The position numbers were made by a program, and so were the translations under genes. The notes under the pieces were generated by a model. The model ran no database searches, was not told the origin of the DNA, and saw nothing but the letters and a program-made list of their open reading frames with translations. A DNA stretch of 64,000 nt, taken from positions 1 to 64,000 of the forward strand of contig CALXXL010000004.1 of the NCBI GenBank assembly GCA_944392655.1. The letters run 5' to 3'. This document shows, piece by piece, positions 1 to 64,000 of this stretch (positions are counted from its first letter, which is position 1; each line of letters starts with the position of its first letter). The DNA comes from an uncultured Victivallaceae bacterium. GTDB taxonomy: Bacteria > Verrucomicrobiota > Lentisphaeria > Victivallales > Victivallaceae.

Positions 1-590
1 ATATTACTGCGGTCGCCCAGGGGGCAGTCTTCCGGCAGCAAATCTTCCGCTTCCTTTTCAGAAGGGACGGATTCGCCCGTTAAAGAAGCCTCCTGCACCT
101 TCAAGTTGGCGGAATCTATCAGGCGTAAGTCCGCCGGAACCATGTCCCCATCGCCAAGCATCACAACGTCACCCACTACCAGCTCGCTGGCGGGAATTAC
201 GGTCTCCTCCCCCTGGCGCAGAACACGGGCCGTTGGGGCGCTCATGTTGCGAAGCGCCTCCAAAGAGGATTGTGCCTTCTTTTCCTGCACAATACCAATG
301 ACAGCGTTGACGATTACAATAACAAAGATTACCGCCGCTTCCGTCCATTCCTGCAAAATTGCGGAAAAAGCGGATGCGCCGATGAGGATAAGTACCATCG
401 GGTCAATGATCTGCGCTTTCAGCATTTGAAGAATGGTTTTGGGCGGTTTCGAGCGCAATGCATTGCGCCCATATTTTTCCAGCCTTTCGGCAGCCTCGGC
501 ATCACTTAATCCTTCCTCGGAGGTATGTAAAGTCTCATAAACCTCCGTAAGTTTCAGTGCGTGCCAAGGCGTCTGTCTGTGTCGATCCAT
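1..590 (-). CDS. Cation-transporting P-type ATPase, N-terminal part (runs off the window)
   Basis: Read on the minus strand from ATG at 590, the open frame gives about 196 residues and continues past the window edge. It starts MDRHRQTPWHAL and has the P2-type layout: an N-terminal cytoplasmic segment with the LSDAEAAERLEKYGRNAL block, two membrane helices (DPMVLILIGASAFSAIL and AAVIFVIVIVNAVIGIVQE), then the actuator domain with the LTGES motif that drives dephosphorylation. The phosphorylated DKTGT site lies outside the window. The family pumps Ca2+ or related cations; the exact ion is not decided here. AAAGGAGTGATTGATCC before the ATG is a strong ribosome binding site. Wording of the protein is close to clostridial pumps, unlike its neighbours, suggesting transfer. 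Confidence 0.9.
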   Translation of the reverse strand, partial: MDRHRQTPWHALKLTEVYETLHTSEEGLSDAEAAERLEKYGRNALRSKPPKTILQMLKAQIIDPMVLILIGASAFSAILQEWTEAAVIFVIVIVNAVIGIVQEKKAQSSLEALRNMSAPTARVLRQGEETVIPASELVVGDVVMLGDGDMVPADLRLIDSANLKVQEASLTGESVPSEKEAEDLLPEDCPLGDRSN

Positions 591-654
591 GATGGATCAA
601 TCACTCCTTTCTTTGATAAAATTTATATTCTGACCGCCTTTCAGCGGTGGTCAG

Positions 655-716
655 CAAAAAAGAACACAAATAGGCATAGCCTGCTGTCTAACAATTGGTC
701 GCAGGTTATGCCTATT
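655..716 (-). terminator. Attenuator-type terminator in the ATPase leader
   Basis: On the minus strand, 16-nt arms (AATAGGCATAACCTGC at 716-701 and GCAGGCTATGCCTATT at 684-669) pair with a single G-U, around a 16-nt loop, and are followed by TGTGTTCTTTTTTT. This is an intrinsic terminator placed between the promoter and the ATPase start, so it would act as an attenuator. A second hairpin (CTGACC...GGTCAG, 631-656) follows it before the ribosome binding site. Confidence 0.8.
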
Positions 717-786
717 ATATATAAAATCTATTCAATTTATAGTTATTGTTACTTCGATCAGCGTCGCTACTGTCGGCGTTGTCCAT
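715..786 (-). CDS. Putative acidic leader peptide (23 aa) upstream of the ATPase
   Basis: A short minus-strand frame starts ATG at 786 and stops at TAA 717-715. The product begins MDNADSSDADRSNNN and ends in KLNRFYI. Four of its first ten residues are Asp, and the rest is Asn/Ser rich. The stop codon touches the 5' arm of the downstream terminator hairpin, so a ribosome finishing this frame would cover that arm. Upstream AAGGGA lies about 16 nt away, which is a poor spacing, so translation is not certain. No function beyond regulation is implied. Confidence 0.5.
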   Translation of the reverse strand: MDNADSSDADRSNNNYKLNRFYI

Positions 787-827
787 AGTAAGTCTTTCAA
801 TTCCCTTCTTTGAATAATTTGCTTTTT

Positions 828-856
828 ATTATATAGGGAAACCCGCAAGAAGTCAA
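828..856 (-). promoter_or_regulatory. Sigma-70-type promoter for the leader and ATPase
   Basis: TTGACT (856-851 on the minus strand), 17-nt spacer, then a perfect TATAAT (833-828). Transcription would start near 820, giving a leader of about 230 nt that carries the small ORF and the attenuator. Confidence 0.8.
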
Positions 857-978
857 GGCTGAATTGGGAAGTTCATACTAATTTTAATTTTGAGCGTTTC
901 AAGTTCTCTTTTATAACATGGAAATTTAGATTCACTGACGTTTGCCTATCTTTTATTAAGAAATTAAAGAAAATAAAT

Positions 979-1578
979 TCATAGATTACCGCAAAGGTTT
1001 TTGTAAAAAACACCCTTGACAAATCTCTTTCCAGTTGTTGGTTCTGTTTGGCTTTCGAATTGCGGACCATAAGCGCAATCCATCAACAATATATAGTTTG
1101 CAGGAGCGGAAACCGCCGTAGCTTTAGTATAGCATCCAGATCCGGTTAGAAGCAATTCTGCCTTTTCGTTGTAATCGGCCAGTGCACCACTGGTATGGAA
1201 TACAGAACCATATGCAGTTTGTCCTTGCCAACGGTTATCGGAATCGACTCCGGCGGGACAGAAAGTTGGTTTTCTTGCATTGGGTTTATAGGCTGCTTCT
1301 GTATATTCCATATCGCATCCTAATCCTGAAAGTATGGACGGTACACTATACCATGGGGCAACCCAGTTATTGCTGTCATACAAGCCGGTACATACAAACT
1401 GGTCAAAATTGTTGCTGTAAATTTGCATTGTCAGGAGGCATTGTTTTAAATTGGCGGTGCATGACGCTTTTAGAGCCAAAGCCTTTGCTTTTCCCAACGC
1501 AGGTAAGAGCAGTGCGGCTAAAATAGCGATAATGGCAATAACGATTAATAGTTCGATCAAGGTAAATCTTTTTTTCAT
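979..1578 (-). CDS. Prepilin-like protein, C-terminally truncated
   Basis: The 199-residue product starts [24 protein letters not shown], the class III signal of type II/IV pseudopilins (cleavage before F, methylated Phe, hydrophobic helix). The body matches the intact paralogue at 4644-5414 (both have CPxGVD, YILLMDC and PTTG) up to about 1025. There the sequence changes abruptly and the frame stops after 15 unrelated residues, so the H-X9-DG end is lost. The ribosome binding site AAGGAG (1608-1603) is 24 nt from the ATG, with the gap filled by AGAT repeats. It is probably a broken gene cut by the foreign DNA on its left. Confidence 0.7.
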   Translation of the reverse strand: MKKRFTLIELLIVIAIIAILAALLLPALGKAKALALKASCTANLKQCLLTMQIYSNNFDQFVCTGLYDSNNWVAPWYSVPSILSGLGCDMEYTEAAYKPNARKPTFCPAGVDSDNRWQGQTAYGSVFHTSGALADYNEKAELLLTGSGCYTKATAVSAPANYILLMDCAYGPQFESQTEPTTGKRFVKGVFYKNLCGNL

Positions 1579-1604
1579 CTATCTATCTATCTATCTATCT
1601 ATCT
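1577..1604 (-). repeat. AGAT tetranucleotide repeat, 7 copies, between SD and start
   Basis: Seven perfect ATCT units on the plus strand (AGAT on the coding strand) fill the space between AAGGAG and the ATG of the truncated prepilin gene. SD-to-start spacing is 24 nt here, against 16 nt at the five-copy homologous site near 4119-4138. Confidence 0.9.
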
Positions 1605-1910
1605 CCTTAAAATTTAGAAAAATATTTTCTCTGTATTTCAAACTATTGATCAAAATTTTTTGTAAATCCGGAGTTATTATTATGCCAGTTCTGCCTATTT
1701 ATATGATAGAGTCTTAATCGTATCGTTATATTATTGTATAAGTTTATCTGAATATAATATGGAATCGCTGTCAAAGCAAACGATAAATACTATCTTATAG
1801 TAAAAAACGATATAAATCAATAGTTATAGAATCTTGCAGTTGTTATTGTTTATCTGTAAGTTTCTAAATTAATATTTGCAGACACGGATAAAAATTTTAT
1901 CATAGCTATT

Positions 1911-2714
1911 TTATAAATCTTCAGTCGTTCTGAGCTCAACAATGGAGAATCCTTCATCATCGAGCATTTCCTGCAAATGTGACATTTCGAATAGTTGATT
2001 GCGGTCGGTACTATCGGCAACATGTCCATCTCCATAACCGAGATTGGCTATTCCTGAATGTCTGGCTATAATTCCTGAGTCGGAAGCATCTTCCCGTATG
2101 AAGAAAGAGCGCTGAGTTCCGGTTGACCATTCAGTAAGGGGATAATCTGCCCAGTTTGGTCCCAGAGCGGAATCAGCTATCAACAGATAATTTGACGGAA
2201 CGGGACAGCCATTCAAATTTATGAAGGTCGGTTTTACCCGGTGCTCCAATACCAGCTCGAATTTGGAGTCGGCATAACAGTAATCCGGAGAATTAATTTC
2301 AGTATTGGTCGGGCATATTGCCCCGTAGCATATTGACCAGTTGACGACGTTAAAATCGGCGTTTGCCGGACACAGTGTAACCGGGCGTCTTTCTGGAGCC
2401 AGCATAGAGGTTTGATCGATAGCAATATAACTGTTCTCCTGATTTGCGCTACTGGTTAATCCCAGGGTTCTGGCCATTTCTGCTATGCGATACCATTCTA
2501 CTCCTTCTGGTCCCATAGTACATATCCAGCCATTGCAGTTGTTCGAATATAGGGTGAATGCTTGTGTCACTTGCTTTAGATTACCGACGCATGATATTTT
2601 TAACGCTAAGGCCTTGGCTTTGCCTAAAGCCGGCAGAAGCAGTGCTGCTAATATTGCGATGATGGCGATTACCACCAACAGTTCGATCAGAGTAAATTTC
2701 CTTTTCATCATCAT
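1911..2714 (-). CDS. Prepilin-like H-X9-DG protein
   Basis: The 267-residue product begins [26 protein letters not shown], a prepilin peptidase signal followed by one hydrophobic helix, then a globular domain with four conserved Cys. Near the end, [16 protein letters not shown] supplies the H-X9-DG motif known from Planctomycetes/Lentisphaerae prepilin-processing-associated proteins. The role in those phyla is undefined; export as a pseudopilin or surface subunit is inferred. Three ATGs in a row follow AAAAGGAA; the third (2708) has the best spacing. It is nearly identical to the inverted copy at 3022-3819, so the pair is a recent duplication or kept alike by conversion. Confidence 0.85.
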
Positions 2715-2910
2715 TTCCTTTTTTGGTAAAATTCATAAATAACATTTTTATGACATCGATAATAATAACAGGACTATTTTATAAATCAAATGAAAAAAAC
2801 GCATGATAAAGAAAAAAATTGAAAAAACATAACAGTTGGAGAGTTAAATCGTTTTAGCTGTTTAAACTCTTAATAGTCAATGTATTTGACGATATTTTTT
2901 TCGTTAATTT
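2601..2910 (-). repeat. Direct repeat copy 1: shared prepilin promoter and N-terminal cassette
   Basis: The sequence from the signal-peptide codons through about 200 nt upstream matches 5301-5610 at a constant offset of 2700 with few changes. It includes candidate promoter elements TTGATT-16 nt-TATTAT and TTGACT-18 nt-TAAAAC, both kept in the two copies. The remainder of the spacer up to 3022 shows no gene. Confidence 0.85.
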
Positions 2911-3021
2911 CTGCTTATGATTAATGAATGACACATGAAAATCTGCATTATGGTATTACATGATCATAAATACAAATCTTAATAAATAATGTCTCTTGCT
3001 TTATTACAAAAGGGGTCTGTT

Positions 3022-3819
3022 ATGAAAAAAAGATTCACCTTGATTGAGCTTCTGGTCGTTATCGCAATTATAGCAATTCTGGCAGCACTGCTTCTGCCGG
3101 CTTTAGGCAAAGCCAAGGCCTTAGCATTAAAAATATCATGTGCCGGCAATCTAAAGCAGGTGACACAAGCATTCACTCTATATTCTAACGACTACAATGG
3201 CTGGATATGTACTATGGGACCGGCAGGAGTAGAATGGTACCGCATAGCAGAAATGGCCAGAACACTGGGGCTGACCAGTAGCGCAAATCAGGAGAACAGT
3301 TATATTGCTATCGACGAATCTTCCATGCTGCCTCCTGAAAGACGCCCGGTTACATTGTGTCCGGCCAATGCCGACTTTAACGTTGTCAACTGGTCAATAT
3401 GCTACGGAGCAATATGCCCGACCAATACTGAAATTAATTCTCCGGATTACTGTTATGCCGACTCCAAATTCGAGCTGGTATTGGAGCACCGAGAAAAACC
3501 GACCTTCATAAATTTGAATGGCTGTCCCGTTCCGTCAAATTATCTGTTGATAGCGGATTCCGCTCTGGGCCCAAACTGGGCAGATTATCCGCTTACTGAA
3601 TGGTCAACCGGAACTCAACGCTCTTTCTTTATCCGGGAAGATGCATCCGATTCAGGAATTATAGCCAGACATTCAGGAATAGCCAATCTCGGTTATGGAG
3701 ATGGGCATGTTGCCGATAGTGCTGATCGCAATCAATTATTCGAACTCTCACATTTGCAAGAAATGCTCGATGATGAAGGATTCTCAATTGTCGAACTCAG
3801 AACAACAGAAGATTTATAG
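3022..3819 (+). CDS. Prepilin-like H-X9-DG protein, inverted copy
   Basis: The start is the ATG at 3022, giving [20 protein letters not shown]; it follows AAAGGGG at good spacing, while an upstream in-frame ATG at 2989 has none. The product is 265 residues with prepilin signal, hydrophobic helix, conserved Cys residues and a C-terminal [12 protein letters not shown] (H-X9-DG) motif. It differs from the 1911-2714 product at only a few positions (for example NDYNG for NNCNG, and PAGVEW for PEGVEW). The upstream region differs from that of the other copy, so the two genes probably have different expression. Function: predicted surface or pseudopilus subunit. Confidence 0.85.
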
Positions 3820-4118
3820 AATATTCATATCGTCAGATTTTAATTTATAGTCCCATAGATAAATTATGACAACTGTAAGAGATCTATGCCATAAAAAGCA
3901 TTATTGATAGTATTTATCGCTTGCTTTGTCTTCGATTCCATATTATAATAAAATGTTCTCCTGATAAACTTATACTATAATATAATGAGCGCTGAGAAAT
4001 ACTGTTAAAATTATATCACATAAGTGAACAGAACTGGTATAATAATAATTCCGATTTACAAAAAATTTTTGATCAATAGTTTGAAGTACAGAGAAAAATA
4101 TTTTTCTAAATTTTAAGG

Positions 4119-4138
4119 AGATAGATAGATAGATAGAT
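4119..4138 (+). repeat. AGAT tetranucleotide repeat, 5 copies, between SD and start
   Basis: Five AGAT units follow AAGGAG (4115-4120) and run into the ATG at 4137. SD-to-start spacing is 16 nt, two units shorter than at the homologous site 1577-1604. Confidence 0.9.
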
Positions 4139-4352
4139 GAAAAAAAGATTTACCTTGATCGAACTATTAGTCGTTATTGCCATTATCGCTATTTTAGCCG
4201 CACTGCTTCTGCCGGCTTTAGGCAAAGCCAAGGCCTTAGCGTTAAAAATATCATGCGTCGGTAGTCTAAAGCAAGTGACACAAGCATTCACCCTATATTC
4301 GAACAACTGCAATGGCTGGATATGTACTATGGGACCAGAAGGAGTAGTATGA
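4137..4352 (+). pseudogene. Prepilin-like gene remnant
   Basis: The 71-residue frame starts [20 protein letters not shown] after the AGAT-repeat leader. Its first codons match the truncated gene at 979-1578, but from LALPK-region codons onward it matches the 1911-2714 gene ([20 protein letters not shown]), ending at a TGA just after PEGV. The rest of the gene is missing; 4353-4606 carries no recognisable prepilin sequence and no other gene. This is a recombinant remnant, a signal peptide and helix without a globular domain. Confidence 0.75.
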
Positions 4353-4606
4353 TTGGAGAATAACGTACTGGTTCAATTCTGGCAATATGGGTGATGAATT
4401 AATCTGTACTGTATTCCGGAAGCAGGAGTATAGTTAAAATAGTTGAACTGTCTCCGTGTATAAGGTATGCTTTTGTATTTTGGTAATAAAAAAATTGCAG
4501 CATCCTTTTATATTTCAGGAGTACGCGATATTATATCGGGTAAATATATCGACCAGTTGAAAATGTCTTTATTTACAGTGCAATAATCGTATTTTTTATG
4601 GAAAAT

Positions 4607-4639
4607 AAAAATCCCCGCCTAATTAAGGCGGGGGATTTT
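4607..4639. terminator. Terminator after the 4644-5414 prepilin gene
   Basis: AATCCCCGCCT (4609-4619 region) pairs with AGGCGGGGGATT around AATTA. On the minus strand it is followed by TTTTTATTTT, and it begins a few bases after the prepilin stop codon, so it ends that transcript; it could also act on the plus strand. Confidence 0.8.
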
Positions 4640-4643
4640 GGTC

Positions 4644-5414
4644 TTAGTTGCTGTCTTCATTTTCGTCCAGCCATAACACATCATAGCCGTCATCAATCAG
4701 AATTCCGTGCAGTTTAGAAATTTCCCACAACTGGGTTTTATCTGTACTGTCATTGACATGTCCGTCAAGATAAGCGAGATTACCTTCTCCGTTGTGTACT
4801 CCTAAAAGTCCACTGTTTTCTGGAACGCTGCGCCAGTACCAGTAAGCCTGGTTTCCGGTAGTCGGGTTTTCTGAATCCTCAAAATTTTTACCGTATACAC
4901 AATCCATAAGCAGGATATATCCAGTGGGGTTGCTCACTGCCGGAGATTTCAAATATCCGCCGCCGTTGGCACCGGAGAAGAACAATTCAGCCTTATCGCT
5001 GGCAAAATCTTCCAGGTCGCCCTGGCTTAACAAAATTACACCATAGGCTGCGGCAGATTGCAAGGTACTGTCAAAGTCGACACCGACAGGGCAAACCGTG
5101 ACTTTTCTCTTGTTGATATTCATAGCCGATTCACTATATGGAGAGCATCCAAGCTCTTCCAACAAAGTTTGAGCGCCATACCATGGCCATGCCCATCCGT
5201 TACCGTCGTGAGTGTTTAACTGAATATAGCCGTCGTTTTTATTGCTGTACATAATCATGGCCAGAGAGCACTGTTTAAGATTGCTTGAGCATGCCGCCTT
5301 TTGTGCGAGGGCTTTGGCTTTGCCAAGTGCCGGCAGAAGCATAGCCGCTAATATTGCGATGATGGCTATCACCACCAACAGTTCGATCAAAGTAAATTTC
5401 CTTTTCATCATCAT
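4644..5414 (-). CDS. Prepilin-like H-X9-DG protein, divergent body
   Basis: The 256-residue product has the same [22 protein letters not shown] start as the 1911-2714 gene but a different globular domain, shared instead with the truncated protein at 979-1578 (CPVGVD, YILLMDC, NPTTG). It ends with [16 protein letters not shown], again H-X9-DG, and an acidic tail. Upstream DNA and the N-terminal codons are almost identical to the other gene at a 2700-nt offset, so a shared promoter and leader cassette heads a different body. Three consecutive ATGs follow AAAAGGAA. Predicted exported pseudopilin-like subunit. Confidence 0.85.
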
Positions 5415-5610
5415 TTCCTTTTTTGGTAAAATTCATAAATAACATTTTTATGACATCAATAATAATAACATGACTATTCTATAAATCAAATGAAAAACGC
5501 ATGATAAAGAAAAAAATTGAAAAAACATAACAGTTGGAGAGTTAAATCGTTTTAGCTGTTTAAACTCTTAATAGTCAACGTATTTGACGATATTTTTTTT
5601 TCGCTAATTT
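5301..5610 (-). repeat. Direct repeat copy 2: shared prepilin promoter and N-terminal cassette
   Basis: Second copy of the segment at 2601-2910, with the same orientation and the same candidate promoters. Similarity stops in the coding region shortly after the hydrophobic helix and, upstream, near 5610. The space up to 5641 holds the end of the M16 operon and no gene. Confidence 0.85.
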
Positions 5611-5640
5611 TGTTTTTCAGGGTTGTATTATATTCCAGAG

Positions 5641-8562
5641 TCACTTTTCTTCAGGAAGTGCTGAAATGCCGAAAACCTTTTCCGGTGAGAGGATAACGAT
5701 ATTTCCTATGGTGTTTAAAAATTCCATATCAGAATTGCTTATTGCGCCGGTAACAGTCATGCAGTCGAAGCCGCCGGCGATAAAATTATTGTAAAGTTCG
5801 ATTAAATCTTCTGTATTTGCATCGCATAAATCGTTATAATTTTTGATTCTATAGTCGTGTGGTAAACCCATTTTGTGGTATGTATCGGCAAGTGCGAGCA
5901 GTTCACGCCCGTTCATTCTCTGGGAAGCAAGCATTTTTACAAGGTTGTCTTTCGTATTGAGCATTGCGGTCTGGTTGATTGGAAACCCGAGATCAAACAT
6001 AGCGGTTACCGCATCCTGCAGTTTATCGGCTTGAGTGGCAATAAAATAAGTGTACAAGTGATGCTGTTCCGGGGTTTCCGGAGAGTCGAAGAATGCGTAT
6101 GCGCTATATGCCAGCGACTGTTTTTCTCTTAAATTGGAGAATACCACTGAGTTCATACCATTACCGTAATAGTAATTAAACCATAATCGTGCGGCGTAGT
6201 TATCCGGATTATAAGGGCCCAGATCTTTTAAAAATTGTACAAATACCTGATTTGTAGGTATAGGAATAACAAAAATTGTCATATTGTCGTTTTTAAGTTG
6301 CATTTGCGGCACAGTTGATGTAGGCAGTGGTTTACCGTTGGCCAGCTGGAAATTGCCGGGCATAATTTCATTCAGTGGTTTTTTCCCGAAATAGTTAATA
6401 TGGAACGGTGTTGCGGTAATTCTTTTAATAACAGCAATCAAATTCTGTATAGTTACAGCATTGAGGTTTTCGCCTTGCAGTGCATTGATTGTAGGTGATT
6501 GTTCGCGGTAGACCGCGTATTGAGTCAAGGCTGAATTGATTGCGGAGAAATTGTTCATCGCATTCTGTCGTGCCAGCGCGCTCTGATATTTTGCCTGTTT
6601 CAGCGCTTCTTCGTCTAGCTGTGGAGTGTTAAGCCACGCGGATGCCAGCGCGACCAGTTTATCCATTTCGCGGTCGAGTCCGGAAATTGAGAGTATGACA
6701 TCAGTAGTATTTACCGCCAGAGTGATATTTCCGGTATAACGGAATAATGCGGTTTGCATTGTCTGGTAGTTATCTTTTTCGCTGCCTACCCGATCGAGAT
6801 ATTTCTGCGCCAGGTTCAATTCTGGAACGCTCAAAGTTCCGGTATCAAAAACCAGTTGCAGTTCAAAACGGTTGTCGGAGTTATTTTCTACAAAGCGCAC
6901 CGGGATTATACGATTGTCAATTTCAATTTCATAATTTGATACATCTTTTGCGATATCCGGGAGGTGCGGCTTTATTGGCTCGGTAGGCATTGCAGTTATC
7001 TCTTTAAACAGGGGAGACTCCTCTGTGACGGCGTATTCCAATGGCGTAATTGGGGGTTTTTCCACCTCTTCGCCGTTGAGTTCCGGCATCTCGTTACTTT
7101 GTTCAACGTATATAGTAATGCAGTTCCCGGTAAGATATTTCTCTGCGAAGGCGCTGATTTCATCTTTAGAGATGTTGCGGATAGAATTAATACTGCTTAC
7201 AGCCTGCAGCCAGTTATCATAGGTTGATAATATAAAAGCGATCTGCTGTCCGATGGACTGGTTGGAATCGCACATATTGAGCAGCTGATAATTGATATAT
7301 TCGGCGCTGGCCTGCGGCAGCCAGTCCGGGAAATCTCCGGCTTTAAGCTGTTGAACTGCCTCCAGGAGTTTTTCTTTTGCGCTGGTGAGCGGCTGTTCTT
7401 CTACAGGGTTGGCGGAAATCATGAATGAGTTGTTGCCGTCCGGTCTGGTTATAAAAGTGACATCGGCGTTGGCCAGCAAATGAGTTGCTGTAAAATTGGT
7501 ATCCAGGATTCCTGCCATGCCGTTGGATAGAGCCATAGCGGTAACATCGGCAATATCCTGTTCAGCTTTGGTGAGTTCCGGCAATCTCCACATTAAAATA
7601 ACCTCTGGCGGAAGGGGCAGTGCTATACTATACTCCTGCGGTTCGCTCGCGGGAGGAACCGTTGTACGGCTGAGTTGAGGAGCCTGAGTCGGCGGCAGTT
7701 TCCCGAGGGAATTTTCCAGAATATTCAACGCGTTTTCCGGAACAATATCTCCGGCAAGAATAACGGTCATATTGCTTGTGGTATAATATTTACGATAAAA
7801 ATCCATTACTCTTGCAGGTGATGGATTGCGCAAATCGTGTCGTGTACCTATTATTGGAATGGAGAGGGGATGTTCAGGATACAATTTCTGCATTACAAAC
7901 TGCATAAGCCGTCTTTCCGGACGATCCTCGGACATATTAAGTTCTTCATACACGGTTTCCAGTTCGGTATGGAATCCGCGGAAAACCGGATTGGCAAAGC
8001 GGTCTTTTTCAATAGCAAAGAAGCGTTCCAGTTCATTTGCCGGTATGGAATTCACATAGCAGGTAAGATAATATGAGGTAAATGCGTTGGTATCGGTTGC
8101 CCCCAATGCGCCCATTATTCTTGCGTAGTCATTTGGTACGGCATATTTTGCGGCCAATCCTGACAGCCGGTCAATTTCCAGATAAAGCTGATTGCGTTCC
8201 TCCGGGTCATTGGATTTTTCCCGTTGTGAATATAATGAATCAATCTGTTCAAGGAGTTCTTTTTCTTTGTCATAGTCAACCGTACCGAGTTTTTCTGAAC
8301 CTTTGAAGAGCAGATGCTCAAGATAGTGCGCCATCCCGGTCTTATCGGCCGGGTCGTCAACTGAGCCGATCTTGAACATTTCGGCAACAAAGACGGTGCT
8401 TGTGTTATGGTTTTCAAAAAATGCAACTGTTATGCCGTTGTCCAGCTTGTAAATGGAAACGCCTATCGGGTCATCTGGCTGTACCGGGGATACAAGTTCG
8501 GCGGCAAAGGAGGATATTGCCGCCGCTGCGATAAAGAATATAACAGAGAAAAATTTTTTCAT
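5641..8562 (-). CDS. Exported M16-family zinc peptidase (insulinase/PqqL type)
   Basis: This 973-residue protein begins with a signal peptide (MKKFFSVIFFIAAAAISSFA, then AELV). The inverted zinc motif HXXEH is at residues 79-83 (HYLEH), and a distal Glu lies in ETVYEEL near 202-207. Length and layout fit four M16 domains in one chain, with the second half lacking the motif, as in pitrilysin and PqqL. It should act in the periplasm on peptides or small proteins. It is the last gene of an exbB-exbD-tonB-tonB operon, 6 nt after the preceding stop, so its substrate may be delivered or released by that energised system. The substrate is unknown. Confidence 0.92.
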   Translation of the reverse strand: MKKFFSVIFFIAAAAISSFAAELVSPVQPDDPIGVSIYKLDNGITVAFFENHNTSTVFVAEMFKIGSVDDPADKTGMAHYLEHLLFKGSEKLGTVDYDKEKELLEQIDSLYSQREKSNDPEERNQLYLEIDRLSGLAAKYAVPNDYARIMGALGATDTNAFTSYYLTCYVNSIPANELERFFAIEKDRFANPVFRGFHTELETVYEELNMSEDRPERRLMQFVMQKLYPEHPLSIPIIGTRHDLRNPSPARVMDFYRKYYTTSNMTVILAGDIVPENALNILENSLGKLPPTQAPQLSRTTVPPASEPQEYSIALPLPPEVILMWRLPELTKAEQDIADVTAMALSNGMAGILDTNFTATHLLANADVTFITRPDGNNSFMISANPVEEQPLTSAKEKLLEAVQQLKAGDFPDWLPQASAEYINYQLLNMCDSNQSIGQQIAFILSTYDNWLQAVSSINSIRNISKDEISAFAEKYLTGNCITIYVEQSNEMPELNGEEVEKPPITPLEYAVTEESPLFKEITAMPTEPIKPHLPDIAKDVSNYEIEIDNRIIPVRFVENNSDNRFELQLVFDTGTLSVPELNLAQKYLDRVGSEKDNYQTMQTALFRYTGNITLAVNTTDVILSISGLDREMDKLVALASAWLNTPQLDEEALKQAKYQSALARQNAMNNFSAINSALTQYAVYREQSPTINALQGENLNAVTIQNLIAVIKRITATPFHINYFGKKPLNEIMPGNFQLANGKPLPTSTVPQMQLKNDNMTIFVIPIPTNQVFVQFLKDLGPYNPDNYAARLWFNYYYGNGMNSVVFSNLREKQSLAYSAYAFFDSPETPEQHHLYTYFIATQADKLQDAVTAMFDLGFPINQTAMLNTKDNLVKMLASQRMNGRELLALADTYHKMGLPHDYRIKNYNDLCDANTEDLIELYNNFIAGGFDCMTVTGAISNSDMEFLNTIGNIVILSPEKVFGISALPEEK

Positions 8563-8568
8563 AACGGG

Positions 8569-9603
8569 TTAATTTTTTAGTTCAATTCTATAAGTTCCTG
8601 CGGCGGAGCCAGGAGCCGGAGCTTTACTTTTCCGGATATTATTCATCAAATTCCGTACGGAATCATCCATGGGTTTCACATAACTTGGCGTAATAAATTT
8701 CACACTGTTAACTTTGCCATCGGAGGCGATATTAAGCTCAATAACCGCTTTCAGTTTACGATTGTTCAACTGCTGTGGTAATGGCGGATACCATTTCGAC
8801 CGGACATGTGAGAACAGTTTTTCGCCATATTTAGAACGTTCCTGAGGCGAGGCACTGTTTTTTGCTGCGGCAGCCCGGTCATTTGCCGCCTTGAGGGCAG
8901 CCAGCTCCTGCGGAGACAATGGCCGTATGACGCGTTTAGTGGTATTTTGATTTTGCTTTTCAGCATCTTGTGCCTTGGTAGTTGTGACAGATTTAGAATC
9001 GTCATGGGTTGATACATCTACCGGAACTGGCGGCGGCGGTGGCGTAACACCTGGTGTTTGAGCCTGGTTGGCTATTGGTGTCGGCTGTGCCGGTGCTGGT
9101 TCCTGAGTTGATTGCGTTGGCTGTGGTGCCGGAACCGGAGTCGGAGTCTGTGCGGCGACGCCAGATTCTGCCGGTACGGAAGCGGCCGCCAAAGCCTGCG
9201 AAACATCATGCTCTGTCACCGTAGCTTGTTGTGGCGTAGCAGGCGGAACTACTTCCTGAGGAGATGTGATGGCAGCAGGAATTTCAGACGGAACTTCTGT
9301 CGTTGCCGGCGGATTGTTGTCAACGGTACTGTTTCCGGCTGTCTGCTCGGCTGTGATGTCTGCCGGAGGTTGTTCCGTCACGGTTTCCTGGACAACATTT
9401 TCTTCATAATACTCATCGCTTATAAGTTCATCGGCATTGGGTTCAGTTGTACCCAGCCAGCCATTGAGTATCATATATGCAACCGGAGCTGAAATAAGGA
9501 TTATTGCTATGGCAACAATAAGATAGAAAGCCTTTTTTCTGGTTGCGGCCTGTTGTGCAGCTGTTTTTGCGGTATTATTGCGGAAAGGAGATTGATATGC
9601 CAT
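8569..9603 (-). CDS. TonB/TolA-like energy transducer 2
   Basis: This 344-residue protein has a cytoplasmic N-terminus, one membrane helix at about 25-47, a long Pro/Thr/Gln/Val-rich periplasmic spacer (about 70-220) and a C-terminal TonB-like domain (about 265-344: GEKLFSHVRSKWYPP, then VIELNIASDGKVNSVKF). This is the arrangement of proteins that carry energy from ExbB/ExbD to outer-membrane partners. It sits 17 nt after a second TonB-like gene and just before the M16 peptidase. Two different transducers in one operon suggest two partners or a hetero-oligomer. TolA-like function is possible. Confidence 0.85.
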   Translation of the reverse strand: MAYQSPFRNNTAKTAAQQAATRKKAFYLIVAIAIILISAPVAYMILNGWLGTTEPNADELISDEYYEENVVQETVTEQPPADITAEQTAGNSTVDNNPPATTEVPSEIPAAITSPQEVVPPATPQQATVTEHDVSQALAAASVPAESGVAAQTPTPVPAPQPTQSTQEPAPAQPTPIANQAQTPGVTPPPPPVPVDVSTHDDSKSVTTTKAQDAEKQNQNTTKRVIRPLSPQELAALKAANDRAAAAKNSASPQERSKYGEKLFSHVRSKWYPPLPQQLNNRKLKAVIELNIASDGKVNSVKFITPSYVKPMDDSVRNLMNNIRKSKAPAPGSAAGTYRIELKN

Positions 9604-9620
9604 ATTTTTGCCTCAGAAGG

Positions 9621-10505
9621 TTAATATTCACTCTTTAAGATAATTTCGATTTCGATATCGCCATCCGGTCTTGGCGCCTGACTGCCTTCCAGTTCTGCGC
9701 AAAGTTTCCGGACTGCATTATCCATGGCGGCGATGCCGCTGGGAGATTTTATAACAGCTTTGGTTATTTTGCCGGATCGTGAGATCGCCAGAACCAGTGT
9801 GGCCTGCGGTTTTCTGCCCCCGAACTGGTTTTCGTTGGGAATGAGCGGTTGCCATTTTACCCGGATAAACGAGCTGAGTTGCGAAGCAAATTTTCCGGAA
9901 ACGCCATTATTGATCGGTTTAGAGAAATCGGTTTTGGCATTGGGATCGGTATTTTGAGTGCCGGTACGGCGGTTTACCATTTTATTGAGATCATCCGCCG
10001 ACATTGGTTTGCCAACTTTTGAGTTATTATTTTTCTTCTCCGGTTTAGGTTTCTGTTTTTCCGGTTCTTTTTTAGGTTTCTGCTTTTCCGGTTTCGGAAT
10101 CGGGTCCGGTTCCGGCTCCGGCTGATTATCGATGACTGACGGTGGCAGAGGCACACTGGCGTAATCGATAGTTGTCGGTGTCGGAGCTGGTTCCTGCGGA
10201 GCCGGTTCCTGTGGAGTTGGCAATTCCGGGGCCGGTTCCTGAGGAGTAGGCGGTTCCGGAGAATATGGAGCCGGATTATATGGCAGATCCTGAGCCATCT
10301 CTATGACCATTAATTTTTCCGGCTGCGGATTAATCCAGTTCATTATGTTCATAACTGCGAGTGGGATGCCGATAAAGAGCAGATGAGCCGTTATAACACT
10401 GTAATAGATTTTTCTTTTGGTGCTTGGGGCGACCAATGGTGGGAGGGTAATTTTCCCCCATCCGTTGTTGTCGCTATTAAGAATTTGAGTTGAGAATTCC
10501 TGCAT
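9621..10505 (-). CDS. TonB/TolA-like energy transducer 1
   Basis: The 294-residue product has an N-terminal cytoplasmic segment, one membrane helix near 34-56 (YSVITAHLLFIGIPLAV), a proline-rich stretch with PAPQEP-type repeats followed by Lys/Pro-rich KPKKEPEKQKPK-type repeats, and a TonB C-terminal domain (about 210-294, FIRVKWQPLIP and LVLAISRSGKITKAVI). The Pro-Glu and Pro-Lys repeats are the usual rigid periplasm-spanning rods of TonB. The gene follows exbD by 15 nt. It should interact with the adjacent ExbB/ExbD complex. Confidence 0.87.
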   Translation of the reverse strand: MQEFSTQILNSDNNGWGKITLPPLVAPSTKRKIYYSVITAHLLFIGIPLAVMNIMNWINPQPEKLMVIEMAQDLPYNPAPYSPEPPTPQEPAPELPTPQEPAPQEPAPTPTTIDYASVPLPPSVIDNQPEPEPDPIPKPEKQKPKKEPEKQKPKPEKKNNNSKVGKPMSADDLNKMVNRRTGTQNTDPNAKTDFSKPINNGVSGKFASQLSSFIRVKWQPLIPNENQFGGRKPQATLVLAISRSGKITKAVIKSPSGIAAMDNAVRKLCAELEGSQAPRPDGDIEIEIILKSEY

Positions 10506-10520
10506 ATTGCTGCACCTGAT

Positions 10521-10931
10521 TTATTCTGCTGCGGTAACCATTTTAGCCTTGGTGAATCCGGCGTTGCGTGCGATTTTTGCAGCTTCAACAAACTCTTCCA
10601 CGGTGCACTCGCCATCGGCGCGTATAAGGATTTCATAATCCGGATTCTGCTGGAAGAGTTCCTCCATCATCAGCCGGTACTGGTCGAGATTGAATTCCAT
10701 GTCATCGATTTTAAACAAGCCGCCCGGTTTCAGGGTAACAAATTTGGCGTTATCTTCCGGCAGAGCCTGTGAGTTCATCTGTGGCACTGCCACATCGGTA
10801 GAGTACTCCATCATCGGCATGGAGATCATGAATACGATAAGCAGCAGGAAGGTAAGGTCGATCAACGGAGTCATGTTGATTTCGTCAATACCCTTCAGCT
10901 GTGTACGTTGTCTGCGTCGTCTGCCGCTCAT
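10521..10931 (-). CDS. ExbD/TolR-family protein
   Basis: The 136-residue product has the basic N-terminus, a single helix with the essential Asp (NMTPLIDLTFLLLIVFMIS, Asp at about 25) and a periplasmic C-terminal domain (EILIRADGECTVEEFVEAAKIARNAG) typical of ExbD/TolR. With ExbB it forms the proton-driven motor of the inner membrane. The gene lies 18 nt downstream of exbB and upstream of two TonB-like genes. The family assignment is firm; whether the set is functionally Exb or Tol is open, since no Pal, TolB or TonB-dependent receptor is nearby. Confidence 0.93.
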   Translation of the reverse strand: MSGRRRRQRTQLKGIDEINMTPLIDLTFLLLIVFMISMPMMEYSTDVAVPQMNSQALPEDNAKFVTLKPGGLFKIDDMEFNLDQYRLMMEELFQQNPDYEILIRADGECTVEEFVEAAKIARNAGFTKAKMVTAAE

Positions 10932-10949
10932 ATTGTACGCCCTTCCTGC

Positions 10950-11999
10950 TTATGCTTCATAATCTTTGTTAATCGGCATTTCGCTCTGATAGCATCCGTT
11001 ACCGCCGGCTGGTGGTACAGGGCGGTCGTCAAAAGTCACTTTGGGCTGGATTGGCTGTTCGCCGGCATCAAAAATCACCTGAGGCGGCGGTTGCAGGGGG
11101 CGTTCTGCTGAAAGCGGATTTGCTTTTGGTGTTTTCGGTTGATTTGCCTGGGCCTGCAGCAGGGTATGAAGCGGCATAGTTACCTGAGCGGTGCGTGCCA
11201 TTTCGCTGTCGGGAGGCAGAGTATTTGAAAAGGTTGGTTCCGGAGTATTTTCCGGTTCCAATTCAAGTTGTTCAAGTGCAATGCGTGCCATAAACTCTTC
11301 GACGAAGTTATCGAGTACAACGGTATCTTTACGGATGCCGTTGGTAAGGAAGTTGTACGCGATAAGAGACGGAATCGCGACGACCAAGCCTGCCACGGTA
11401 GTCAACAATGCGCCGGCGACCCCTGGTGCCAGCGCGGCTATATCGGCGGTACCTGCCTTGGCAACACCGCAGAACGCAACCATTACGCCCCACACTGTAC
11501 CGAACAGACCCAGGAGTGGGCTTACGCTCACGGCGAGAGCCAGAGTCGGGATTCTGGCCTCCATTTCCGCAATGCGGTCAGACACTGCGTTTTCGAGCAG
11601 GGTGCGGATTGCCTCTCTCTGTGCCGGTGTCAGGTATTTAGCCTTCACAGGATATCCGGCTGGGAGTTTATCGCAGTTAGGAGCGAGTCCGTAGTATTCG
11701 AGTAATTTTCTTGCGGCCCTGGTATATACGATGGCGGCGGGGCCGGGATTTTGAACGGCGCGATTGAACAGGTCGGCGCTGATCAGGGTTTTTGATGGTG
11801 CGAATGCCCGGTAGAAGCTGTTGGAGAGCTTGCGTGCCCGTTTAAGCTCCAGATACTTATCCATCATGATGGACCATGTGGCGATGGAGCCGACGCCGAG
11901 GATGAGAACTATAGCCTGCCCTACGGCGTCACTGGTGTCGAAGGCATAAAAAGCGGATTCCGAGGCGCTCATTGCGCTGATAATGCCGGATAAAATCAT
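10950..11999 (-). CDS. ExbB/TolQ/MotA-family proton channel
   Basis: The 349-residue product has three membrane helices (about 24-44, 168-190 and 205-230) with the family signature LALAVSVSPLLGLFGTVWGVM and APGVAGALLTTVAGLVVAIP. It is longer than usual ExbB (about 240) because of a Pro-rich cytoplasmic tail of some 100 residues after helix 3. It starts the minus-strand operon; AGAGG precedes the ATG. The tail may bind a cytoplasmic partner. It pairs with ExbD to convert proton flow into motion of the TonB-like proteins. Confidence 0.92.
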   Translation of the reverse strand: MILSGIISAMSASESAFYAFDTSDAVGQAIVLILGVGSIATWSIMMDKYLELKRARKLSNSFYRAFAPSKTLISADLFNRAVQNPGPAAIVYTRAARKLLEYYGLAPNCDKLPAGYPVKAKYLTPAQREAIRTLLENAVSDRIAEMEARIPTLALAVSVSPLLGLFGTVWGVMVAFCGVAKAGTADIAALAPGVAGALLTTVAGLVVAIPSLIAYNFLTNGIRKDTVVLDNFVEEFMARIALEQLELEPENTPEPTFSNTLPPDSEMARTAQVTMPLHTLLQAQANQPKTPKANPLSAERPLQPPPQVIFDAGEQPIQPKVTFDDRPVPPAGGNGCYQSEMPINKDYEA

Positions 12000-12151
12000 A
12001 ACAAATTACCTCTCAAAAATTACTTTTTCACTTTCATTTTATAAGATAGCAGTATATATTCATAAATCGAATGTAAAAACCACAAAAAAGCGGTTTTTTT
12101 TGAACGGCATAGCTGAAAGTTTAAAATAGATAAAACGGGAAAGAAAAAACG

Positions 12152-13153
12152 ATGCAGAACAAGGCTGTTTTAATTGGTTTTGATATTGGCGGCACCAAGG
12201 TCGCGGTATCACTGGGTGATTTTACCGGCAAGATCTATGGAGGTGCGCGGATAGAGAATAATGACTCCTATCCGGAAGAGGTTATTCCGCAGATGATAAG
12301 CGAAGCCAAGCGTCTGGTATCAGAACATGGTTTTACGATGGCTGATGTTGCGGCAGCCGGGATCTCGAGTCCCGGGTCGGCGGATTACCGGAATGGGATC
12401 ATGACTCACCCGACCAACAACAAATACTGGCGGAATGTGCCGATCCGTCAGCTGATAGCGGATGGTCTCGGTTGCCCGGCATATTTTGAAAATGATGCCA
12501 ACTGTGCGATGCTGGCAGAGTGGTTTTTCGGTGCGGCCAAGGGTGCGCAGGATGCGATTTACCTGACCATGAGTACCGGGATTGGCGCCGGTATTATTGC
12601 CGCGGGGCATCTGGTATGCGGCAAGAGTGGGCAGACTGGTGAAGTTGGACACATGGTACTGGTTCCGGGCGGATTGCAGTGCAACTGCGGACTGCGCGGC
12701 TGTTATGAGACCTATTGTGCCGGCAAGGGGCTGGCGCAGCGGATGGCGGCAGAGCTGGCGGACAAGCCGGACTCAATGCTTATGCAGCTGGCTGACGGCG
12801 ATGCAAGCAAGCTGGATATGCATTTACTGGAGAAGGCGGTGCGTGCCGGGGATCCCTATGCGGTGAATCTCTGGGATGAAACGTCGCGGTTGCATGCCCA
12901 GGCGATAGGCATACTGATCAATTCGCTGAATCCGGAAAAGATCGTATTGGGGACATTTGCATGGGCGATAGGGGATCTCTTCATGGATCCTATTCTCAAA
13001 TATCTGCCGGAGTTTGCCTGGAAAGAGCTGATGGAAGTGTGTGAAATTGTGCCTGGCAAACTTCAGCGTGAGATCGGCAATTATGCCGGAATTGCGGCGG
13101 CGTTGAATGGTCTTTACGAAGCGGGTAAATTCTCATTTGACCAGTTGAAATAA
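12152..13153 (+). CDS. ROK-family sugar kinase (glucokinase-like)
   Basis: The 333-residue protein has the ROK plan: N-terminal phosphate motif FDIGGTK (residues 10-16), sugar-binding ENDAN with catalytic Asp115, and the zinc site His167 with CNCGLRGC (Cys177, 179, 184). It should phosphorylate glucose or another hexose with ATP in the cytoplasm; ManNAc or GlcNAc kinase activity cannot be excluded. There is no helix-turn-helix domain, so it is a kinase and not a ROK repressor. It is divergent from the exb operon and followed after 9 nt by uvrC. The ribosome binding site is weak (GGGAAAG). Confidence 0.9.
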   Translation: MQNKAVLIGFDIGGTKVAVSLGDFTGKIYGGARIENNDSYPEEVIPQMISEAKRLVSEHGFTMADVAAAGISSPGSADYRNGIMTHPTNNKYWRNVPIRQLIADGLGCPAYFENDANCAMLAEWFFGAAKGAQDAIYLTMSTGIGAGIIAAGHLVCGKSGQTGEVGHMVLVPGGLQCNCGLRGCYETYCAGKGLAQRMAAELADKPDSMLMQLADGDASKLDMHLLEKAVRAGDPYAVNLWDETSRLHAQAIGILINSLNPEKIVLGTFAWAIGDLFMDPILKYLPEFAWKELMEVCEIVPGKLQREIGNYAGIAAALNGLYEAGKFSFDQLK

Positions 13154-13162
13154 GGTTTGGCA

Positions 13163-14653
13163 ATGAGCGGCCGCTTGCGTGAATTTCATCCGTCGGAGGT
13201 GCCGACATTGCCGGGGGTTTATCTTCACCGTGACCGTTTCGGCCGGGTAATTTACGTTGGGAAGGCCAAGAATCTGCGTCGTCGTCTGAGCCAGTATTTC
13301 CAGCCGGGCAGATTGAAGCAGGTGGATGCCCGGGTGCGTTCGCTGATGAATTCGATCTATTCCTGGGAGTATTTCCCGGTGAAAAGCGAAGACGAGGCGC
13401 TGATACTTGAATCGCGTTTGATAAAGGAGTACGCGCCGTATTATAATGTGCTCATGCGGGATGACAAGCGTTATTTGCTGTTGAAAATAGACATGAATGC
13501 CCGTTATCCCACCTTAAAGCTGGCGCGGGTGCGCAAAGATGACGGCAATCTTTATTTCGGGCCGTTTCCCCGTGGAGCGGCTTTGCGTTCGACGCTGGAT
13601 TTTCTGTTGGCGAGATTTGGTCTGCGGGCGTGCCGCGACGATGAGCCGACGGAGGAGACGCGGAAACGCTGCCTGAAGCGGATCATCAAGGATTGTCTTG
13701 CACCGTGTACCGGTGAGATAAGCCGTGATGATTACCTCAAACAGGTAAAGGCGATGCTCTCTGTGTTGAACGGAAATATCAAACCTCTGGTCGCTGAACT
13801 TGAAGAGAAGATGACGGCGGCCAGCGCGGCCATGCGGTTTGAGAAAGCGGCGATGCTGCGTGATGTGCGGGATAACCTGATTTCGGTTTTTGGTCATCAC
13901 AATCGTAATTTCCGTTATACTTCGCTGCCCGGGGTTGGCGGTGAAGCGGCGATGAAAGCGCTCCAGGATTCGCTGGGATTGCCTGTGCTTCCGCGTCATG
14001 TAGAGTGTTTTGATATATCGAATATACTTGGCAAGCTGGCGGTGGCCAGTATGGTGGTGTTCAAGGATGGTCGCCCGGCGCGCAGCAGTTACCGCCGTTT
14101 CCGGATCAAGACGGTACACCAGAGCGATGACTTTGCGATGATGGCGGAGGTTATAGGCCGTCATTTTTCGCGTAAGCTGGAGGAGAATGTGCCAATGCCG
14201 GATCTTCTGGTGGTGGATGGCGGCAAGGGGCAATTGTCGAGCGCGGTAGCCAAACTGGTTGAGCTGCGTGTTCCGGCGTTTCCGGTGATCGGTCTGGCGA
14301 AGAAACGGGAGGAGATATTTCTGCCCGGGCGGAGCGAGCCGGTAGTGCTGGATCATCATCATCTGGGGTTGCGTATGCTGCAGGCGTTGCGGGATGAGTC
14401 GCACCGGTTTGCGATCACCTATCATCGTAATTTGCGGCAGGCCCGTTTAAGCGAATCGCTTCTGGATGACATTCCGGGGATTGGTGCGGCGCGTAAGCGT
14501 GCGTTATTGCAGAGTTTCGGTTCGGTGCGCAAACTGCGTCATGCCGATGCCGAGGAGATAGCTGCAAAGGTGCCGGGGATAGGATTGAATTTTGCGGAAA
14601 AGATTGTGGAGGCGTTGCGGAAGAAGCCGGAATCCTCCTCATTGGACATATGA
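13163..14653 (+). CDS. uvrC: Excinuclease ABC subunit C, compact form
   Basis: This 496-residue UvrC makes the two incisions of nucleotide excision repair with UvrB. It has a GIY-YIG domain (GVY 18-20, YVG 31-33), four spaced Cys (RAC, KRC, KDC, APC) matching the iron-sulfur ligands, a UVR motif (AMRFEKAAMLRD), an RNase H-like nuclease (ECFDIS, VVDGGKGQL) and C-terminal helix-hairpin-helix repeats. About 100 residues are missing relative to E. coli UvrC, between the UVR motif and the second nuclease domain. The ATG at 13163 has TAAGG 7 nt upstream; an in-frame TTG lies at 13157. Confidence 0.93.
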   Translation: MSGRLREFHPSEVPTLPGVYLHRDRFGRVIYVGKAKNLRRRLSQYFQPGRLKQVDARVRSLMNSIYSWEYFPVKSEDEALILESRLIKEYAPYYNVLMRDDKRYLLLKIDMNARYPTLKLARVRKDDGNLYFGPFPRGAALRSTLDFLLARFGLRACRDDEPTEETRKRCLKRIIKDCLAPCTGEISRDDYLKQVKAMLSVLNGNIKPLVAELEEKMTAASAAMRFEKAAMLRDVRDNLISVFGHHNRNFRYTSLPGVGGEAAMKALQDSLGLPVLPRHVECFDISNILGKLAVASMVVFKDGRPARSSYRRFRIKTVHQSDDFAMMAEVIGRHFSRKLEENVPMPDLLVVDGGKGQLSSAVAKLVELRVPAFPVIGLAKKREEIFLPGRSEPVVLDHHHLGLRMLQALRDESHRFAITYHRNLRQARLSESLLDDIPGIGAARKRALLQSFGSVRKLRHADAEEIAAKVPGIGLNFAEKIVEALRKKPESSSLDI

Positions 14654-14672
14654 ATTACGGGAGAAGGGAAAG

Positions 14673-15971
14673 ATGTTTCGTTTAGCGATGTTGTTGTACA
14701 ATCTGATTTTACCGCTGGGCTTTATTGTATTTCTGCCTGGCTTGATTTATAAACTGATTGCCCGTCCGGGGTGGAAGAAGACATTTATGGAGCGTTTCGG
14801 TTGTTTTGGCGGGCGTAAAAATGAGTTGAGTGGCGAGGGCGGAATCTGGTTTCATGCGGTAAGCGTGGGCGAGACTATGGTGGCGCTGTCGGTGATCCGT
14901 GAACTTTTGAAGCGTGATCCGGATTGCCGGATAATACTTTCCACTACTACGACAACCGGCCAGCAGTTGGCGCGCGCTAAGGCTCCGGAGCAGGTAAAAG
15001 TGATATTCAGTCCGATAGATTTCTACTGGACGGTGCGTAAATTCTTCCGTTTGCTGAAGGTGGATGAACTGGTTATATTTGAGACTGAGATCTGGCCGAA
15101 TTTAATTATGGTCGGCAGGAAATCAGGGGTTCGTGTGGCGCTGGTCAATGCGCGTATGTCGGATCATTCGAGCCGTGGTTATTACAAATGGCGTTGCTTT
15201 TTTGCTCCGCTTTTAGCTTCTTTTGATGTAATTGCGGCGCAGAGTTCTCAGGATGCTGAGCGTTTTTCCAAAGTTTCTCCGGAAGCGAAGGTAAGGGTAT
15301 GCGGCAATATCAAATTTGATCAGCATATTCCGGATGATCTTGCTCCGGTCGATTATTCGGTCTATTTCGGGCCGGGAGATTACAAAATTATAATAGGAGC
15401 TAGCACTCATCCGGGTGAAGAGGCGCTGCTTATCCGGAGCTATCAGTCATTGCGTAGGGTGTATCCTGATGTGCGGCTTGTAATTGCTCCGCGTCATGCG
15501 GAGCGTGGTGGCGAGATTGCGGGACTGCTTCGTGATGCGGGTGTGAGTTTCTCCCAGCGTTCAACAGCTTCAGAGTCTTCAGTTCCGGTAGATGTAGTTC
15601 TGGCGGACACCACCGGCGAGCTGGTGCGGTTGATGAAGGGGGCAGATATTGTGATTATGGGTAAGAGTCTTGCCGGGCAGGATGAGGGGCACAATCTGAT
15701 AGAGCCTGCTTTGCTTGGCAAGCCGATAGTGACAGGATCGGTGTTGCGCAATTTCCGTTTTGTCTTACAGGTGCTTGCTGATGCGGACGCTGTTAAAACG
15801 GTTGATTCTGATGATGAATTGACGGATATATTAGGGGAATTATTATCTTCGCCTGAAGCTTGTTCCGCTCTTGGTGATCGTGCGCGTAATGCCATGGCGG
15901 CGCATGGCGGTGCGGTATCCCGGGTGCTTGACGCGATAAAATTGAGGAGCCCTCTATCAATGCTTTTTTGA
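14673..15971 (+). CDS. waaA: 3-deoxy-D-manno-octulosonic acid (Kdo) transferase
   Basis: The 432-residue protein has an N-terminal membrane anchor (MFRLAMLLYNLILPLGFIVF) and a two-lobed glycosyltransferase 30 fold with WFHAVSVGE, FETEIWPNL and the EP..GKP block. It adds Kdo to lipid IVA at the inner membrane and shows the cell makes LPS. The ATG at 14673 follows GAGAAGGGAAAG and lies 19 nt after uvrC; a longer upstream frame has no basis. The last residues are encoded by an inserted IS5 element: without it the frame would end ...DAIKLS-stop, with it ...DAIKLRSPLSMLF. The change is probably harmless. Confidence 0.93.
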   Translation: MFRLAMLLYNLILPLGFIVFLPGLIYKLIARPGWKKTFMERFGCFGGRKNELSGEGGIWFHAVSVGETMVALSVIRELLKRDPDCRIILSTTTTTGQQLARAKAPEQVKVIFSPIDFYWTVRKFFRLLKVDELVIFETEIWPNLIMVGRKSGVRVALVNARMSDHSSRGYYKWRCFFAPLLASFDVIAAQSSQDAERFSKVSPEAKVRVCGNIKFDQHIPDDLAPVDYSVYFGPGDYKIIIGASTHPGEEALLIRSYQSLRRVYPDVRLVIAPRHAERGGEIAGLLRDAGVSFSQRSTASESSVPVDVVLADTTGELVRLMKGADIVIMGKSLAGQDEGHNLIEPALLGKPIVTGSVLRNFRFVLQVLADADAVKTVDSDDELTDILGELLSSPEACSALGDRARNAMAAHGGAVSRVLDAIKLRSPLSMLF

Positions 15972-16103
15972 TAGGAATCCCGTTTGTTTGATTTCCAAAT
16001 GAGATTTTTCTGTACATTACGTTGGCATTTTGACTTCTCTTTTCAAGTCTCCACGACTGGAATAGCCGATATTTTACTCGTTTTTCCAGGCCAAATCCTC
16101 CTT

Positions 16104-16327
16104 TTATGCGGTCTGCCTCATCAAAAAGCAGAATCTCTCCATGTTGTATGCAATATTGCGTAATCCCAACTTCACTTCCGCCCTGTTTATCCCGATGGTC
16201 CTCAGGATGAGATTCCCGGCTCGCTGTGTCATGCTTCCGAACACATGTTCTATTCTGGAGCGGGTCCTGGCTCTTGTCCGGTTTCCCTGTTTCTCCCATG
16301 AGGACAGAGGATGTCCATTGTATCCTT
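16104..16327 (-). pseudogene. IS5-family transposase, C-terminal fragment
   Basis: The frame contains GYNGHPLSSWEKQGNRTR and RSRIEHVFGSMTQRAG, the C-terminal E region of the IS5 DDE transposase, and ends ...MERFCFLMRQTA. Its upstream half is at 18037-18792; joining QRK from that part with GYNGHP from this one restores a continuous reading frame once the IS110 element is removed. Confidence 0.85.
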
Positions 16328-16764
16328 CCATGTTAGGTTTTGTCAAGCTACTTTTGCAACTTTTTCCTGTTTTTTTTATATTTGAAGCGCAATTCTCCTT
16401 ACCTATGTAGCCATAGGTGTCGTTTGTTGCCAAAATCAAAACTTATTGTACCTCTGTTCTTGTTCCTCAAAAGACATTTTCTTGCACTTCACACCGGCTG
16501 CGGGTAAACCATCGTTCCCAACCTTCCATCGACCGCGAACGTTCCAGACATTCGCCGATAATATGCCACATGCGAAAAAAGTGTGAATTCGAGGTCTCTA
16601 TCTTAAGGTGTCGGATGCAATCCGCAACCAGGAGTTTTATCGAGTTGCCTCTATGTTCAAAAATCTCTTTTTTTATTCTCCTTGAAAGTGGAGGTGAATT
16701 TCTCAACCTTTCCTACGGCATCGTTCGAAGACCAGGAAGCAAAACGAGTTGATTCACCATAAGC
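16325..16764 (-). ncRNA. Candidate bridge RNA region at the right end of the IS110 element
   Basis: The 440 nt between the transposase stop and the element end hold no convincing gene. In IS1111-group elements this position encodes the bridge RNA that guides target and donor choice. A CGGAT...ATCCG hairpin is visible near 16605-16625. ATTGTA (16445-16450) and TTCCTC (16463-16468) repeat two hexamers that flank the insertion point. The RNA boundaries were not determined; assignment rests on family knowledge. Confidence 0.4.
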
Positions 16765-17991
16765 TTATGCTGCAATTGGTTTGTTAATAATCGCCCCTTC
16801 AATAACTTCGCCTTTAACCACATATCGCCACAACGCAACCATCAACTGACGCGCGAGCGCGACAATGGCGGTTCTCCGACTACGTCCTTTTTGCGCAAGG
16901 CGGTCTTTCCATTTTTTTGTCAACCAACTTTCCGGTTGCCAGCGATACCACAGCCATGCACATTCAATCGCCATTTTTCGCAGACTTTTGCGTCCGGCTT
17001 TGCTGATTCCCTGATCTCTTTTCATTGTTCCGCTGGCATATGGACATGGTGTCAATCCGAAAAATGCGGCAAATTGTTTTCTTGTGGCAAAACGATGAAA
17101 CTCTCCGATCTCCCAAGGCAAGTGTCGCGACAAACGGTCCCCGACACCCTTGAACTGTTGCAACTTTCTTACCGTCTCTGCTGTCGAATCCGTGTTGCCT
17201 TTTTGTTTGGACGTTTCTTCATCGTGATCTTGGAATTGTTGAATGGTCTGTTTCCAGGCAGACAGTTCCTTCTCGAACAACTCCAGTTCGGCAAGCAAAT
17301 TGGGAAGTCGAAGCAACAACAAGCTGGGACATTCTGCCCATTCTGGCAATTTCGACCATCTTCTAATTGCCTTTTGCCATTCACAAGCAGTCCGGTGTGA
17401 TTTAAAACCTGGCAACGGTGTGCGTTCTATCAAAGAAATCATTTGAGCGTTTACGCGATCTATTGATTTTTTGATACGATCCCATTCGCGTTCCGCATCT
17501 CGACGTCCTTCTTCTTCCAATGTCGGTATGTAAACTGTCGGAACATGATCTGAAGGATGCAAGTCTGCGAGGAATTTTGCATCAAGTTTATCTGTTTTGA
17601 TCGTCTTGCCACTCATAATCACCTGTAGCTTATTGACAGGAAGGATGTGAACATTGGCTCCGAGGCCTATCAGTTTACGAGCCGGCCAGTAACCATAACG
17701 GCCTGCTTCATAGAAAACATCTATGCGTTTGCCGCTCTTACGCAAATTAGAGACAAGGTCAAATACGCGATCTTCTTTGCTTTGATCAACCTTATCTCTT
17801 AGACCATAATAGCTCATTTTCCCTGCTTCCCAGTCCTGAACTGCCGTCGCCCAGAGACTGCCTCCCATATCAATTCCAATACTTATCTGATTTTTTACTT
17901 GACTTTCTCTCCGAATGGCATTACCTTTTCTCTGCATTTTGAACTCCTTTTCTTGAGACTTTGTGGTTCTCAAATCAAAGTTACTCGACAA
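16765..17991 (-). CDS. IS110-family transposase (DEDD recombinase)
   Basis: The 408-residue protein has the N-terminal RuvC-like DEDD domain (GIDMGGSLWATAV near 39, FYEAGRYGYWPAR, and KTDKLDAKFLADL) and the C-terminal serine-containing Transposase_20 domain (FKGVGDRLSRHLPWEIGEF and ASGTMKRDQGISKAGRKSLR). Both parts look complete. The start could be the ATG at 17991 or the internal ATG in FKMQRKGNAIRRES at about residue 19. It lies on the same strand as the IS5 gene it interrupts. Confidence 0.93.
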   Translation of the reverse strand: MSSNFDLRTTKSQEKEFKMQRKGNAIRRESQVKNQISIGIDMGGSLWATAVQDWEAGKMSYYGLRDKVDQSKEDRVFDLVSNLRKSGKRIDVFYEAGRYGYWPARKLIGLGANVHILPVNKLQVIMSGKTIKTDKLDAKFLADLHPSDHVPTVYIPTLEEEGRRDAEREWDRIKKSIDRVNAQMISLIERTPLPGFKSHRTACEWQKAIRRWSKLPEWAECPSLLLLRLPNLLAELELFEKELSAWKQTIQQFQDHDEETSKQKGNTDSTAETVRKLQQFKGVGDRLSRHLPWEIGEFHRFATRKQFAAFFGLTPCPYASGTMKRDQGISKAGRKSLRKMAIECAWLWYRWQPESWLTKKWKDRLAQKGRSRRTAIVALARQLMVALWRYVVKGEVIEGAIINKPIAA

Positions 17992-18036
17992 AGGAGTTCT
18001 TTTCTACTCCGACCATCGCTTGTCACCTATACATGG

Positions 18037-18792
18037 TATCTTTCCTCTGCAGATGCGTCCGCAATCTACCCTTTTTCAGACTCGCCTCTTTTTCCCCTGA
18101 ACGATACGTGCTGTCCGCATAAACATCCTTGCTTGTGTTGTTTTCATAGAGGCGCTCTTCAAACACATTGCCGTCGTGAACGGAGGCATCCGTAACCTTG
18201 TAATTTCGAATGATTTTGTATTTGACATCCGCTTCCACATGGTTCTTGTAGCCGTAGTAGTTCTTTCCTTTCTTCTGAACCCAACGGGCATTCGTGTCCT
18301 TCTGTCGCTTCTTCGCTTCGCTCCAAGTTTCAGGAGCGATTTCCTTCTTTGATCGCCTTGTTTTCATCGCGGGTATTACGTTGCGTGGTGCGTCAAATCC
18401 GGACTTGGCAAGAAACGCATAAAACTTGTCAAACAGCTTCCGCGTGAGCTTGTGTTCCTACAGTTTCGAACGGAAGAGCCAGATTGTCTTCGCATCGGGA
18501 ACACGGCTGTCAAGCACCATATCCAGAAAACGCATAAAACTCAGACGATCTATAATCTGATATTCCATCTCGTCATCGCTCAAATTATAGACTGCAGAAT
18601 CAGTATCTTTAACATCAGAACCACATCAAATGGCCCGCGTCAGACATTGCTTTTACGTTCATGGTTATATATGACCTCAAGATCACTGCGAAACTTTTCC
18701 CACGGTACAAGTTTTTTCAGCCGCAGAAGCATGTCGCCGTTTTCTGTCAGATAATCCAGACGATTGTCTATGTCAAATAAGTCGTTCAGCAT
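18037..18792 (-). pseudogene. IS5-family transposase, N-terminal and central fragment
   Basis: From ATG 18792 the frame reads MLNDLFDIDNRLDYLTENGD and continues through VPWEKF, but meets an in-frame TGA after RKSNV, a frameshift near 18590 and a TAG after FRSKL. The central part is open (18023-18367) and holds KNYYGYKNHVEADVK, ASVHDGNVF and KDVYADSTYRSG, which carry two DDE acidic residues. The remaining part is at 16104-16327. This is an inactive copy. Confidence 0.85.
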
Positions 18793-18931
18793 CCTGTTCT
18801 CCTGTCATTGATGCTGTAAATATACATTCCTTCGCATTCTTTTTTCTGTTGCAACTCAATTTTTCCTCAAATAAATATAGATGCCCCTGAGTTAATCTGC
18901 GGTAAAAATGGTAAAAACATTATTTTTTTAC

Positions 18932-18958
18932 TTGAAATTTATCAAAAGCAGATATAAT
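18932..18958 (+). promoter_or_regulatory. Possible promoter of the symporter gene
   Basis: TTGAAA, a short 15-nt spacer and a perfect TATAAT lie 47 nt before the symporter start. The spacing is below optimum, so it is tentative. Confidence 0.4.
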
Positions 18959-19004
18959 TTTCTAATATGTTTTGATAAAATTTATATAGAAGGACAAGAA
19001 ACAA

Positions 19005-21221
19005 ATGCATTGGATTGACTGGAGTATTACAATAATTCCGCTTTTTGTTGTGTTATTCGCCGGATGGAGAGTTCAACGTTATATTACTGGTGTAGCTGAT
19101 TTTATGACTGCGGGGCGAATTGCTCACCGGTATTTAATCGCTGTGGCAGATGGCGCAGCCGCATTGGGACTTATTTCTGTCATCAACATGTTTGAGCAAC
19201 GATATGTATCTGGATATGCATATGAATTTTGGGCTAATTTTGCTGTTCTTCTAGGCTTCATACTTACTTTGACTGGTTTTGTGAACTATCGTTACCGTGA
19301 AACGCGTGTAATGACGATGGCGCAGTTTTTTGAACTGCGCTACAGTAAATCTTTCCGAATTTTTTCCGGATTTATGGCTTTTATTGCTGGGGTGATTAAT
19401 TATGCGATATTCCCTGCTGTCGGTGGACGTTTTATTATTTATTATTGCCAATTGCCGGATTATTTTACTGTATTTGGCGTTCAGGTGAATATGTTTGGAT
19501 TTTTGATGGCTTTTTTCCTTTCCATAGCATTGTTTCTGGTTATGCGTGGGGGGCAGCTTGCCAATATGGTTACAGACTGCCTACAGGGGATATTTGCTTA
19601 TATTGGTTACGTCGGGGTTGCAGCCGCACTTCTTTTCTATTTCAGTGGGCAGCAGTTCTTGGAAACTATGAGCATGCGTCCGGTACAGCAGAGCTTCTTT
19701 AATCCGTTTGACACTGGTAATTTATATGACTTTAATGTGTTGTTTGTTCTTTTCGCTATTTTCGGTACGGTATATGGTCGTATGTCCTGGCAAGGGAATC
19801 AGGGGTATTATAGTGCTGGTGTAAATCCGCATGAACAGAAAATGGGAGCTATTCTCGGCGGATGGCGGGCGTCATTTAATGTAATCATGGTGCTGATAAT
19901 GTCATTTAGTGTTTATATCTATATGAATCATCCTGATTTTGCGGAAAAAGCGGCGGTAATGCAGAGTGAAATTGCGAACCGCATCAATACGGGTATGAGT
20001 GCGGCAGAAATTCAGGTAACGCGTACATTGCAAACGCAGATGACTGTACCGATGGTATTGCGTCAGATACTGCCGGTTGGTCTTACCGGGCTGTTTTTCT
20101 CGATGATGATGTTCCTGATGATCAGTACGGATACGACATATCTGCACAGCTGGGGCAGTATTTTTGTTCAGGACGTTATATTGCCTTTCCGCAAAAAAGC
20201 CATGACGCCGAAAGCGCATCTTACATTATTGCGGCTAGCAATTCTCGGCGTTGCTATATTTGCTTGGATATTCAGCTTTTATTTCGGGCAGGTTACTTAT
20301 ATTATGATGTTTTTCAGCCTTACCGGCGCGATTTATGCCGGAGGAGCTGGTTCGGCGATTATAGGAGGATTGTACTGGAAGAAAGGAACTGCTGCTGCTG
20401 CTTGGGCTGCGATGATTGTTGGCGGCGCAATGGCTACTGGCGGATTCTTGATAACTAAGTTCTGGGCGTCTCATATTTATCCCGGAATAATGGGCGGGAA
20501 CCCTGAGATTATAGATGGATTTATAACCTGTCTTGCTTGGATGAATGCGAATATTCCGATTGCCCAATGGGATATTGCGAATATTGAAACCAAGTTCCCT
20601 ATCACGGGGCAGGAGATGAGTTTTATTTCTTCGATAAGTGGGGTTATTACTTACATTATAGTTTCTATTTTAACCTGCCGTGAGGATTTTAATCTTGAAC
20701 GCATGTTGCACCGCGGTATTTACAACCTTGAACATAAAGTTGCTGATATAAGTGGCGGTGAAAAAAGTAAATGGTCTCTCAGCAAGTTCGCGGGTATATC
20801 TGCGGAGTATTCTCTGAAGGATAAAATTATAGCATGGTTTATTTTCTACTGGGCATTCTATATTTTTGGGATTTTTGTGGTACAACTGGCATTGGCGCTC
20901 ATTTTTCCATCGCTCAGGAGCAATGAAATGTTCTGGGCAAAGTGGTGGCTTTACTATACGCTGCCGCAGTCATTGCTTGTCGCGGTTATAACAACGATTT
21001 GGTTTTCCTTGGGAAGTATATTCGATTTGCGTAAATTGTTTATTGCACTCAATGATCCGAATCGCAACCGTGCATCTGACGACGGTCGTGTAGTTGGCCA
21101 TGTAAATGCAGATGACCTGGAAAAGACGGTATTTGTAGAATCGCTTAACACTGAAGAGATCGAAGCGGTGGAAGATACCGAAGATGAAGGCAAAGTGCTT
21201 GACAAACTCAAGAAGAAATAA
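19005..21221 (+). CDS. Sodium/solute symporter (SSS family)
   Basis: This 738-residue membrane protein has 13 or more predicted helices from the N-terminus (SITIIPLFVVLFAGW) and the SSS features: an unwound first helix region, FFELRYSKSFR, and the long run GAIYAGGAGSAIIGGLYWKKGTAAAAWAAMIVGG seen in many symporters. A charged cytoplasmic tail (last 60 residues, ending VLDKLKKK) extends the usual length. It should import a solute with Na+; sugars are common substrates in this phylum, but the sequence does not decide. It starts about 115 nt after the IS5 element, and ends before a strong terminator. Confidence 0.9.
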   Translation: MHWIDWSITIIPLFVVLFAGWRVQRYITGVADFMTAGRIAHRYLIAVADGAAALGLISVINMFEQRYVSGYAYEFWANFAVLLGFILTLTGFVNYRYRETRVMTMAQFFELRYSKSFRIFSGFMAFIAGVINYAIFPAVGGRFIIYYCQLPDYFTVFGVQVNMFGFLMAFFLSIALFLVMRGGQLANMVTDCLQGIFAYIGYVGVAAALLFYFSGQQFLETMSMRPVQQSFFNPFDTGNLYDFNVLFVLFAIFGTVYGRMSWQGNQGYYSAGVNPHEQKMGAILGGWRASFNVIMVLIMSFSVYIYMNHPDFAEKAAVMQSEIANRINTGMSAAEIQVTRTLQTQMTVPMVLRQILPVGLTGLFFSMMMFLMISTDTTYLHSWGSIFVQDVILPFRKKAMTPKAHLTLLRLAILGVAIFAWIFSFYFGQVTYIMMFFSLTGAIYAGGAGSAIIGGLYWKKGTAAAAWAAMIVGGAMATGGFLITKFWASHIYPGIMGGNPEIIDGFITCLAWMNANIPIAQWDIANIETKFPITGQEMSFISSISGVITYIIVSILTCREDFNLERMLHRGIYNLEHKVADISGGEKSKWSLSKFAGISAEYSLKDKIIAWFIFYWAFYIFGIFVVQLALALIFPSLRSNEMFWAKWWLYYTLPQSLLVAVITTIWFSLGSIFDLRKLFIALNDPNRNRASDDGRVVGHVNADDLEKTVFVESLNTEEIEAVEDTEDEGKVLDKLKKK

Positions 21222-21236
21222 AATGGTCTGATACGA

Positions 21237-21268
21237 AGCCCCGTTTTTCTGACGGGGCTTTTTTTATT
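21237..21268 (+). terminator. Terminator of the symporter gene
   Basis: AGCCCCG (21237-21243) and CGGGGCT (21253-21259) form a perfect 7-bp stem followed by eight T, 15 nt after the symporter stop. Confidence 0.92.
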
Positions 21269-21303
21269 ATAACAGCGCACTACAATAATTGGAGATCATC
21301 TAT

Positions 21304-22203
21304 ATGGATGGTTTGAATTTCCGTCCGTTGACCTTTGCGGAAGAGCCATTATTAAGGCGGTATTTAAGTGTTGCGGACAGTTTAAGCTGTGAAATGAGTC
21401 TGGCCAATCTTCTGTTATGGCTGCCGGATACTGGCAGTATATATACGGAATATAAAGGCCGTCTATTGATTGCTGCGGTTGGAGACGGGCTGTTATTTTT
21501 CCCGCTTGGTGAGAAATTTGCTCCGTCTGAGTTGGCGGAGATTTTTGCCGGAATCCGCGGGATGGGCATTGCGGCAGATGAGATATACGATGTCCCTCCG
21601 GATTATATAGCAGACAATCCAGATCTGCCGGATTATTTTCTGGTGGAGCAATCTCCGGATTATGCCGATTACATTTATGATCTGCATAAACTGGTGGATA
21701 TGTCGGGTGGGCGTTTACGCAAAAAGCGCAATCTGATCCGTCAATTTGAACGGGAGTATCCGGATGCCATTTTAGGAGAGATAACGCGTGATAACTTTGA
21801 AGAATTTATTGAGTTGTCTCACCGGCTGTTTGCGGCGACAGAGCTTACTCCAACGCTGGAGCAGGAGATATCGATCTGGCCGATGGTGGAAAAAAACTTT
21901 TTCAGGCCGGAGCTTGGCTTGGGGTCGCTCACCTTATCAGTCAATGGTCGGATGATAGGTTTTGCGATATACTCATGCCTGGGGCAGAGTTGTTATGATA
22001 TTCATTTTGAAAAGGTAGATCATACGTTCAAGGGGGCGGGGCAGTATCTGGTGCGTGCTTTGGCGGATAAACTCTGTAAAATGGGAGGTAAGCTGATGAA
22101 CCGTGAGCAGGATCTGGGGTTGCCCGGATTGCGGCAGGCTAAAGAGACGCTTGATCCGCTATTGCTGTATCGACGTGGTGTTTTAAAACCACGACAGTCA
22201 TAA
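21304..22203 (+). CDS. DUF2156 (phosphatidylglycerol lysyltransferase-like) protein
   Basis: The 299-residue soluble protein contains the tandem GNAT-like fold of DUF2156: an N-terminal LRRYL..DSLSCEMSLANLLLW block, the central DLHKLVDMSGGRLRKKRNLIRQFE, and the C-terminal GFAIYSCLGQSCYDIHFEKVD and NREQDLGLPGLRQAKETLDP. There are no membrane helices, so unlike MprF it is not a lipid flippase. Relatives act as aminoacyl- or acyltransferases, but the donor and acceptor are unknown. The ATG at 21304 is 9 nt after GGAG. It stands alone between two terminators. Confidence 0.85.
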   Translation: MDGLNFRPLTFAEEPLLRRYLSVADSLSCEMSLANLLLWLPDTGSIYTEYKGRLLIAAVGDGLLFFPLGEKFAPSELAEIFAGIRGMGIAADEIYDVPPDYIADNPDLPDYFLVEQSPDYADYIYDLHKLVDMSGGRLRKKRNLIRQFEREYPDAILGEITRDNFEEFIELSHRLFAATELTPTLEQEISIWPMVEKNFFRPELGLGSLTLSVNGRMIGFAIYSCLGQSCYDIHFEKVDHTFKGAGQYLVRALADKLCKMGGKLMNREQDLGLPGLRQAKETLDPLLLYRRGVLKPRQS

Positions 22204-22210
22204 AGATATA

Positions 22211-22250
22211 AAAAAACGGCCGGATGAAAAATCCGGCCGGTTTTTTTATA
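22211..22250. terminator. Bidirectional terminator
   Basis: CGGCCGGAT (22217-22225) and ATCCGGCCG (22231-22239) form a perfect stem with an A-run on one side and a T-run on the other, placed between convergent genes ending at 22203 and 22257. Confidence 0.95.
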
Positions 22251-22256
22251 TTTGGA

Positions 22257-24026
22257 TCAATTGCCGTCGTCGAGCAGTTGCAATACGCGGTAGTTCCACG
22301 GTTCAACTTCGATAGTAATATTTCTGTTGGCCGGGATTTTTTCTCCACTTACCATATCGGTAATTTGCAGATCGCTGGTATAGCCCTTAATCTTGAAATC
22401 GTTAAGGGTAAGTCTGATACGTTTAGGTTTATCGCTGCGGTTCAGGGCGACGACCATCGCCTGTTTGGTATCGCGGATAACATAGACGTTGTCAGCCTCA
22501 GTTTTCGGCATAACCGATATTGCGTCGGGGTCAAACGTACCGCGCAGAGCGAAGTCCTCAACTAACAGGACAAACTTGGTAAATTCACTGACTGCGATAA
22601 GAGCGGCTCCATCCATATCGTTGGCATACCAGTATGTCATACCGCGCATGCCGGAATTCATGAAGACCTCGATAAGGCGCATTGCCCATTTTTCCGGAGA
22701 AAGGTCACCGATATTCTTGGTAAGGAAGTTTTCGACATACATTTCCGCGGGGATATAAACGGTGCGTCCGGAGAGTACCTCCGCGGTATGGGAGAGATCC
22801 TGTCTGCTGCCGTAGTAACCTGCTCCGGCGTAATCGATAAAGGTATCGGCCATAGAGTTCCAGTCTACAGCATAGAGGCGGCGGGTAAGATCCTTATAAG
22901 GATCGAAATCGTACTCGTATCCGGAATAGACTTTAAGCAGCCGGTCGGGATACTGCTCATCGATCAGTTCTCTGGTCAAGGCGGCGATATTGTTACTCTG
23001 TTCGCAGTTGTATTTAATCCATTCGGATTGATATTTTTCGAGGATCTCTTCCGGAGTTACGGTGTGATCGATATTAAACTGTCTGCTGAATTTTTCAAGA
23101 CTGTACTGTGAAAGGTCTCCGACGACTCTTCCGTCGCCCTTAATCGCGCCGGTTTCGGCATCATAGATAATTACGTCGTAAGGTTTTCCGGCGGTAGTGT
23201 AGTCGATATAGCTTTTCAGGGCGTATTTAAACGCCTCCGGATGATCGATCAGGCTCTGGGTGGTGATTTCAACATCCTTGAACTCTTCTGGCAGACCTTT
23301 CTGTTTAATATAGTCTAATACCCAGTTGGAGAAGAATACGACGCCGGTTTCGCAGCCGCTCTCTTTAGCATAGTCGGCAATGGATTGCGGTTCGACCTTG
23401 CCGTTTACTACTTCGCCTTCCATGGAATAAAACGCGTTTACTCCGGCGGCGGTAAACTGTTTAACAAATACCGGGATAAATTCCGGAGCGATACCGTTAT
23501 AGTACCATGCTCCGAGGCGCATAATATCGCTGGTACGGTTAATGAGTTCAGGGTATATTTTAACAGGAATTGAATTGCTCTGAATCTCCTTGCCATCGTC
23601 GGTTACTTTAAATCCGAGCTGATATTCGCCTGGAGCGGTCTGGACATCGGCGGAGAAGGAGAGATATCCTTTTTCCTTTTCCGGGAACTCTCCATCGGGG
23701 AATTTCATAATAACATTGTTATCTTTCTGCTGCCACTCATACGGGCAGATGGATATTTCGCCTGGAGGAACGGCCGGACTTTTTCCGGTGATGAATTGTT
23801 TAACGGTAATATTTTCCGGCAGAGTCATTTCGATAGTAAACTCACCGTCGACCGGAAGTTTCGGAACTTCCACAAATATGAACTGTTCGAGGTTGGTGGG
23901 CAGATTGACTCTTTCCTGTCTGGGCCACACTTTAATTGGTGTTGGTTCACTGGTTTCCGCGGCGATTACCGCGCACGCGGCAGCGCCGGCCAGCATCATT
24001 GACAAAGTTTTTGCTAGCTTGATCAA
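22257..24026 (-). CDS. Exported TIM-barrel glycosidase-like protein
   Basis: The 589-residue product has a signal peptide (MIKLAKTLSMMLAGAAACAVIAA), an N-terminal beta-sandwich domain (about 30-165), and a TIM-barrel-like central part (about 170-500) with IIYDAETGAIKGDG, YSGYEYDFDPY and MYWYAND-type loops rich in acidic and aromatic residues, then a small beta domain. I do not recognise a named glycoside hydrolase family. Such proteins are abundant in Lentisphaerota and are thought to act on glycans; catalytic acids cannot be assigned safely. The start is TTG at 24026, 9 nt after AGGAG. It is a single gene between the shared terminator and a divergent cyclophilin gene. Confidence 0.65.
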   Translation of the reverse strand: MIKLAKTLSMMLAGAAACAVIAAETSEPTPIKVWPRQERVNLPTNLEQFIFVEVPKLPVDGEFTIEMTLPENITVKQFITGKSPAVPPGEISICPYEWQQKDNNVIMKFPDGEFPEKEKGYLSFSADVQTAPGEYQLGFKVTDDGKEIQSNSIPVKIYPELINRTSDIMRLGAWYYNGIAPEFIPVFVKQFTAAGVNAFYSMEGEVVNGKVEPQSIADYAKESGCETGVVFFSNWVLDYIKQKGLPEEFKDVEITTQSLIDHPEAFKYALKSYIDYTTAGKPYDVIIYDAETGAIKGDGRVVGDLSQYSLEKFSRQFNIDHTVTPEEILEKYQSEWIKYNCEQSNNIAALTRELIDEQYPDRLLKVYSGYEYDFDPYKDLTRRLYAVDWNSMADTFIDYAGAGYYGSRQDLSHTAEVLSGRTVYIPAEMYVENFLTKNIGDLSPEKWAMRLIEVFMNSGMRGMTYWYANDMDGAALIAVSEFTKFVLLVEDFALRGTFDPDAISVMPKTEADNVYVIRDTKQAMVVALNRSDKPKRIRLTLNDFKIKGYTSDLQITDMVSGEKIPANRNITIEVEPWNYRVLQLLDDGN

Positions 24027-24225
24027 TTTGTGATACTCCTTTACTTTAAATTATTCTTACTATATAAAAACGAACGGAGTAAATAAACAGCTCTTATATT
24101 AAAAGTCAAACCCGTGAAGTTAAAAAAAGTATTTTTTATGATACAAATGTGGAATAGAGAGCTTAAGAGGGTTATTTTAAAGTAAGTGCAGCAACAAATT
24201 TAACAAACTTTTATGGAGGCGACAA

Positions 24226-24726
24226 ATGAGCAAAGTAAAAATGAGTACCGGCAAGGGAGATATTGTAATTGAACTTTTTGATGCCGAGGCGCCGGAAACG
24301 GTAAAAAACTTTCTCCGCTATGTGGAAGAGGGCTTTTATAATGGGACGCTGTTTCATCGTGTAATCGACAATTTTATGATCCAGGGTGGTGGTTTTTCGC
24401 GTGACTTTGTCCAGAAGCCGACCCACGATCCGATTGTCAATGAAGCAGATAACCGGATAGCGAACAAACGTGGCACAATTGCGATGGCGCGGACCAGCGC
24501 TCCTCACAGTGCCACCTGCCAGTTTTTCATCAATGTAGTGGACAACGACTTTCTGAATTTCCGGATGCCGACGCCGGATGGCTTTGGCTATTGTGTATTC
24601 GGCAAAGTGGTTGAAGGTATGGATGTAGTTGATGCGATCAAGACGGTCAAGACCGGCAAGCGCGGCTTCCACAGTGATGTTCCGGTTGAAGCGGTTGAAA
24701 TCGTTGCGGTTGAAAAACTTGACTGA
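24226..24726 (+). CDS. Peptidyl-prolyl cis-trans isomerase, cyclophilin type
   Basis: The 166-residue product is a single cyclophilin domain with [14 protein letters not shown], the active-site Arg in this block, [12 protein letters not shown] and [12 protein letters not shown]. It lacks a signal peptide, so it is cytoplasmic, and speeds prolyl isomerisation during folding. GGAGG lies 7 nt before the ATG. A short AGCCG/CGGCT hairpin follows the stop and precedes dinB. Confidence 0.95.
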
Positions 24727-24755
24727 TATCCAGACAGCCGTGGGGGCGGCTTTGA

Positions 24756-25847
24756 TTGCGTAAGATAATCCATGTGGATATGGACGCTTTTTTTGCCTCG
24801 GTCGAGCAGCGTGATCATCCGTCGTGGCGTGGCCGGCCGGTGATAGTTGGCGGCAATCCGCATCGTCGTGGTGTAGTTTCGGCGGCGAGTTACGAGGCTC
24901 GCCGGTATGGAATACACTCGGCGATGCCGGGGTGCAAGGCGTTTGAATTGTGTCCGCACGGGATATTTGTCAAGCCGCGGATGTCGCGATATGCGGAGGA
25001 ATCGCGGGCGATTTTTGCGATTTTCCGCAGTTTTTCGCCTTTAGTTGAGGGTGTGTCGATAGACGAGGCGTATCTGGATGTCACGGAGAATTATCTGAAT
25101 ACGCCGAGTGCTACTTTAGTTGCGATGGCGATCCGGAAGCGGATATATGACGAGCGCGGATTGACGGCGTCTGCCGGGGTAAGCTACAATAAATTCCTGG
25201 CTAAAATGGCGTCTGAGCGGCGGAAGCCGGATGGATTGAGCGTAATTACGCCGCAGGCGGCACGGGAGTTTCTCGATCAGCTTGAAATCGGGAAATTTCA
25301 CGGTATCGGCAAAGTGACTGCGGCAAAATTCCGTAAAATGGGAGTGCGCTGCGGAGCTGACTTATTGCAGCTGCCCCGTGAATTGCTTGAGGCGCATTTC
25401 GGCAAGGTCGGGGACTTCTATTACGATATTGTTCGCGGGGTTGACAACCGGCCGGTGGAGACGTCGAGCGAACGCAAATCGCTTGGGCGGGAGACCACTT
25501 TTCAGGAGGATGTAGCGGATATAGCGACGGTTAAACGTGTTATCGGCGAATTGTCACAACGGGTATCGGATTTGTTAAAGGAGCGTGGGCTGGCGGGGAA
25601 GACGGTGACGCTGAAGCTGCGCTATGAAAATTTCCAGACGCTGACGCGGGCGATTTCCGGCAATACCTTTATTTGCGAAAGGGATGAAATCGAACCATTG
25701 GCGCTGACTGCGTTGGAAAAGGTGGATCTTGCGGGGCGTAAAGTGCGGCTGCTTGGGATTACCGTATCCAACTTTTTCCGTGATGAAGAAGTTGCCGCGC
25801 CGTTGCAGCTGGAATTTAATTTTGATTTGCCGCAGGGCAGTTTCTAG
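24756..25847 (+). CDS. dinB: DNA polymerase IV (translesion)
   Basis: The 363-residue Y-family polymerase starts at TTG 24756 and reads LRKIIHVDMDAFFASVEQ, placing the first metal-binding Asp residues at the usual positions 8 and 10. SIDEAYLDVT supplies the catalytic Asp-Glu, followed by thumb (GIGKVTAAKFRKMG) and little-finger (ERKSLGRETTFQED) domains. It ends PLQLEFNFD, close to the beta-clamp motif QL.LF. It bypasses DNA damage in the cytoplasm. The stop overlaps the convergent folK stop by 4 bp. Confidence 0.95.
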   Translation: MRKIIHVDMDAFFASVEQRDHPSWRGRPVIVGGNPHRRGVVSAASYEARRYGIHSAMPGCKAFELCPHGIFVKPRMSRYAEESRAIFAIFRSFSPLVEGVSIDEAYLDVTENYLNTPSATLVAMAIRKRIYDERGLTASAGVSYNKFLAKMASERRKPDGLSVITPQAAREFLDQLEIGKFHGIGKVTAAKFRKMGVRCGADLLQLPRELLEAHFGKVGDFYYDIVRGVDNRPVETSSERKSLGRETTFQEDVADIATVKRVIGELSQRVSDLLKERGLAGKTVTLKLRYENFQTLTRAISGNTFICERDEIEPLALTALEKVDLAGRKVRLLGITVSNFFRDEEVAAPLQLEFNFDLPQGSF

Positions 25848-26302
25848 TCTTTGAGTTCAGCCAGCAGCCGGGCGGCAGATTTTTTCCCGATTAGCCATTC
25901 CGGTGCGATAGCGGCGAGCGGCTCAAGCACAAACCGTCTCTGTGCGGCGCGCGGATGCGGTATTATCAGATCCGGGGAGTTGATTTCCTGTTCGTCAAAG
26001 GTGATGATATCAATATCGACGGTACGGGACTGGTTTCTGCCGTGTTCTTTGGGTCTGCCCAAAGCGACCTCGATACTCTGACAAAGCTGTAAAAGTTCCT
26101 GCGGCGAACCATTCCATGTAGCGGTTAAAGCGGCATTTTTAAATAGCGGAGTTCCCGGCGGGCAGTCGACCGGCTGGGTAACGATGATGGGGGAGAGGTG
26201 GATATTTTCCACTCCGTTCCGGGTCAGTAGACTTACAGCTTGCTGAAAAAGTTCTTCTGTACTGCCGATATTTCCGCCGAGCGCCAAAGCTATTTTACTC
26301 AT
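25844..26302 (-). CDS. folK: 2-amino-4-hydroxy-6-hydroxymethyldihydropteridine pyrophosphokinase
   Basis: The 152-residue HPPK transfers pyrophosphate from ATP to 6-hydroxymethyl-dihydropterin in folate synthesis. Family marks include LALGGNIG at the N-terminus, QPVDCPPGTPLFKNAAL, the metal-binding RTVDIDIITF, and PHPRAAQRRFVLEPL. The length is normal. GGAAAG precedes the ATG. It stands alone, not with folP or folB. Confidence 0.95.
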   Translation of the reverse strand: MSKIALALGGNIGSTEELFQQAVSLLTRNGVENIHLSPIIVTQPVDCPPGTPLFKNAALTATWNGSPQELLQLCQSIEVALGRPKEHGRNQSRTVDIDIITFDEQEINSPDLIIPHPRAAQRRFVLEPLAAIAPEWLIGKKSAARLLAELKD

Positions 26303-26389
26303 ATTTCTTTCCGGTAATTCGATTTTTTATTTTTTGCATGATATAGTATACAACGATTATTTTTTTCCACAATATAGAGACCTTTTTTT

Positions 26390-27358
26390 ATGGCGGAAAA
26401 ACTCAGAGTATATTTCATGGGGTCCGGTCAGATTGCGGTGCCGATCGTGCAGACGCTCTCCCGGCCCGGGGACAAGCTGGAACTGATAGGTGTTGGTACG
26501 CAGCCGGATCGCCCATCCGGCCGGCGCTGCCGTCTGCTGCCTACTCCAGTGGGTGCGGCTGCGGAGTCTCTCGGGTGGCGGGTGGATAAAATAGAATCCG
26601 CGTCGTCTCCTGAATTTGAAGCGTATTTACGCGGGTTGTCGCCGGATTTTCTGCTGGTGGTGTCATTCGGTCAGCTTCTGCGTGAAAATATATTATCCAT
26701 ACCGCGGTACGGATGCGTGAATGTTCACGCTTCGGTGCTGCCCAAATACCGTGGAGCTTCGCCGATAAGTTCCGCATTGGCGAATCGTGATCCCTACACC
26801 GGTGTAACGTTCATGAAGATGGTGAAAAAGCTGGATGCGGGAGATATTTACCGGATCCTCAAATATCCTTTGAGCGGTCATGAAAGGTGTGATGAATTGG
26901 AGCTTCAGCTCGGCTTGCTTGCGGCGGTGAATGTTCATGATACGCTTGAAGGCATCGCGTGTGGAATGCTTCCGGGGGTGGCGCAGGATGAGTCTCAGGT
27001 AACGCTTACGCATAAGATCAAGAAGCAGGATGGGCGGATTATCTGGAGCTGGCCGGCGGAGAAGATAGAAGCGATGACGCGGGCCTATTATCCATGGCCG
27101 GGTGCGACGATGACACTGCTTTTCGGTGATCGTGAGGAGCGTATAACGGTGCATTCCGCGCATGTGTTGCCGGGGGATTATGCTCCCGGAACGATTGTCC
27201 GTGCGGACAAGAATGGATTTTTCATCGCCTGCGGGGCGGGGGTGCTGGAGTTGTTGGAGATCACCCCGTCCGGGCGCAAAACCATGCCGGCGGTAGCCTA
27301 TTTAAACGGCTGCCGTATAGCTGATGCGCGGGTAAAGCTGGAAGAGGAAGAAAACTGA
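26390..27358 (+). CDS. fmt: Methionyl-tRNA formyltransferase
   Basis: The 322-residue enzyme formylates initiator Met-tRNA with 10-formyl-THF. The formyltransferase motif NVHASVLPKYRGASPI gives the catalytic Asn and His, and VKKLDAGDIY the catalytic Asp; a C-terminal OB-like domain follows. The stop overlaps the start of the RNase G gene by one base (TGATG), so the two are translationally coupled. No clear ribosome binding site precedes the ATG. The usual partner def is not adjacent. Confidence 0.94.
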   Translation: MAEKLRVYFMGSGQIAVPIVQTLSRPGDKLELIGVGTQPDRPSGRRCRLLPTPVGAAAESLGWRVDKIESASSPEFEAYLRGLSPDFLLVVSFGQLLRENILSIPRYGCVNVHASVLPKYRGASPISSALANRDPYTGVTFMKMVKKLDAGDIYRILKYPLSGHERCDELELQLGLLAAVNVHDTLEGIACGMLPGVAQDESQVTLTHKIKKQDGRIIWSWPAEKIEAMTRAYYPWPGATMTLLFGDREERITVHSAHVLPGDYAPGTIVRADKNGFFIACGAGVLELLEITPSGRKTMPAVAYLNGCRIADARVKLEEEEN

Positions 27359-29037
27359 TGGCGGAAAAGGAACATACACAAATCATATTGAATTGCGAGA
27401 AACTGGAGCGCCGTTTTGCATTATTGCGTAATCACCGGCTGGAGGAGTATCATATAGAGCGTGAGGACAACGCGCCGAAGCCGGGTTCAATTTATCTGGG
27501 TAAAATCATCAATCTTGAGCCGAGTCTCCAGGCTGCTTTTGTAGATATTGGAGCGGGGAAGAACGCCTTTCTGCACTATCATGATATGCTTCAGAGTGAT
27601 CAGGAGATGATTGAGATTGCGAAAGAGGTGAAGAAACAGCCGCAGGATGAGGATGAAAGCTCCGGGAAAAGCAGTCGCCGCCGGAAAAAGGGCGGACAGT
27701 CGCAAAACAAGGGCGGCAAAGCGTTTGAATTACGCAACCGTGCAGTAAAATATGGGCGTAAAATTACGATAGATGATATTCCCAAACTATATCCGGCCGG
27801 TACGGAGATAATGGTGCAGGTGGTAAAGGGGCCGATTGGAACAAAGGGTGCGCGTCTGACCACCAATTTAAGCATAGCCGGTCGTTTTCTTGTGCTGATG
27901 CCGTATTCGCATCACATTGGATTATCGACGAAGATTGAGAACAGTGCGGAGCGTCAGCGGCTGCGGAAGATACTGGCTTCGCTGGATGTGCCGGATGGAA
28001 TGGGGCTGATCTGCCGTACGGTTGGCGAAGGCCGCAAGAGCACATTTTTCAAGCATGACCTGAATATACTTCTGGACTCCTGGCAGCGTCTGGAGCAGCT
28101 GGTAAATACGCGCAAGGCGCCGTTATGTGTCTATTCCGAGCCGAATTTGATTGAGCGTACGGTGCGTGATTTTATGACGGACGACATTGATGAGATAATA
28201 GTAGACAGCGAACCGGCTTATAAGCTGATGACGGAAACGCTGTTGCGCATCGGCGGTAAAAAAGTGGCTGGCAAGATTGAATTATACCGTCAGCCGACGC
28301 CGGTATTTGACAAATTCAATGTCGATTCGCAACTGAATGATGTGATGCGCCGTGAGGTAAAACTGCCCGGCGGCGGTTATATTTGCGTGGATGAGACGGA
28401 GGCGCTGATAGCGATAGACGTCAATACCGGTAAAGGGAAGCGTCAGGGAACGGATCAGCCGGAGCTGATTTTGCAGACCAATCTGGAGGCGGCGGATGAG
28501 ATTGCGCGCCAGTTGCGTTTGCGCAATATTGGCGGACTGGTGGTGCTGGATTTTATTGATATGCGCTCAAGCCGCGACCGGGATGAGGTTTACCGTCACA
28601 TGAAGAAGCTGGCGAAGCAGGACCGGGCGAAGACCAAGGTTCTGCCGATCAGCCGGCTTGGATTAATGGAGATGACCCGGCAGCGTGAGCACGAGAGTTT
28701 GCTGGACACAGTATTTACCGGGTGCCCTTATTGCGGCGGTACCGGGCTGGTGAAATCGGCGATGAGTATGAGTGTAGAGATACAGCGTGAACTTCAGCAA
28801 CTGTTGCATCAGAAGAAATGGCGTGGTCGTGCGTTGCGGGTGGTTATGCATCCGGATGTGTTGGAGCGCTTGCGGAATGAAGATGCGTCTCTGCTGGAAG
28901 AGATGGAGCGTCAGTCGGGTAATTCGTTGAGTTTCCGTTCAGATCCGGCATTGCATTACGAAGAATTCTATTTAGTGGATCCGGAGAGCGGGGCGAAGAT
29001 AGGCGAGCACCGCCGTCAGGTTAAGAAGCAGGGCTGA
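27358..29037 (+). CDS. rng: Ribonuclease E/G family endoribonuclease
   Basis: The 559-residue protein has an N-terminal S1 RNA-binding domain (about 38-170, broken by a Lys/Ser/Arg-rich insert near 95-115: SSGKSSRRRKKGG), a 5' sensor region, the DNase I-like catalytic domain with AIDVNTGKGKRQ and VLDFIDMRSSRDRDEV (the two metal Asp), and the zinc-link CPYCGGTG. It lacks the long RNase E scaffold tail, so RNase G naming fits. It cuts single-stranded RNA in rRNA and mRNA processing. Confidence 0.93.
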   Translation: MAEKEHTQIILNCEKLERRFALLRNHRLEEYHIEREDNAPKPGSIYLGKIINLEPSLQAAFVDIGAGKNAFLHYHDMLQSDQEMIEIAKEVKKQPQDEDESSGKSSRRRKKGGQSQNKGGKAFELRNRAVKYGRKITIDDIPKLYPAGTEIMVQVVKGPIGTKGARLTTNLSIAGRFLVLMPYSHHIGLSTKIENSAERQRLRKILASLDVPDGMGLICRTVGEGRKSTFFKHDLNILLDSWQRLEQLVNTRKAPLCVYSEPNLIERTVRDFMTDDIDEIIVDSEPAYKLMTETLLRIGGKKVAGKIELYRQPTPVFDKFNVDSQLNDVMRREVKLPGGGYICVDETEALIAIDVNTGKGKRQGTDQPELILQTNLEAADEIARQLRLRNIGGLVVLDFIDMRSSRDRDEVYRHMKKLAKQDRAKTKVLPISRLGLMEMTRQREHESLLDTVFTGCPYCGGTGLVKSAMSMSVEIQRELQQLLHQKKWRGRALRVVMHPDVLERLRNEDASLLEEMERQSGNSLSFRSDPALHYEEFYLVDPESGAKIGEHRRQVKKQG

Positions 29038-29041
29038 ATAT

Positions 29042-29584
29042 ATGGAGATGTGGTTAAAGGTCGGCTTGCCTCTGGCGGCGCTGCTGTTTGGTTTTTCCGG
29101 ATTTTATGTGTACCGTCTGCGTGGAGAGGAGCGGATTGTTGCGGCAGAGCGTGCGGTGCGCAACCGGGTTGCCGGCGTCATTGTCGGAGTAATTGCACTG
29201 GCGATGTGCGTGCCGCAGGCGGCGGCCATTTCGTGGGATTGGCTGGCGGATATACTCTGGTGGCTGGTAGTGGTGCTGGCGATCTCAAGCTACATATTTC
29301 TGGATCATCTTCTGTCGCGTGCGATTGGCGGTTTACTGGTGATGTCGGCCTATTATCTGGTGAACTATGGCTTTGCAATACATTTGCCGCTGGGGGCGGC
29401 GGGTTATGCGCTGGCGCTCCTGTGGGGCGCGTTCGGGCTGTGCATTTCGGGGTGGCCGTATCTGTTGCGGGACATATTGCGCGGTTGCGGGCGTAAAGAC
29501 AGGTGGCGGATATTTTTCTCCGTTGTGCTGTGGTACAGCGGAGTTTGGTGGCTGTTGACTTTTATATTGCTTATGGTGCGTTGA
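29042..29584 (+). CDS. Polytopic membrane protein, unknown
   Basis: The 180-residue hydrophobic protein has about five or six helices (VGLPLAALLFGFSGFYVYRL, VAGVIVGVIALAM, LADILWWLVVVLAISSYIF, IGGLLVMSAYYLVNYGF, YALALLWGAFGLCISGW, FFSVVLWYSGVWWLLTFI). I do not recognise a family. It sits 4 nt after rng, and its stop overlaps the rsmG start (TGATG), so it is part of the fmt-rng-rsmG operon. No catalytic motif is apparent. Confidence 0.75.
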   Translation: MEMWLKVGLPLAALLFGFSGFYVYRLRGEERIVAAERAVRNRVAGVIVGVIALAMCVPQAAAISWDWLADILWWLVVVLAISSYIFLDHLLSRAIGGLLVMSAYYLVNYGFAIHLPLGAAGYALALLWGAFGLCISGWPYLLRDILRGCGRKDRWRIFFSVVLWYSGVWWLLTFILLMVR

Positions 29585-30231
29585 TGAGTGATGTCGGCAA
29601 GAAGTGGGCGGTTGAAAACGGCATAAAACTGCCGGAAAAATTCTGGGATGGCTGCGACCGTCTTTACGAACTTCTGATAGAGACCAATAAAGAGTACAAT
29701 CTGACCCGGATAGACTCATATGAGGGTTATTTAATCAAGCATGTAGTGGATTCCCTGGCAATACTGAAATATTTTTCTATTCTGTCCAAACCTGGCATTT
29801 CGCTTGCTGATATTGGTTGCGGGGCAGGATTTCCGTCATTAGTGCTGGCATTGGCACGACCTGAACTGCATGTTACTGCGATCGACTCATCGGGTAAAAA
29901 AGTTGCCTTTGTTGCAAAGGCGGCGGAGAAGCTGGGGTTGAATAATCTGACCGCCTTTCACGGGAGAACCGGGGAGATGGTACATAAAGAGGAGTGGAGA
30001 GCGCGTTTTCCTCTCATAACGGCGCGTGCAGTTGGCAGTTCGGTCAAGATCTATCAGGATGCGTGGCGTATGCTGACGGATAGAGGTCGTTTCATACTTT
30101 ACAAAACGCCGGGACAGGCGGCGGCTGAGCTGCCGGAATTGCAGAAGCAGAAGCCGCAGCGCCATTGGAAATTGAGCGATCCATTTTCTTTGCCGGAAGC
30201 GCAGGGTGAGCGTATTTTTCTCTATTTCTGA
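29584..30231 (+). CDS. rsmG: 16S rRNA m7G527 methyltransferase
   Basis: The start is the ATG at 29584 overlapping the preceding stop, giving 215 residues. LLIETNKEYNLTRIDSYEGYLIKHVVDSL is the RsmG N-terminal signature and LADIGCGAGFPSLVLALARP the SAM-binding loop. It methylates G527 of 16S rRNA. A longer frame from 29503 runs inside the membrane protein and is not needed. The 3' end overlaps the convergent recN by 10 bp. It is not next to parA/mnmG as in many genomes. Confidence 0.93.
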   Translation: MSDVGKKWAVENGIKLPEKFWDGCDRLYELLIETNKEYNLTRIDSYEGYLIKHVVDSLAILKYFSILSKPGISLADIGCGAGFPSLVLALARPELHVTAIDSSGKKVAFVAKAAEKLGLNNLTAFHGRTGEMVHKEEWRARFPLITARAVGSSVKIYQDAWRMLTDRGRFILYKTPGQAAAELPELQKQKPQRHWKLSDPFSLPEAQGERIFLYF

Positions 30232-31895
30232 GATATTTGGGCGGAATTAAGCAGTTCTTCGGCGTGTTTTTCAGCGGCGTTGCCGCCGCCGAGCATTCTG
30301 GTAAGTTCTTCAATCCGTCCTTCAAAATCAAGTTCTCTGATTTCTGATACAGTCATGCCATCGTCACCGTCATGTTTTTGTACGGCAAAATGGTGAGAGC
30401 CGTATGCGGCGACCTGCGGCAGGTGGGAAATGCAGAGGATCTGTCTTTTTCCTGCGAGTTCGCGCAAAGTCTTTGCTACTTCAAATGCGGTTTCGCCGCC
30501 GATATTTACGTCGATTTCGTCGAATATCAATACCGGCACTGGGTCGTTCTGAGCGAGTGCGGCTTTAATTGCCAGCATTACGCGGGATAGTTCGCCACTG
30601 GAAGCCATCTGGCGGATTGGCTGAACGGCAATTCCTTTATTGGCGGAGAAGAAGAATTCGACTTCGTCTATACCGCGTTCGCCCGGTTCTCTGGAGTTGA
30701 AATGAATTTCGAACTTTGCATCCGGCAGGCCGAGGCGATGCAGGATCCGGGTTACATTCTGGGCAAAAATCCCGGCATTTTCCTGCCGTTTGGAACTGAG
30801 TTTCTGCGCCTGGTCGAGCAGTTCTGCGGACATGGCCTTCTCCTCTTCGGCGAAAGCCTTTCTTCTGGCGTCGGCTCTATTATATATGTCGAGCTTTGCT
30901 TTAGCTTCGTCTAATTTGGAAATAACATCCTCAAGTCTTGGCCCATAGCGTCGCTTCAGGTGCTGCAATTCGGAGAGTCGCTGTTCGAGGTTATGCAGTG
31001 CCTCTTCATCAAGTTCCATATTATTGGCGAATCTTTCAACTTCGCGGCCGATATCCTGAACCGTATCGGCGGCATTTGAACATGACTCCAGAAGCGGTTC
31101 AAACTGTCCATTGGTCATCCGGTTGATATTTTCGAGCAGTCGGAACACTGCTGCGAGCATATCGGATATGGAGTTTTCGTTTTCCGAAATAATATTGTTG
31201 ATTTCGGCGCAATCGGCAATAATCTCTCTGCCGTTGGCGGCGATGGCGAATTGAGCGCTGACTTTTTCATCTTCGCCCGGTTCCGGATTTATTTTTTCGA
31301 TATCGGCGACCATGGCTTTAAGAAGTTCGGCCTCTGCTGGTGATGGCAGATGTTCCATTTCTCTGGCGTAGTCGATTTTAAGTTGCCGGAGTGCCCGGAA
31401 GGTATTGCGTACAAGTTCCGCTTCGGCGTCAAGATTTCCTGAGCGGTCGATAATATCGAGCTGTCTGGAATGGTTCATAAGGCTGTAGTGCTCATTGGCG
31501 GAGTGAACGTCAATCAGCATAGCGCCGATTTGGGCCATGGTTTGCAGATTTACAGGGGTATCGTTGATGTAGCATCTTCCGGCGGATTGAGTGATAACCC
31601 GGCGCAGTCTTATAATATTGGCATTTTCCAGTTCCACATCCAATTGCTGTATAAGCTCGCTGAGTTCCGGCTGAGCAGCGGGATTGAAAGTTATTTCTCC
31701 GGAGATCTCGCATTTTGAGCAACCCTGGCGGATGAGGGATTTATCGGCTCTCACTCCGAGGAGCAGTGCAACGGTACCGAGGAGGATGGATTTTCCTGCG
31801 CCGGTTTCTCCGGTAATAATATTGAGTCCGGGGGCGAATTCGACCTCGGCAGATTGCATCAGAGCCAGATTACTGATTTTAAGATAATTCAACAT
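30222..31895 (-). CDS. recN: DNA repair protein RecN
   Basis: This 557-residue SMC-like ATPase starts MLNYLKISNLALM, matching the family N-terminus; an in-frame GTG at 31913 would add six residues without a ribosome binding site. Walker A is GETGAGKS, followed by long coiled coils (about 150-360), the signature SSGELSRVMLAIKAAL and Walker B VLIFDEIDVNIGG. It acts in double-strand break repair with RecA. A possible gene-start overlap with no neighbour suggests its own promoter. Confidence 0.94.
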   Translation of the reverse strand: MLNYLKISNLALMQSAEVEFAPGLNIITGETGAGKSILLGTVALLLGVRADKSLIRQGCSKCEISGEITFNPAAQPELSELIQQLDVELENANIIRLRRVITQSAGRCYINDTPVNLQTMAQIGAMLIDVHSANEHYSLMNHSRQLDIIDRSGNLDAEAELVRNTFRALRQLKIDYAREMEHLPSPAEAELLKAMVADIEKINPEPGEDEKVSAQFAIAANGREIIADCAEINNIISENENSISDMLAAVFRLLENINRMTNGQFEPLLESCSNAADTVQDIGREVERFANNMELDEEALHNLEQRLSELQHLKRRYGPRLEDVISKLDEAKAKLDIYNRADARRKAFAEEEKAMSAELLDQAQKLSSKRQENAGIFAQNVTRILHRLGLPDAKFEIHFNSREPGERGIDEVEFFFSANKGIAVQPIRQMASSGELSRVMLAIKAALAQNDPVPVLIFDEIDVNIGGETAFEVAKTLRELAGKRQILCISHLPQVAAYGSHHFAVQKHDGDDGMTVSEIRELDFEGRIEELTRMLGGGNAAEKHAEELLNSAQISQK

Positions 31896-32018
31896 ATCAA
31901 TAAAATAGTCCACCGGGCGGCAGTTTTCAAATGAAAGTTGTTCTGACGGACTGGATTTTAACGGCGGATGGTATATGTTAAATATATTAAATATTTAAAT
32001 AGTGAAAGAGGTGATATT

Positions 32019-33089
32019 ATGTTTGATTCTGCTAGTATGAAATTTCTGGAAGATCTGCTGAATTCTGCGAGTCCCTCGGGCTATGAAGCGGAAGCGGCCA
32101 AAGTATTCAAAGATTACGTCAAAGGTTTTTCCGATACGGTATACCAGGATGTGCTGGGCAACACGGTCGGCACGTTGAATCCCAATGCTGACTTCCGGGT
32201 AATGCTCTCCGGTCATTATGATGAAATTGGTTTTCAGATAGTGCACATATCTGATGAGGGTCTGCTCTATTTCCGCTGCAATGGCGGGATAGACAAGCTG
32301 AATGTTCCGTCGAGTGAAGTTGACATACTCACCTCCAAAGGCCGTGTTCGCGGAGTAATCGGCAAGAAGCCGATTCACCTGCTGAAGCCGTCGGAACGTG
32401 ATCAGGCGGTAGAGATAACCGACATGTGGATAGATATCGGCGCCGAGAACAAGGAAGAGGCCGAGTCGATGGTCTCGATTGGGGATCCGGTAGCGATGCG
32501 CTCCAACTTCCGTATGCTGGGAGCTAACCGGGTAATGTCGAAAGGCATGGATGACAAGATTGGAGCATTTGTAGTAGCGGAAACACTGCGTCGTCTTTCG
32601 GAACGCAAACTTAATGTCGGGGTATTTGGTGCCGGTTCGGTGCAGGAGGAACTTGGGTTGCGTGGTTCTTATTCGTGTGCGTACAAGATCGAGCCTCAGG
32701 CGGCATTTGTTATAGATGTCGGTTTCACGACAGATCTGCCCGATATTCCGAAGAAGATGCTTGGTGATGTAAAACTTGGCGGTGGTCCTGAAATTGCCCG
32801 CACGGCAGACAACAATGAAGTTCTGGTGAATATGGTGCGTAAAGTTGCAGATGCAAATAAATTCATCTATCAGAATACGGCAGGGCATCGTGCCACTGGC
32901 GGGACGGAGGCTGCGTCGATACAGCTCAGCCGCCGTGGTGTTGCGACATGTCTGTTGAGTATTCCGAACCGCTATATGCATTCAGCGGTAGAGATTTGTG
33001 ACCTGCGAGATGTGGAATCTGCGGTAAACATCCTGGTGGAAACGATAGCTTCGCTTAAGGGAGATGAAAGCTTTATTCCCTGTATATAG
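32019..33089 (+). CDS. M42-family metallo-aminopeptidase
   Basis: The ATG at 32019 follows AGAGGTG at 5 nt, giving 356 residues; an upstream frame from 31968 lacks a site. The dizinc centre ligands appear in SGHYDEIG, KGMDDKIGA, VQEELGLRG and VIDVGF, and a late His in RYMHSAVE. An internal PDZ-like loop region (about 70-150) matches M42 enzymes such as glutamyl aminopeptidase and TET peptidases, which form dodecamers and trim peptides in the cytoplasm. It lacks a signal peptide. The specificity is not set by sequence alone. Confidence 0.92.
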   Translation: MFDSASMKFLEDLLNSASPSGYEAEAAKVFKDYVKGFSDTVYQDVLGNTVGTLNPNADFRVMLSGHYDEIGFQIVHISDEGLLYFRCNGGIDKLNVPSSEVDILTSKGRVRGVIGKKPIHLLKPSERDQAVEITDMWIDIGAENKEEAESMVSIGDPVAMRSNFRMLGANRVMSKGMDDKIGAFVVAETLRRLSERKLNVGVFGAGSVQEELGLRGSYSCAYKIEPQAAFVIDVGFTTDLPDIPKKMLGDVKLGGGPEIARTADNNEVLVNMVRKVADANKFIYQNTAGHRATGGTEAASIQLSRRGVATCLLSIPNRYMHSAVEICDLRDVESAVNILVETIASLKGDESFIPCI

Positions 33090-33201
33090 AGATAAAAAAA
33101 GCGTTTTTTCCATATTTTGCAGTTGCTAATTGTTATTTTGTATGTTATGTTACTGTGAAGTGGATAAACGTTTAAAATATATATAGAAAAGGTGGCAGGA
33201 A

Positions 33202-33738
33202 ATGGCTCAGAATCCAAAACTGGTTTTGTTGTCGGAAAAATTACGCGGTAAAAGCTTTGAGCTTGACCGGGAAATGCTTACCGTTGGCCGTCGTGAACAG
33301 TGCGACATTTGCATAAAAGATTCCACGTTGAGTTCGCATCACTGTGATTTCATCCGTCACGGGGAGACCTACAAGGTTCGTGACAATGACAGTACGAACG
33401 GTACGCGGGTGAACAATGTACAGCTTGCTCCGGGTGAAGAGGTGGAGCTGAAGAATTTTGATGTTATTCAGCTTGGTGCGGTGGAGACGCTGTTTGAGAA
33501 TGAGAATGCGGAAACGCAGACTATGGCGTCGCGTACGCAGACAGGTATTGATTTAGATCATACTGAAGCCGGTACAGCCACGGTAAATCTGGATAACGCC
33601 TCTCCGTTTGCGGTAGAAGAGCGTAAGATACAGGAGCGTAATAAGAAGCTGGTAATGATCTCCTTAATCTGCGTCGGTCTTATTCTTTTGATTCTGGCCA
33701 TAGTGATATTGAGCAGTGTATTCAGTATGGGGCAATAG
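33202..33738 (+). CDS. FHA-domain protein with C-terminal membrane helix
   Basis: The 178-residue product has a forkhead-associated domain (about 5-95: LTVGRREQCDICI, LSSHHCDF, DNDSTNGTRVN), a Thr/Asp-rich linker (100-140) and one helix at about 151-172 (VMISLICVGLILLILAIVIL). FHA domains bind phospho-Thr, and the linker itself has TQTM- and HTEAGTATV-type Thr sites, so it may be both reader and substrate of a Ser/Thr kinase such as the one at 38137-39201. The tail-anchored topology puts FHA in the cytoplasm. GGTGG precedes the ATG. Confidence 0.9.
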   Translation: MAQNPKLVLLSEKLRGKSFELDREMLTVGRREQCDICIKDSTLSSHHCDFIRHGETYKVRDNDSTNGTRVNNVQLAPGEEVELKNFDVIQLGAVETLFENENAETQTMASRTQTGIDLDHTEAGTATVNLDNASPFAVEERKIQERNKKLVMISLICVGLILLILAIVILSSVFSMGQ

Positions 33739-33807
33739 GGCTCTGTACCATTCTCCGTACAGAGGGGGGATTTAGATGTTCCTGTTCTGTGCGGAGTCAT
33801 AAAAAAA

Positions 33808-33837
33808 TTGTCGTTTTTGCGAAAATGGCTGTATAAA
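33808..33837 (+). promoter_or_regulatory. Possible ftsH promoter lying inside a terminator hairpin
   Basis: TTGTCG (33808-33813), an 18-nt spacer and TATAAA (33832-33837, in the hairpin loop) form a plausible promoter. A transcript starting near 33844 would contain only the 3' arm of the hairpin. Confidence 0.45.
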
Positions 33838-33863
33838 GTAATGAGTCATTTTCGCATTTTTTT
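33818..33863 (+). terminator. Terminator directly abutting the ftsH ribosome binding site
   Basis: TGCGAAAATGGCT (33818-33830) pairs with AGTCATTTTCGCA (33844-33856) with one G-U, 13-nt loop, then seven T. AAGGAG of ftsH starts at the next base. It ends transcripts coming from the FHA gene, or attenuates ftsH. Confidence 0.85.
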
Positions 33864-33881
33864 AAGGAGAAAACAAAAGAT

Positions 33882-35900
33882 ATGGATGACAAGAAAAAGC
33901 CGGAGCGTCCGGCATTTCCGAATATGCGTCCCGGAGGCAAGCGGCTTATGCCGCCTGCGGGATTGGTATGGACGCTGATAATTTTAAGTCTGGCGGTGCT
34001 GTTTCTGGTTGGGCGCGGCAGTGTCGGGGCGAAAGAGCTGGATCAGTCTCAGTTTGAAGAGATGCTGACCCGAGGGGACATTATTTCGGCCAAAGTTGCG
34101 TCTGAGAGTGAGAATGTGCTATCAGTAACAGGTGAATACAAGCTCTCTCCGGCGGATGCGGCATTGGTAAAGCAGCAGAATCCGAATTCGAACGGTAACG
34201 GGCAGTATAAGACAAAGGTGTTGAATTCCGACTCCCTGCAGCAGTTGCTGCGTGAAAAGGTGGGCAAGGTGGAGATAACTTTGCCTGACACCTGGGTTAC
34301 CTATATGCTCTCCTGGCTGCCGATGCTGATAATTGCAGTATTGTTATGGATCTTTTTTGCGCGTCAGTTCCGGAACAGCAACCGGAGTGCCCTGCAGTTC
34401 GGTAAGAGCCGGGCGAAGATGATTGCTCCGAATGAGATCAACGTTACGTTTGACGATGTTGCCGGTGCTGATGAAGCAAAGGAAGAGGTAAAAGAGATAG
34501 TGGATTTCCTGCGTGATCCGTTAAAGTTCAAAATGGTTGGCGGGAACATTCCCAAAGGTTGTCTGCTGACCGGACCTCCCGGAACCGGTAAAACACTGTT
34601 GGCCAAAGCGGTTGCGTGTGAAGCGGGAGTACCGTTTTTCTCGATCAGCGGTTCGGACTTTGTCGAGATGTTTGTCGGGGTTGGAGCGAGCCGGGTTCGT
34701 GACATGTTTGAGCAGGCGAAGAACAATGCGCCGTGCCTGATATTTATAGACGAAATAGATGCGGTGGGGCGTTCGCGTTTCTCCGGTCTTGGCGGTGGTC
34801 ATGATGAGCGTGAACAGACGTTGAATGCGATGCTGGTTGAGATGGATGGTCTTCAGTCGCGTTCAGATGTTATAGTTCTTGCGGCGACGAACCGTCCTGA
34901 CGTGCTGGATCCGGCGTTATTGCGGCCGGGGCGCTTTGACCGTACGGTGGTGCTGGATCTGCCGGATGTGGTGGGGCGGCGCAAGATACTGGAAGTGCAT
35001 GTAAAGAAGATCCGCACTGCGGGCGATATAGATTTGCAGACTCTGGCCAAACACACGGTTGGTTTGAGCGGAGCAGATCTGGCGAACATGTGCAATGAAG
35101 CGGCGCTTCTGGCGGCGAGTTCCGGCCGTGATGAAGTTACGCAGAACGACCTGGAAGAGGCGTCGGAAAAGGTACGCTGGGGTCGTGAGCGGCGCAGCCG
35201 TAAGATTTCGGATCGCGAACGGCGTTTGACCGCCTACCATGAAGCCGGTCATGCGATTACGGTGCTGTTCTGCAAATATGCCGATCCATTGCATAAGGTG
35301 ACGATAATTCCGCGCGGGCAGGCGTTGGGTGTAACGTTCATGCTGGGTGAAGAGGATGTTTATACGCACAGCAAGCTGGAGTTGTTTGACCGTATGACGG
35401 TGATGATGGGCGGTCGTGCGGCGGAAGAGCTGATCTTCGGCGACGTTACTACCGGAGCGTCGAATGATATTGAAGTGGCGAGTCACTGGGCGCGGATGAT
35501 GGTCTGCGTATTTGGTATGGACAATGGAATCGGTCCGATCAAGTATGGTGATTTCCGCGAACATGTGCATGTGCGCTACGATGCTCCGGCGCAGGATATA
35601 TTGAGTCCGGAAACAGCGCGTGAAATTGACCTGGCGGTGCGTGAGCTGATGCTGAAGGCGCACAATCGTGCGGTTGAAATTCTGGAAAAAGAGCACGACC
35701 GGCTGGAAAAGCTGGCGCAGGCGCTGCTGGAGCGGGAAACGCTCACCTACAAAGAGGTGGTTGCGTTGCTTGGATTGCCGGATAAAGATGCGGCACTTGA
35801 AGTTGCCCCTGGAGAGATAGCTCCGGGAGAGGCTTCCGGCAGTGATTGTGTTGAACCGGAAGCTGAAACAGGTTCAGTTCCGGCGGAATCGGCTGAATAA
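33882..35900 (+). CDS. ftsH: ATP-dependent zinc metalloprotease FtsH
   Basis: This 672-residue inner-membrane AAA+ protease degrades unneeded or damaged membrane and regulatory proteins. Two helices (about 26-44 and 141-160) flank a small periplasmic domain; the AAA module has Walker A GPPGTGKT (231-238), the pore motif FVG and Walker [12 protein letters not shown], and the M41 protease has HEAGH near 449. The acidic C-terminal tail (last 40 residues) is variable in the family. It is preceded by AAGGAG and a terminator hairpin, and followed 20 nt later by the yggU-like gene. Confidence 0.96.
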
Positions 35901-35920
35901 CGGGTGATTCGGGCGTAAAG

Positions 35921-36280
35921 TTGGCAGGGAAGAAGAAAAGTTCCGGCGTTGTCGGGGAGTCTTTGCCGGTTGCCGGGTTGTCGACAGTGCTGTCCAGCGT
36001 TGGCGGCGGCACTTTGCTGAAATGCGTGATACAGCCGCGGGCGTCGCGGAGTACGATTGTCGGCATACACGGCAATGAGCTTAAAATAGCGTTGACGGCT
36101 CCGCCGGTGGATGGTCAGGCAAATAAACTTTTATGTGAATTTATAGCGGACAGCTTCAGACTGTCGAAGAGTCGTGTATTGATCAAAAGCGGATTGACTT
36201 CGCGGCACAAGGCTGTGGAACTGAGCGGTCTTGCTTCAGCGGAAGCGGAAAATATTTTAAAAGAATATTTGGGAAAATAG
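35921..36280 (+). CDS. DUF167 (YggU-family) protein
   Basis: The 119-residue product starts at TTG 35921 and has the DUF167 core at about 35-115 (VIQPRASRSTIVGIHGNELKI, APPVDGQANKLLCEFIAD, GLTSRHKAVEL). The function of the family is unknown. A 30-residue N-terminal extension rich in Lys/Ser/Val/Gly is unusual. It lies between ftsH and the phosphoglycerate mutase gene with 3-nt spacing to the latter, so it is in an operon. Confidence 0.85.
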   Translation: MAGKKKSSGVVGESLPVAGLSTVLSSVGGGTLLKCVIQPRASRSTIVGIHGNELKIALTAPPVDGQANKLLCEFIADSFRLSKSRVLIKSGLTSRHKAVELSGLASAEAENILKEYLGK

Positions 36281-36283
36281 ATT

Positions 36284-37483
36284 ATGGCAAAAGCGGTAGT
36301 ATTTCTGGCGGACGGCATGGCCGATCTGCCGTTAGCTGAGTTGGGCGGGCGTACGCCGGTTGAGGCGGTGGATACGCCGTCGATGGATTATTTAGCCCGG
36401 AATGGTCAGAACGGGACATTTCTCACTCTGCCGGAAGGGTTGCCTACTTCCAGTGATGTGGCAAACATGTCGGTACTGGGATTTTATCCTGAAAAGAACT
36501 ATCCCGGTCGCGGTCCGATTGAAGCGGTGAGTCAGGGTGTTGAGCTTGGTCCTGACGATGTTGCATGGCGCTGCAATCTGGTTACGGTCTCTCCGGACGG
36601 GGTATTGCTGGACTATTCTGCCGGGCATATAGATAACGAAGTATCGGCGAAGCTGATGCGTATGCTGCAGGATGAATTTGGCGGTGATGAAATTGATTTT
36701 TATCCCGGGGTGAGTTACCGGAATCTGCTGGTATTGCGGGGGAAGAAATTTTCGAACAAGGTTTCGTACGAAAAGCCCGACTCTTCGCAGGGGGAAAAGG
36801 TGGAGGATCTCTTCTGGCGTGCGCTGGATGACTCGAAAGAGGCGGCATACACAGTTGAGACGATTATGAATCTGTTTGAAAAGACGGCGGAATTTCTGAA
36901 AAAGAGTGGTATAGAATCCGGTGCCACGCATATTTGGCCGTGGAGTCCGGGTTATCTGCCGAAGATGCCGTCATTTTCGGAGCGTTACCAGGGTAGAAAA
37001 GGTGCGATAATCAGTGCGGTTGATGTTATCCGCGGCATAGGCAAATGCGCGGGAATGACGGTCTGCGAAGTGCCGGGCGCTACCGGTTTTATCGACACCA
37101 ACTATCAGGGTAAGGTAGATGCCGCATTGAATGCGTTAAAGAGTCACGATCTGGTTTACATTCATGTGGAAGCGGTGGATGAATGCTCACACATGGGAGA
37201 TCTCAAGCTGAAGATGCGTGCGATTGAAGACTTTGACCATAAGATAATGGCTCCGGTGCTGGAAGCGTTAAAGGGTGAGAATGTCAACTTTGCGCTGCTG
37301 CCGGATCATCCGGTTCCGATACACCTGCGCAAACACACGACCACGCCGGTGCCTTTGGCGATCATGGGGCCGTCATTTGCTCCGGACGCGGTAGAACGTT
37401 ATGGAGAGGTATTTGCTCCGTCTGGTTCGCTTGGGCGTTTAAGCGGTGATCAGCTGATCAAGAAGCTGCTTGAAATTGAATAA
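36284..37483 (+). CDS. apgM: Cofactor-independent phosphoglycerate mutase, ApgM type
   Basis: The 399-residue protein belongs to the archaeal-type iPGM group of the alkaline phosphatase superfamily: it starts VVFLADGMADLP with a metal Asp, has the nucleophile Ser in LPTSSDVANMSVLG, and late metal ligands in VEAVDECSHMGD and LLPDHPVPIHLRKHT. It interconverts 3- and 2-phosphoglycerate in glycolysis. Related bacterial proteins can serve as homoserine kinase, so the glycolytic role is likely but not certain. It overlaps a possible early start of the CPBP gene. Confidence 0.88.
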   Translation: MAKAVVFLADGMADLPLAELGGRTPVEAVDTPSMDYLARNGQNGTFLTLPEGLPTSSDVANMSVLGFYPEKNYPGRGPIEAVSQGVELGPDDVAWRCNLVTVSPDGVLLDYSAGHIDNEVSAKLMRMLQDEFGGDEIDFYPGVSYRNLLVLRGKKFSNKVSYEKPDSSQGEKVEDLFWRALDDSKEAAYTVETIMNLFEKTAEFLKKSGIESGATHIWPWSPGYLPKMPSFSERYQGRKGAIISAVDVIRGIGKCAGMTVCEVPGATGFIDTNYQGKVDAALNALKSHDLVYIHVEAVDECSHMGDLKLKMRAIEDFDHKIMAPVLEALKGENVNFALLPDHPVPIHLRKHTTTPVPLAIMGPSFAPDAVERYGEVFAPSGSLGRLSGDQLIKKLLEIE

Positions 37484-37514
37484 TGATTTAAACGGCAATT
37501 ATCTGCCAAACAAT

Positions 37515-38147
37515 ATGGAAGCTCTGCACTCCGGTCGTCTCTGGTCGGGGGGCAGGGCTTTTATAGTTTTAGCGGCATTGTTGCTCAGTTATTTCATTCC
37601 CGGCGGCAATCTGGCCGGGTTGCTTATGCTGTGGTTTGCGGCATTGACTGCGAGTGACGACTGGCGTGCGGCATTGCGTGAACTTGGATTTAATTTTTCC
37701 GGGATAAAATGGGGTTGGATAATTTTCGGTACGCCGGGATTGTTTATTGCCTCATCGCTGGCGCAGTGGTTGACCAGGGTCGGGCTGGAGAGCTGCGGGA
37801 TTGAGTATAAGACGCAGTTTCTGGCGGAATATTTTCTCACTCTTTCCGGCTGGCGGCTGATCTGGCTGACATTTTCAATTGTCATTATTGCGCCGCTGTT
37901 GGAGGAGTTGGTCTTCCGCCGGATTATTTTCGGGTGGTTGTTAAAATTCATCGGGGCGACTGCGGCGGCGTTATTGACGTCATTGCTGTTTGGCTTGCTG
38001 CATTCGGTTTACCAGCTGCCGGGATTGCTGATACTGGCGTTGGGTTGGCAGTATGCTTATATAAAGAGCGGCAACCTGGCAAACAATGCTTTGATGCATG
38101 CGTTGAACAACGCATTGACGCTGATACTGCTGTTGATTACGGGATAA
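37515..38147 (+). CDS. CPBP-family intramembrane metalloprotease
   Basis: The polytopic protein of 210 residues carries the three CPBP motifs: EELVFRR (Glu-Glu..Arg), FGLLH and HALNN, in the last helices. Members cleave or process prenylated or other membrane proteins; in bacteria many protect against bacteriocins or regulate sigma factors. The start is uncertain: ATG 37515 has no clear ribosome binding site, and TTG 37470 or 37476 would add residues and overlap the phosphoglycerate mutase gene. Its 3' end overlaps the convergent kinase gene by 11 bp. Confidence 0.85.
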   Translation: MEALHSGRLWSGGRAFIVLAALLLSYFIPGGNLAGLLMLWFAALTASDDWRAALRELGFNFSGIKWGWIIFGTPGLFIASSLAQWLTRVGLESCGIEYKTQFLAEYFLTLSGWRLIWLTFSIVIIAPLLEELVFRRIIFGWLLKFIGATAAALLTSLLFGLLHSVYQLPGLLILALGWQYAYIKSGNLANNALMHALNNALTLILLLITG

Positions 38148-39201
38148 CGGTGGTGGCGTCGTCATCCGGCGGCTGCGGCAGGCAGAGGGTTTTTCCGGAT
38201 TCATCGACCACAGGAGCCGGAGTTTCGGTGGTGATTTCGCCGAAGATGCCCGGCATGATTTTCCGCATATATTCGGCCATGGTTACGATGGTCGGGCCGT
38301 AGCCGTCCTTATAGATGTAATATTCCAGTTCCCGAGCGAGTTGTGCGGTGGAGTTGAACCGGTTGCGCGGATCAGTTTCCAGCATAGTATGGAGAATATC
38401 GTTAAGGGCGGGATTCAGATCCTGCGGCAGACGTTCCCATGCGATATGATTGGAGCGGATCTCCTCGAGAATCTGGGGGAGTTCGCCCTGAAGATTTCTG
38501 GTCAGCTGTCCGCCGGAGAGCATGGCGAAGAGCGCTACCCCGAGGGAGTAGATATCGGCGGCGAAATCTACCTGAGCGCCTTTGACCGCCTGTTCGGGCG
38601 CCATAAACCCGAGTTTACCGGAGATACCGTCGATGCCGGCGCGGTTGGCGGCCTTGGCGATACCGAAGTCCATAATTTTTGGAACGCCTTCGGAGTTGAT
38701 CATAATATTGTGGGTGCAAACGTCGCAGTGTACGATATTGAGCAGATTTCCGTCGGGATCCCTTCTGCTATGGGCGTATGCCAGTCCGCGGGCGATTCTG
38801 GCGGCGACAAATACGGCGAGTTCGGGAGGCATGGCGGCGCGTATTTTCCGGTGGAACTCCAGGAAGTCGTGCAGCGACACACCGTCGACGAATTCGAGGA
38901 CGAAATAGTATCCCGCCTTGGTCCGGTTGAGCTGATATATCTGAACGATATTTTCATGGATAAGGTTGGCTACCATTTTGGCCTCTTCTATGAATCTGGC
39001 GACGAACTTAGGGTCGTTAGTATATTTGTCGAGCAAAGTTTTAATGGCGACGATCTTCTCGAATCCATTCACGCCTTTAAGTTTTGCCTTGTAAACCGAA
39101 CCCATACCGCCCGCACCGAGGAGTTCGATAATCTGATATTGGGATGTTCCCTCAAAAGAGCCTGAAAAGCCGGAAATTTTCTTACCGAGCAGCGACCACA
39201 T
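38137..39201 (-). CDS. Serine/threonine protein kinase
   Basis: The 354-residue soluble kinase has the Gly-rich loop GAGGMGSVYKAK (about 29-40), the ATP Lys in VAIKTL, Glu in the C helix (FIEEAKMVANL), DFGIAK and the APE-like GFMAPEQ. The catalytic loop reads HCDVCTHN instead of HRDLKPEN: Arg and the catalytic Lys position are changed, though HRDVxPxN variants without Lys are common in bacterial kinases. A short Pro/Thr tail follows; there is no membrane helix. The gene starts 1 nt after an HD-domain gene and should be cotranscribed. Confidence 0.9.
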   Translation of the reverse strand: MWSLLGKKISGFSGSFEGTSQYQIIELLGAGGMGSVYKAKLKGVNGFEKIVAIKTLLDKYTNDPKFVARFIEEAKMVANLIHENIVQIYQLNRTKAGYYFVLEFVDGVSLHDFLEFHRKIRAAMPPELAVFVAARIARGLAYAHSRRDPDGNLLNIVHCDVCTHNIMINSEGVPKIMDFGIAKAANRAGIDGISGKLGFMAPEQAVKGAQVDFAADIYSLGVALFAMLSGGQLTRNLQGELPQILEEIRSNHIAWERLPQDLNPALNDILHTMLETDPRNRFNSTAQLARELEYYIYKDGYGPTIVTMAEYMRKIMPGIFGEITTETPAPVVDESGKTLCLPQPPDDDATTVIP

Positions 39202-39202
39202 G

Positions 39203-39811
39203 TTACACCTCTTCTGCTGAATTTCTGATTACTTCAAGTGAGTGCCGCATTTCGTTCAAATGCCGTTTTAGTCCTGCGCTGCGCAATCTGCCGGCAACGG
39301 GGGTGAAGAAGCGGAAATTTTCAAGATATTTAACTTCGAACTCCAGCCATTGCACTTCGCTCATAGCATATCCGCCTAAAAGCAGCTCCTGGCGGAACAG
39401 GGCGATAAGGCGGTAGAACTCACTGCGGCCGACATATTCAACATCGGCGTCGCATAGTATTTTCTGCGCGTTAGTTTGCGGATTGCAGGGCAGTTTTGTA
39501 GCGAGTATAAGTTTGCCGATTTCGTCAATTTCATTTGCATTGAAGCCGAATTCCGGCAGGACATTCTGCGCGATAACCGCCGACTCGTGCTCATGTTCAC
39601 ACTCATTTTTCACATATCCGATATCGTGAAATGCGGCTGCCACGCGGATAATCTCCTGTTCATGTTGGCACAGTCCGCACTTCCGGGCGAAAACGCCGGA
39701 ATATTTTATCACGTTGCAGGTATGATGAAGCGAGTGATAAAGGAATCGTTCCGGCAGGTGTTGTTCCAGGGTATTCAATGCGTAATTGACCGCTTTTTCA
39801 ATTCTATTCAC
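39203..39811 (-). CDS. HD-domain protein (putative phosphohydrolase)
   Basis: The 202-residue product starts at GTG 39811 with AAGGAG 6 nt upstream. HSLHHTCNVI, AAAFHDIGYV and HEHESAVIAQ give the His, His-Asp and further ligands of the HD metal site, in the order typical for small metal-dependent phosphohydrolases acting on nucleotides or cyclic dinucleotides. The substrate is unknown. It lies directly upstream of the kinase gene, an operon that hints at signalling. Confidence 0.85.
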   Translation of the reverse strand: MNRIEKAVNYALNTLEQHLPERFLYHSLHHTCNVIKYSGVFARKCGLCQHEQEIIRVAAAFHDIGYVKNECEHEHESAVIAQNVLPEFGFNANEIDEIGKLILATKLPCNPQTNAQKILCDADVEYVGRSEFYRLIALFRQELLLGGYAMSEVQWLEFEVKYLENFRFFTPVAGRLRSAGLKRHLNEMRHSLEVIRNSAEEV

Positions 39812-39942
39812 GTTTCAGCTCCTTAAGAATTCTCCTCATTTTATTTAGAATATAAACCCTTTGGCACTCTCCGCCAGTTTTTTTTCTGAAAAAACGCGAT
39901 AAAATTAAAAATAATCCGGAGTTGATGATATATTGAGTTATT

Positions 39943-40434
39943 ATGGAAGAAGAATATCAGAAATGTTTAAATGCGGCATTGAAGCTGTTGGGAATGCGTG
40001 CGCATGGAGAATTGGAGCTGACGGCAAAACTGTTGCGCCGGAAAGGTGCGGACAAGGCCATTGTCGCCCGTGTAGTGGCGGTCTGCCGCAAGTCGGGTTT
40101 TCTGGATGACGGTCTGTTTGCCCGTGATTACGCTCGTGAGTTGGCATTGCGTGGCTGCGGGGTGCGTCAGATCCGTTATAAGCTGAAGTTGAAAGGGCTG
40201 TCGGAAGATGATATATCTTCGGCATTATCCGAGGTCTGTACGGAAGATGACGAGCTTGAACGTGCTTTGTCGGCTGGCCGTTTCAAATTGAAATCACTGA
40301 AGACCTCCGAACCGCTGTTGAAGAAGCGGGAAAAGCTCTATCGTTTTCTTTTAAGCCGTGGTTTTTCCGGCGCGTCGGTAAAAGAGGCGGCGCGCCGGCT
40401 GCTCAGTGAGAGTGAAGAAGATCAGATATCCTGA
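39943..40434 (+). CDS. recX: Regulatory protein RecX
   Basis: The 163-residue, mostly helical product has the three-helix RecX repeats: [40 protein letters not shown] and [14 protein letters not shown]. RecX binds RecA filaments and limits recombinase activity. recA itself lies at 58226, so the pair is not adjacent here. The 3' end overlaps the convergent thiC by 13 bp. No strong ribosome binding site precedes the ATG. Confidence 0.9.
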
Positions 40435-41738
40435 CTTACCCTCATGGAGCAGAGTTTAGGACCGCACATGGTGCAGAAGTGTTCGTTGGGGCGTTCGCCG
40501 TGGTTGGCGGAGTCGTCGTTGCGTTCTTCCAGCGCCTCATTGCGCAGTTTCCTGGCCTGATCCGGGTCGAGAGCTAGTTCAAACTGTTTTTCCCAGTCGA
40601 ATGCGGCGCGTGCGTCGCTGATAGCGTCATCGCGATCTCTTGCTCCGGGCAGTTTTTTAGCAATATCTGCGGCGTGAGCGGCGATTTTATAAGCGATTAC
40701 GCCGGCGTGAACGTCATCGGCATTGGGGAGACCCAGGTGTTCCTTGGGGGTAACGTAGCAGAGCATGGCGGCGCCATGCATTGCGCCCATAGCGGCGCCG
40801 ATAGCGCTGGAGATATGGTCGTATCCGGGGGCGCAGTCAGTGACGACAGGTCCGAGGATATAGAAAGGCGCGTCATCGCACCACATCTGTTCGAGTTTCA
40901 TATTAAGTTCAATCTGGTCAAGCGGGATATGTCCTGGGCCTTCGATCATCACCTGAACTCCGGCCTGCCGGCATCGCCGTCCGAGTTCGCCCAATTCGCG
41001 CAGTTCGCCGAACTGTGCCGGGTCGGATGCATCGGCGAGACATCCCGGGCGCATGCCGTCGCCGAGGGAGAGGGTCACGTCATATTTGCGGCAGATCTGT
41101 AAAATCTCGTCAAAGCAGCTGAAGAACGGGTTGTCGCAGTTATGTTTGGACATATATCTGGCGATCAGAGCTCCGCCGCGGCTGACGATTTTGAGTTTGC
41201 GTTTTCTGGCGTCGGGCAGATGAGCCGGGCGCAATCCGGCGTGAATGGTCATATAATCGACGCCCTGTTCGGCCTGTTCCTGAATAACCTTGAGGATCAT
41301 CTCTCTGGAGAGGTCGATATCGTCGTCGTCGCTGTTGGATCGGCATGCGATCTCATAGATGGGCACGGTACCGATTGGTACGGGAGAGTTGGCGATGATA
41401 TTGGTGCGGATAACGGCGAGATTGCCTCCGGTACTCAAATCCATTACGGTATCGGCGCCGTAGCTGACGGCAGCCTTGAGTTTTTCAATTTCGGTCTTGG
41501 GGCAGCTGGAAAGGCTGGAAGTACCGATATTGGCGTTGATTTTTGTGGTCAGATTGCGTCCTATGCCGATAGGTTTCAGGGAATCGTGTCCGATATTGGC
41601 AGGTATTACGGCGCGTCCTGCTGCAACTTCGTGCATAATGAATTCCGGTGTCCGGTGTTCGGCCTCTGCCACTTTAATCATGGCAGGGGTAATGATGCCT
41701 TGTTGTGCGGCGGTGAGTTGAGTATTGTTGTTCTGCAT
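40422..41738 (-). CDS. thiC: Phosphomethylpyrimidine synthase
   Basis: The 438-residue radical SAM enzyme converts aminoimidazole ribotide to HMP-phosphate for thiamine. It has the ThiC core ([49 protein letters not shown]) and the C-terminal CTMCGPKLC cluster motif (CX2CX4C). The N-terminal extension of longer ThiC proteins is absent, as is usual in several phyla. The ATG at 41738 follows GGGGAG at 6 nt and lies downstream of a TPP riboswitch. No other thi gene is present in the window. Confidence 0.96.
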
Positions 41739-41793
41739 AAAAAACTCCCCGGCAATGCTGTAACGCACAGGGAGCGAAATGAAAAAAGCTGTT

Positions 41794-41878
41794 CCAACTC
41801 CCTGCTCGACATTGCTCGTACAGGTTCAAAGGGTATAATCTCAGCCGCCTGAAAAACTCCGGCGGCACCCCCGGGTTA
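41794..41878 (-). promoter_or_regulatory. TPP riboswitch (THI element) controlling thiC
   Basis: On the minus strand, CCCGGGGGTGCCG, then GGCTGAGATTATACCC, TTGAACCTGTACGAGCAATG and CAGGGAG form the conserved THI-box with the pyrimidine-binding CUGAGA and the pyrophosphate-binding loop. Just downstream, CTCCCTG (near 41775-41769) can pair with CAGGGAG of the aptamer 3' side, a likely switch between aptamer and an alternative stem near the ribosome binding site. Confidence 0.95.
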
Positions 41879-42031
41879 ATATTAAAAACATTATTCTTAA
41901 TATATTGCTGAAAATTTCAAATACAACTTCTTTTGCGATTAAAAAGATATTTACGGGTGGAAAAAACTGTCAGGATGGATTATAATAGATGATATAAAAA
42001 AGGCAGCGGCAAAAAACCGGAGAGAGGTGTT

Positions 42032-42517
42032 ATGGTGAAAGAGCGCGATGATTTATCAGAAGCGAAGAAACTGGAATTTGACATTCCGGTAAAGGATTCC
42101 GGCAATCCGTCCATAAAGGCTGTTCCGGCGGAAGATGCTGAGCCGCCGCAGGAGAACGGGCCGACAACCCCTGATTCCACCCCGGAGGCGGACGATAATC
42201 CGGCTGAAGATAAGAAGCGTGTGCGTCCGATAGACCATCCTCTGGAGGAGGAGAGTGCAGTGGACGAGGCTGAAATTGCGGCTCTTCTGATGAAGTTTGA
42301 GGCGGAAAATAACCGTTATCCGGAATACCCCAACTGGCGGAAAGGTGCGTTGTGGGGGGTGTTGACGCTGCTTATGCTGATATGGGCGGTATATTCGCTG
42401 TACAAAGAGCAGGCATCTGGAGCGCCGGACTTCAGCGGCAGTGTATTGCCGTTTTTCTTCATGCTGTTAACGCTGATACTTTGGTTATTGGCGACTTTCC
42501 GGCCGGGCAATGAGTAA
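42032..42517 (+). CDS. Small two-helix membrane protein, unknown
   Basis: The 161-residue product has a long acidic, Pro/Glu/Asp-rich cytoplasmic region (about 1-100), then two helices (about 108-126 and 138-156; KGALWGVLTLLMLIWAVYSL and VLPFFFMLLTLILWLLATF). I recognise no family. It overlaps the XPB-like helicase gene by 8 bp, so it is coexpressed with it. GAGAGGTG precedes the ATG. A membrane tether or unrelated passenger are both possible. Confidence 0.75.
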   Translation: MVKERDDLSEAKKLEFDIPVKDSGNPSIKAVPAEDAEPPQENGPTTPDSTPEADDNPAEDKKRVRPIDHPLEEESAVDEAEIAALLMKFEAENNRYPEYPNWRKGALWGVLTLLMLIWAVYSLYKEQASGAPDFSGSVLPFFFMLLTLILWLLATFRPGNE

Positions 42518-43904
42518 TATCAGGAATGTTTTAAGATTCAAATCCGGCACATTGCTGTTTGACGGGGCGGAGTTGCCCGGGTGTCTGAATAGCTGTTTCA
42601 TCTATGATCCACGGACACTGGAATACCGTGCGCGAGGTTGTGATTATCGCAGGATAATGGAGTTGGCGCGTGCGAACGGGGTGGATTTATGCGATGAAGC
42701 GTCGGCATTTGAGCCGGTGAAATTAAATTTTGTCCAGCCGCTGATTCCCCGTCCGCATCAGGATGCGGCTTATGCTGCGTGGAAGCGGAATAAATGGCGC
42801 GGGATAGTTGCATTGCCGACCGGGGGAGGCAAAAGTTTTCTGGCGGCGATGGCTATCCGTAAACTTCAGCGTCCTGCGCTGGTACTGGTACCGACGATCG
42901 ACCTTCTTCTGCAGTGGCACTCTCTTTTAAAGAAGCTGTTCGGGGTGGAGATAGGGATGCTGGGCGGAGGAGAGAAGCGGGTGCTGCCGATCACGGTAAG
43001 CACCTATGATTCAGCGGTTATCTACATGGAGGAGCTTGGCGGTAGTTTTGCACTTCTGATATGTGATGAATGCCATCATCTGCCAGGGGCGGTGTACCGG
43101 ACTGCGGCGGAGCAGAGTATTGCGCCGTACCGGTTGGGATTGTCGGCCACGCCGGAGTTGGATCCGGATCCGGAACGGCTCATGCGTCTTTACGAGCTTC
43201 TTGGCGATATAATCTACCGGGTTGAGGTGGCGGAACTGGAAGGGGAGACGCTGGCGCCTTATACAGTGAAATCGGTGGTATTGGAACTGACCGGCAAAGA
43301 GAAAGAAGAGTACGAATATCACCGCGCTGTTTACCGTGATTTTGCCGTGCGCAACCGGATTGATTTCGGGAAAGATTCCGGGTGGCGTGATTTTCTGATC
43401 GCCGTATCGCGCCGTCCGGATGGCCGCCGGGCGTTTTTATCTTATTTGCGTCAACGTGAGTTGTCGCGTCGCGGAGCGGCAAAGCTGGCGGCGGTGTGGC
43501 GTATACTGTGTCGTCACCGGGATGAGCGGATACTGATATTTACCGCGGACAACGCCATGGCCTACGAGATCGGCCGGACGTTCTGTTTTCCGGTCATTAC
43601 GCATTCTACAAAGGCGGTGGAGAGGAAGAGCTGGCTGGATGGTTTCCGGGAAGGCATCTATCCTGTACTGGTAGCGAGCCGGGTATTAAATGAGGGGGTT
43701 GATGTGCCGGAAGCGTCGATCGGCATAGTGGTATCCGGTTCCGGCAGTGTACGTGAACATGTTCAGCGTCTCGGGCGTATATTGCGCGGGAGGCCCGGCA
43801 AGCAGGCGATACTGTATGAACTGGTCAATTCGGGGACGGCGGAGGTTTATGCGATGAAGCGCCGCCGTGGTCATTCGGCCTACCGCGGCAAGACACGGAG
43901 TTGA
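42510..43904 (+). CDS. XPB-like superfamily 2 DNA helicase
   Basis: The 464-residue protein has an N-terminal damage-recognition-like region (1-80), Walker A LPTGGGKS, Walker B as DECHHLP, motif III LGLSATP, and C-terminal motifs VLNEGVDVPEASIGIVVSGSGS and QRLGRILRGR, matching XPB/SSL2 rather than RecG or RecQ. XPB opens DNA in transcription-coupled and excision repair. It is immediately followed by a Bax1-like nuclease gene; in Archaea XPB and Bax1 form such an operon and complex. Start ATG 42510 overlaps the preceding gene. Confidence 0.85.
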   Translation: MSNIRNVLRFKSGTLLFDGAELPGCLNSCFIYDPRTLEYRARGCDYRRIMELARANGVDLCDEASAFEPVKLNFVQPLIPRPHQDAAYAAWKRNKWRGIVALPTGGGKSFLAAMAIRKLQRPALVLVPTIDLLLQWHSLLKKLFGVEIGMLGGGEKRVLPITVSTYDSAVIYMEELGGSFALLICDECHHLPGAVYRTAAEQSIAPYRLGLSATPELDPDPERLMRLYELLGDIIYRVEVAELEGETLAPYTVKSVVLELTGKEKEEYEYHRAVYRDFAVRNRIDFGKDSGWRDFLIAVSRRPDGRRAFLSYLRQRELSRRGAAKLAAVWRILCRHRDERILIFTADNAMAYEIGRTFCFPVITHSTKAVERKSWLDGFREGIYPVLVASRVLNEGVDVPEASIGIVVSGSGSVREHVQRLGRILRGRPGKQAILYELVNSGTAEVYAMKRRRGHSAYRGKTRS

Positions 43905-43908
43905 TGTT

Positions 43909-45120
43909 ATGCTGAGCAAACAATATTTGAAATACCGCCGTTCGGGCGATTATTTAAAGATAGTATTCAAGCGTATCGATGATATTGCCGCATTGGATAC
44001 CTCGGATATGCTTCTGGAGCTTTTCCGTACCGCGGAGAAGGAGTCGTGGCGGTGGCGAATGCTGGAGGAAGCGGTACAGAATGCCGGATCCGGCAGTACG
44101 GATATAAAGTTTGCGCAGGCGTTGGCGTCGCTATTGTTCAAGCGGGTCAACTGGCGTGGCGGTGGATCATCGCATGGAGAGGATTTCGCCATTGTGCGCA
44201 GTAAACTGTTTGCGCTTTCCGGGGAACTGCTCCGTTCTGGGAGATATCAGGAGCTGGTTGATTTTCAGAATGCGCTTCCGGTGCCTGACGGGATGGATAT
44301 TTACGGAGATCTACCGGAAAACGATATTGTGGATAAATTCAAGGATATAAGCGGTCGCGGTGTGCTTGAGTTGTACAATATGGCGCAGGTACAGGGGTTG
44401 CTGATGCGGGCGCGTGAGCTGGAGATAACCTTCCGCAACCCGGATACGGTAAAACTGCGCAATATCTTCAAATATCTGAAGTTCTGCCGTCTTTTAGCGG
44501 AGATAAAACGGGATAAAGGGGTGGTTACTTTAAAAGTCTCTGGTCCTCTGGCGTTATTGAGTGACAACCGCAAATACGGATTGCAGCTGGCGGTATTTTT
44601 TCCGGCGGTGGCAACGATGAGCGAATGGCGTCTCAAGTGTGATATAGAGTTGGAAAACGGTTTGCATCCCTATCGTCTGATATTGGATGAGCAGAGCGGT
44701 TTGGTCAGTCATTACCGACATTATTCTAATTATTTACCGGAGGAGATAAAACTTTTCCAGCGTCACTTTGCGGAAAACAGTCCGGAATACACAATAGAGT
44801 ATGGAGGAGAAGTGTTGAAGTTAAAGGGTGGCGGAATAATAGTGCCGGACTTCACTTTCAGGCGTGTATCTGATGGGGAGGAGTATTATCTTGAGCTGTT
44901 TCACCGCTTCCATGCGAATGCTTTAATGGAAAGGATCGGCGGGTTCAATTCAGGTTCAATTCCGTACATTGAGCGTCTGCTTATTGGAGTTGATCGCTCT
45001 CTTACTGGCTCAGGAACGGTTGTGGACGAATTTGTCGCCGGGAATCCGGACCGTGTTTTTCTTTTCCGTGATTTTCCCGGAGTTGCGACGGTGCTTAAAC
45101 TGTTGCGCCGGCGTAATTGA
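43909..45120 (+). CDS. Bax1-like (DUF790) nuclease, partner of XPB
   Basis: The ATG at 43909 is 8 nt after GGAG, giving 403 residues starting MLSKQYLKYRRSGDYL, like DUF790 proteins. A C-terminal PD-(D/E)xK-type core is suggested by IIVPDFTFRRVSDGEEYYLELFHRF (Pro-Asp then Glu-Leu-Phe). In Archaea, Bax1 binds XPB and cuts DNA at bubble and fork structures. The gene starts 4 nt after the helicase stop, so the pair should be made together. The family is assigned from motif and context; sequence search is needed to confirm. Confidence 0.72.
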   Translation: MLSKQYLKYRRSGDYLKIVFKRIDDIAALDTSDMLLELFRTAEKESWRWRMLEEAVQNAGSGSTDIKFAQALASLLFKRVNWRGGGSSHGEDFAIVRSKLFALSGELLRSGRYQELVDFQNALPVPDGMDIYGDLPENDIVDKFKDISGRGVLELYNMAQVQGLLMRARELEITFRNPDTVKLRNIFKYLKFCRLLAEIKRDKGVVTLKVSGPLALLSDNRKYGLQLAVFFPAVATMSEWRLKCDIELENGLHPYRLILDEQSGLVSHYRHYSNYLPEEIKLFQRHFAENSPEYTIEYGGEVLKLKGGGIIVPDFTFRRVSDGEEYYLELFHRFHANALMERIGGFNSGSIPYIERLLIGVDRSLTGSGTVVDEFVAGNPDRVFLFRDFPGVATVLKLLRRRN

Positions 45121-45174
45121 GGATTTATTTTAACTGATTAATTATTATTGTTCTGTAAAAAAAATAATAATCAC

Positions 45175-45202
45175 TTGCAAATTGGAAAAACAGTGCTACT
45201 TT
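45175..45202 (+). promoter_or_regulatory. Possible promoter of the dksA-like gene
   Basis: TTGCAA, 16-nt spacer and TACTTT lie about 60 nt before the start codon. Confidence 0.4.
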
Positions 45203-45259
45203 AGCGAGCGTAAAATATTTTTTTATAATTAAATGCTTTGCCGCAAGAGGGTAAATAAG

Positions 45260-45676
45260 ATGGTAAAACAAGCAGATGTGGATAAAATCGACAATTTCAC
45301 TGAAAAAGAACGGAAGTATTATAATCTTCTGCTTCAATACCGGGATGTGATCGCCGGCAATATGAAAAGTCATGCAGAGAACGCTCTGGATGCCTCGAAT
45401 GCGGACAAGCGCGGGGTTACGACGCACATGGCCGACGTTGGTGCTGACAGTTCCCGGAATGAGATGGAGCTGCAGCTGATGACGGATGACGGCAGTGTGC
45501 TGGACATGATAAATGATGCGATTCAGCGTTTGCTTGATCATGAATATGGCAAGTGCCACGACTGTGGAGCGGAGATTCCGGAGGCTCGTCTGGAAGCGAA
45601 GCCGTATGCGATATATTGCGTAAAATGCAAGAGCATCAGGGAAAAGAACGACGGGCACAATCCGTACGTTGATTGA
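45260..45676 (+). CDS. DksA/TraR-family zinc-finger protein
   Basis: ATG 45260 follows AGAGGG at 8 nt, giving 138 residues. The N-terminal coiled-coil region (about 5-80) is followed by a four-Cys zinc finger CHDCG...YCVKC at the C-terminus, as in DksA/TraR. Such proteins bind RNA polymerase and, with ppGpp, adjust rRNA and stress transcription. The coiled-coil tip acidic pair of DksA cannot be aligned surely. It heads an operon with lspA and miaA. Confidence 0.9.
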   Translation: MVKQADVDKIDNFTEKERKYYNLLLQYRDVIAGNMKSHAENALDASNADKRGVTTHMADVGADSSRNEMELQLMTDDGSVLDMINDAIQRLLDHEYGKCHDCGAEIPEARLEAKPYAIYCVKCKSIREKNDGHNPYVD

Positions 45677-45681
45677 TTCTG

Positions 45682-46218
45682 ATGGCGATAAAAGGTAAAG
45701 TTGAATATAAAACCGCACATGAACGTGCGGTTTTAGTTATTTCCGGGCTGTTGGGTCTGGTGCTGCTGGGGTTGGATCAGCTTACGAAGGTATGGGCTGA
45801 ACAGGTTCTGGCGGTAAAGGGTCCGATAGAGGTCATACCGGATTTTTTTTCGTTGACATTTGTCACCAACAAGGGGGCAGCCTGGGGTATATTCCACGGG
45901 CACACCGGGTTTCTGCTGATAGTGGCCGTGGCGGTATTGGTAGCCGGGCTGTTTTACTATCGTAAACTTACCGAGGGATATGTCGAGCGCTACTATTTTC
46001 TTGCGGTGATATTTTCGGGTATAATCGGCAATGCGATCGACCGTTTATGGCGTGGCGAGGTAGTAGATTTTCTTGATTTTACTTTTGGCAGTTACCGTTA
46101 TCCGACGTTCAATATAGCGGATTGTGCGATCTGCTGCGGAGCTGCTCTATATATACTTTCCTGTCTGTTAAGGCCTGCTGCGGGCAAAGAAGCGTCGCGG
46201 GATGAATCGGGCAACTAA
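45682..46218 (+). CDS. lspA: Lipoprotein signal peptidase
   Basis: The 178-residue protein has four helices and the aspartyl peptidase motifs: LDQLTKVWAEQ in helix 1 end, VTNKGAAWGIF, GNAIDRLWRGEVVDFLDF and FNIADCAI, which carry the catalytic Asp pair. It cleaves lipoprotein signal peptides after lipidation. The ATG at 45682 lies 5 nt after the dksA-like stop; a TTG at 45673 would add three residues. The 3' end overlaps miaA by 17 bp. Confidence 0.95.
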   Translation: MAIKGKVEYKTAHERAVLVISGLLGLVLLGLDQLTKVWAEQVLAVKGPIEVIPDFFSLTFVTNKGAAWGIFHGHTGFLLIVAVAVLVAGLFYYRKLTEGYVERYYFLAVIFSGIIGNAIDRLWRGEVVDFLDFTFGSYRYPTFNIADCAICCGAALYILSCLLRPAAGKEASRDESGN

Positions 46219-47125
46219 ACTTCTGGTAATTGCGGGGCCGACGGCCGGGGGCAAGAGTGCGCTTGGTCTGGAGTTGGCGGAGCGTTTGAATGGAGAGATC
46301 ATCTCCGGGGATTCGATGCAGCTCTACCGTGGTTTGTCGATTGGGGTGGCGAAGCCGGATGCGGCTGAACAGCGCCGGGTAAAGCATCATCTTATAGACG
46401 TATTTGACTTTTCGGTTCCGGTTGATGTGTACCGTTATCTGGAGTTGGCTGAACTTGCGATAGATGAAGTATCTTTGCACGGGGCGTTGCCGGTGGTAGT
46501 CGGTGGTACGGGAATGTACCTGAAGGCGCTGCTGTATGGTCTGGATGAGCTTCCCGGGGATGCGGTAGTGCGGAAAGAGCTGGACAGATTGTACGACAAT
46601 GAGTCTGGTGAAGCGGAGCTGAAGCGTCTGGTTCGTGAGTGTGATCCGGTCTCTTATGATAGGTGGGAAAAGCACCGGCGCAAACTTATCCGTGCGTTGG
46701 AGGTATTTCGGGTTTCCGGCCGGCGGCTGTCTGAGCTGCAGAGTGGGGAAAAGCGGCTGCGCTGTGATGCAAAGATGTTTATACTTCTGCCGGAGCGTGA
46801 AGAGTTGAAGCGCCGTATTGCGGCCCGGACTGCGAAGATGCTGCAGGATGGCTGGATAGAGGAGGCCGGGAGTGCGATAAAGGCCGGTCTGCTGGAATCG
46901 CCCACTGCGCGTCAGGCGCTGGGGTATGATATAATAGGAGAGTACCTGTCGGGCAGGCTCAGTTATGAAGAGATGTCCGACCGTATAATTACAAAGACCT
47001 GGCAATTTGCCCGGCGGCAGTTCACCTGGTTCCGGCATCAGCATCCGGAGGGTGAGGTCATCAGTTATCCGCTGGATGTGGATAAACTGTGTGCGGAAAT
47101 TGAGTTGTGGAGAGGGATGAAATGA
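46202..47125 (+). CDS. miaA: tRNA dimethylallyltransferase
   Basis: The 307-residue enzyme adds dimethylallyl to A37 of tRNAs reading UNN codons. It has the P-loop GPTAGGKSALGLELAE, DSMQLYRGLSIGVAKP, DVFDF and VVVGGTGMYLKALLYG, and the KTWQFARRQFTWFR end. The stop overlaps the next ATG (ATGA). It is in the dksA-lspA-miaA operon. Confidence 0.96.
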   Translation: MNRATKLLVIAGPTAGGKSALGLELAERLNGEIISGDSMQLYRGLSIGVAKPDAAEQRRVKHHLIDVFDFSVPVDVYRYLELAELAIDEVSLHGALPVVVGGTGMYLKALLYGLDELPGDAVVRKELDRLYDNESGEAELKRLVRECDPVSYDRWEKHRRKLIRALEVFRVSGRRLSELQSGEKRLRCDAKMFILLPEREELKRRIAARTAKMLQDGWIEEAGSAIKAGLLESPTARQALGYDIIGEYLSGRLSYEEMSDRIITKTWQFARRQFTWFRHQHPEGEVISYPLDVDKLCAEIELWRGMK

Positions 47126-48540
47126 GAAGATATTTTATCTGTTGTTGGTTGTTCAGCGTCATATCGCTAGCGGTGATGGGGCAGGAGCTGGTGGAAAAGA
47201 CGGAGTCTGGAAGCCGCAATGTTCTTCTGGTGTCCGACTATTATGGCGGTGGAGAGGTGTTTGACCACCGTTTGCCCGGGCAGTCACTGGTGAAGATGCT
47301 TGATCGAGCCGGGTACCGGGTGTGGATTCTGAATTGGGAGAATGTGCCTGCCGGATTTGATAGTGATGATGCGGTTGCGTCGGTTGCCGGTGCGGTAGAT
47401 AAGATATTGGCGGCCAATCCCGGTGCAGTTGTCTTATGCGGAGTTGGCTGGGGCGGTACGGTTGCCGGCAACTATGCGGTGATGGAGCCGGACAAAGTTG
47501 AACGGCTGATATTGCTGGATCCGGTATTTACCGGACTGGGAAAATTTGATGAACTTCCGTCTGCACCAGCCGGAGCGTTGCCGGAGATATGGAAAGAGCT
47601 GCATGTATCCGGTTCGGTATGGCTGCTGAATCCCGGTGTATTGCAGGTGCCTTCGCTGCTGGTGGCGAAGCCGGTTCCGGCGGGTCGTAATGCGGCGCTG
47701 GAGGCGATAGTGCTTCTGCCGGCGGGGTCGGAATTGGCGACGGCTGGTGCGTCCGATGCGGGGGTACTGGGCAGTCGTGAGAATATAGAGATTGTATTGA
47801 GTTCGGTAGAGTCATTTTTGAATAAGAATCTGCCGTTGCGTGGTGCAGGAAGAGCTGCTGCTCCGGTGGTTGCCGCGGTATCGGAGTACCGTATTACAAC
47901 ACCGGCAGAAGTTGCTACGGCTGAAACAGAAAAAGCTGCTGCTCCGGTTCCGTCTCAGGCAGAAACGGCTGAAGTGACCGTGCCGGTTGAATCCGCACCA
48001 ACTCCGGTAGAAGTTGCGAAAAAAACTCCGGTTGAACCCGTCACTGTACCGGTAGAAATTGCTAAGGAAACTCCGGTTGATTCCGCTCCGTATCCGACAG
48101 AAACGGCTGAAGTGCCTGCCCCGGCTCCGGAACCTGTGATAACTGAAGTGGTTGAATCAGAGAAATCTCCGTCTACTCCGGAGATGGATCAGTATCAGAT
48201 AGAGCATGAGGAGTGGTATAACAGGTACCGTGCGGCGCTGGCTTTGTCGGATGTGCATAATTGTGCCGGAGCGGCGGTATTGAATGGCAAAGTTGCGCCA
48301 TCGCGGAATGCGCCATCGTTATTGGCAGACCGCCATGCCGTGATCAAGCTGTTGCGTGAGGTGTCTGACGTGGAAAATGCGGTATTGTATTTATCGGATG
48401 CGCCTTGTGCCTACTGTGCCGGAGCGATCCGGTATGTGGGTATAGATAAAATAGTTATAATAGGCAAAGTGAAAGCGAATCGCGGTTTGCTGGACGAGCT
48501 TTCGGCTGCCGGAGTGGAGATAGAGTTTTTGGAAAAATAA
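47122..48540 (+). CDS. Exported protein with degenerate hydrolase and deaminase-like domains
   Basis: The ATG at 47122 follows AGAGGG at 5 nt, giving 472 residues. A signal peptide (MRRYFICCWLFSVISLAVMG) is followed by an alpha/beta-hydrolase-like domain (about 30-240) where the nucleophile elbow is GVGWG (107-111), with Gly where Ser belongs. A Pro/Val/Glu-rich repeat linker (260-350: TPVEVAKKTPVE and similar) leads to a cytidine-deaminase-like C-terminus (360-472) with PCAYC (428-432) and His405 but Val407 instead of the catalytic Glu. Both sites look inactive. I know no named family with this fusion. It is the last gene of the operon starting with the dksA-like gene. Confidence 0.7.
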   Translation: MRRYFICCWLFSVISLAVMGQELVEKTESGSRNVLLVSDYYGGGEVFDHRLPGQSLVKMLDRAGYRVWILNWENVPAGFDSDDAVASVAGAVDKILAANPGAVVLCGVGWGGTVAGNYAVMEPDKVERLILLDPVFTGLGKFDELPSAPAGALPEIWKELHVSGSVWLLNPGVLQVPSLLVAKPVPAGRNAALEAIVLLPAGSELATAGASDAGVLGSRENIEIVLSSVESFLNKNLPLRGAGRAAAPVVAAVSEYRITTPAEVATAETEKAAAPVPSQAETAEVTVPVESAPTPVEVAKKTPVEPVTVPVEIAKETPVDSAPYPTETAEVPAPAPEPVITEVVESEKSPSTPEMDQYQIEHEEWYNRYRAALALSDVHNCAGAAVLNGKVAPSRNAPSLLADRHAVIKLLREVSDVENAVLYLSDAPCAYCAGAIRYVGIDKIVIIGKVKANRGLLDELSAAGVEIEFLEK

Positions 48541-48562
48541 TTTACCGTATAAATATTTACTC

Positions 48563-48591
48563 TTGACAAACGCTTTAAAGCGTGTTCTATT
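48563..48591 (+). promoter_or_regulatory. Promoter with palindromic operator for the type I secretion genes
   Basis: TTGACA (48563-48568), 17-nt spacer and TCTATT (48586-48591). The spacer holds a perfect 14-bp palindrome ACGCTTTAAAGCGT (48570-48583), a likely site for a dimeric regulator. No regulator gene is adjacent. Confidence 0.65.
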
Positions 48592-48636
48592 ACCATTTGA
48601 CGCAAAAAGGGTGTGAGTTTTGCAGTTCAGATATGC

Positions 48637-48662
48637 TGCGGGAAACCTTGAAGTTTTCCGCA
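48637..48662 (+). promoter_or_regulatory. Leader hairpin of the secretion operon
   Basis: TGCGGGAAAC and GTTTTCCGCA form a 10-bp stem (one G-U) with a 6-nt loop, about 40 nt before the ABC transporter start. It is not followed by a T-run, so it is more likely an RNA-stability or translational element than a terminator. Confidence 0.5.
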
Positions 48663-48701
48663 TACATTTATTAATTGAGGAATAAATAGTTAGAGACATT
48701 T

Positions 48702-51263
48702 ATGGAAACAGTACAATATCCGACTGGGATTGTTTGTCTTAATTCGCTGATGAACAATCTGCGGCGCAATGTCAATTTTGACGCGCTGATCACTCCGGAG
48801 GTTCTGGAGGCCTACGCGGAGGACAGTGGCAAAGCGTTGTTGAGTTTGTCCGAGCATCTGGAGCTCAGTCCGCTTCTGGTGCACAAAGGAGTAGATGAAT
48901 TTGGTTATTACCGTGGTCCGGCGTTGTTGAAGTTGAAGAACAACAACTGGATATGCGTAGTTGATTTTGCGCAGGTGGTAGCGCAGGGCAAGGTAACGTT
49001 GTTTGACCCGTCGATCAACGGGCCGCAGAAGGTGGGTTCGTGTGATTATGCGCAGGTGGACTCCAAATGGAGCGGGGAAGTTCTGATTTTCCGCAATCTT
49101 CAGCCGATAGACACGACTAAACACACTGCGTTATTCTGTATAACCAGTATAGCCAAGCATCATAATCTGCCGCTGGACATGCGCCAGCTGATGCATGAAT
49201 ATGCCATATCGGATGAAGAGCCGACTGAACGTCTGATGCTCAAGATGGCGACCGACCATGAGATGAAGGCGAAATCGGTTGCTTTGCCCTGGAGTAAACT
49301 TGGCAAACTTGGCCGGGCTTATCCTGCAATTGCGCGCAAGAAAAATGGCCGTTATGTAGTTTTGTGCGGATTCCGTCCCAACGATGAGAACAACAAGAAT
49401 CTGGTGCTGGTAGACCCTGAAACCCGTCCGGATACGAGCAGTCAGCGTTTTCTCTACTGGAGTCAGGAAGAGTATGAAGAAGCCTGTTCCGGCGAAGGGA
49501 TACTGTTAAAGCGCATTTACAAACTTACAGATGAGAACCAGCCGTTCGGTTTGCTGTGGTTTCTGCCTGAATTCTTCAAGCTCAAGGGAGTTTTTGGTCA
49601 GATAGCGCTGGCAGTTCTGGCGATGACGGCCATTGCGCTGGTGATTCCGCTTTTCTTCCAGATAGTGGTGGACAAGGTTCTGGCAAACGGCACTTATCAG
49701 ACGTTGAACGTGCTGATGATCGGTGTATGTGTGGCGTTGATATTCAATGCATTTATGGAGTATCTGCGCAGTTATCTGTTGCTTTTTGCTACGAATAAAA
49801 TTGACATCAATACGGCGACGAAGACCTTCCGTCACCTGATGCGTCTGCCGATAGACTTCTTTGAGCGGGTTCCGTCGGGAGTATTGCTCAAACACATGCA
49901 GCAGACGGAAAAGATCCGCGGCTTCCTGTCCGGGAATCTGTTCTTTACAGCGTTGGAAGTTTCGACTCTGGTGGTATTTATACCGTTCCTGCTGCTGTAC
50001 AGTGTACGTTTAACGCTGGTGGTAATGGCGTTTTCGCTGATGATGGCGATAGTGATCGGTACCTTGATCCGTCCGTTCCAGCGCCGTCTGCATGAGTTGT
50101 ACAATGCTGAAGGTAAGCGTCAGAGTATGCTGGTTGAAGCGATACACGGTATCCGCACGGTAAAATCTCTGGCGATAGAGCCGGTGCAGGAGAAAGCGTG
50201 GAATGACTCGACGGCATTTGCGATCAACGCCTATTTCCGTGTGGGTAAGATTTCTATGACGGCGAAGACGCTGAGCCAGTTTTTAGAGCTGCTGATGACG
50301 GTAACGATCATCTATATGGGAACAACGATGGTATTTGACCTGCAATTGCAGGTGGGTGAATTGATAGCCTTCCAGATGCTTTCCGGCCGTGTAACCGGTC
50401 CTCTGGTGCGGATGGTGGCGTTGGTTCATGAATACCAGCAGGTTGCGCTTTCGGTAAAGATGCTTGGCGTAGTAATGAATACGCCGTCCGAGCCGGCTGG
50501 TGGCGGTGTACGCAATCCGTTAAAGGGTAACATTACGTTTGAAAATGTTACGTTCCAGTATACGCCGGACACGCCGCAGGTAATCAAGAACTTCTCTCTG
50601 GAAGTAAAATCGGGGCAGTCTCTTGGTATAGTCGGGCGCAGCGGCTCGGGTAAGACGACGTTGACGAAGCTGCTGCAGGGACTTTATCCGGTGCAGAGCG
50701 GGATTATCAAGATAGACGGTATTGACATTCGTGAAATAGACAAGACGCACCTGCGCAGCAGTATTGGTGTTGTATTGCAGGAGAACTACTTCTTCAACGG
50801 TACGGTGCGTGAAAACATCTGTCTGACCAAACGTTCAGCTACGCTGGAAGAGATTATCTATGCGGCCAAACTTGCCGGAGCGGATGAGTTTGTGCAGAAG
50901 CTGCCGAAGGGTTATGATACGATGCTGGAAGAGAATGCGTCTAACCTTTCCGGTGGTCAGAAGCAGCGTCTGGCGATAGCGCGTGCGCTGTTGACTAACC
51001 CGGCGATATTGATATTTGACGAAGCGACGAGTGCGCTGGACCCGGAAAGTGAAATGGTGATCCAGAACAACCTGGCGGCTATGTCGCGTGGGCGTACGGT
51101 GCTGATAATCTCGCACCGTCTGAGTATTGTATCTGGAGCGAGTCAGATTCTGGTGCTTGAGGAAGGTGTTCGTGCCGCGTTGGCGCCGCATAAGGAACTG
51201 ATGAGCATACCTGGTACCTACAAAGAGTTCTGGCAGCAGCAGCTTGGCCGACATCAGGCTTAA
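48702..51263 (+). CDS. Type I secretion ABC transporter with C39-like domains
   Basis: The 853-residue protein begins with a region of about 270 residues holding two C39-like domains: one at about 10-125 and one at 130-265 (TALFCITSIAKHHNLPLD), both without the catalytic Cys-Gly of true peptidases. A six-helix membrane domain (about 300-580) and nucleotide-binding domain follow, with Walker A GRSGSGKTT (near 645), signature LSGGQKQRLAIARAL and Walker B LIFDEATSALD. HlyB-type exporters use an inactive C39-like domain to hold the substrate. It exports a protein with HlyD; no substrate or TolC gene is in the window. Confidence 0.9.
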   Translation: METVQYPTGIVCLNSLMNNLRRNVNFDALITPEVLEAYAEDSGKALLSLSEHLELSPLLVHKGVDEFGYYRGPALLKLKNNNWICVVDFAQVVAQGKVTLFDPSINGPQKVGSCDYAQVDSKWSGEVLIFRNLQPIDTTKHTALFCITSIAKHHNLPLDMRQLMHEYAISDEEPTERLMLKMATDHEMKAKSVALPWSKLGKLGRAYPAIARKKNGRYVVLCGFRPNDENNKNLVLVDPETRPDTSSQRFLYWSQEEYEEACSGEGILLKRIYKLTDENQPFGLLWFLPEFFKLKGVFGQIALAVLAMTAIALVIPLFFQIVVDKVLANGTYQTLNVLMIGVCVALIFNAFMEYLRSYLLLFATNKIDINTATKTFRHLMRLPIDFFERVPSGVLLKHMQQTEKIRGFLSGNLFFTALEVSTLVVFIPFLLLYSVRLTLVVMAFSLMMAIVIGTLIRPFQRRLHELYNAEGKRQSMLVEAIHGIRTVKSLAIEPVQEKAWNDSTAFAINAYFRVGKISMTAKTLSQFLELLMTVTIIYMGTTMVFDLQLQVGELIAFQMLSGRVTGPLVRMVALVHEYQQVALSVKMLGVVMNTPSEPAGGGVRNPLKGNITFENVTFQYTPDTPQVIKNFSLEVKSGQSLGIVGRSGSGKTTLTKLLQGLYPVQSGIIKIDGIDIREIDKTHLRSSIGVVLQENYFFNGTVRENICLTKRSATLEEIIYAAKLAGADEFVQKLPKGYDTMLEENASNLSGGQKQRLAIARALLTNPAILIFDEATSALDPESEMVIQNNLAAMSRGRTVLIISHRLSIVSGASQILVLEEGVRAALAPHKELMSIPGTYKEFWQQQLGRHQA

Positions 51264-51278
51264 AGGGGGTATTTAGCG

Positions 51279-52631
51279 ATGAGCAAGAAGAAAAATGAAT
51301 TGGTATTATCCAATGATGTAATAGAGTTTCAGCCTGATGCGATTGAGCTGGCTAACCGCAAGCTGCCGTGGTGGGCGAGTGCCGGTGTGCTGTGGCTGTT
51401 TGGTTTTCTGCTGATAGCGATCATCTGGGCGAGTGTCTGCAAGGTGGATGTGCTGGTGCAGTGTAATGGAAAAGTGGTTTCACTGACGCCTGGTATAACG
51501 ATGTCTCCTCTGGATAGAATGATAATCTCGGAGATACTGGTTTCTGAAGGTGATGAAGTAAAAGAGGGTGATGTGCTGTTGCGTTTTGACCCGACTCTGA
51601 ATGAAGCGGATTACCGCAATATTTCAGAACAGATTGCCAAACTTCAGCCGGAATACGATCGTTTGCTGGCAGAATTTGAGGGGCGTGAATATGTTCCGAC
51701 TGATCCGAAGGACCACAATCAGCAGATACAGTTGGCGCTGTTCAATCAGCGTAAGCGTTCGTATGAATCGCAGGATAACTATTACAAAGCGTTAATAGCC
51801 ACCACTGAAAGTCAGATAAAAGCCACTAATGACAGTATCAAGAATCTTGAAGCATTGCTGGAAGAATTTACCAAAATGGTGGTAGCTTACCGTGAGTTGG
51901 TAGCAAAACAGGCGACTGCGGCTCTGGATCTGGTTAATATAGAGATGAACCGGATCAATTATGAAGGTCAGTTGACCAACTACCGCAATGCGCTGCCGTC
52001 TTATGAGAGTCAGTTGGCGAGCAATCATGCTCAGCGTCAGGCGTTTATCGACCAGTGGCACCAGCAGATTTCAGAAGAGTATAATACTTCCGAGCAGAAT
52101 CTCACTACGGCGAAGGAGCAGTTTGAGAAGGTCAAGCGTATGCAGGACTACTACGAACTGGTTGCACCCTGTGATGCGGTTGTGCACGAAGTGGCGAAAT
52201 ATGCGATAGGTTCTGCGGTGCGTGAAGCCGAGCCGGTGATCATGCTGATTCCGAAGGAAGAAGATTTCATAATGGAAATAGAGATTCCGGCGAAGGATGT
52301 TGGCAAGGTAAAGGTGGGCGACCGTGTCACGGTGAAGCTGAATCCGTATCCATTCCAGACCTGGGGTAAGATGATAGGTGAACTTTACATGATAAGTGAA
52401 GACACCTTTACGCGGAATCAGCCTACTGACATGGCCACGGCGCTGACAGGCAACACCTATTATCGCGGCAAGGTGCGCATTACGCAGAAGTTCACGAAAG
52501 AGCCGGAAAACTTCATTATGAAAGCCGGTATGGAAGGACAGGCTGAGATTATCACGGGTGACCGCCGGATTATCAGCTACATTTTCCATCCGCTGATCAA
52601 GATGTTGGATGAATCGGTGCGTGAACCGTAA
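51279..52631 (+). CDS. HlyD-family membrane fusion (adaptor) protein
   Basis: This 450-residue protein starts 15 nt after the ABC gene with AAAGGGGG before it. It has a short cytoplasmic N-terminus, one helix at about 29-52 (WWASAGVLWLFGFLLIAIIW), a lipoyl-like half (VSEGDEVKEGDVLLRFD), a long coiled coil (about 110-290), the second lipoyl half (VAPCDAVVHEVAKYAIGSAV) and the beta-barrel region (VKVGDRVTVKLNPYPF). It links the inner-membrane exporter to an outer-membrane channel. Confidence 0.93.
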   Translation: MSKKKNELVLSNDVIEFQPDAIELANRKLPWWASAGVLWLFGFLLIAIIWASVCKVDVLVQCNGKVVSLTPGITMSPLDRMIISEILVSEGDEVKEGDVLLRFDPTLNEADYRNISEQIAKLQPEYDRLLAEFEGREYVPTDPKDHNQQIQLALFNQRKRSYESQDNYYKALIATTESQIKATNDSIKNLEALLEEFTKMVVAYRELVAKQATAALDLVNIEMNRINYEGQLTNYRNALPSYESQLASNHAQRQAFIDQWHQQISEEYNTSEQNLTTAKEQFEKVKRMQDYYELVAPCDAVVHEVAKYAIGSAVREAEPVIMLIPKEEDFIMEIEIPAKDVGKVKVGDRVTVKLNPYPFQTWGKMIGELYMISEDTFTRNQPTDMATALTGNTYYRGKVRITQKFTKEPENFIMKAGMEGQAEIITGDRRIISYIFHPLIKMLDESVREP

Positions 52632-52651
52632 AGAGAGTTGATAAAAACCGA

Positions 52652-52685
52652 CCGCATTCCGTGATATCCGGGGTGCGGTTTTTTT
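52652..52685 (+). terminator. Terminator after the secretion operon
   Basis: CCGCATTCCG (52652-52661) pairs with CGGGGTGCGG (52669-52678) with two G-U pairs, followed by seven T, 20 nt after the HlyD stop. Confidence 0.88.
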
Positions 52686-52692
52686 ATTGGTG

Positions 52693-52721
52693 TTGACTAT
52701 GAGAGTCGGTTGCGGTATATT
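52693..52721 (+). promoter_or_regulatory. uvrB promoter
   Basis: TTGACT, 17-nt spacer and TATATT lie just downstream of the terminator and 35 nt before the uvrB start codon. Confidence 0.75.
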
Positions 52722-52755
52722 AGAGATAGGGTGAAAATTCAGCGCAGGAGCGGAG

Positions 52756-54786
52756 ATGAGTTTATTTAAGCTGCACAGTGAATACAATCTTTCCGGGGAT
52801 CAGGGCAAGGCGGTATCCGGTTTGCTGTCCGGATTGGCGGCCGGGAAAATGAGCCAGGTATTGCGTGGGGTGACAGGTTCGGGCAAAACGTTTACGCTGG
52901 CGAATATGATCAGCCGTCTGGATCGTCCGGTACTGGTATTGTCGCATAACAAGACTCTGGCGGCGCAGCTTTACAGTGAATTCAAGAGTTTCTTTCCGGA
53001 GAATGCGGTAGAATATTTTATAAGTTATTACGACTATTACCTGCCGGAGTCCTATATTCCGCAGACGGACACCTATATAGCGAAAGACGCCAGCATCAAT
53101 GAGAATATAGAGCGTCTGCGTCTTTCCGCCACTACGAGTCTTACGGAGCGCCGGGATGTAATTGTCGTAGCCAGCGTATCTTGTATATACGGTCTTGGTT
53201 CGCCTGAAGATTATGCGGAGATGTGCGTAACGCTGAAGGTAGGTCAAAAGATCAAGCGCAATGATTTCCTGCATCTCTTGGTGGACATTCAGTATGAACG
53301 TAACGATACCGCGCCGAACGGCGGTCAGTTTCGTGTGCGGGGGGATTCGGTGGATATATTTGAACCTCAGCGTGATATGTTTATCCGTATCAGTTTCTGG
53401 GGGGATGAGATTGAGTCGATATCGCGTCATGAGCCGTTGACGGGCAAAATGATAACGCGTCCGGATTCGGTAATGATATTTCCGTGCCGTCACTTTGTGA
53501 TGCCGGCGGAGCGGATTGCACTGGCAGCGGATCGGATTATGGCGGAGATGCGTGAGCGTGTGACGTGGTTTGAGGAGCACGGGTTGCTGGTGGAAGCGCA
53601 GCGTTTGTATCAGCGGGTGATTTACGACATAGAGATGATGAAAGAGGTTGGTTATTGCGGTGGAATAGAGAATTACTCATTGCACTTATCGAATCGCAAA
53701 CCCGGGAGCAGACCATTCTGCCTGTTGGATTATTTCCCGGAAGACAAGCTGATGATAATAGACGAATCGCATGTTACTCTGCCGCAGCTGCAGGCGATGT
53801 ATAAGGCGGACCGCAGCCGTAAACAGACATTGATAGACCACGGTTTCCGTCTGCCTACGGCATTGGACAACCGTCCGCTGAAGTTTGATGAATTTGAAGC
53901 GTTGGCGGGACAGACGATATTTGTCTCGGCCACGCCCGGGGATTATGAATTGAAGCGCAGTGGTGGTGAGACGGTGGATCAGATCATCCGTCCGACGGGG
54001 TTGTTGGATCCATTGATCGAGGTGCGTCCGCTGGCAGGACAGATTGACGATGTCATGGCGGAGGTCCGGAACTGTGCATCCCGCGGGGAACGTGCGATAA
54101 TAACGACGTTAACGAAGAAGAACTCCGAGCGTCTGGCAGATTATTTAAGCGAAACCGGCTTGCGTTGCAGTTATCTGCACAGTGAACTTGATGCTCTGGA
54201 GCGGGTGCGTGTATTGAATAAGCTGCGGGATGGTGACTTTGACTGTCTGATAGGGATCAATCTTCTGCGTGAGGGTATAGACCTCCCTGAGGTGGCGCTG
54301 GTGGCGATACTTGATGCGGACAAGGAGGGTTTTCTGCGTTCAACGCGTTCTCTGATACAGGTTGCGGGCCGTGCGGCGCGCAATGCGGACGGGCGGGTCA
54401 TTCTGTATGGTGAAACGATTACCGACAGTATGCGTGAGCTTATGGATATAACTGCGCAGCACCGTGAGTTGCAGGAGGCGTACAACAAAGAGCACAATAT
54501 CGTTCCGAAGACGATCATTAAAGAGAAGCGGAAAACGATTGCTGATGTTGTGGGTGAGAGTGTCCGCAGTCGTGCGCGGCACAACTCGCAGGATGCCGCG
54601 GCTGCGGTTCTTGGCGAGGCGGCGGAGCTTGGTATGGATGATGCGGCGCTGTTGAATGAAAAAGATTTCAACAAACTTCTGGCAGAGTTGGAAAAAGAGA
54701 TGTTCCGTGCGGCCGGTGAGCTGGAATTCGAGCGTGCGGCGGATATCCGTGATCAGATAAAAAAGCTGAAAAAGAAGAAATTATAA
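52756..54786 (+). CDS. uvrB: Excinuclease ABC subunit B
   Basis: The 676-residue helicase-like protein verifies lesions and loads UvrC. It has Walker A GVTGSGKT, the DNA-inserting hairpin region YYDYYLPESYIPQTD, DESHVTLPQL, the C-terminal helicase motif RAARNADGRVI and a UVR motif at the C-terminus (GELEFERAADIRDQIKKLKKK) for UvrC contact. Length is normal. GCGCAGGAGCGGAG precedes the ATG. uvrC is 38 kb upstream, uvrA outside. Confidence 0.97.
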   Translation: MSLFKLHSEYNLSGDQGKAVSGLLSGLAAGKMSQVLRGVTGSGKTFTLANMISRLDRPVLVLSHNKTLAAQLYSEFKSFFPENAVEYFISYYDYYLPESYIPQTDTYIAKDASINENIERLRLSATTSLTERRDVIVVASVSCIYGLGSPEDYAEMCVTLKVGQKIKRNDFLHLLVDIQYERNDTAPNGGQFRVRGDSVDIFEPQRDMFIRISFWGDEIESISRHEPLTGKMITRPDSVMIFPCRHFVMPAERIALAADRIMAEMRERVTWFEEHGLLVEAQRLYQRVIYDIEMMKEVGYCGGIENYSLHLSNRKPGSRPFCLLDYFPEDKLMIIDESHVTLPQLQAMYKADRSRKQTLIDHGFRLPTALDNRPLKFDEFEALAGQTIFVSATPGDYELKRSGGETVDQIIRPTGLLDPLIEVRPLAGQIDDVMAEVRNCASRGERAIITTLTKKNSERLADYLSETGLRCSYLHSELDALERVRVLNKLRDGDFDCLIGINLLREGIDLPEVALVAILDADKEGFLRSTRSLIQVAGRAARNADGRVILYGETITDSMRELMDITAQHRELQEAYNKEHNIVPKTIIKEKRKTIADVVGESVRSRARHNSQDAAAAVLGEAAELGMDDAALLNEKDFNKLLAELEKEMFRAAGELEFERAADIRDQIKKLKKKKL

Positions 54787-54853
54787 GAGTTAAACTTCCG
54801 GCGCAGATTTGACTTTTAACGATATGAGGACTATTTTAATAGTATCTTTGTTT

Positions 54854-54927
54854 GCGGGTGTAGCAAAACGGTCATGCTCCAGCTTCCCAAGCTGGCGACG
54901 CCGGTTCGACTCCGGTCACCCGCTCCA
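54854..54927 (+). tRNA. tRNA-Gly (CCC)
   Basis: GCGGGTG pairs with CACCCGC; anticodon stem CCAGC/GCTGG encloses TTCCCAA, anticodon CCC; T arm GCCGG-TTCGACT-CCGGT; D stem GCA/TGC. The 3' CCA is encoded (54925-54927). A run of T follows. It lies between uvrB and the Sua5 gene. Confidence 0.95.
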
Positions 54928-54968
54928 TTTTTTTATCCGGAAAACATGCAGGTCATAAAATCTTCACC

Positions 54969-55574
54969 ATGAAAACGCTCACACTTTCTGAAAGCGGATT
55001 GTCTTCTGCGGTATTGGAGTGCGCCGGAGTTCTGCGTCAACGCGGAGCGGTGGCGGCGCTGCCTACGGAGACGGTATATGGGCTGGTATGCCGCTGGGAT
55101 GATCCTGAGGGGGTGGCGGAGATTTACCAACTTAAACAGCGAGATGGGCGTAAGCCATTGTCGATGTTTGCGTTGGATGTGGAGTCTGCCCGTCGTTACG
55201 GGGCGGAAATAAATGACAAAGCGGAACGTCTTTTCCGGGCTTTTACTCCGGGCAGGATAACGATAATCACGGGGCTGGTTGGCGGTGGCACTCTGGGTAT
55301 CCGGATACCGGATCATGAATTTGTGTTGGCGCTGTTGCGTGAGCTGGGAGAGCCTTTAGCGTCGACCAGTGCGAATCTGTCCGGAATGCCGGCAGCGCTC
55401 AACTGTGCGGATGCGCTTTCGGGGCTGAATGGGACTCCTGCGATAGCGGTGGATGGCGGTGCTCTGCCGTCAGGTTCACTGGCTTCGACCGTGGTGGATG
55501 TCTCCGGATCTGAAGTGCGGATATTGCGTGAAGGGCCGTTAAGTGCGGCATCGATATTCTCCGTGCTGGAATAA
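54969..55574 (+). CDS. L-threonylcarbamoyladenylate synthase (Sua5/YrdC/YciO)
   Basis: The 201-residue single YrdC domain begins RGAVAALPTETVYGLVC and has YQLKQRDGRKPLSM, FTPGRITIITG and STSANLSG, the ATP/threonine site. It makes the threonylcarbamoyl-AMP for t6A37 of tRNAs decoding ANN codons. There is no Sua5 C-terminal domain, so TsaC-like. The ATG at 54969 is 42 nt after the tRNA gene with no strong ribosome binding site. Confidence 0.93.
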   Translation: MKTLTLSESGLSSAVLECAGVLRQRGAVAALPTETVYGLVCRWDDPEGVAEIYQLKQRDGRKPLSMFALDVESARRYGAEINDKAERLFRAFTPGRITIITGLVGGGTLGIRIPDHEFVLALLRELGEPLASTSANLSGMPAALNCADALSGLNGTPAIAVDGGALPSGSLASTVVDVSGSEVRILREGPLSAASIFSVLE

Positions 55575-55621
55575 GTATTGAAATCCTCTCTTAAAGCGGG
55601 TCATTTTTCTTCTGTTTTTCC

Positions 55622-55649
55622 TTGTAAATCGGGTGAATCAGTGTATCTT
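55622..55649 (+). promoter_or_regulatory. Possible gyrB promoter
   Basis: TTGTAA, 16-nt spacer and TATCTT, about 50 nt before the gyrB start. Confidence 0.45.
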
Positions 55650-55671
55650 ATTTCATGTGTAAAAGTGATAA

Positions 55672-58197
<2,526 letters not shown>

Positions 58198-58225
58198 GCA
58201 GCTTGTTGTGGGAGAAGATAAGATT

Positions 58226-59311
<1,086 letters not shown>

Positions 59312-59320
59312 TGTTGGAAT

Positions 59321-61918
59321 ATGGTCATGTTCGGGAAGTATTGTAAAATCGGGGTTCTGGCGCTGTTGCTGCTGCCGGTGTGTGGATATGCACAGGCAAC
59401 GGAAGGTGCGCTTGCCGGTACTCCGGAGAGCGTACTTCCTGATGTTGCGGATAATTTTGACGGATACCGTGCCCGTCGTGAAGGTGATGCGGCGCTGTCG
59501 CTGGGGGATTATGCTCTGGCGGAACAGCTTTACCGGGAATATGCCTCAGCGGCGTTGGTGCGTGGAGACACGCAGTCGTTGCAGGACAGCAGTGTAAGGC
59601 TGGTTAATCTCTATCTGCAAAAAGGCGATATTGCCTCGGCCGAGCGAGAAATAGCGGAATTCAAGCGTAACGGGCTGGATGATTTTGTCGGCAGGGCGTT
59701 GGATGCCGAGGTATTGATGCTGAAGCGTGATTTCAGCGGAGCGGAGACGCTGCTGCGTGAGTTGCTGGCCACGGCGGAACTGCCGGATTACCTGTTTGGT
59801 CCGCTTCAGTTTGCATTGGGTGAGAGTCTGATGCTGCAAAAGCGTTACAAAGCGGCGGCGGAGAGTTATAAACTTCTGAATGAAGCGTTGCCGTCCTTTG
59901 ATGCGTCGTTCCGTTATGTATACGCATTGCAGCAGGGCGGGGAGCTGTCGGAAAGTGCTGAAGCGCTTGCGAATCTGTCGTCGGGAGAGACTACGAGCCG
60001 TCAGGCTGGAATGGTCAAACTGCTGCAGGTGAACCAATATTTAATAGAGAAACGTTTTACCGAAGCGGCGTCGGTATACCGTGAATTGCCCGGGATGGAG
60101 CGTCCGGAGACACTGCGTTATTATATAGCATTAAAACTGGCGGATCACTTTCTGGCCAATGATGCATTAACAGATGGTGCGGAGTTTCTGAATGAGGCAT
60201 TCAATTACGCTCCCGGTTTGGATGAGCGCAATTACATACTTACCGCGCTTATGGATTTGGAGGCCAAGGCGGGTCATTACCAGCGTGCGGCGGATCTCAT
60301 GCGCCGTTATCTGGCCTATTTTCCTGATGATTCAGACCGTTATGAAAACACATTGCAGTTGGCGCACCTGCTGGTGCGCGGTAAACAGCTTGCGGGGGCG
60401 GCGGTAGTCTACTGCGAACTGTTTTATGATGCCGGAGCGCCTCATGCGGTGCGTCTGGTGGCGGCGCGCGAAGGAGCGGTGGTGCTGGCGGAGCTGGATC
60501 GTCCTGAAGAGGTTGAGAAGCTGCTGGGAGAGATGACTGCGCTGGGGCAGAGTGATGATGAGCGTGCCGAAGGTAATTATCTGCTTGCGCGTCATTATTA
60601 TGACAATCAGAATTACGACCGTGCAATAGAGTTGTCGGTTATTGCGGGGGAAAAGAACACGCGTTGGCGTTTTCCTGCGTTGTATGTGATGATGGAGTCG
60701 CAGGCGAACAAGCGTGATTATGTTGCGGCGCTGGAGAGTGCGCGAAAATTAAAGACGCAGGGAATAGATGAGTGGCCTGAGCGTGGATATTTTGCGGAAG
60801 CGAGATTGCTTGAGAGTTCCGGGGATATAGATGGAGCGATAAATGCTTATGACAGTTTCAGCGTATTATGGCAGCTGTCTGAATCGGCGCCGGAGGCATT
60901 ATATGCGGCAGGTCGTTTATCGTTTGAGCGTGGAGATTACGGCCGGGCCTGTGATCTGTTTCAGCGGTTGATACAGCGTTATCCGCAGTATGATCTTACG
61001 GCGCACGGGATGCATCTGGCGGTATATTCGAGTTATCTTCAGGGGAATTTGAACCGCATGAACGATCTGGTGAATCAGATGAAGCGGATGTATCCGGATT
61101 CTCCTTACACGCTGCGTGCGCAGTTGTGGCAGCTGGATGTTTTCAAGTTGAACAAAGATTACGATGCCGCCGGAAAGCTGCTGGATGATATGGCATCTTA
61201 TTATGCGGACAACTCCCCGGCTGAAGCGTTGGGTGAGGTTCGTTATGAGCAGGGCATGCTGGCGTTGGAACGTGGAGATATATCGGGGGCGTCCGGATTA
61301 TTTGAATCGGTGCTGAACTCCTCTTCTCCGGATAAGCTGAAAGCGAAGTGCAGTTTTGCATTGGGTGACATGGCGATGAACTCCGGGGATTACACGAGTG
61401 CGTCGGCGTTTTTCTCCGATGCGTTGAATCAGGCGCAGGACAAAGAGTTTGCGTTGGCGGCGGAGGGTCGTTTAGCGGACAGTCTTTACAGCAGCGGATC
61501 GTTGGAGGAGGATCCTGCCCGTCAGGAAGAGGCGCTGGGGCACTACCGTAAACTTCTGGATGCGGGGCTGAGTGTTTCAGATGGACTGCTCTATTGGCAG
61601 ACCTGTTATAAAACGGCTTCATTGCTGAAACTTCTGGGAGACCGTAATGGAGCGCTGACTGTTTTAAACGGCATGTTGATATCGGCGTCGGGTTATGGAG
61701 TTGAATTTACAGATGGTGAATCTTTATGGTTGAAGCTGGCGGTGGAGCTGGCGGTTGAATTGAATATATCGTCTTCATCGGCTGAAGGTCTGGCGGCAGC
61801 CGGGCGCACGGTTGATTTAGCGGAGCAATTGAAGTTGTCACCGTCGGGTGATTTTACGGAATTAAGGGAGCTGATAGAGCGGGAGAATCAGCTTGTAACG
61901 GGCAAAGAGGGAGAATAA
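59321..61918 (+). CDS. Exported TPR-repeat protein
   Basis: The 865-residue protein has a signal peptide (MVMFGKYCKIGVLALLLLPVCGYA, then QATEG) and some 15-18 tetratricopeptide-like helical hairpins, for example GDAALSLGDYALAEQLYREYA, LSFERGDYGRACDLFQRLIQRYP and GDMAMNSGDYTSASAFFSDAL. It begins 10 nt after recA and ends 8 nt before exbB. Such proteins are periplasmic scaffolds; coupling to ExbBD suggests a Tol-like or gliding/outer-membrane assembly complex. It resembles the CpoB/YbgF and YfgM type by layout only; no orthologue is claimed. Confidence 0.85.
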   Translation: MVMFGKYCKIGVLALLLLPVCGYAQATEGALAGTPESVLPDVADNFDGYRARREGDAALSLGDYALAEQLYREYASAALVRGDTQSLQDSSVRLVNLYLQKGDIASAEREIAEFKRNGLDDFVGRALDAEVLMLKRDFSGAETLLRELLATAELPDYLFGPLQFALGESLMLQKRYKAAAESYKLLNEALPSFDASFRYVYALQQGGELSESAEALANLSSGETTSRQAGMVKLLQVNQYLIEKRFTEAASVYRELPGMERPETLRYYIALKLADHFLANDALTDGAEFLNEAFNYAPGLDERNYILTALMDLEAKAGHYQRAADLMRRYLAYFPDDSDRYENTLQLAHLLVRGKQLAGAAVVYCELFYDAGAPHAVRLVAAREGAVVLAELDRPEEVEKLLGEMTALGQSDDERAEGNYLLARHYYDNQNYDRAIELSVIAGEKNTRWRFPALYVMMESQANKRDYVAALESARKLKTQGIDEWPERGYFAEARLLESSGDIDGAINAYDSFSVLWQLSESAPEALYAAGRLSFERGDYGRACDLFQRLIQRYPQYDLTAHGMHLAVYSSYLQGNLNRMNDLVNQMKRMYPDSPYTLRAQLWQLDVFKLNKDYDAAGKLLDDMASYYADNSPAEALGEVRYEQGMLALERGDISGASGLFESVLNSSSPDKLKAKCSFALGDMAMNSGDYTSASAFFSDALNQAQDKEFALAAEGRLADSLYSSGSLEEDPARQEEALGHYRKLLDAGLSVSDGLLYWQTCYKTASLLKLLGDRNGALTVLNGMLISASGYGVEFTDGESLWLKLAVELAVELNISSSSAEGLAAAGRTVDLAEQLKLSPSGDFTELRELIERENQLVTGKEGE

Positions 61919-61925
61919 ATCGTCT

Positions 61926-62624
61926 ATGTTGTTTGTTCGATTGATGCAGGATGGCGGTCCGGTTATGTGGCCGATAGTGCTGTGCAGTGTGATAGCCTTT
62001 TATGTATTTCTGGAGAAATGGTTTCAATTTCACCGGGATCAGATCAAGGTAGACGAGCTTATACGCGGTTTAACGAATGTTCTTAGGCGGGATGGTTTTA
62101 TAGAAGCGATCAGTTTGTGTGACCACACGCCGGGACCTGCGGCGCGGGTATTAACGGCGATGATACTTGCGTGTGAGCGTGGGGAGAAGGATCTGGAGTC
62201 TGCGGCGGAGGATGCGGCTTTAACGGAGATTCCGAAGTTGGAGCGTAAGCTGGCGGTATTGGGGACGATAGGTTACATTGCGCCGTTACTGGGATTATTT
62301 GGTACGGTACTGGGTATGATCCGTCTGTTTCAGACGGTCGCGGCGGAAGAGTCGACCTATCTGACGGCGACGTTGCTCTCGTCGTCATTAAACATGGCGT
62401 TATTGACCACTGCGGCCGGGCTGGCGGTAGCGATACCGTGTTATGTAGCGTACAACTATCTGGTGTCGCGTGTGGATGCGATGACGCTGGACATGGAGAA
62501 AGCGTCGCGTGAGATGCTGCGTTTTTTTGCCTCGCATCAGCGTGGGGCGGACAAAGCGCGCAGTGAAGCGGCGGAGGTAGAGCTGGAAAATGTTGCGGAG
62601 TCAGAATCCGGAGACGAAGCGTGA
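61926..62624 (+). CDS. ExbB/TolQ/MotA-family proton channel (second set)
   Basis: The 232-residue protein has three helices (about 10-28, 110-135, 150-180) with IPKLERKLAVLGTIGYIAPLLGLFGTVLGM and NMALLTTAAGLAVAIPCYVAYN. It is of usual length, unlike the 349-residue one at 10950-11999, so the two sets are clearly separate. It starts 8 nt after the TPR gene; the stop overlaps the next GTG (GTGA). Confidence 0.94.
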   Translation: MLFVRLMQDGGPVMWPIVLCSVIAFYVFLEKWFQFHRDQIKVDELIRGLTNVLRRDGFIEAISLCDHTPGPAARVLTAMILACERGEKDLESAAEDAALTEIPKLERKLAVLGTIGYIAPLLGLFGTVLGMIRLFQTVAAEESTYLTATLLSSSLNMALLTTAAGLAVAIPCYVAYNYLVSRVDAMTLDMEKASREMLRFFASHQRGADKARSEAAEVELENVAESESGDEA

Positions 62625-63085
62625 ACAGATCGAATTGCAATGATTTTCACCGGCGGAAGTTCTGCACCAAACTCCGGCAGTTTTCCGGACGTCCTGATTT
62701 GACGCCGTTGGTGGATGTATTTTTCATACTGCTGCTGTTTTTTCTTTTCTCGAGTTCATTTATTCAGATATCGGGGATACAGTTTGAGTTGCCGCGTGTG
62801 GATGCGCCGTACAGTTCCGGGGGGCTTGAGCGTCATGTAATAACGGTGAGCTGGTCGCCCGGCGGGAATCAGATATACTTCAATGAGCGTCCGATGACGC
62901 TGGATATGCTGAAGGCCGAGTTGGGCAATATCGATGGGCGTGGCAGTCGCATACTGCTCTACTGTGATTACCGTGTGAGCAGTGGAGATGCGCTGGAGAT
63001 ACTGACATTGGCGCGAAAAGCCGGTCTTCCGGTAACTTATGCGACGATGCCCGGCAGTAAGATGGATCAGGCGGTATTTGAGTAA
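62621..63085 (+). CDS. ExbD/TolR-family protein (second set)
   Basis: The 154-residue product starts at GTG 62621, overlapping exbB. A basic N-terminus precedes the helix with the essential Asp (LTPLVDVFFILLLFFLFSSSF); the periplasmic domain has RGSRILLYCDYRVSSGDALEILTLARKAG. It pairs with the preceding channel. Relation to TolR or ExbD is not settled by sequence. Confidence 0.93.
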   Translation: MNRSNCNDFHRRKFCTKLRQFSGRPDLTPLVDVFFILLLFFLFSSSFIQISGIQFELPRVDAPYSSGGLERHVITVSWSPGGNQIYFNERPMTLDMLKAELGNIDGRGSRILLYCDYRVSSGDALEILTLARKAGLPVTYATMPGSKMDQAVFE

Positions 63086-63086
63086 T

Positions 63087-63824
63087 ATGTCGTTGACGTT
63101 GTTAAAACACGATGAAAAATTTTACCGGCGTTGCGATATATTTGCAGCGTTGTCACTTACTTTATTATTTCATGCGGTGCTGCTGGTTCTGTTCAAGAGT
63201 CCTGAAGAGCAGGTGAAGCGTGCGGGCTATGAGCTTCCGGAAGTCGGGGTAATTGATTTAAGCGACGAATCGGATCCGGAGGCCTGTGAATTGTTGAGTT
63301 ATATAAAAGTGCATGATCCCTCCTTATTTGTATTGAGCGACAAGGATGTCGGTTACAGTTATATTTGCCGTCAGCCGGATCTCCGTCCGTCCTTACCGGC
63401 AGAGCGTCCGGTTAAGGTCGTGGAACGAGGTAGTTATGAGCTGCCTTCAGATGTGGCGATAAAGATATCGCCGCGTCCTGAGGGGGTGATAGAGCCAGGG
63501 TTGCTGCCGGTACTGTTGTCACACAGTGGGGTTGGTGCAGTTCTGGACCGCCGTTATCCTGAAATAGATTTTTCCGGAGGCTATATTCCGTCAAAACGTT
63601 ATGATTTTTCCGGATATGAGGATAAGATTGCTGGCATTGCTGAAATAGTATCGTGTTACCGGGTGGAATTTTCCGGGGAAGATGAGCTTCCGCGGGTGGA
63701 AGTGCTTAAGAGCAGCGGAGATGTATTGCTGGACAATGCGGTTGTAGTTGCGCTTCTTGGAGACATGGATTTACGGAAAAACCGTAAGAGTGTAACGGTT
63801 ACGGTGCGTTGGAAGGAGGGTTAG
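63087..63824 (+). CDS. TonB-like energy transducer (second set)
   Basis: The ATG at 63087 follows the exbD stop by 1 nt, giving 245 residues; a longer frame from 63039 lies inside exbD. One helix (about 16-36, IFAALSLTLLFHAVLLVLF) leads into a periplasmic region without the usual Pro-rich rod and a small C-terminal domain with VSCYRVEFSGEDELPRVEVLKSSGDVLLDNAVVVAL that looks like a short TonB C-terminal fold. The short spacer suggests a nearby periplasmic partner, such as the TPR protein, instead of an outer-membrane receptor. Confidence 0.7.
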   Translation: MSLTLLKHDEKFYRRCDIFAALSLTLLFHAVLLVLFKSPEEQVKRAGYELPEVGVIDLSDESDPEACELLSYIKVHDPSLFVLSDKDVGYSYICRQPDLRPSLPAERPVKVVERGSYELPSDVAIKISPRPEGVIEPGLLPVLLSHSGVGAVLDRRYPEIDFSGGYIPSKRYDFSGYEDKIAGIAEIVSCYRVEFSGEDELPRVEVLKSSGDVLLDNAVVVALLGDMDLRKNRKSVTVTVRWKEG

Positions 63825-63830
63825 GGCTTT

Positions 63831-64000
63831 ATGTTGCCATTTTCCTTTGCAGACGGGCTGTTTTTCTATGCTGCGTTGTGGCTGATACTGATAATATTCT
63901 TATGGTTAAGGGAGCTGCATCGCAACCGCCGTTCCGGCTGGGAGCTGGTAAAGGGGCGTCTGTTCAATTGCAGCAGTTGTCATCACTCCTTTATAGTAAA
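63831..64000 (+). CDS. Membrane-anchored zinc-ribbon-like protein (cut by window end)
   Basis: From ATG 63831 the frame stays open to the window end, giving 56 residues. MLPFSFADGLFFYAALWLIL starts with a helix, then RELHRNRRSG and FNCSSCHHSF, a CxxCHH pair that could bind zinc. AAGGAGGG lies 11 nt upstream. Its role is unknown; it continues the TPR-exbBD operon. Confidence 0.7.
   Translation, partial: MLPFSFADGLFFYAALWLILIIFLWLRELHRNRRSGWELVKGRLFNCSSCHHSFIV

What the first reader, a model, noticed from the sequence alone, without database searches (positions are those of the whole stretch)
47122..48540. Exported fusion of hydrolase-like and deaminase-like folds, both apparently inactive
The nucleophile elbow is GVGWG with no Ser, and the deaminase His-Ala-Glu reads His405-Ala-Val407 while PCAYC zinc Cys stay. 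Linker repeats of the TPVEVAKKTPVE kind separate them. Zinc-binding deaminase folds on a secreted protein are known mainly from toxins; here the enzyme site has been lost, so a binding or structural role is more likely. It closes a housekeeping operon (dksA-like, lspA, miaA).
Basis: partly seen in the sequence, partly recalled or inferred. Interest (0 to 1): 0.62.

Follow-up and report, generated by a model that had tools for sequence, protein, structure and literature searches.

The report
Exported protein joining two dead enzymes
One bacterial gene encodes an exported protein that joins a hydrolase-shaped domain and a deaminase-shaped domain through a flexible proline-rich strap; both have lost key catalytic residues, so it probably binds or holds something rather than catalysing, but it was found in only one genome and its role is untested.

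Summary
Window 47122-48540 (+) is an intact 472-codon gene, start-stop coupled (ATGA) to miaA. It encodes a likely signal peptide, an alpha/beta-hydrolase domain (aa 21-243), a Pro/Val/Glu/Thr linker (244-352) and a deaminase-fold domain (353-472). Both folds are supported by Pfam and by AlphaFold/Foldseek, although the models are only of moderate confidence. Hydrolase: the nucleophile is Gly109 and no His lies between 162 and 243, so nucleophile and histidine are both gone. Deaminase: H405, C429 and C432 remain and Glu is Val407. The C-terminal part is about 40% identical to yeast-type cytosine deaminases; 79 of 79 of those relatives keep HxE, and this protein also lacks their C-terminal tail. 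Placing HAE at 405-407 is favoured, not certain. No full-length relative was found in 78 family genomes, 388 phylum genomes or pattern scans of genome and viral collections. The toxin comparison is weak: the domain has the helix-4 topology of metabolic deaminases, no adjacent immunity-like gene was recognised, and the same genome encodes an exported lipoprotein deaminase with an intact HAE. Best reading: an orphan two-headed exported pseudoenzyme with a binding or structural role.

The parts
47122..48540 (+). Whole gene: 472-aa exported hydrolase-like/deaminase-like fusion
   Evidence: domain regions have codon adaptation 0.67, within the range of neighbouring genes
47122..47125 (+). ATGA overlap of this gene's start with the miaA stop (probable translational coupling)
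   Evidence: sequence; coupling is inference
47122..47181 (+). Likely Sec signal peptide, aa 1-20 (MRRYFICCWLFSVISLAVMG|Q), no lipobox
   Evidence: read by eye; no signal-peptide predictor available
47182..47850 (+). Alpha/beta-hydrolase-fold domain, aa 21-243
   Evidence: Pfam; AlphaFold m9882e7147f4a with beta-alpha core to about aa 132, pTM 0.61, mean pLDDT 58; Foldseek E 6.6e-7 to monoglyceride lipases
47440..47454 (+). Nucleophile elbow GVGWG: Gly109 where Ser/Cys should be
   Evidence: lies between model strand aa 103-108 and helix aa 110-121
47851..48177 (+). Pro/Ala/Val/Glu/Thr-rich linker, aa 244-352, probably extended
   Evidence: composition
47983..48103 (+). Imperfect 45-bp repeat, 2.7 copies, inside the linker
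48178..48537 (+). Deaminase-fold domain, aa 353-472, related to yeast-type cytosine deaminases
   Evidence: AlphaFold m520e82f11c0e, pLDDT 71 overall and about 90 from aa 423 on; Foldseek, prob 1.00
48334..48342 (+). H405-A406-V407, degenerate HAE with Glu replaced by Val
   Evidence: predicted helix starts at aa 404
48403..48417 (+). PCAYC 428-432, intact zinc Cys pair
45233..47125 (+). Context: dksA-like (45233-45676), lspA (about 45673-46218), miaA (46202-47125)
   Evidence: Pfam; order seen in several relatives
48637..48662 (+). Terminator-like hairpin after the gene, before the next ABC-transporter gene (48702)

Best explanation
The gene makes an exported, most likely periplasmic, two-headed pseudoenzyme. 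After signal-peptide cleavage (inferred) a non-catalytic alpha/beta-hydrolase domain and a non-catalytic deaminase-fold domain, the latter probably still holding a structural zinc through H405, C429 and C432, are joined by an extended Pro/Val/Glu-rich strap of about 110 residues. The two heads act as binding or assembly modules (ligand pocket or protein interface) held at a distance, as NDRG proteins use a dead hydrolase fold and ADAT3 or the CDADC1 N-terminal domain use a zinc-bound dead deaminase fold. Shown: gene, domains, lost residues, position in the operon, absence from relatives. Inferred: export, zinc, lack of all activity, binding role. The partner is unknown.
For: Both folds. Loss of nucleophile (G109) and of any His in aa 162-243. 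Loss of HxE: against 79 of 79 related deaminases that keep HGE/HAE. The C domain also lacks the conserved C-terminal tail (P-x-x-W-x-E-D-I-G) of those enzymes. Zinc Cys pair and invariant core positions (Y, PC, C, I, G) are kept. The frame has stayed open although the nearest relatives found are only about 40% (C) and 25-30% (N) identical, and codon use in both domains matches neighbours, which argues for past selection on the protein. Precedents: ADAT3 with Val for Glu and zinc kept (PMC7713142); CDADC1 N-terminal domain with HAG and zinc (PMC12088426); NDRG3 with the triad fully replaced (PMC7022630).
Against: No orthologue, so conservation of the lost or kept residues cannot be tested. N-domain model confidence is low past about aa 136. 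The HAE register is not certain. Signal peptide judged by eye. Loss of canonical residues does not exclude unusual activity.
Confidence: 0.6

Rival explanations
1. A decaying, non-functional fusion gene (young pseudogene in the making): two fused enzyme remnants drifting after loss of function, still open by chance.
For: Orphan gene; both active sites incomplete; the congener G001 has a phosphoribosyltransferase-like gene in this place after miaA.
Against: Intact frame, start-stop coupling to miaA, codon use of both domains like neighbours, hydrophobic core and zinc ligands kept. At saturation neutral drift would give about 3/64 stops per codon, i.e. about 16 in the two domains.
Confidence: 0.17
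2. One head is still an enzyme with a non-canonical site, for example the deaminase-fold domain using another acid (D403 in the L401 register) or the hydrolase domain using another nucleophile.
For: dCMP-deaminase profiles place L401-A-D403 on HAE; D403 could supply a carboxylate.
Against: That register loses the zinc His and scores worse in the combined profile (-1.8 against 6.7 for H405); the predicted helix starts at 404. No His follows aa 161 in the hydrolase domain.
Confidence: 0.1
3. A secreted toxin or effector derived from a polymorphic-toxin deaminase, the deaminase being the C-terminal warhead.
For: C-terminal position behind a linker; weak MafB19-deam match below cut-off; a type I secretion ABC/HlyD pair lies just downstream.
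Against: Catalytic Glu missing; closest relatives are metabolic cytosine deaminases; helix-4 topology; no recognised immunity gene next to it; the Sec-type N terminus does not fit type I secretion.
Confidence: 0.04
4. The pseudo-deaminase head dimerises with the exported lipoprotein deaminase of the same genome (L245) as ADAT3 does with ADAT2, modulating a periplasmic deaminase.
For: Deaminase folds of this kind usually dimerise (general knowledge); Glu-to-Val as in ADAT3; an exported deaminase with intact site exists in this genome.
Against: The lipoprotein occurs in about ten other family genomes, none of which has this fusion gene; it is guanine-deaminase-like, not cytosine-deaminase-like; the genes are unlinked.
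Confidence: 0.05

Closest known systems
Yeast-type (FCY1-type) cytosine deaminase family, bacterial members
   Same: About 40% identity over aa 412-470; PCxxC, AGAI and GI motifs; same topology
   Different: HGE/HAE replaced by HAV; segment between strand 1 and PCxxC about 9 residues shorter; C-terminal tail absent; fused and exported
ADAT3/Tad3 pseudo-deaminase
   Same: Glu of HxE replaced by Val, zinc ligands kept (PMC7713142)
   Different: Eukaryotic tRNA deaminase subunit; no specific sequence kinship shown; no known catalytic partner here
CDADC1 N-terminal domain
   Same: Dead deaminase domain (HAG) that keeps zinc inside a larger protein (PMC12088426)
   Different: Paired in cis with an active deaminase domain; intracellular, vertebrate
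NDRG family (inactive alpha/beta hydrolases)
   Same: Hydrolase fold with replaced triad (PMC7022630); weak PDB matches to NDRG2 over the elbow
   Different: No NDRG Pfam match; NDRG is eukaryotic and intracellular
Class III PHA synthase and other alpha/beta hydrolases
   Same: Best weak NCBIfam match, TIGR01836, E 6e-5 over aa 52-134
   Different: Far below its cut-off; no Cys or Ser nucleophile; no catalytic His

Membership tests
Cytidine/deoxycytidylate deaminase superfamily (PF00383) | Sequence profile above curated cut-off | tested here: met
   28.5 bits against 25
Cytidine/deoxycytidylate deaminase superfamily (PF00383) | Fold alpha1-beta1-beta2-alpha2-beta3-alpha3-beta4-alpha4-beta5 | tested here: met
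   AlphaFold secondary structure, Foldseek prob 1.00; first half of the model is low confidence
Yeast-type cytosine deaminase (enzyme) | HxE with catalytic Glu | tested here: not met
   H405-A-V407; 79 of 79 relatives have HGE/HAE
Yeast-type cytosine deaminase (enzyme) | PCxxC zinc motif | tested here: met
   PCAYC 428-432
Yeast-type cytosine deaminase (enzyme) | C-terminal tail with P-x-x-W-x-E-D-I-G | tested here: not met
   protein ends at the last strand
Alpha/beta hydrolase fold | Fold and profile | tested here: met
   only the first half is modelled well
Alpha/beta hydrolase (enzyme) | Ser/Cys/Asp nucleophile in G-x-Nuc-x-G | tested here: not met
   G109 in GVGWG
Alpha/beta hydrolase (enzyme) | Catalytic His after the last strand | tested here: not met
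   no His in aa 162-243
Alpha/beta hydrolase (enzyme) | Catalytic acid | tested here: inconclusive
   no Asp/Glu in aa 176-193 where one is expected, but alignment there is weak
NDRG | NDRG profile match | tested here: not met
   not among Pfam matches listed up to E 10
Polymorphic toxin deaminase | Toxin deaminase profile above cut-off | tested here: not met
   MafB19-deam 23.8 bits, cut-off 27
Polymorphic toxin | Adjacent immunity gene | tested here: inconclusive
   downstream genes are a type I secretion ABC protein and HlyD, then uvrB; no immunity-family search was run beyond Pfam
ADAT3-like pseudo-deaminase | Catalytic deaminase partner | not testable with these tools
   needs interaction data

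The most novel reading that the evidence does not exclude
An exported pseudo-deaminase/pseudo-hydrolase strap protein that assembles with, and regulates, the exported lipoprotein deaminase of the same cell: a periplasmic counterpart of the ADAT2/ADAT3 arrangement.
Probability: 0.05. Interest if true: 0.7.

Novelty: new variant of a known kind. Interest (0 to 1): 0.35.

Why it matters
Dead-enzyme folds reused for binding are known, mostly in eukaryotes and inside cells; a single exported bacterial protein carrying two unrelated dead enzyme folds on one strap would be an unusual architecture. Its weight is limited by its presence in one genome only.

Tried and rejected
Whole-protein searches in viral contigs, genome contigs, 61 relatives and 388 phylum genomes, and an N-domain search of 78 family genomes, gave only single-domain matches (or, in G009, a low-complexity linker match that is unrelated). 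Tblastn of the separate domains gave only weak hydrolase matches in plasmids and nothing for the C domain in plasmids or phages. MAFFT alignments A1 and A6 misplace the first half of the C domain and were not used for the structure job; rows trimmed to the second half (A8) were used instead, so that the alignment did not decide the HAE register. Viral scans for hydrolase relatives gave little; A11 rests on ten phage hydrolase fragments. A toxin reading was considered and rejected (see rivals).

Full report
Observation. The 472-aa frame at 47122-48540 (+) is intact and carries the reported motifs at the reported residues. The start overlaps the stop of miaA as ATGA. Upstream are dksA-like, lspA and miaA, an order also seen in several relatives; a terminator-like hairpin at 48637-48662 follows the gene. 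The N terminus MRRYFICCWLFSVISLAVMG-Q looks like a Sec signal peptide without lipobox (by eye; not predicted by a tool).

Domains. Pfam finds Abhydrolase_1 (E 4.9e-7) and dCMP_cyt_deam_1 (E 1.5e-6) on the isolated domains, each above its curated cut-off. AlphaFold with a shallow alignment gives a beta-alpha hydrolase core up to about aa 132 with Gly109 exactly between strand and helix; Foldseek finds monoglyceride lipases and other alpha/beta hydrolases, best E 6.6e-7. TM-scores are about 0.5 and the last third is of low confidence. The C domain model (pLDDT 71; about 90 from aa 423) has the order helix, two strands, helix (404-413), strand, helix (430-439), strand, helix, strand, and Foldseek returns deaminases at probability 1.00. 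The linker is rich in A, V, P, E and T and holds an imperfect 45-bp repeat.

Lost sites. In the hydrolase domain the nucleophile position is Gly109, and no His follows residue 161, so the catalytic His is absent whatever the alignment. In the deaminase domain PCAYC is intact. H405-A-V407 fits HAE in RibD, TadA and CDAT8 comparisons and in a combined position-specific score (6.7 against -1.8 for L401), and the predicted helix starts at 404; dCMP-deaminase profiles prefer L401-A-D403. No placement yields HxE. The second half of the domain is about 40% identical to bacterial yeast-type cytosine deaminases, all 79 examined of which keep HGE/HAE; this protein also ends before their conserved C-terminal tail.

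Distribution. No full-length relative was found in 61 relatives, in 78 family genomes searched with the N domain, in 388 phylum genomes, or in pattern-based scans of genome and viral collections, which reach close relatives only. The congener G001 has a phosphoribosyltransferase-like gene after miaA. The fusion therefore rests on one assembly; both domains have the same codon adaptation (0.67), which argues against a chimera of foreign DNA but does not prove the join.

Mechanism. The best-supported reading is a two-headed exported pseudoenzyme with a binding or structural role. Each head has a precedent: NDRG3 for the hydrolase fold with its triad replaced (PMC7022630); yeast ADAT3, with Val in place of Glu and zinc kept (PMC7713142), and the CDADC1 N-terminal domain, HAG with zinc (PMC12088426), for the deaminase fold. 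Export, zinc and binding are inferred, and the partner is unknown.

Against the toxin comparison: the closest relatives are metabolic enzymes, the topology is the helix-4 type (terms as in PMC3482391, which notes that some toxins share it), MafB19-deam is below cut-off, and exported deaminases with intact sites exist here. L245 (C9:73855-74508) encodes a lipoprotein-like deaminase with HAE and EPCAMC; ten further family genomes match it at E below 1e-10, nine of them strongly and several with a lipobox.

Noticed in passing
L245 (G000:C9:73855-74508, -); relatives L246-L252: Predicted lipoprotein deaminase (lipobox ...FICGC-N) with intact HAE and EPCAMC, guanine-deaminase-like. Relatives in ten further of 78 family genomes, several with a lipobox; absent from the congener G001. 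An exported, apparently active deaminase is unexpected.
   Followed up: partly
48702-52631 (+): Type I secretion pair next to the gene: ABC transporter with a C39-like N-terminal domain and HlyD-type adaptor. Substrate not identified.
   Followed up: no
42510-45120 (+): XPB-like helicase followed by a DUF790 protein. DUF790 is, from memory, the Bax1 nuclease family, so this may be a bacterial XPB-Bax1 pair.
   Followed up: no
G000:C1:78998-79828 and window 46202-47125: Two MiaA homologues in this genome (37% identity), as in most of the 41 family genomes searched.
   Followed up: no
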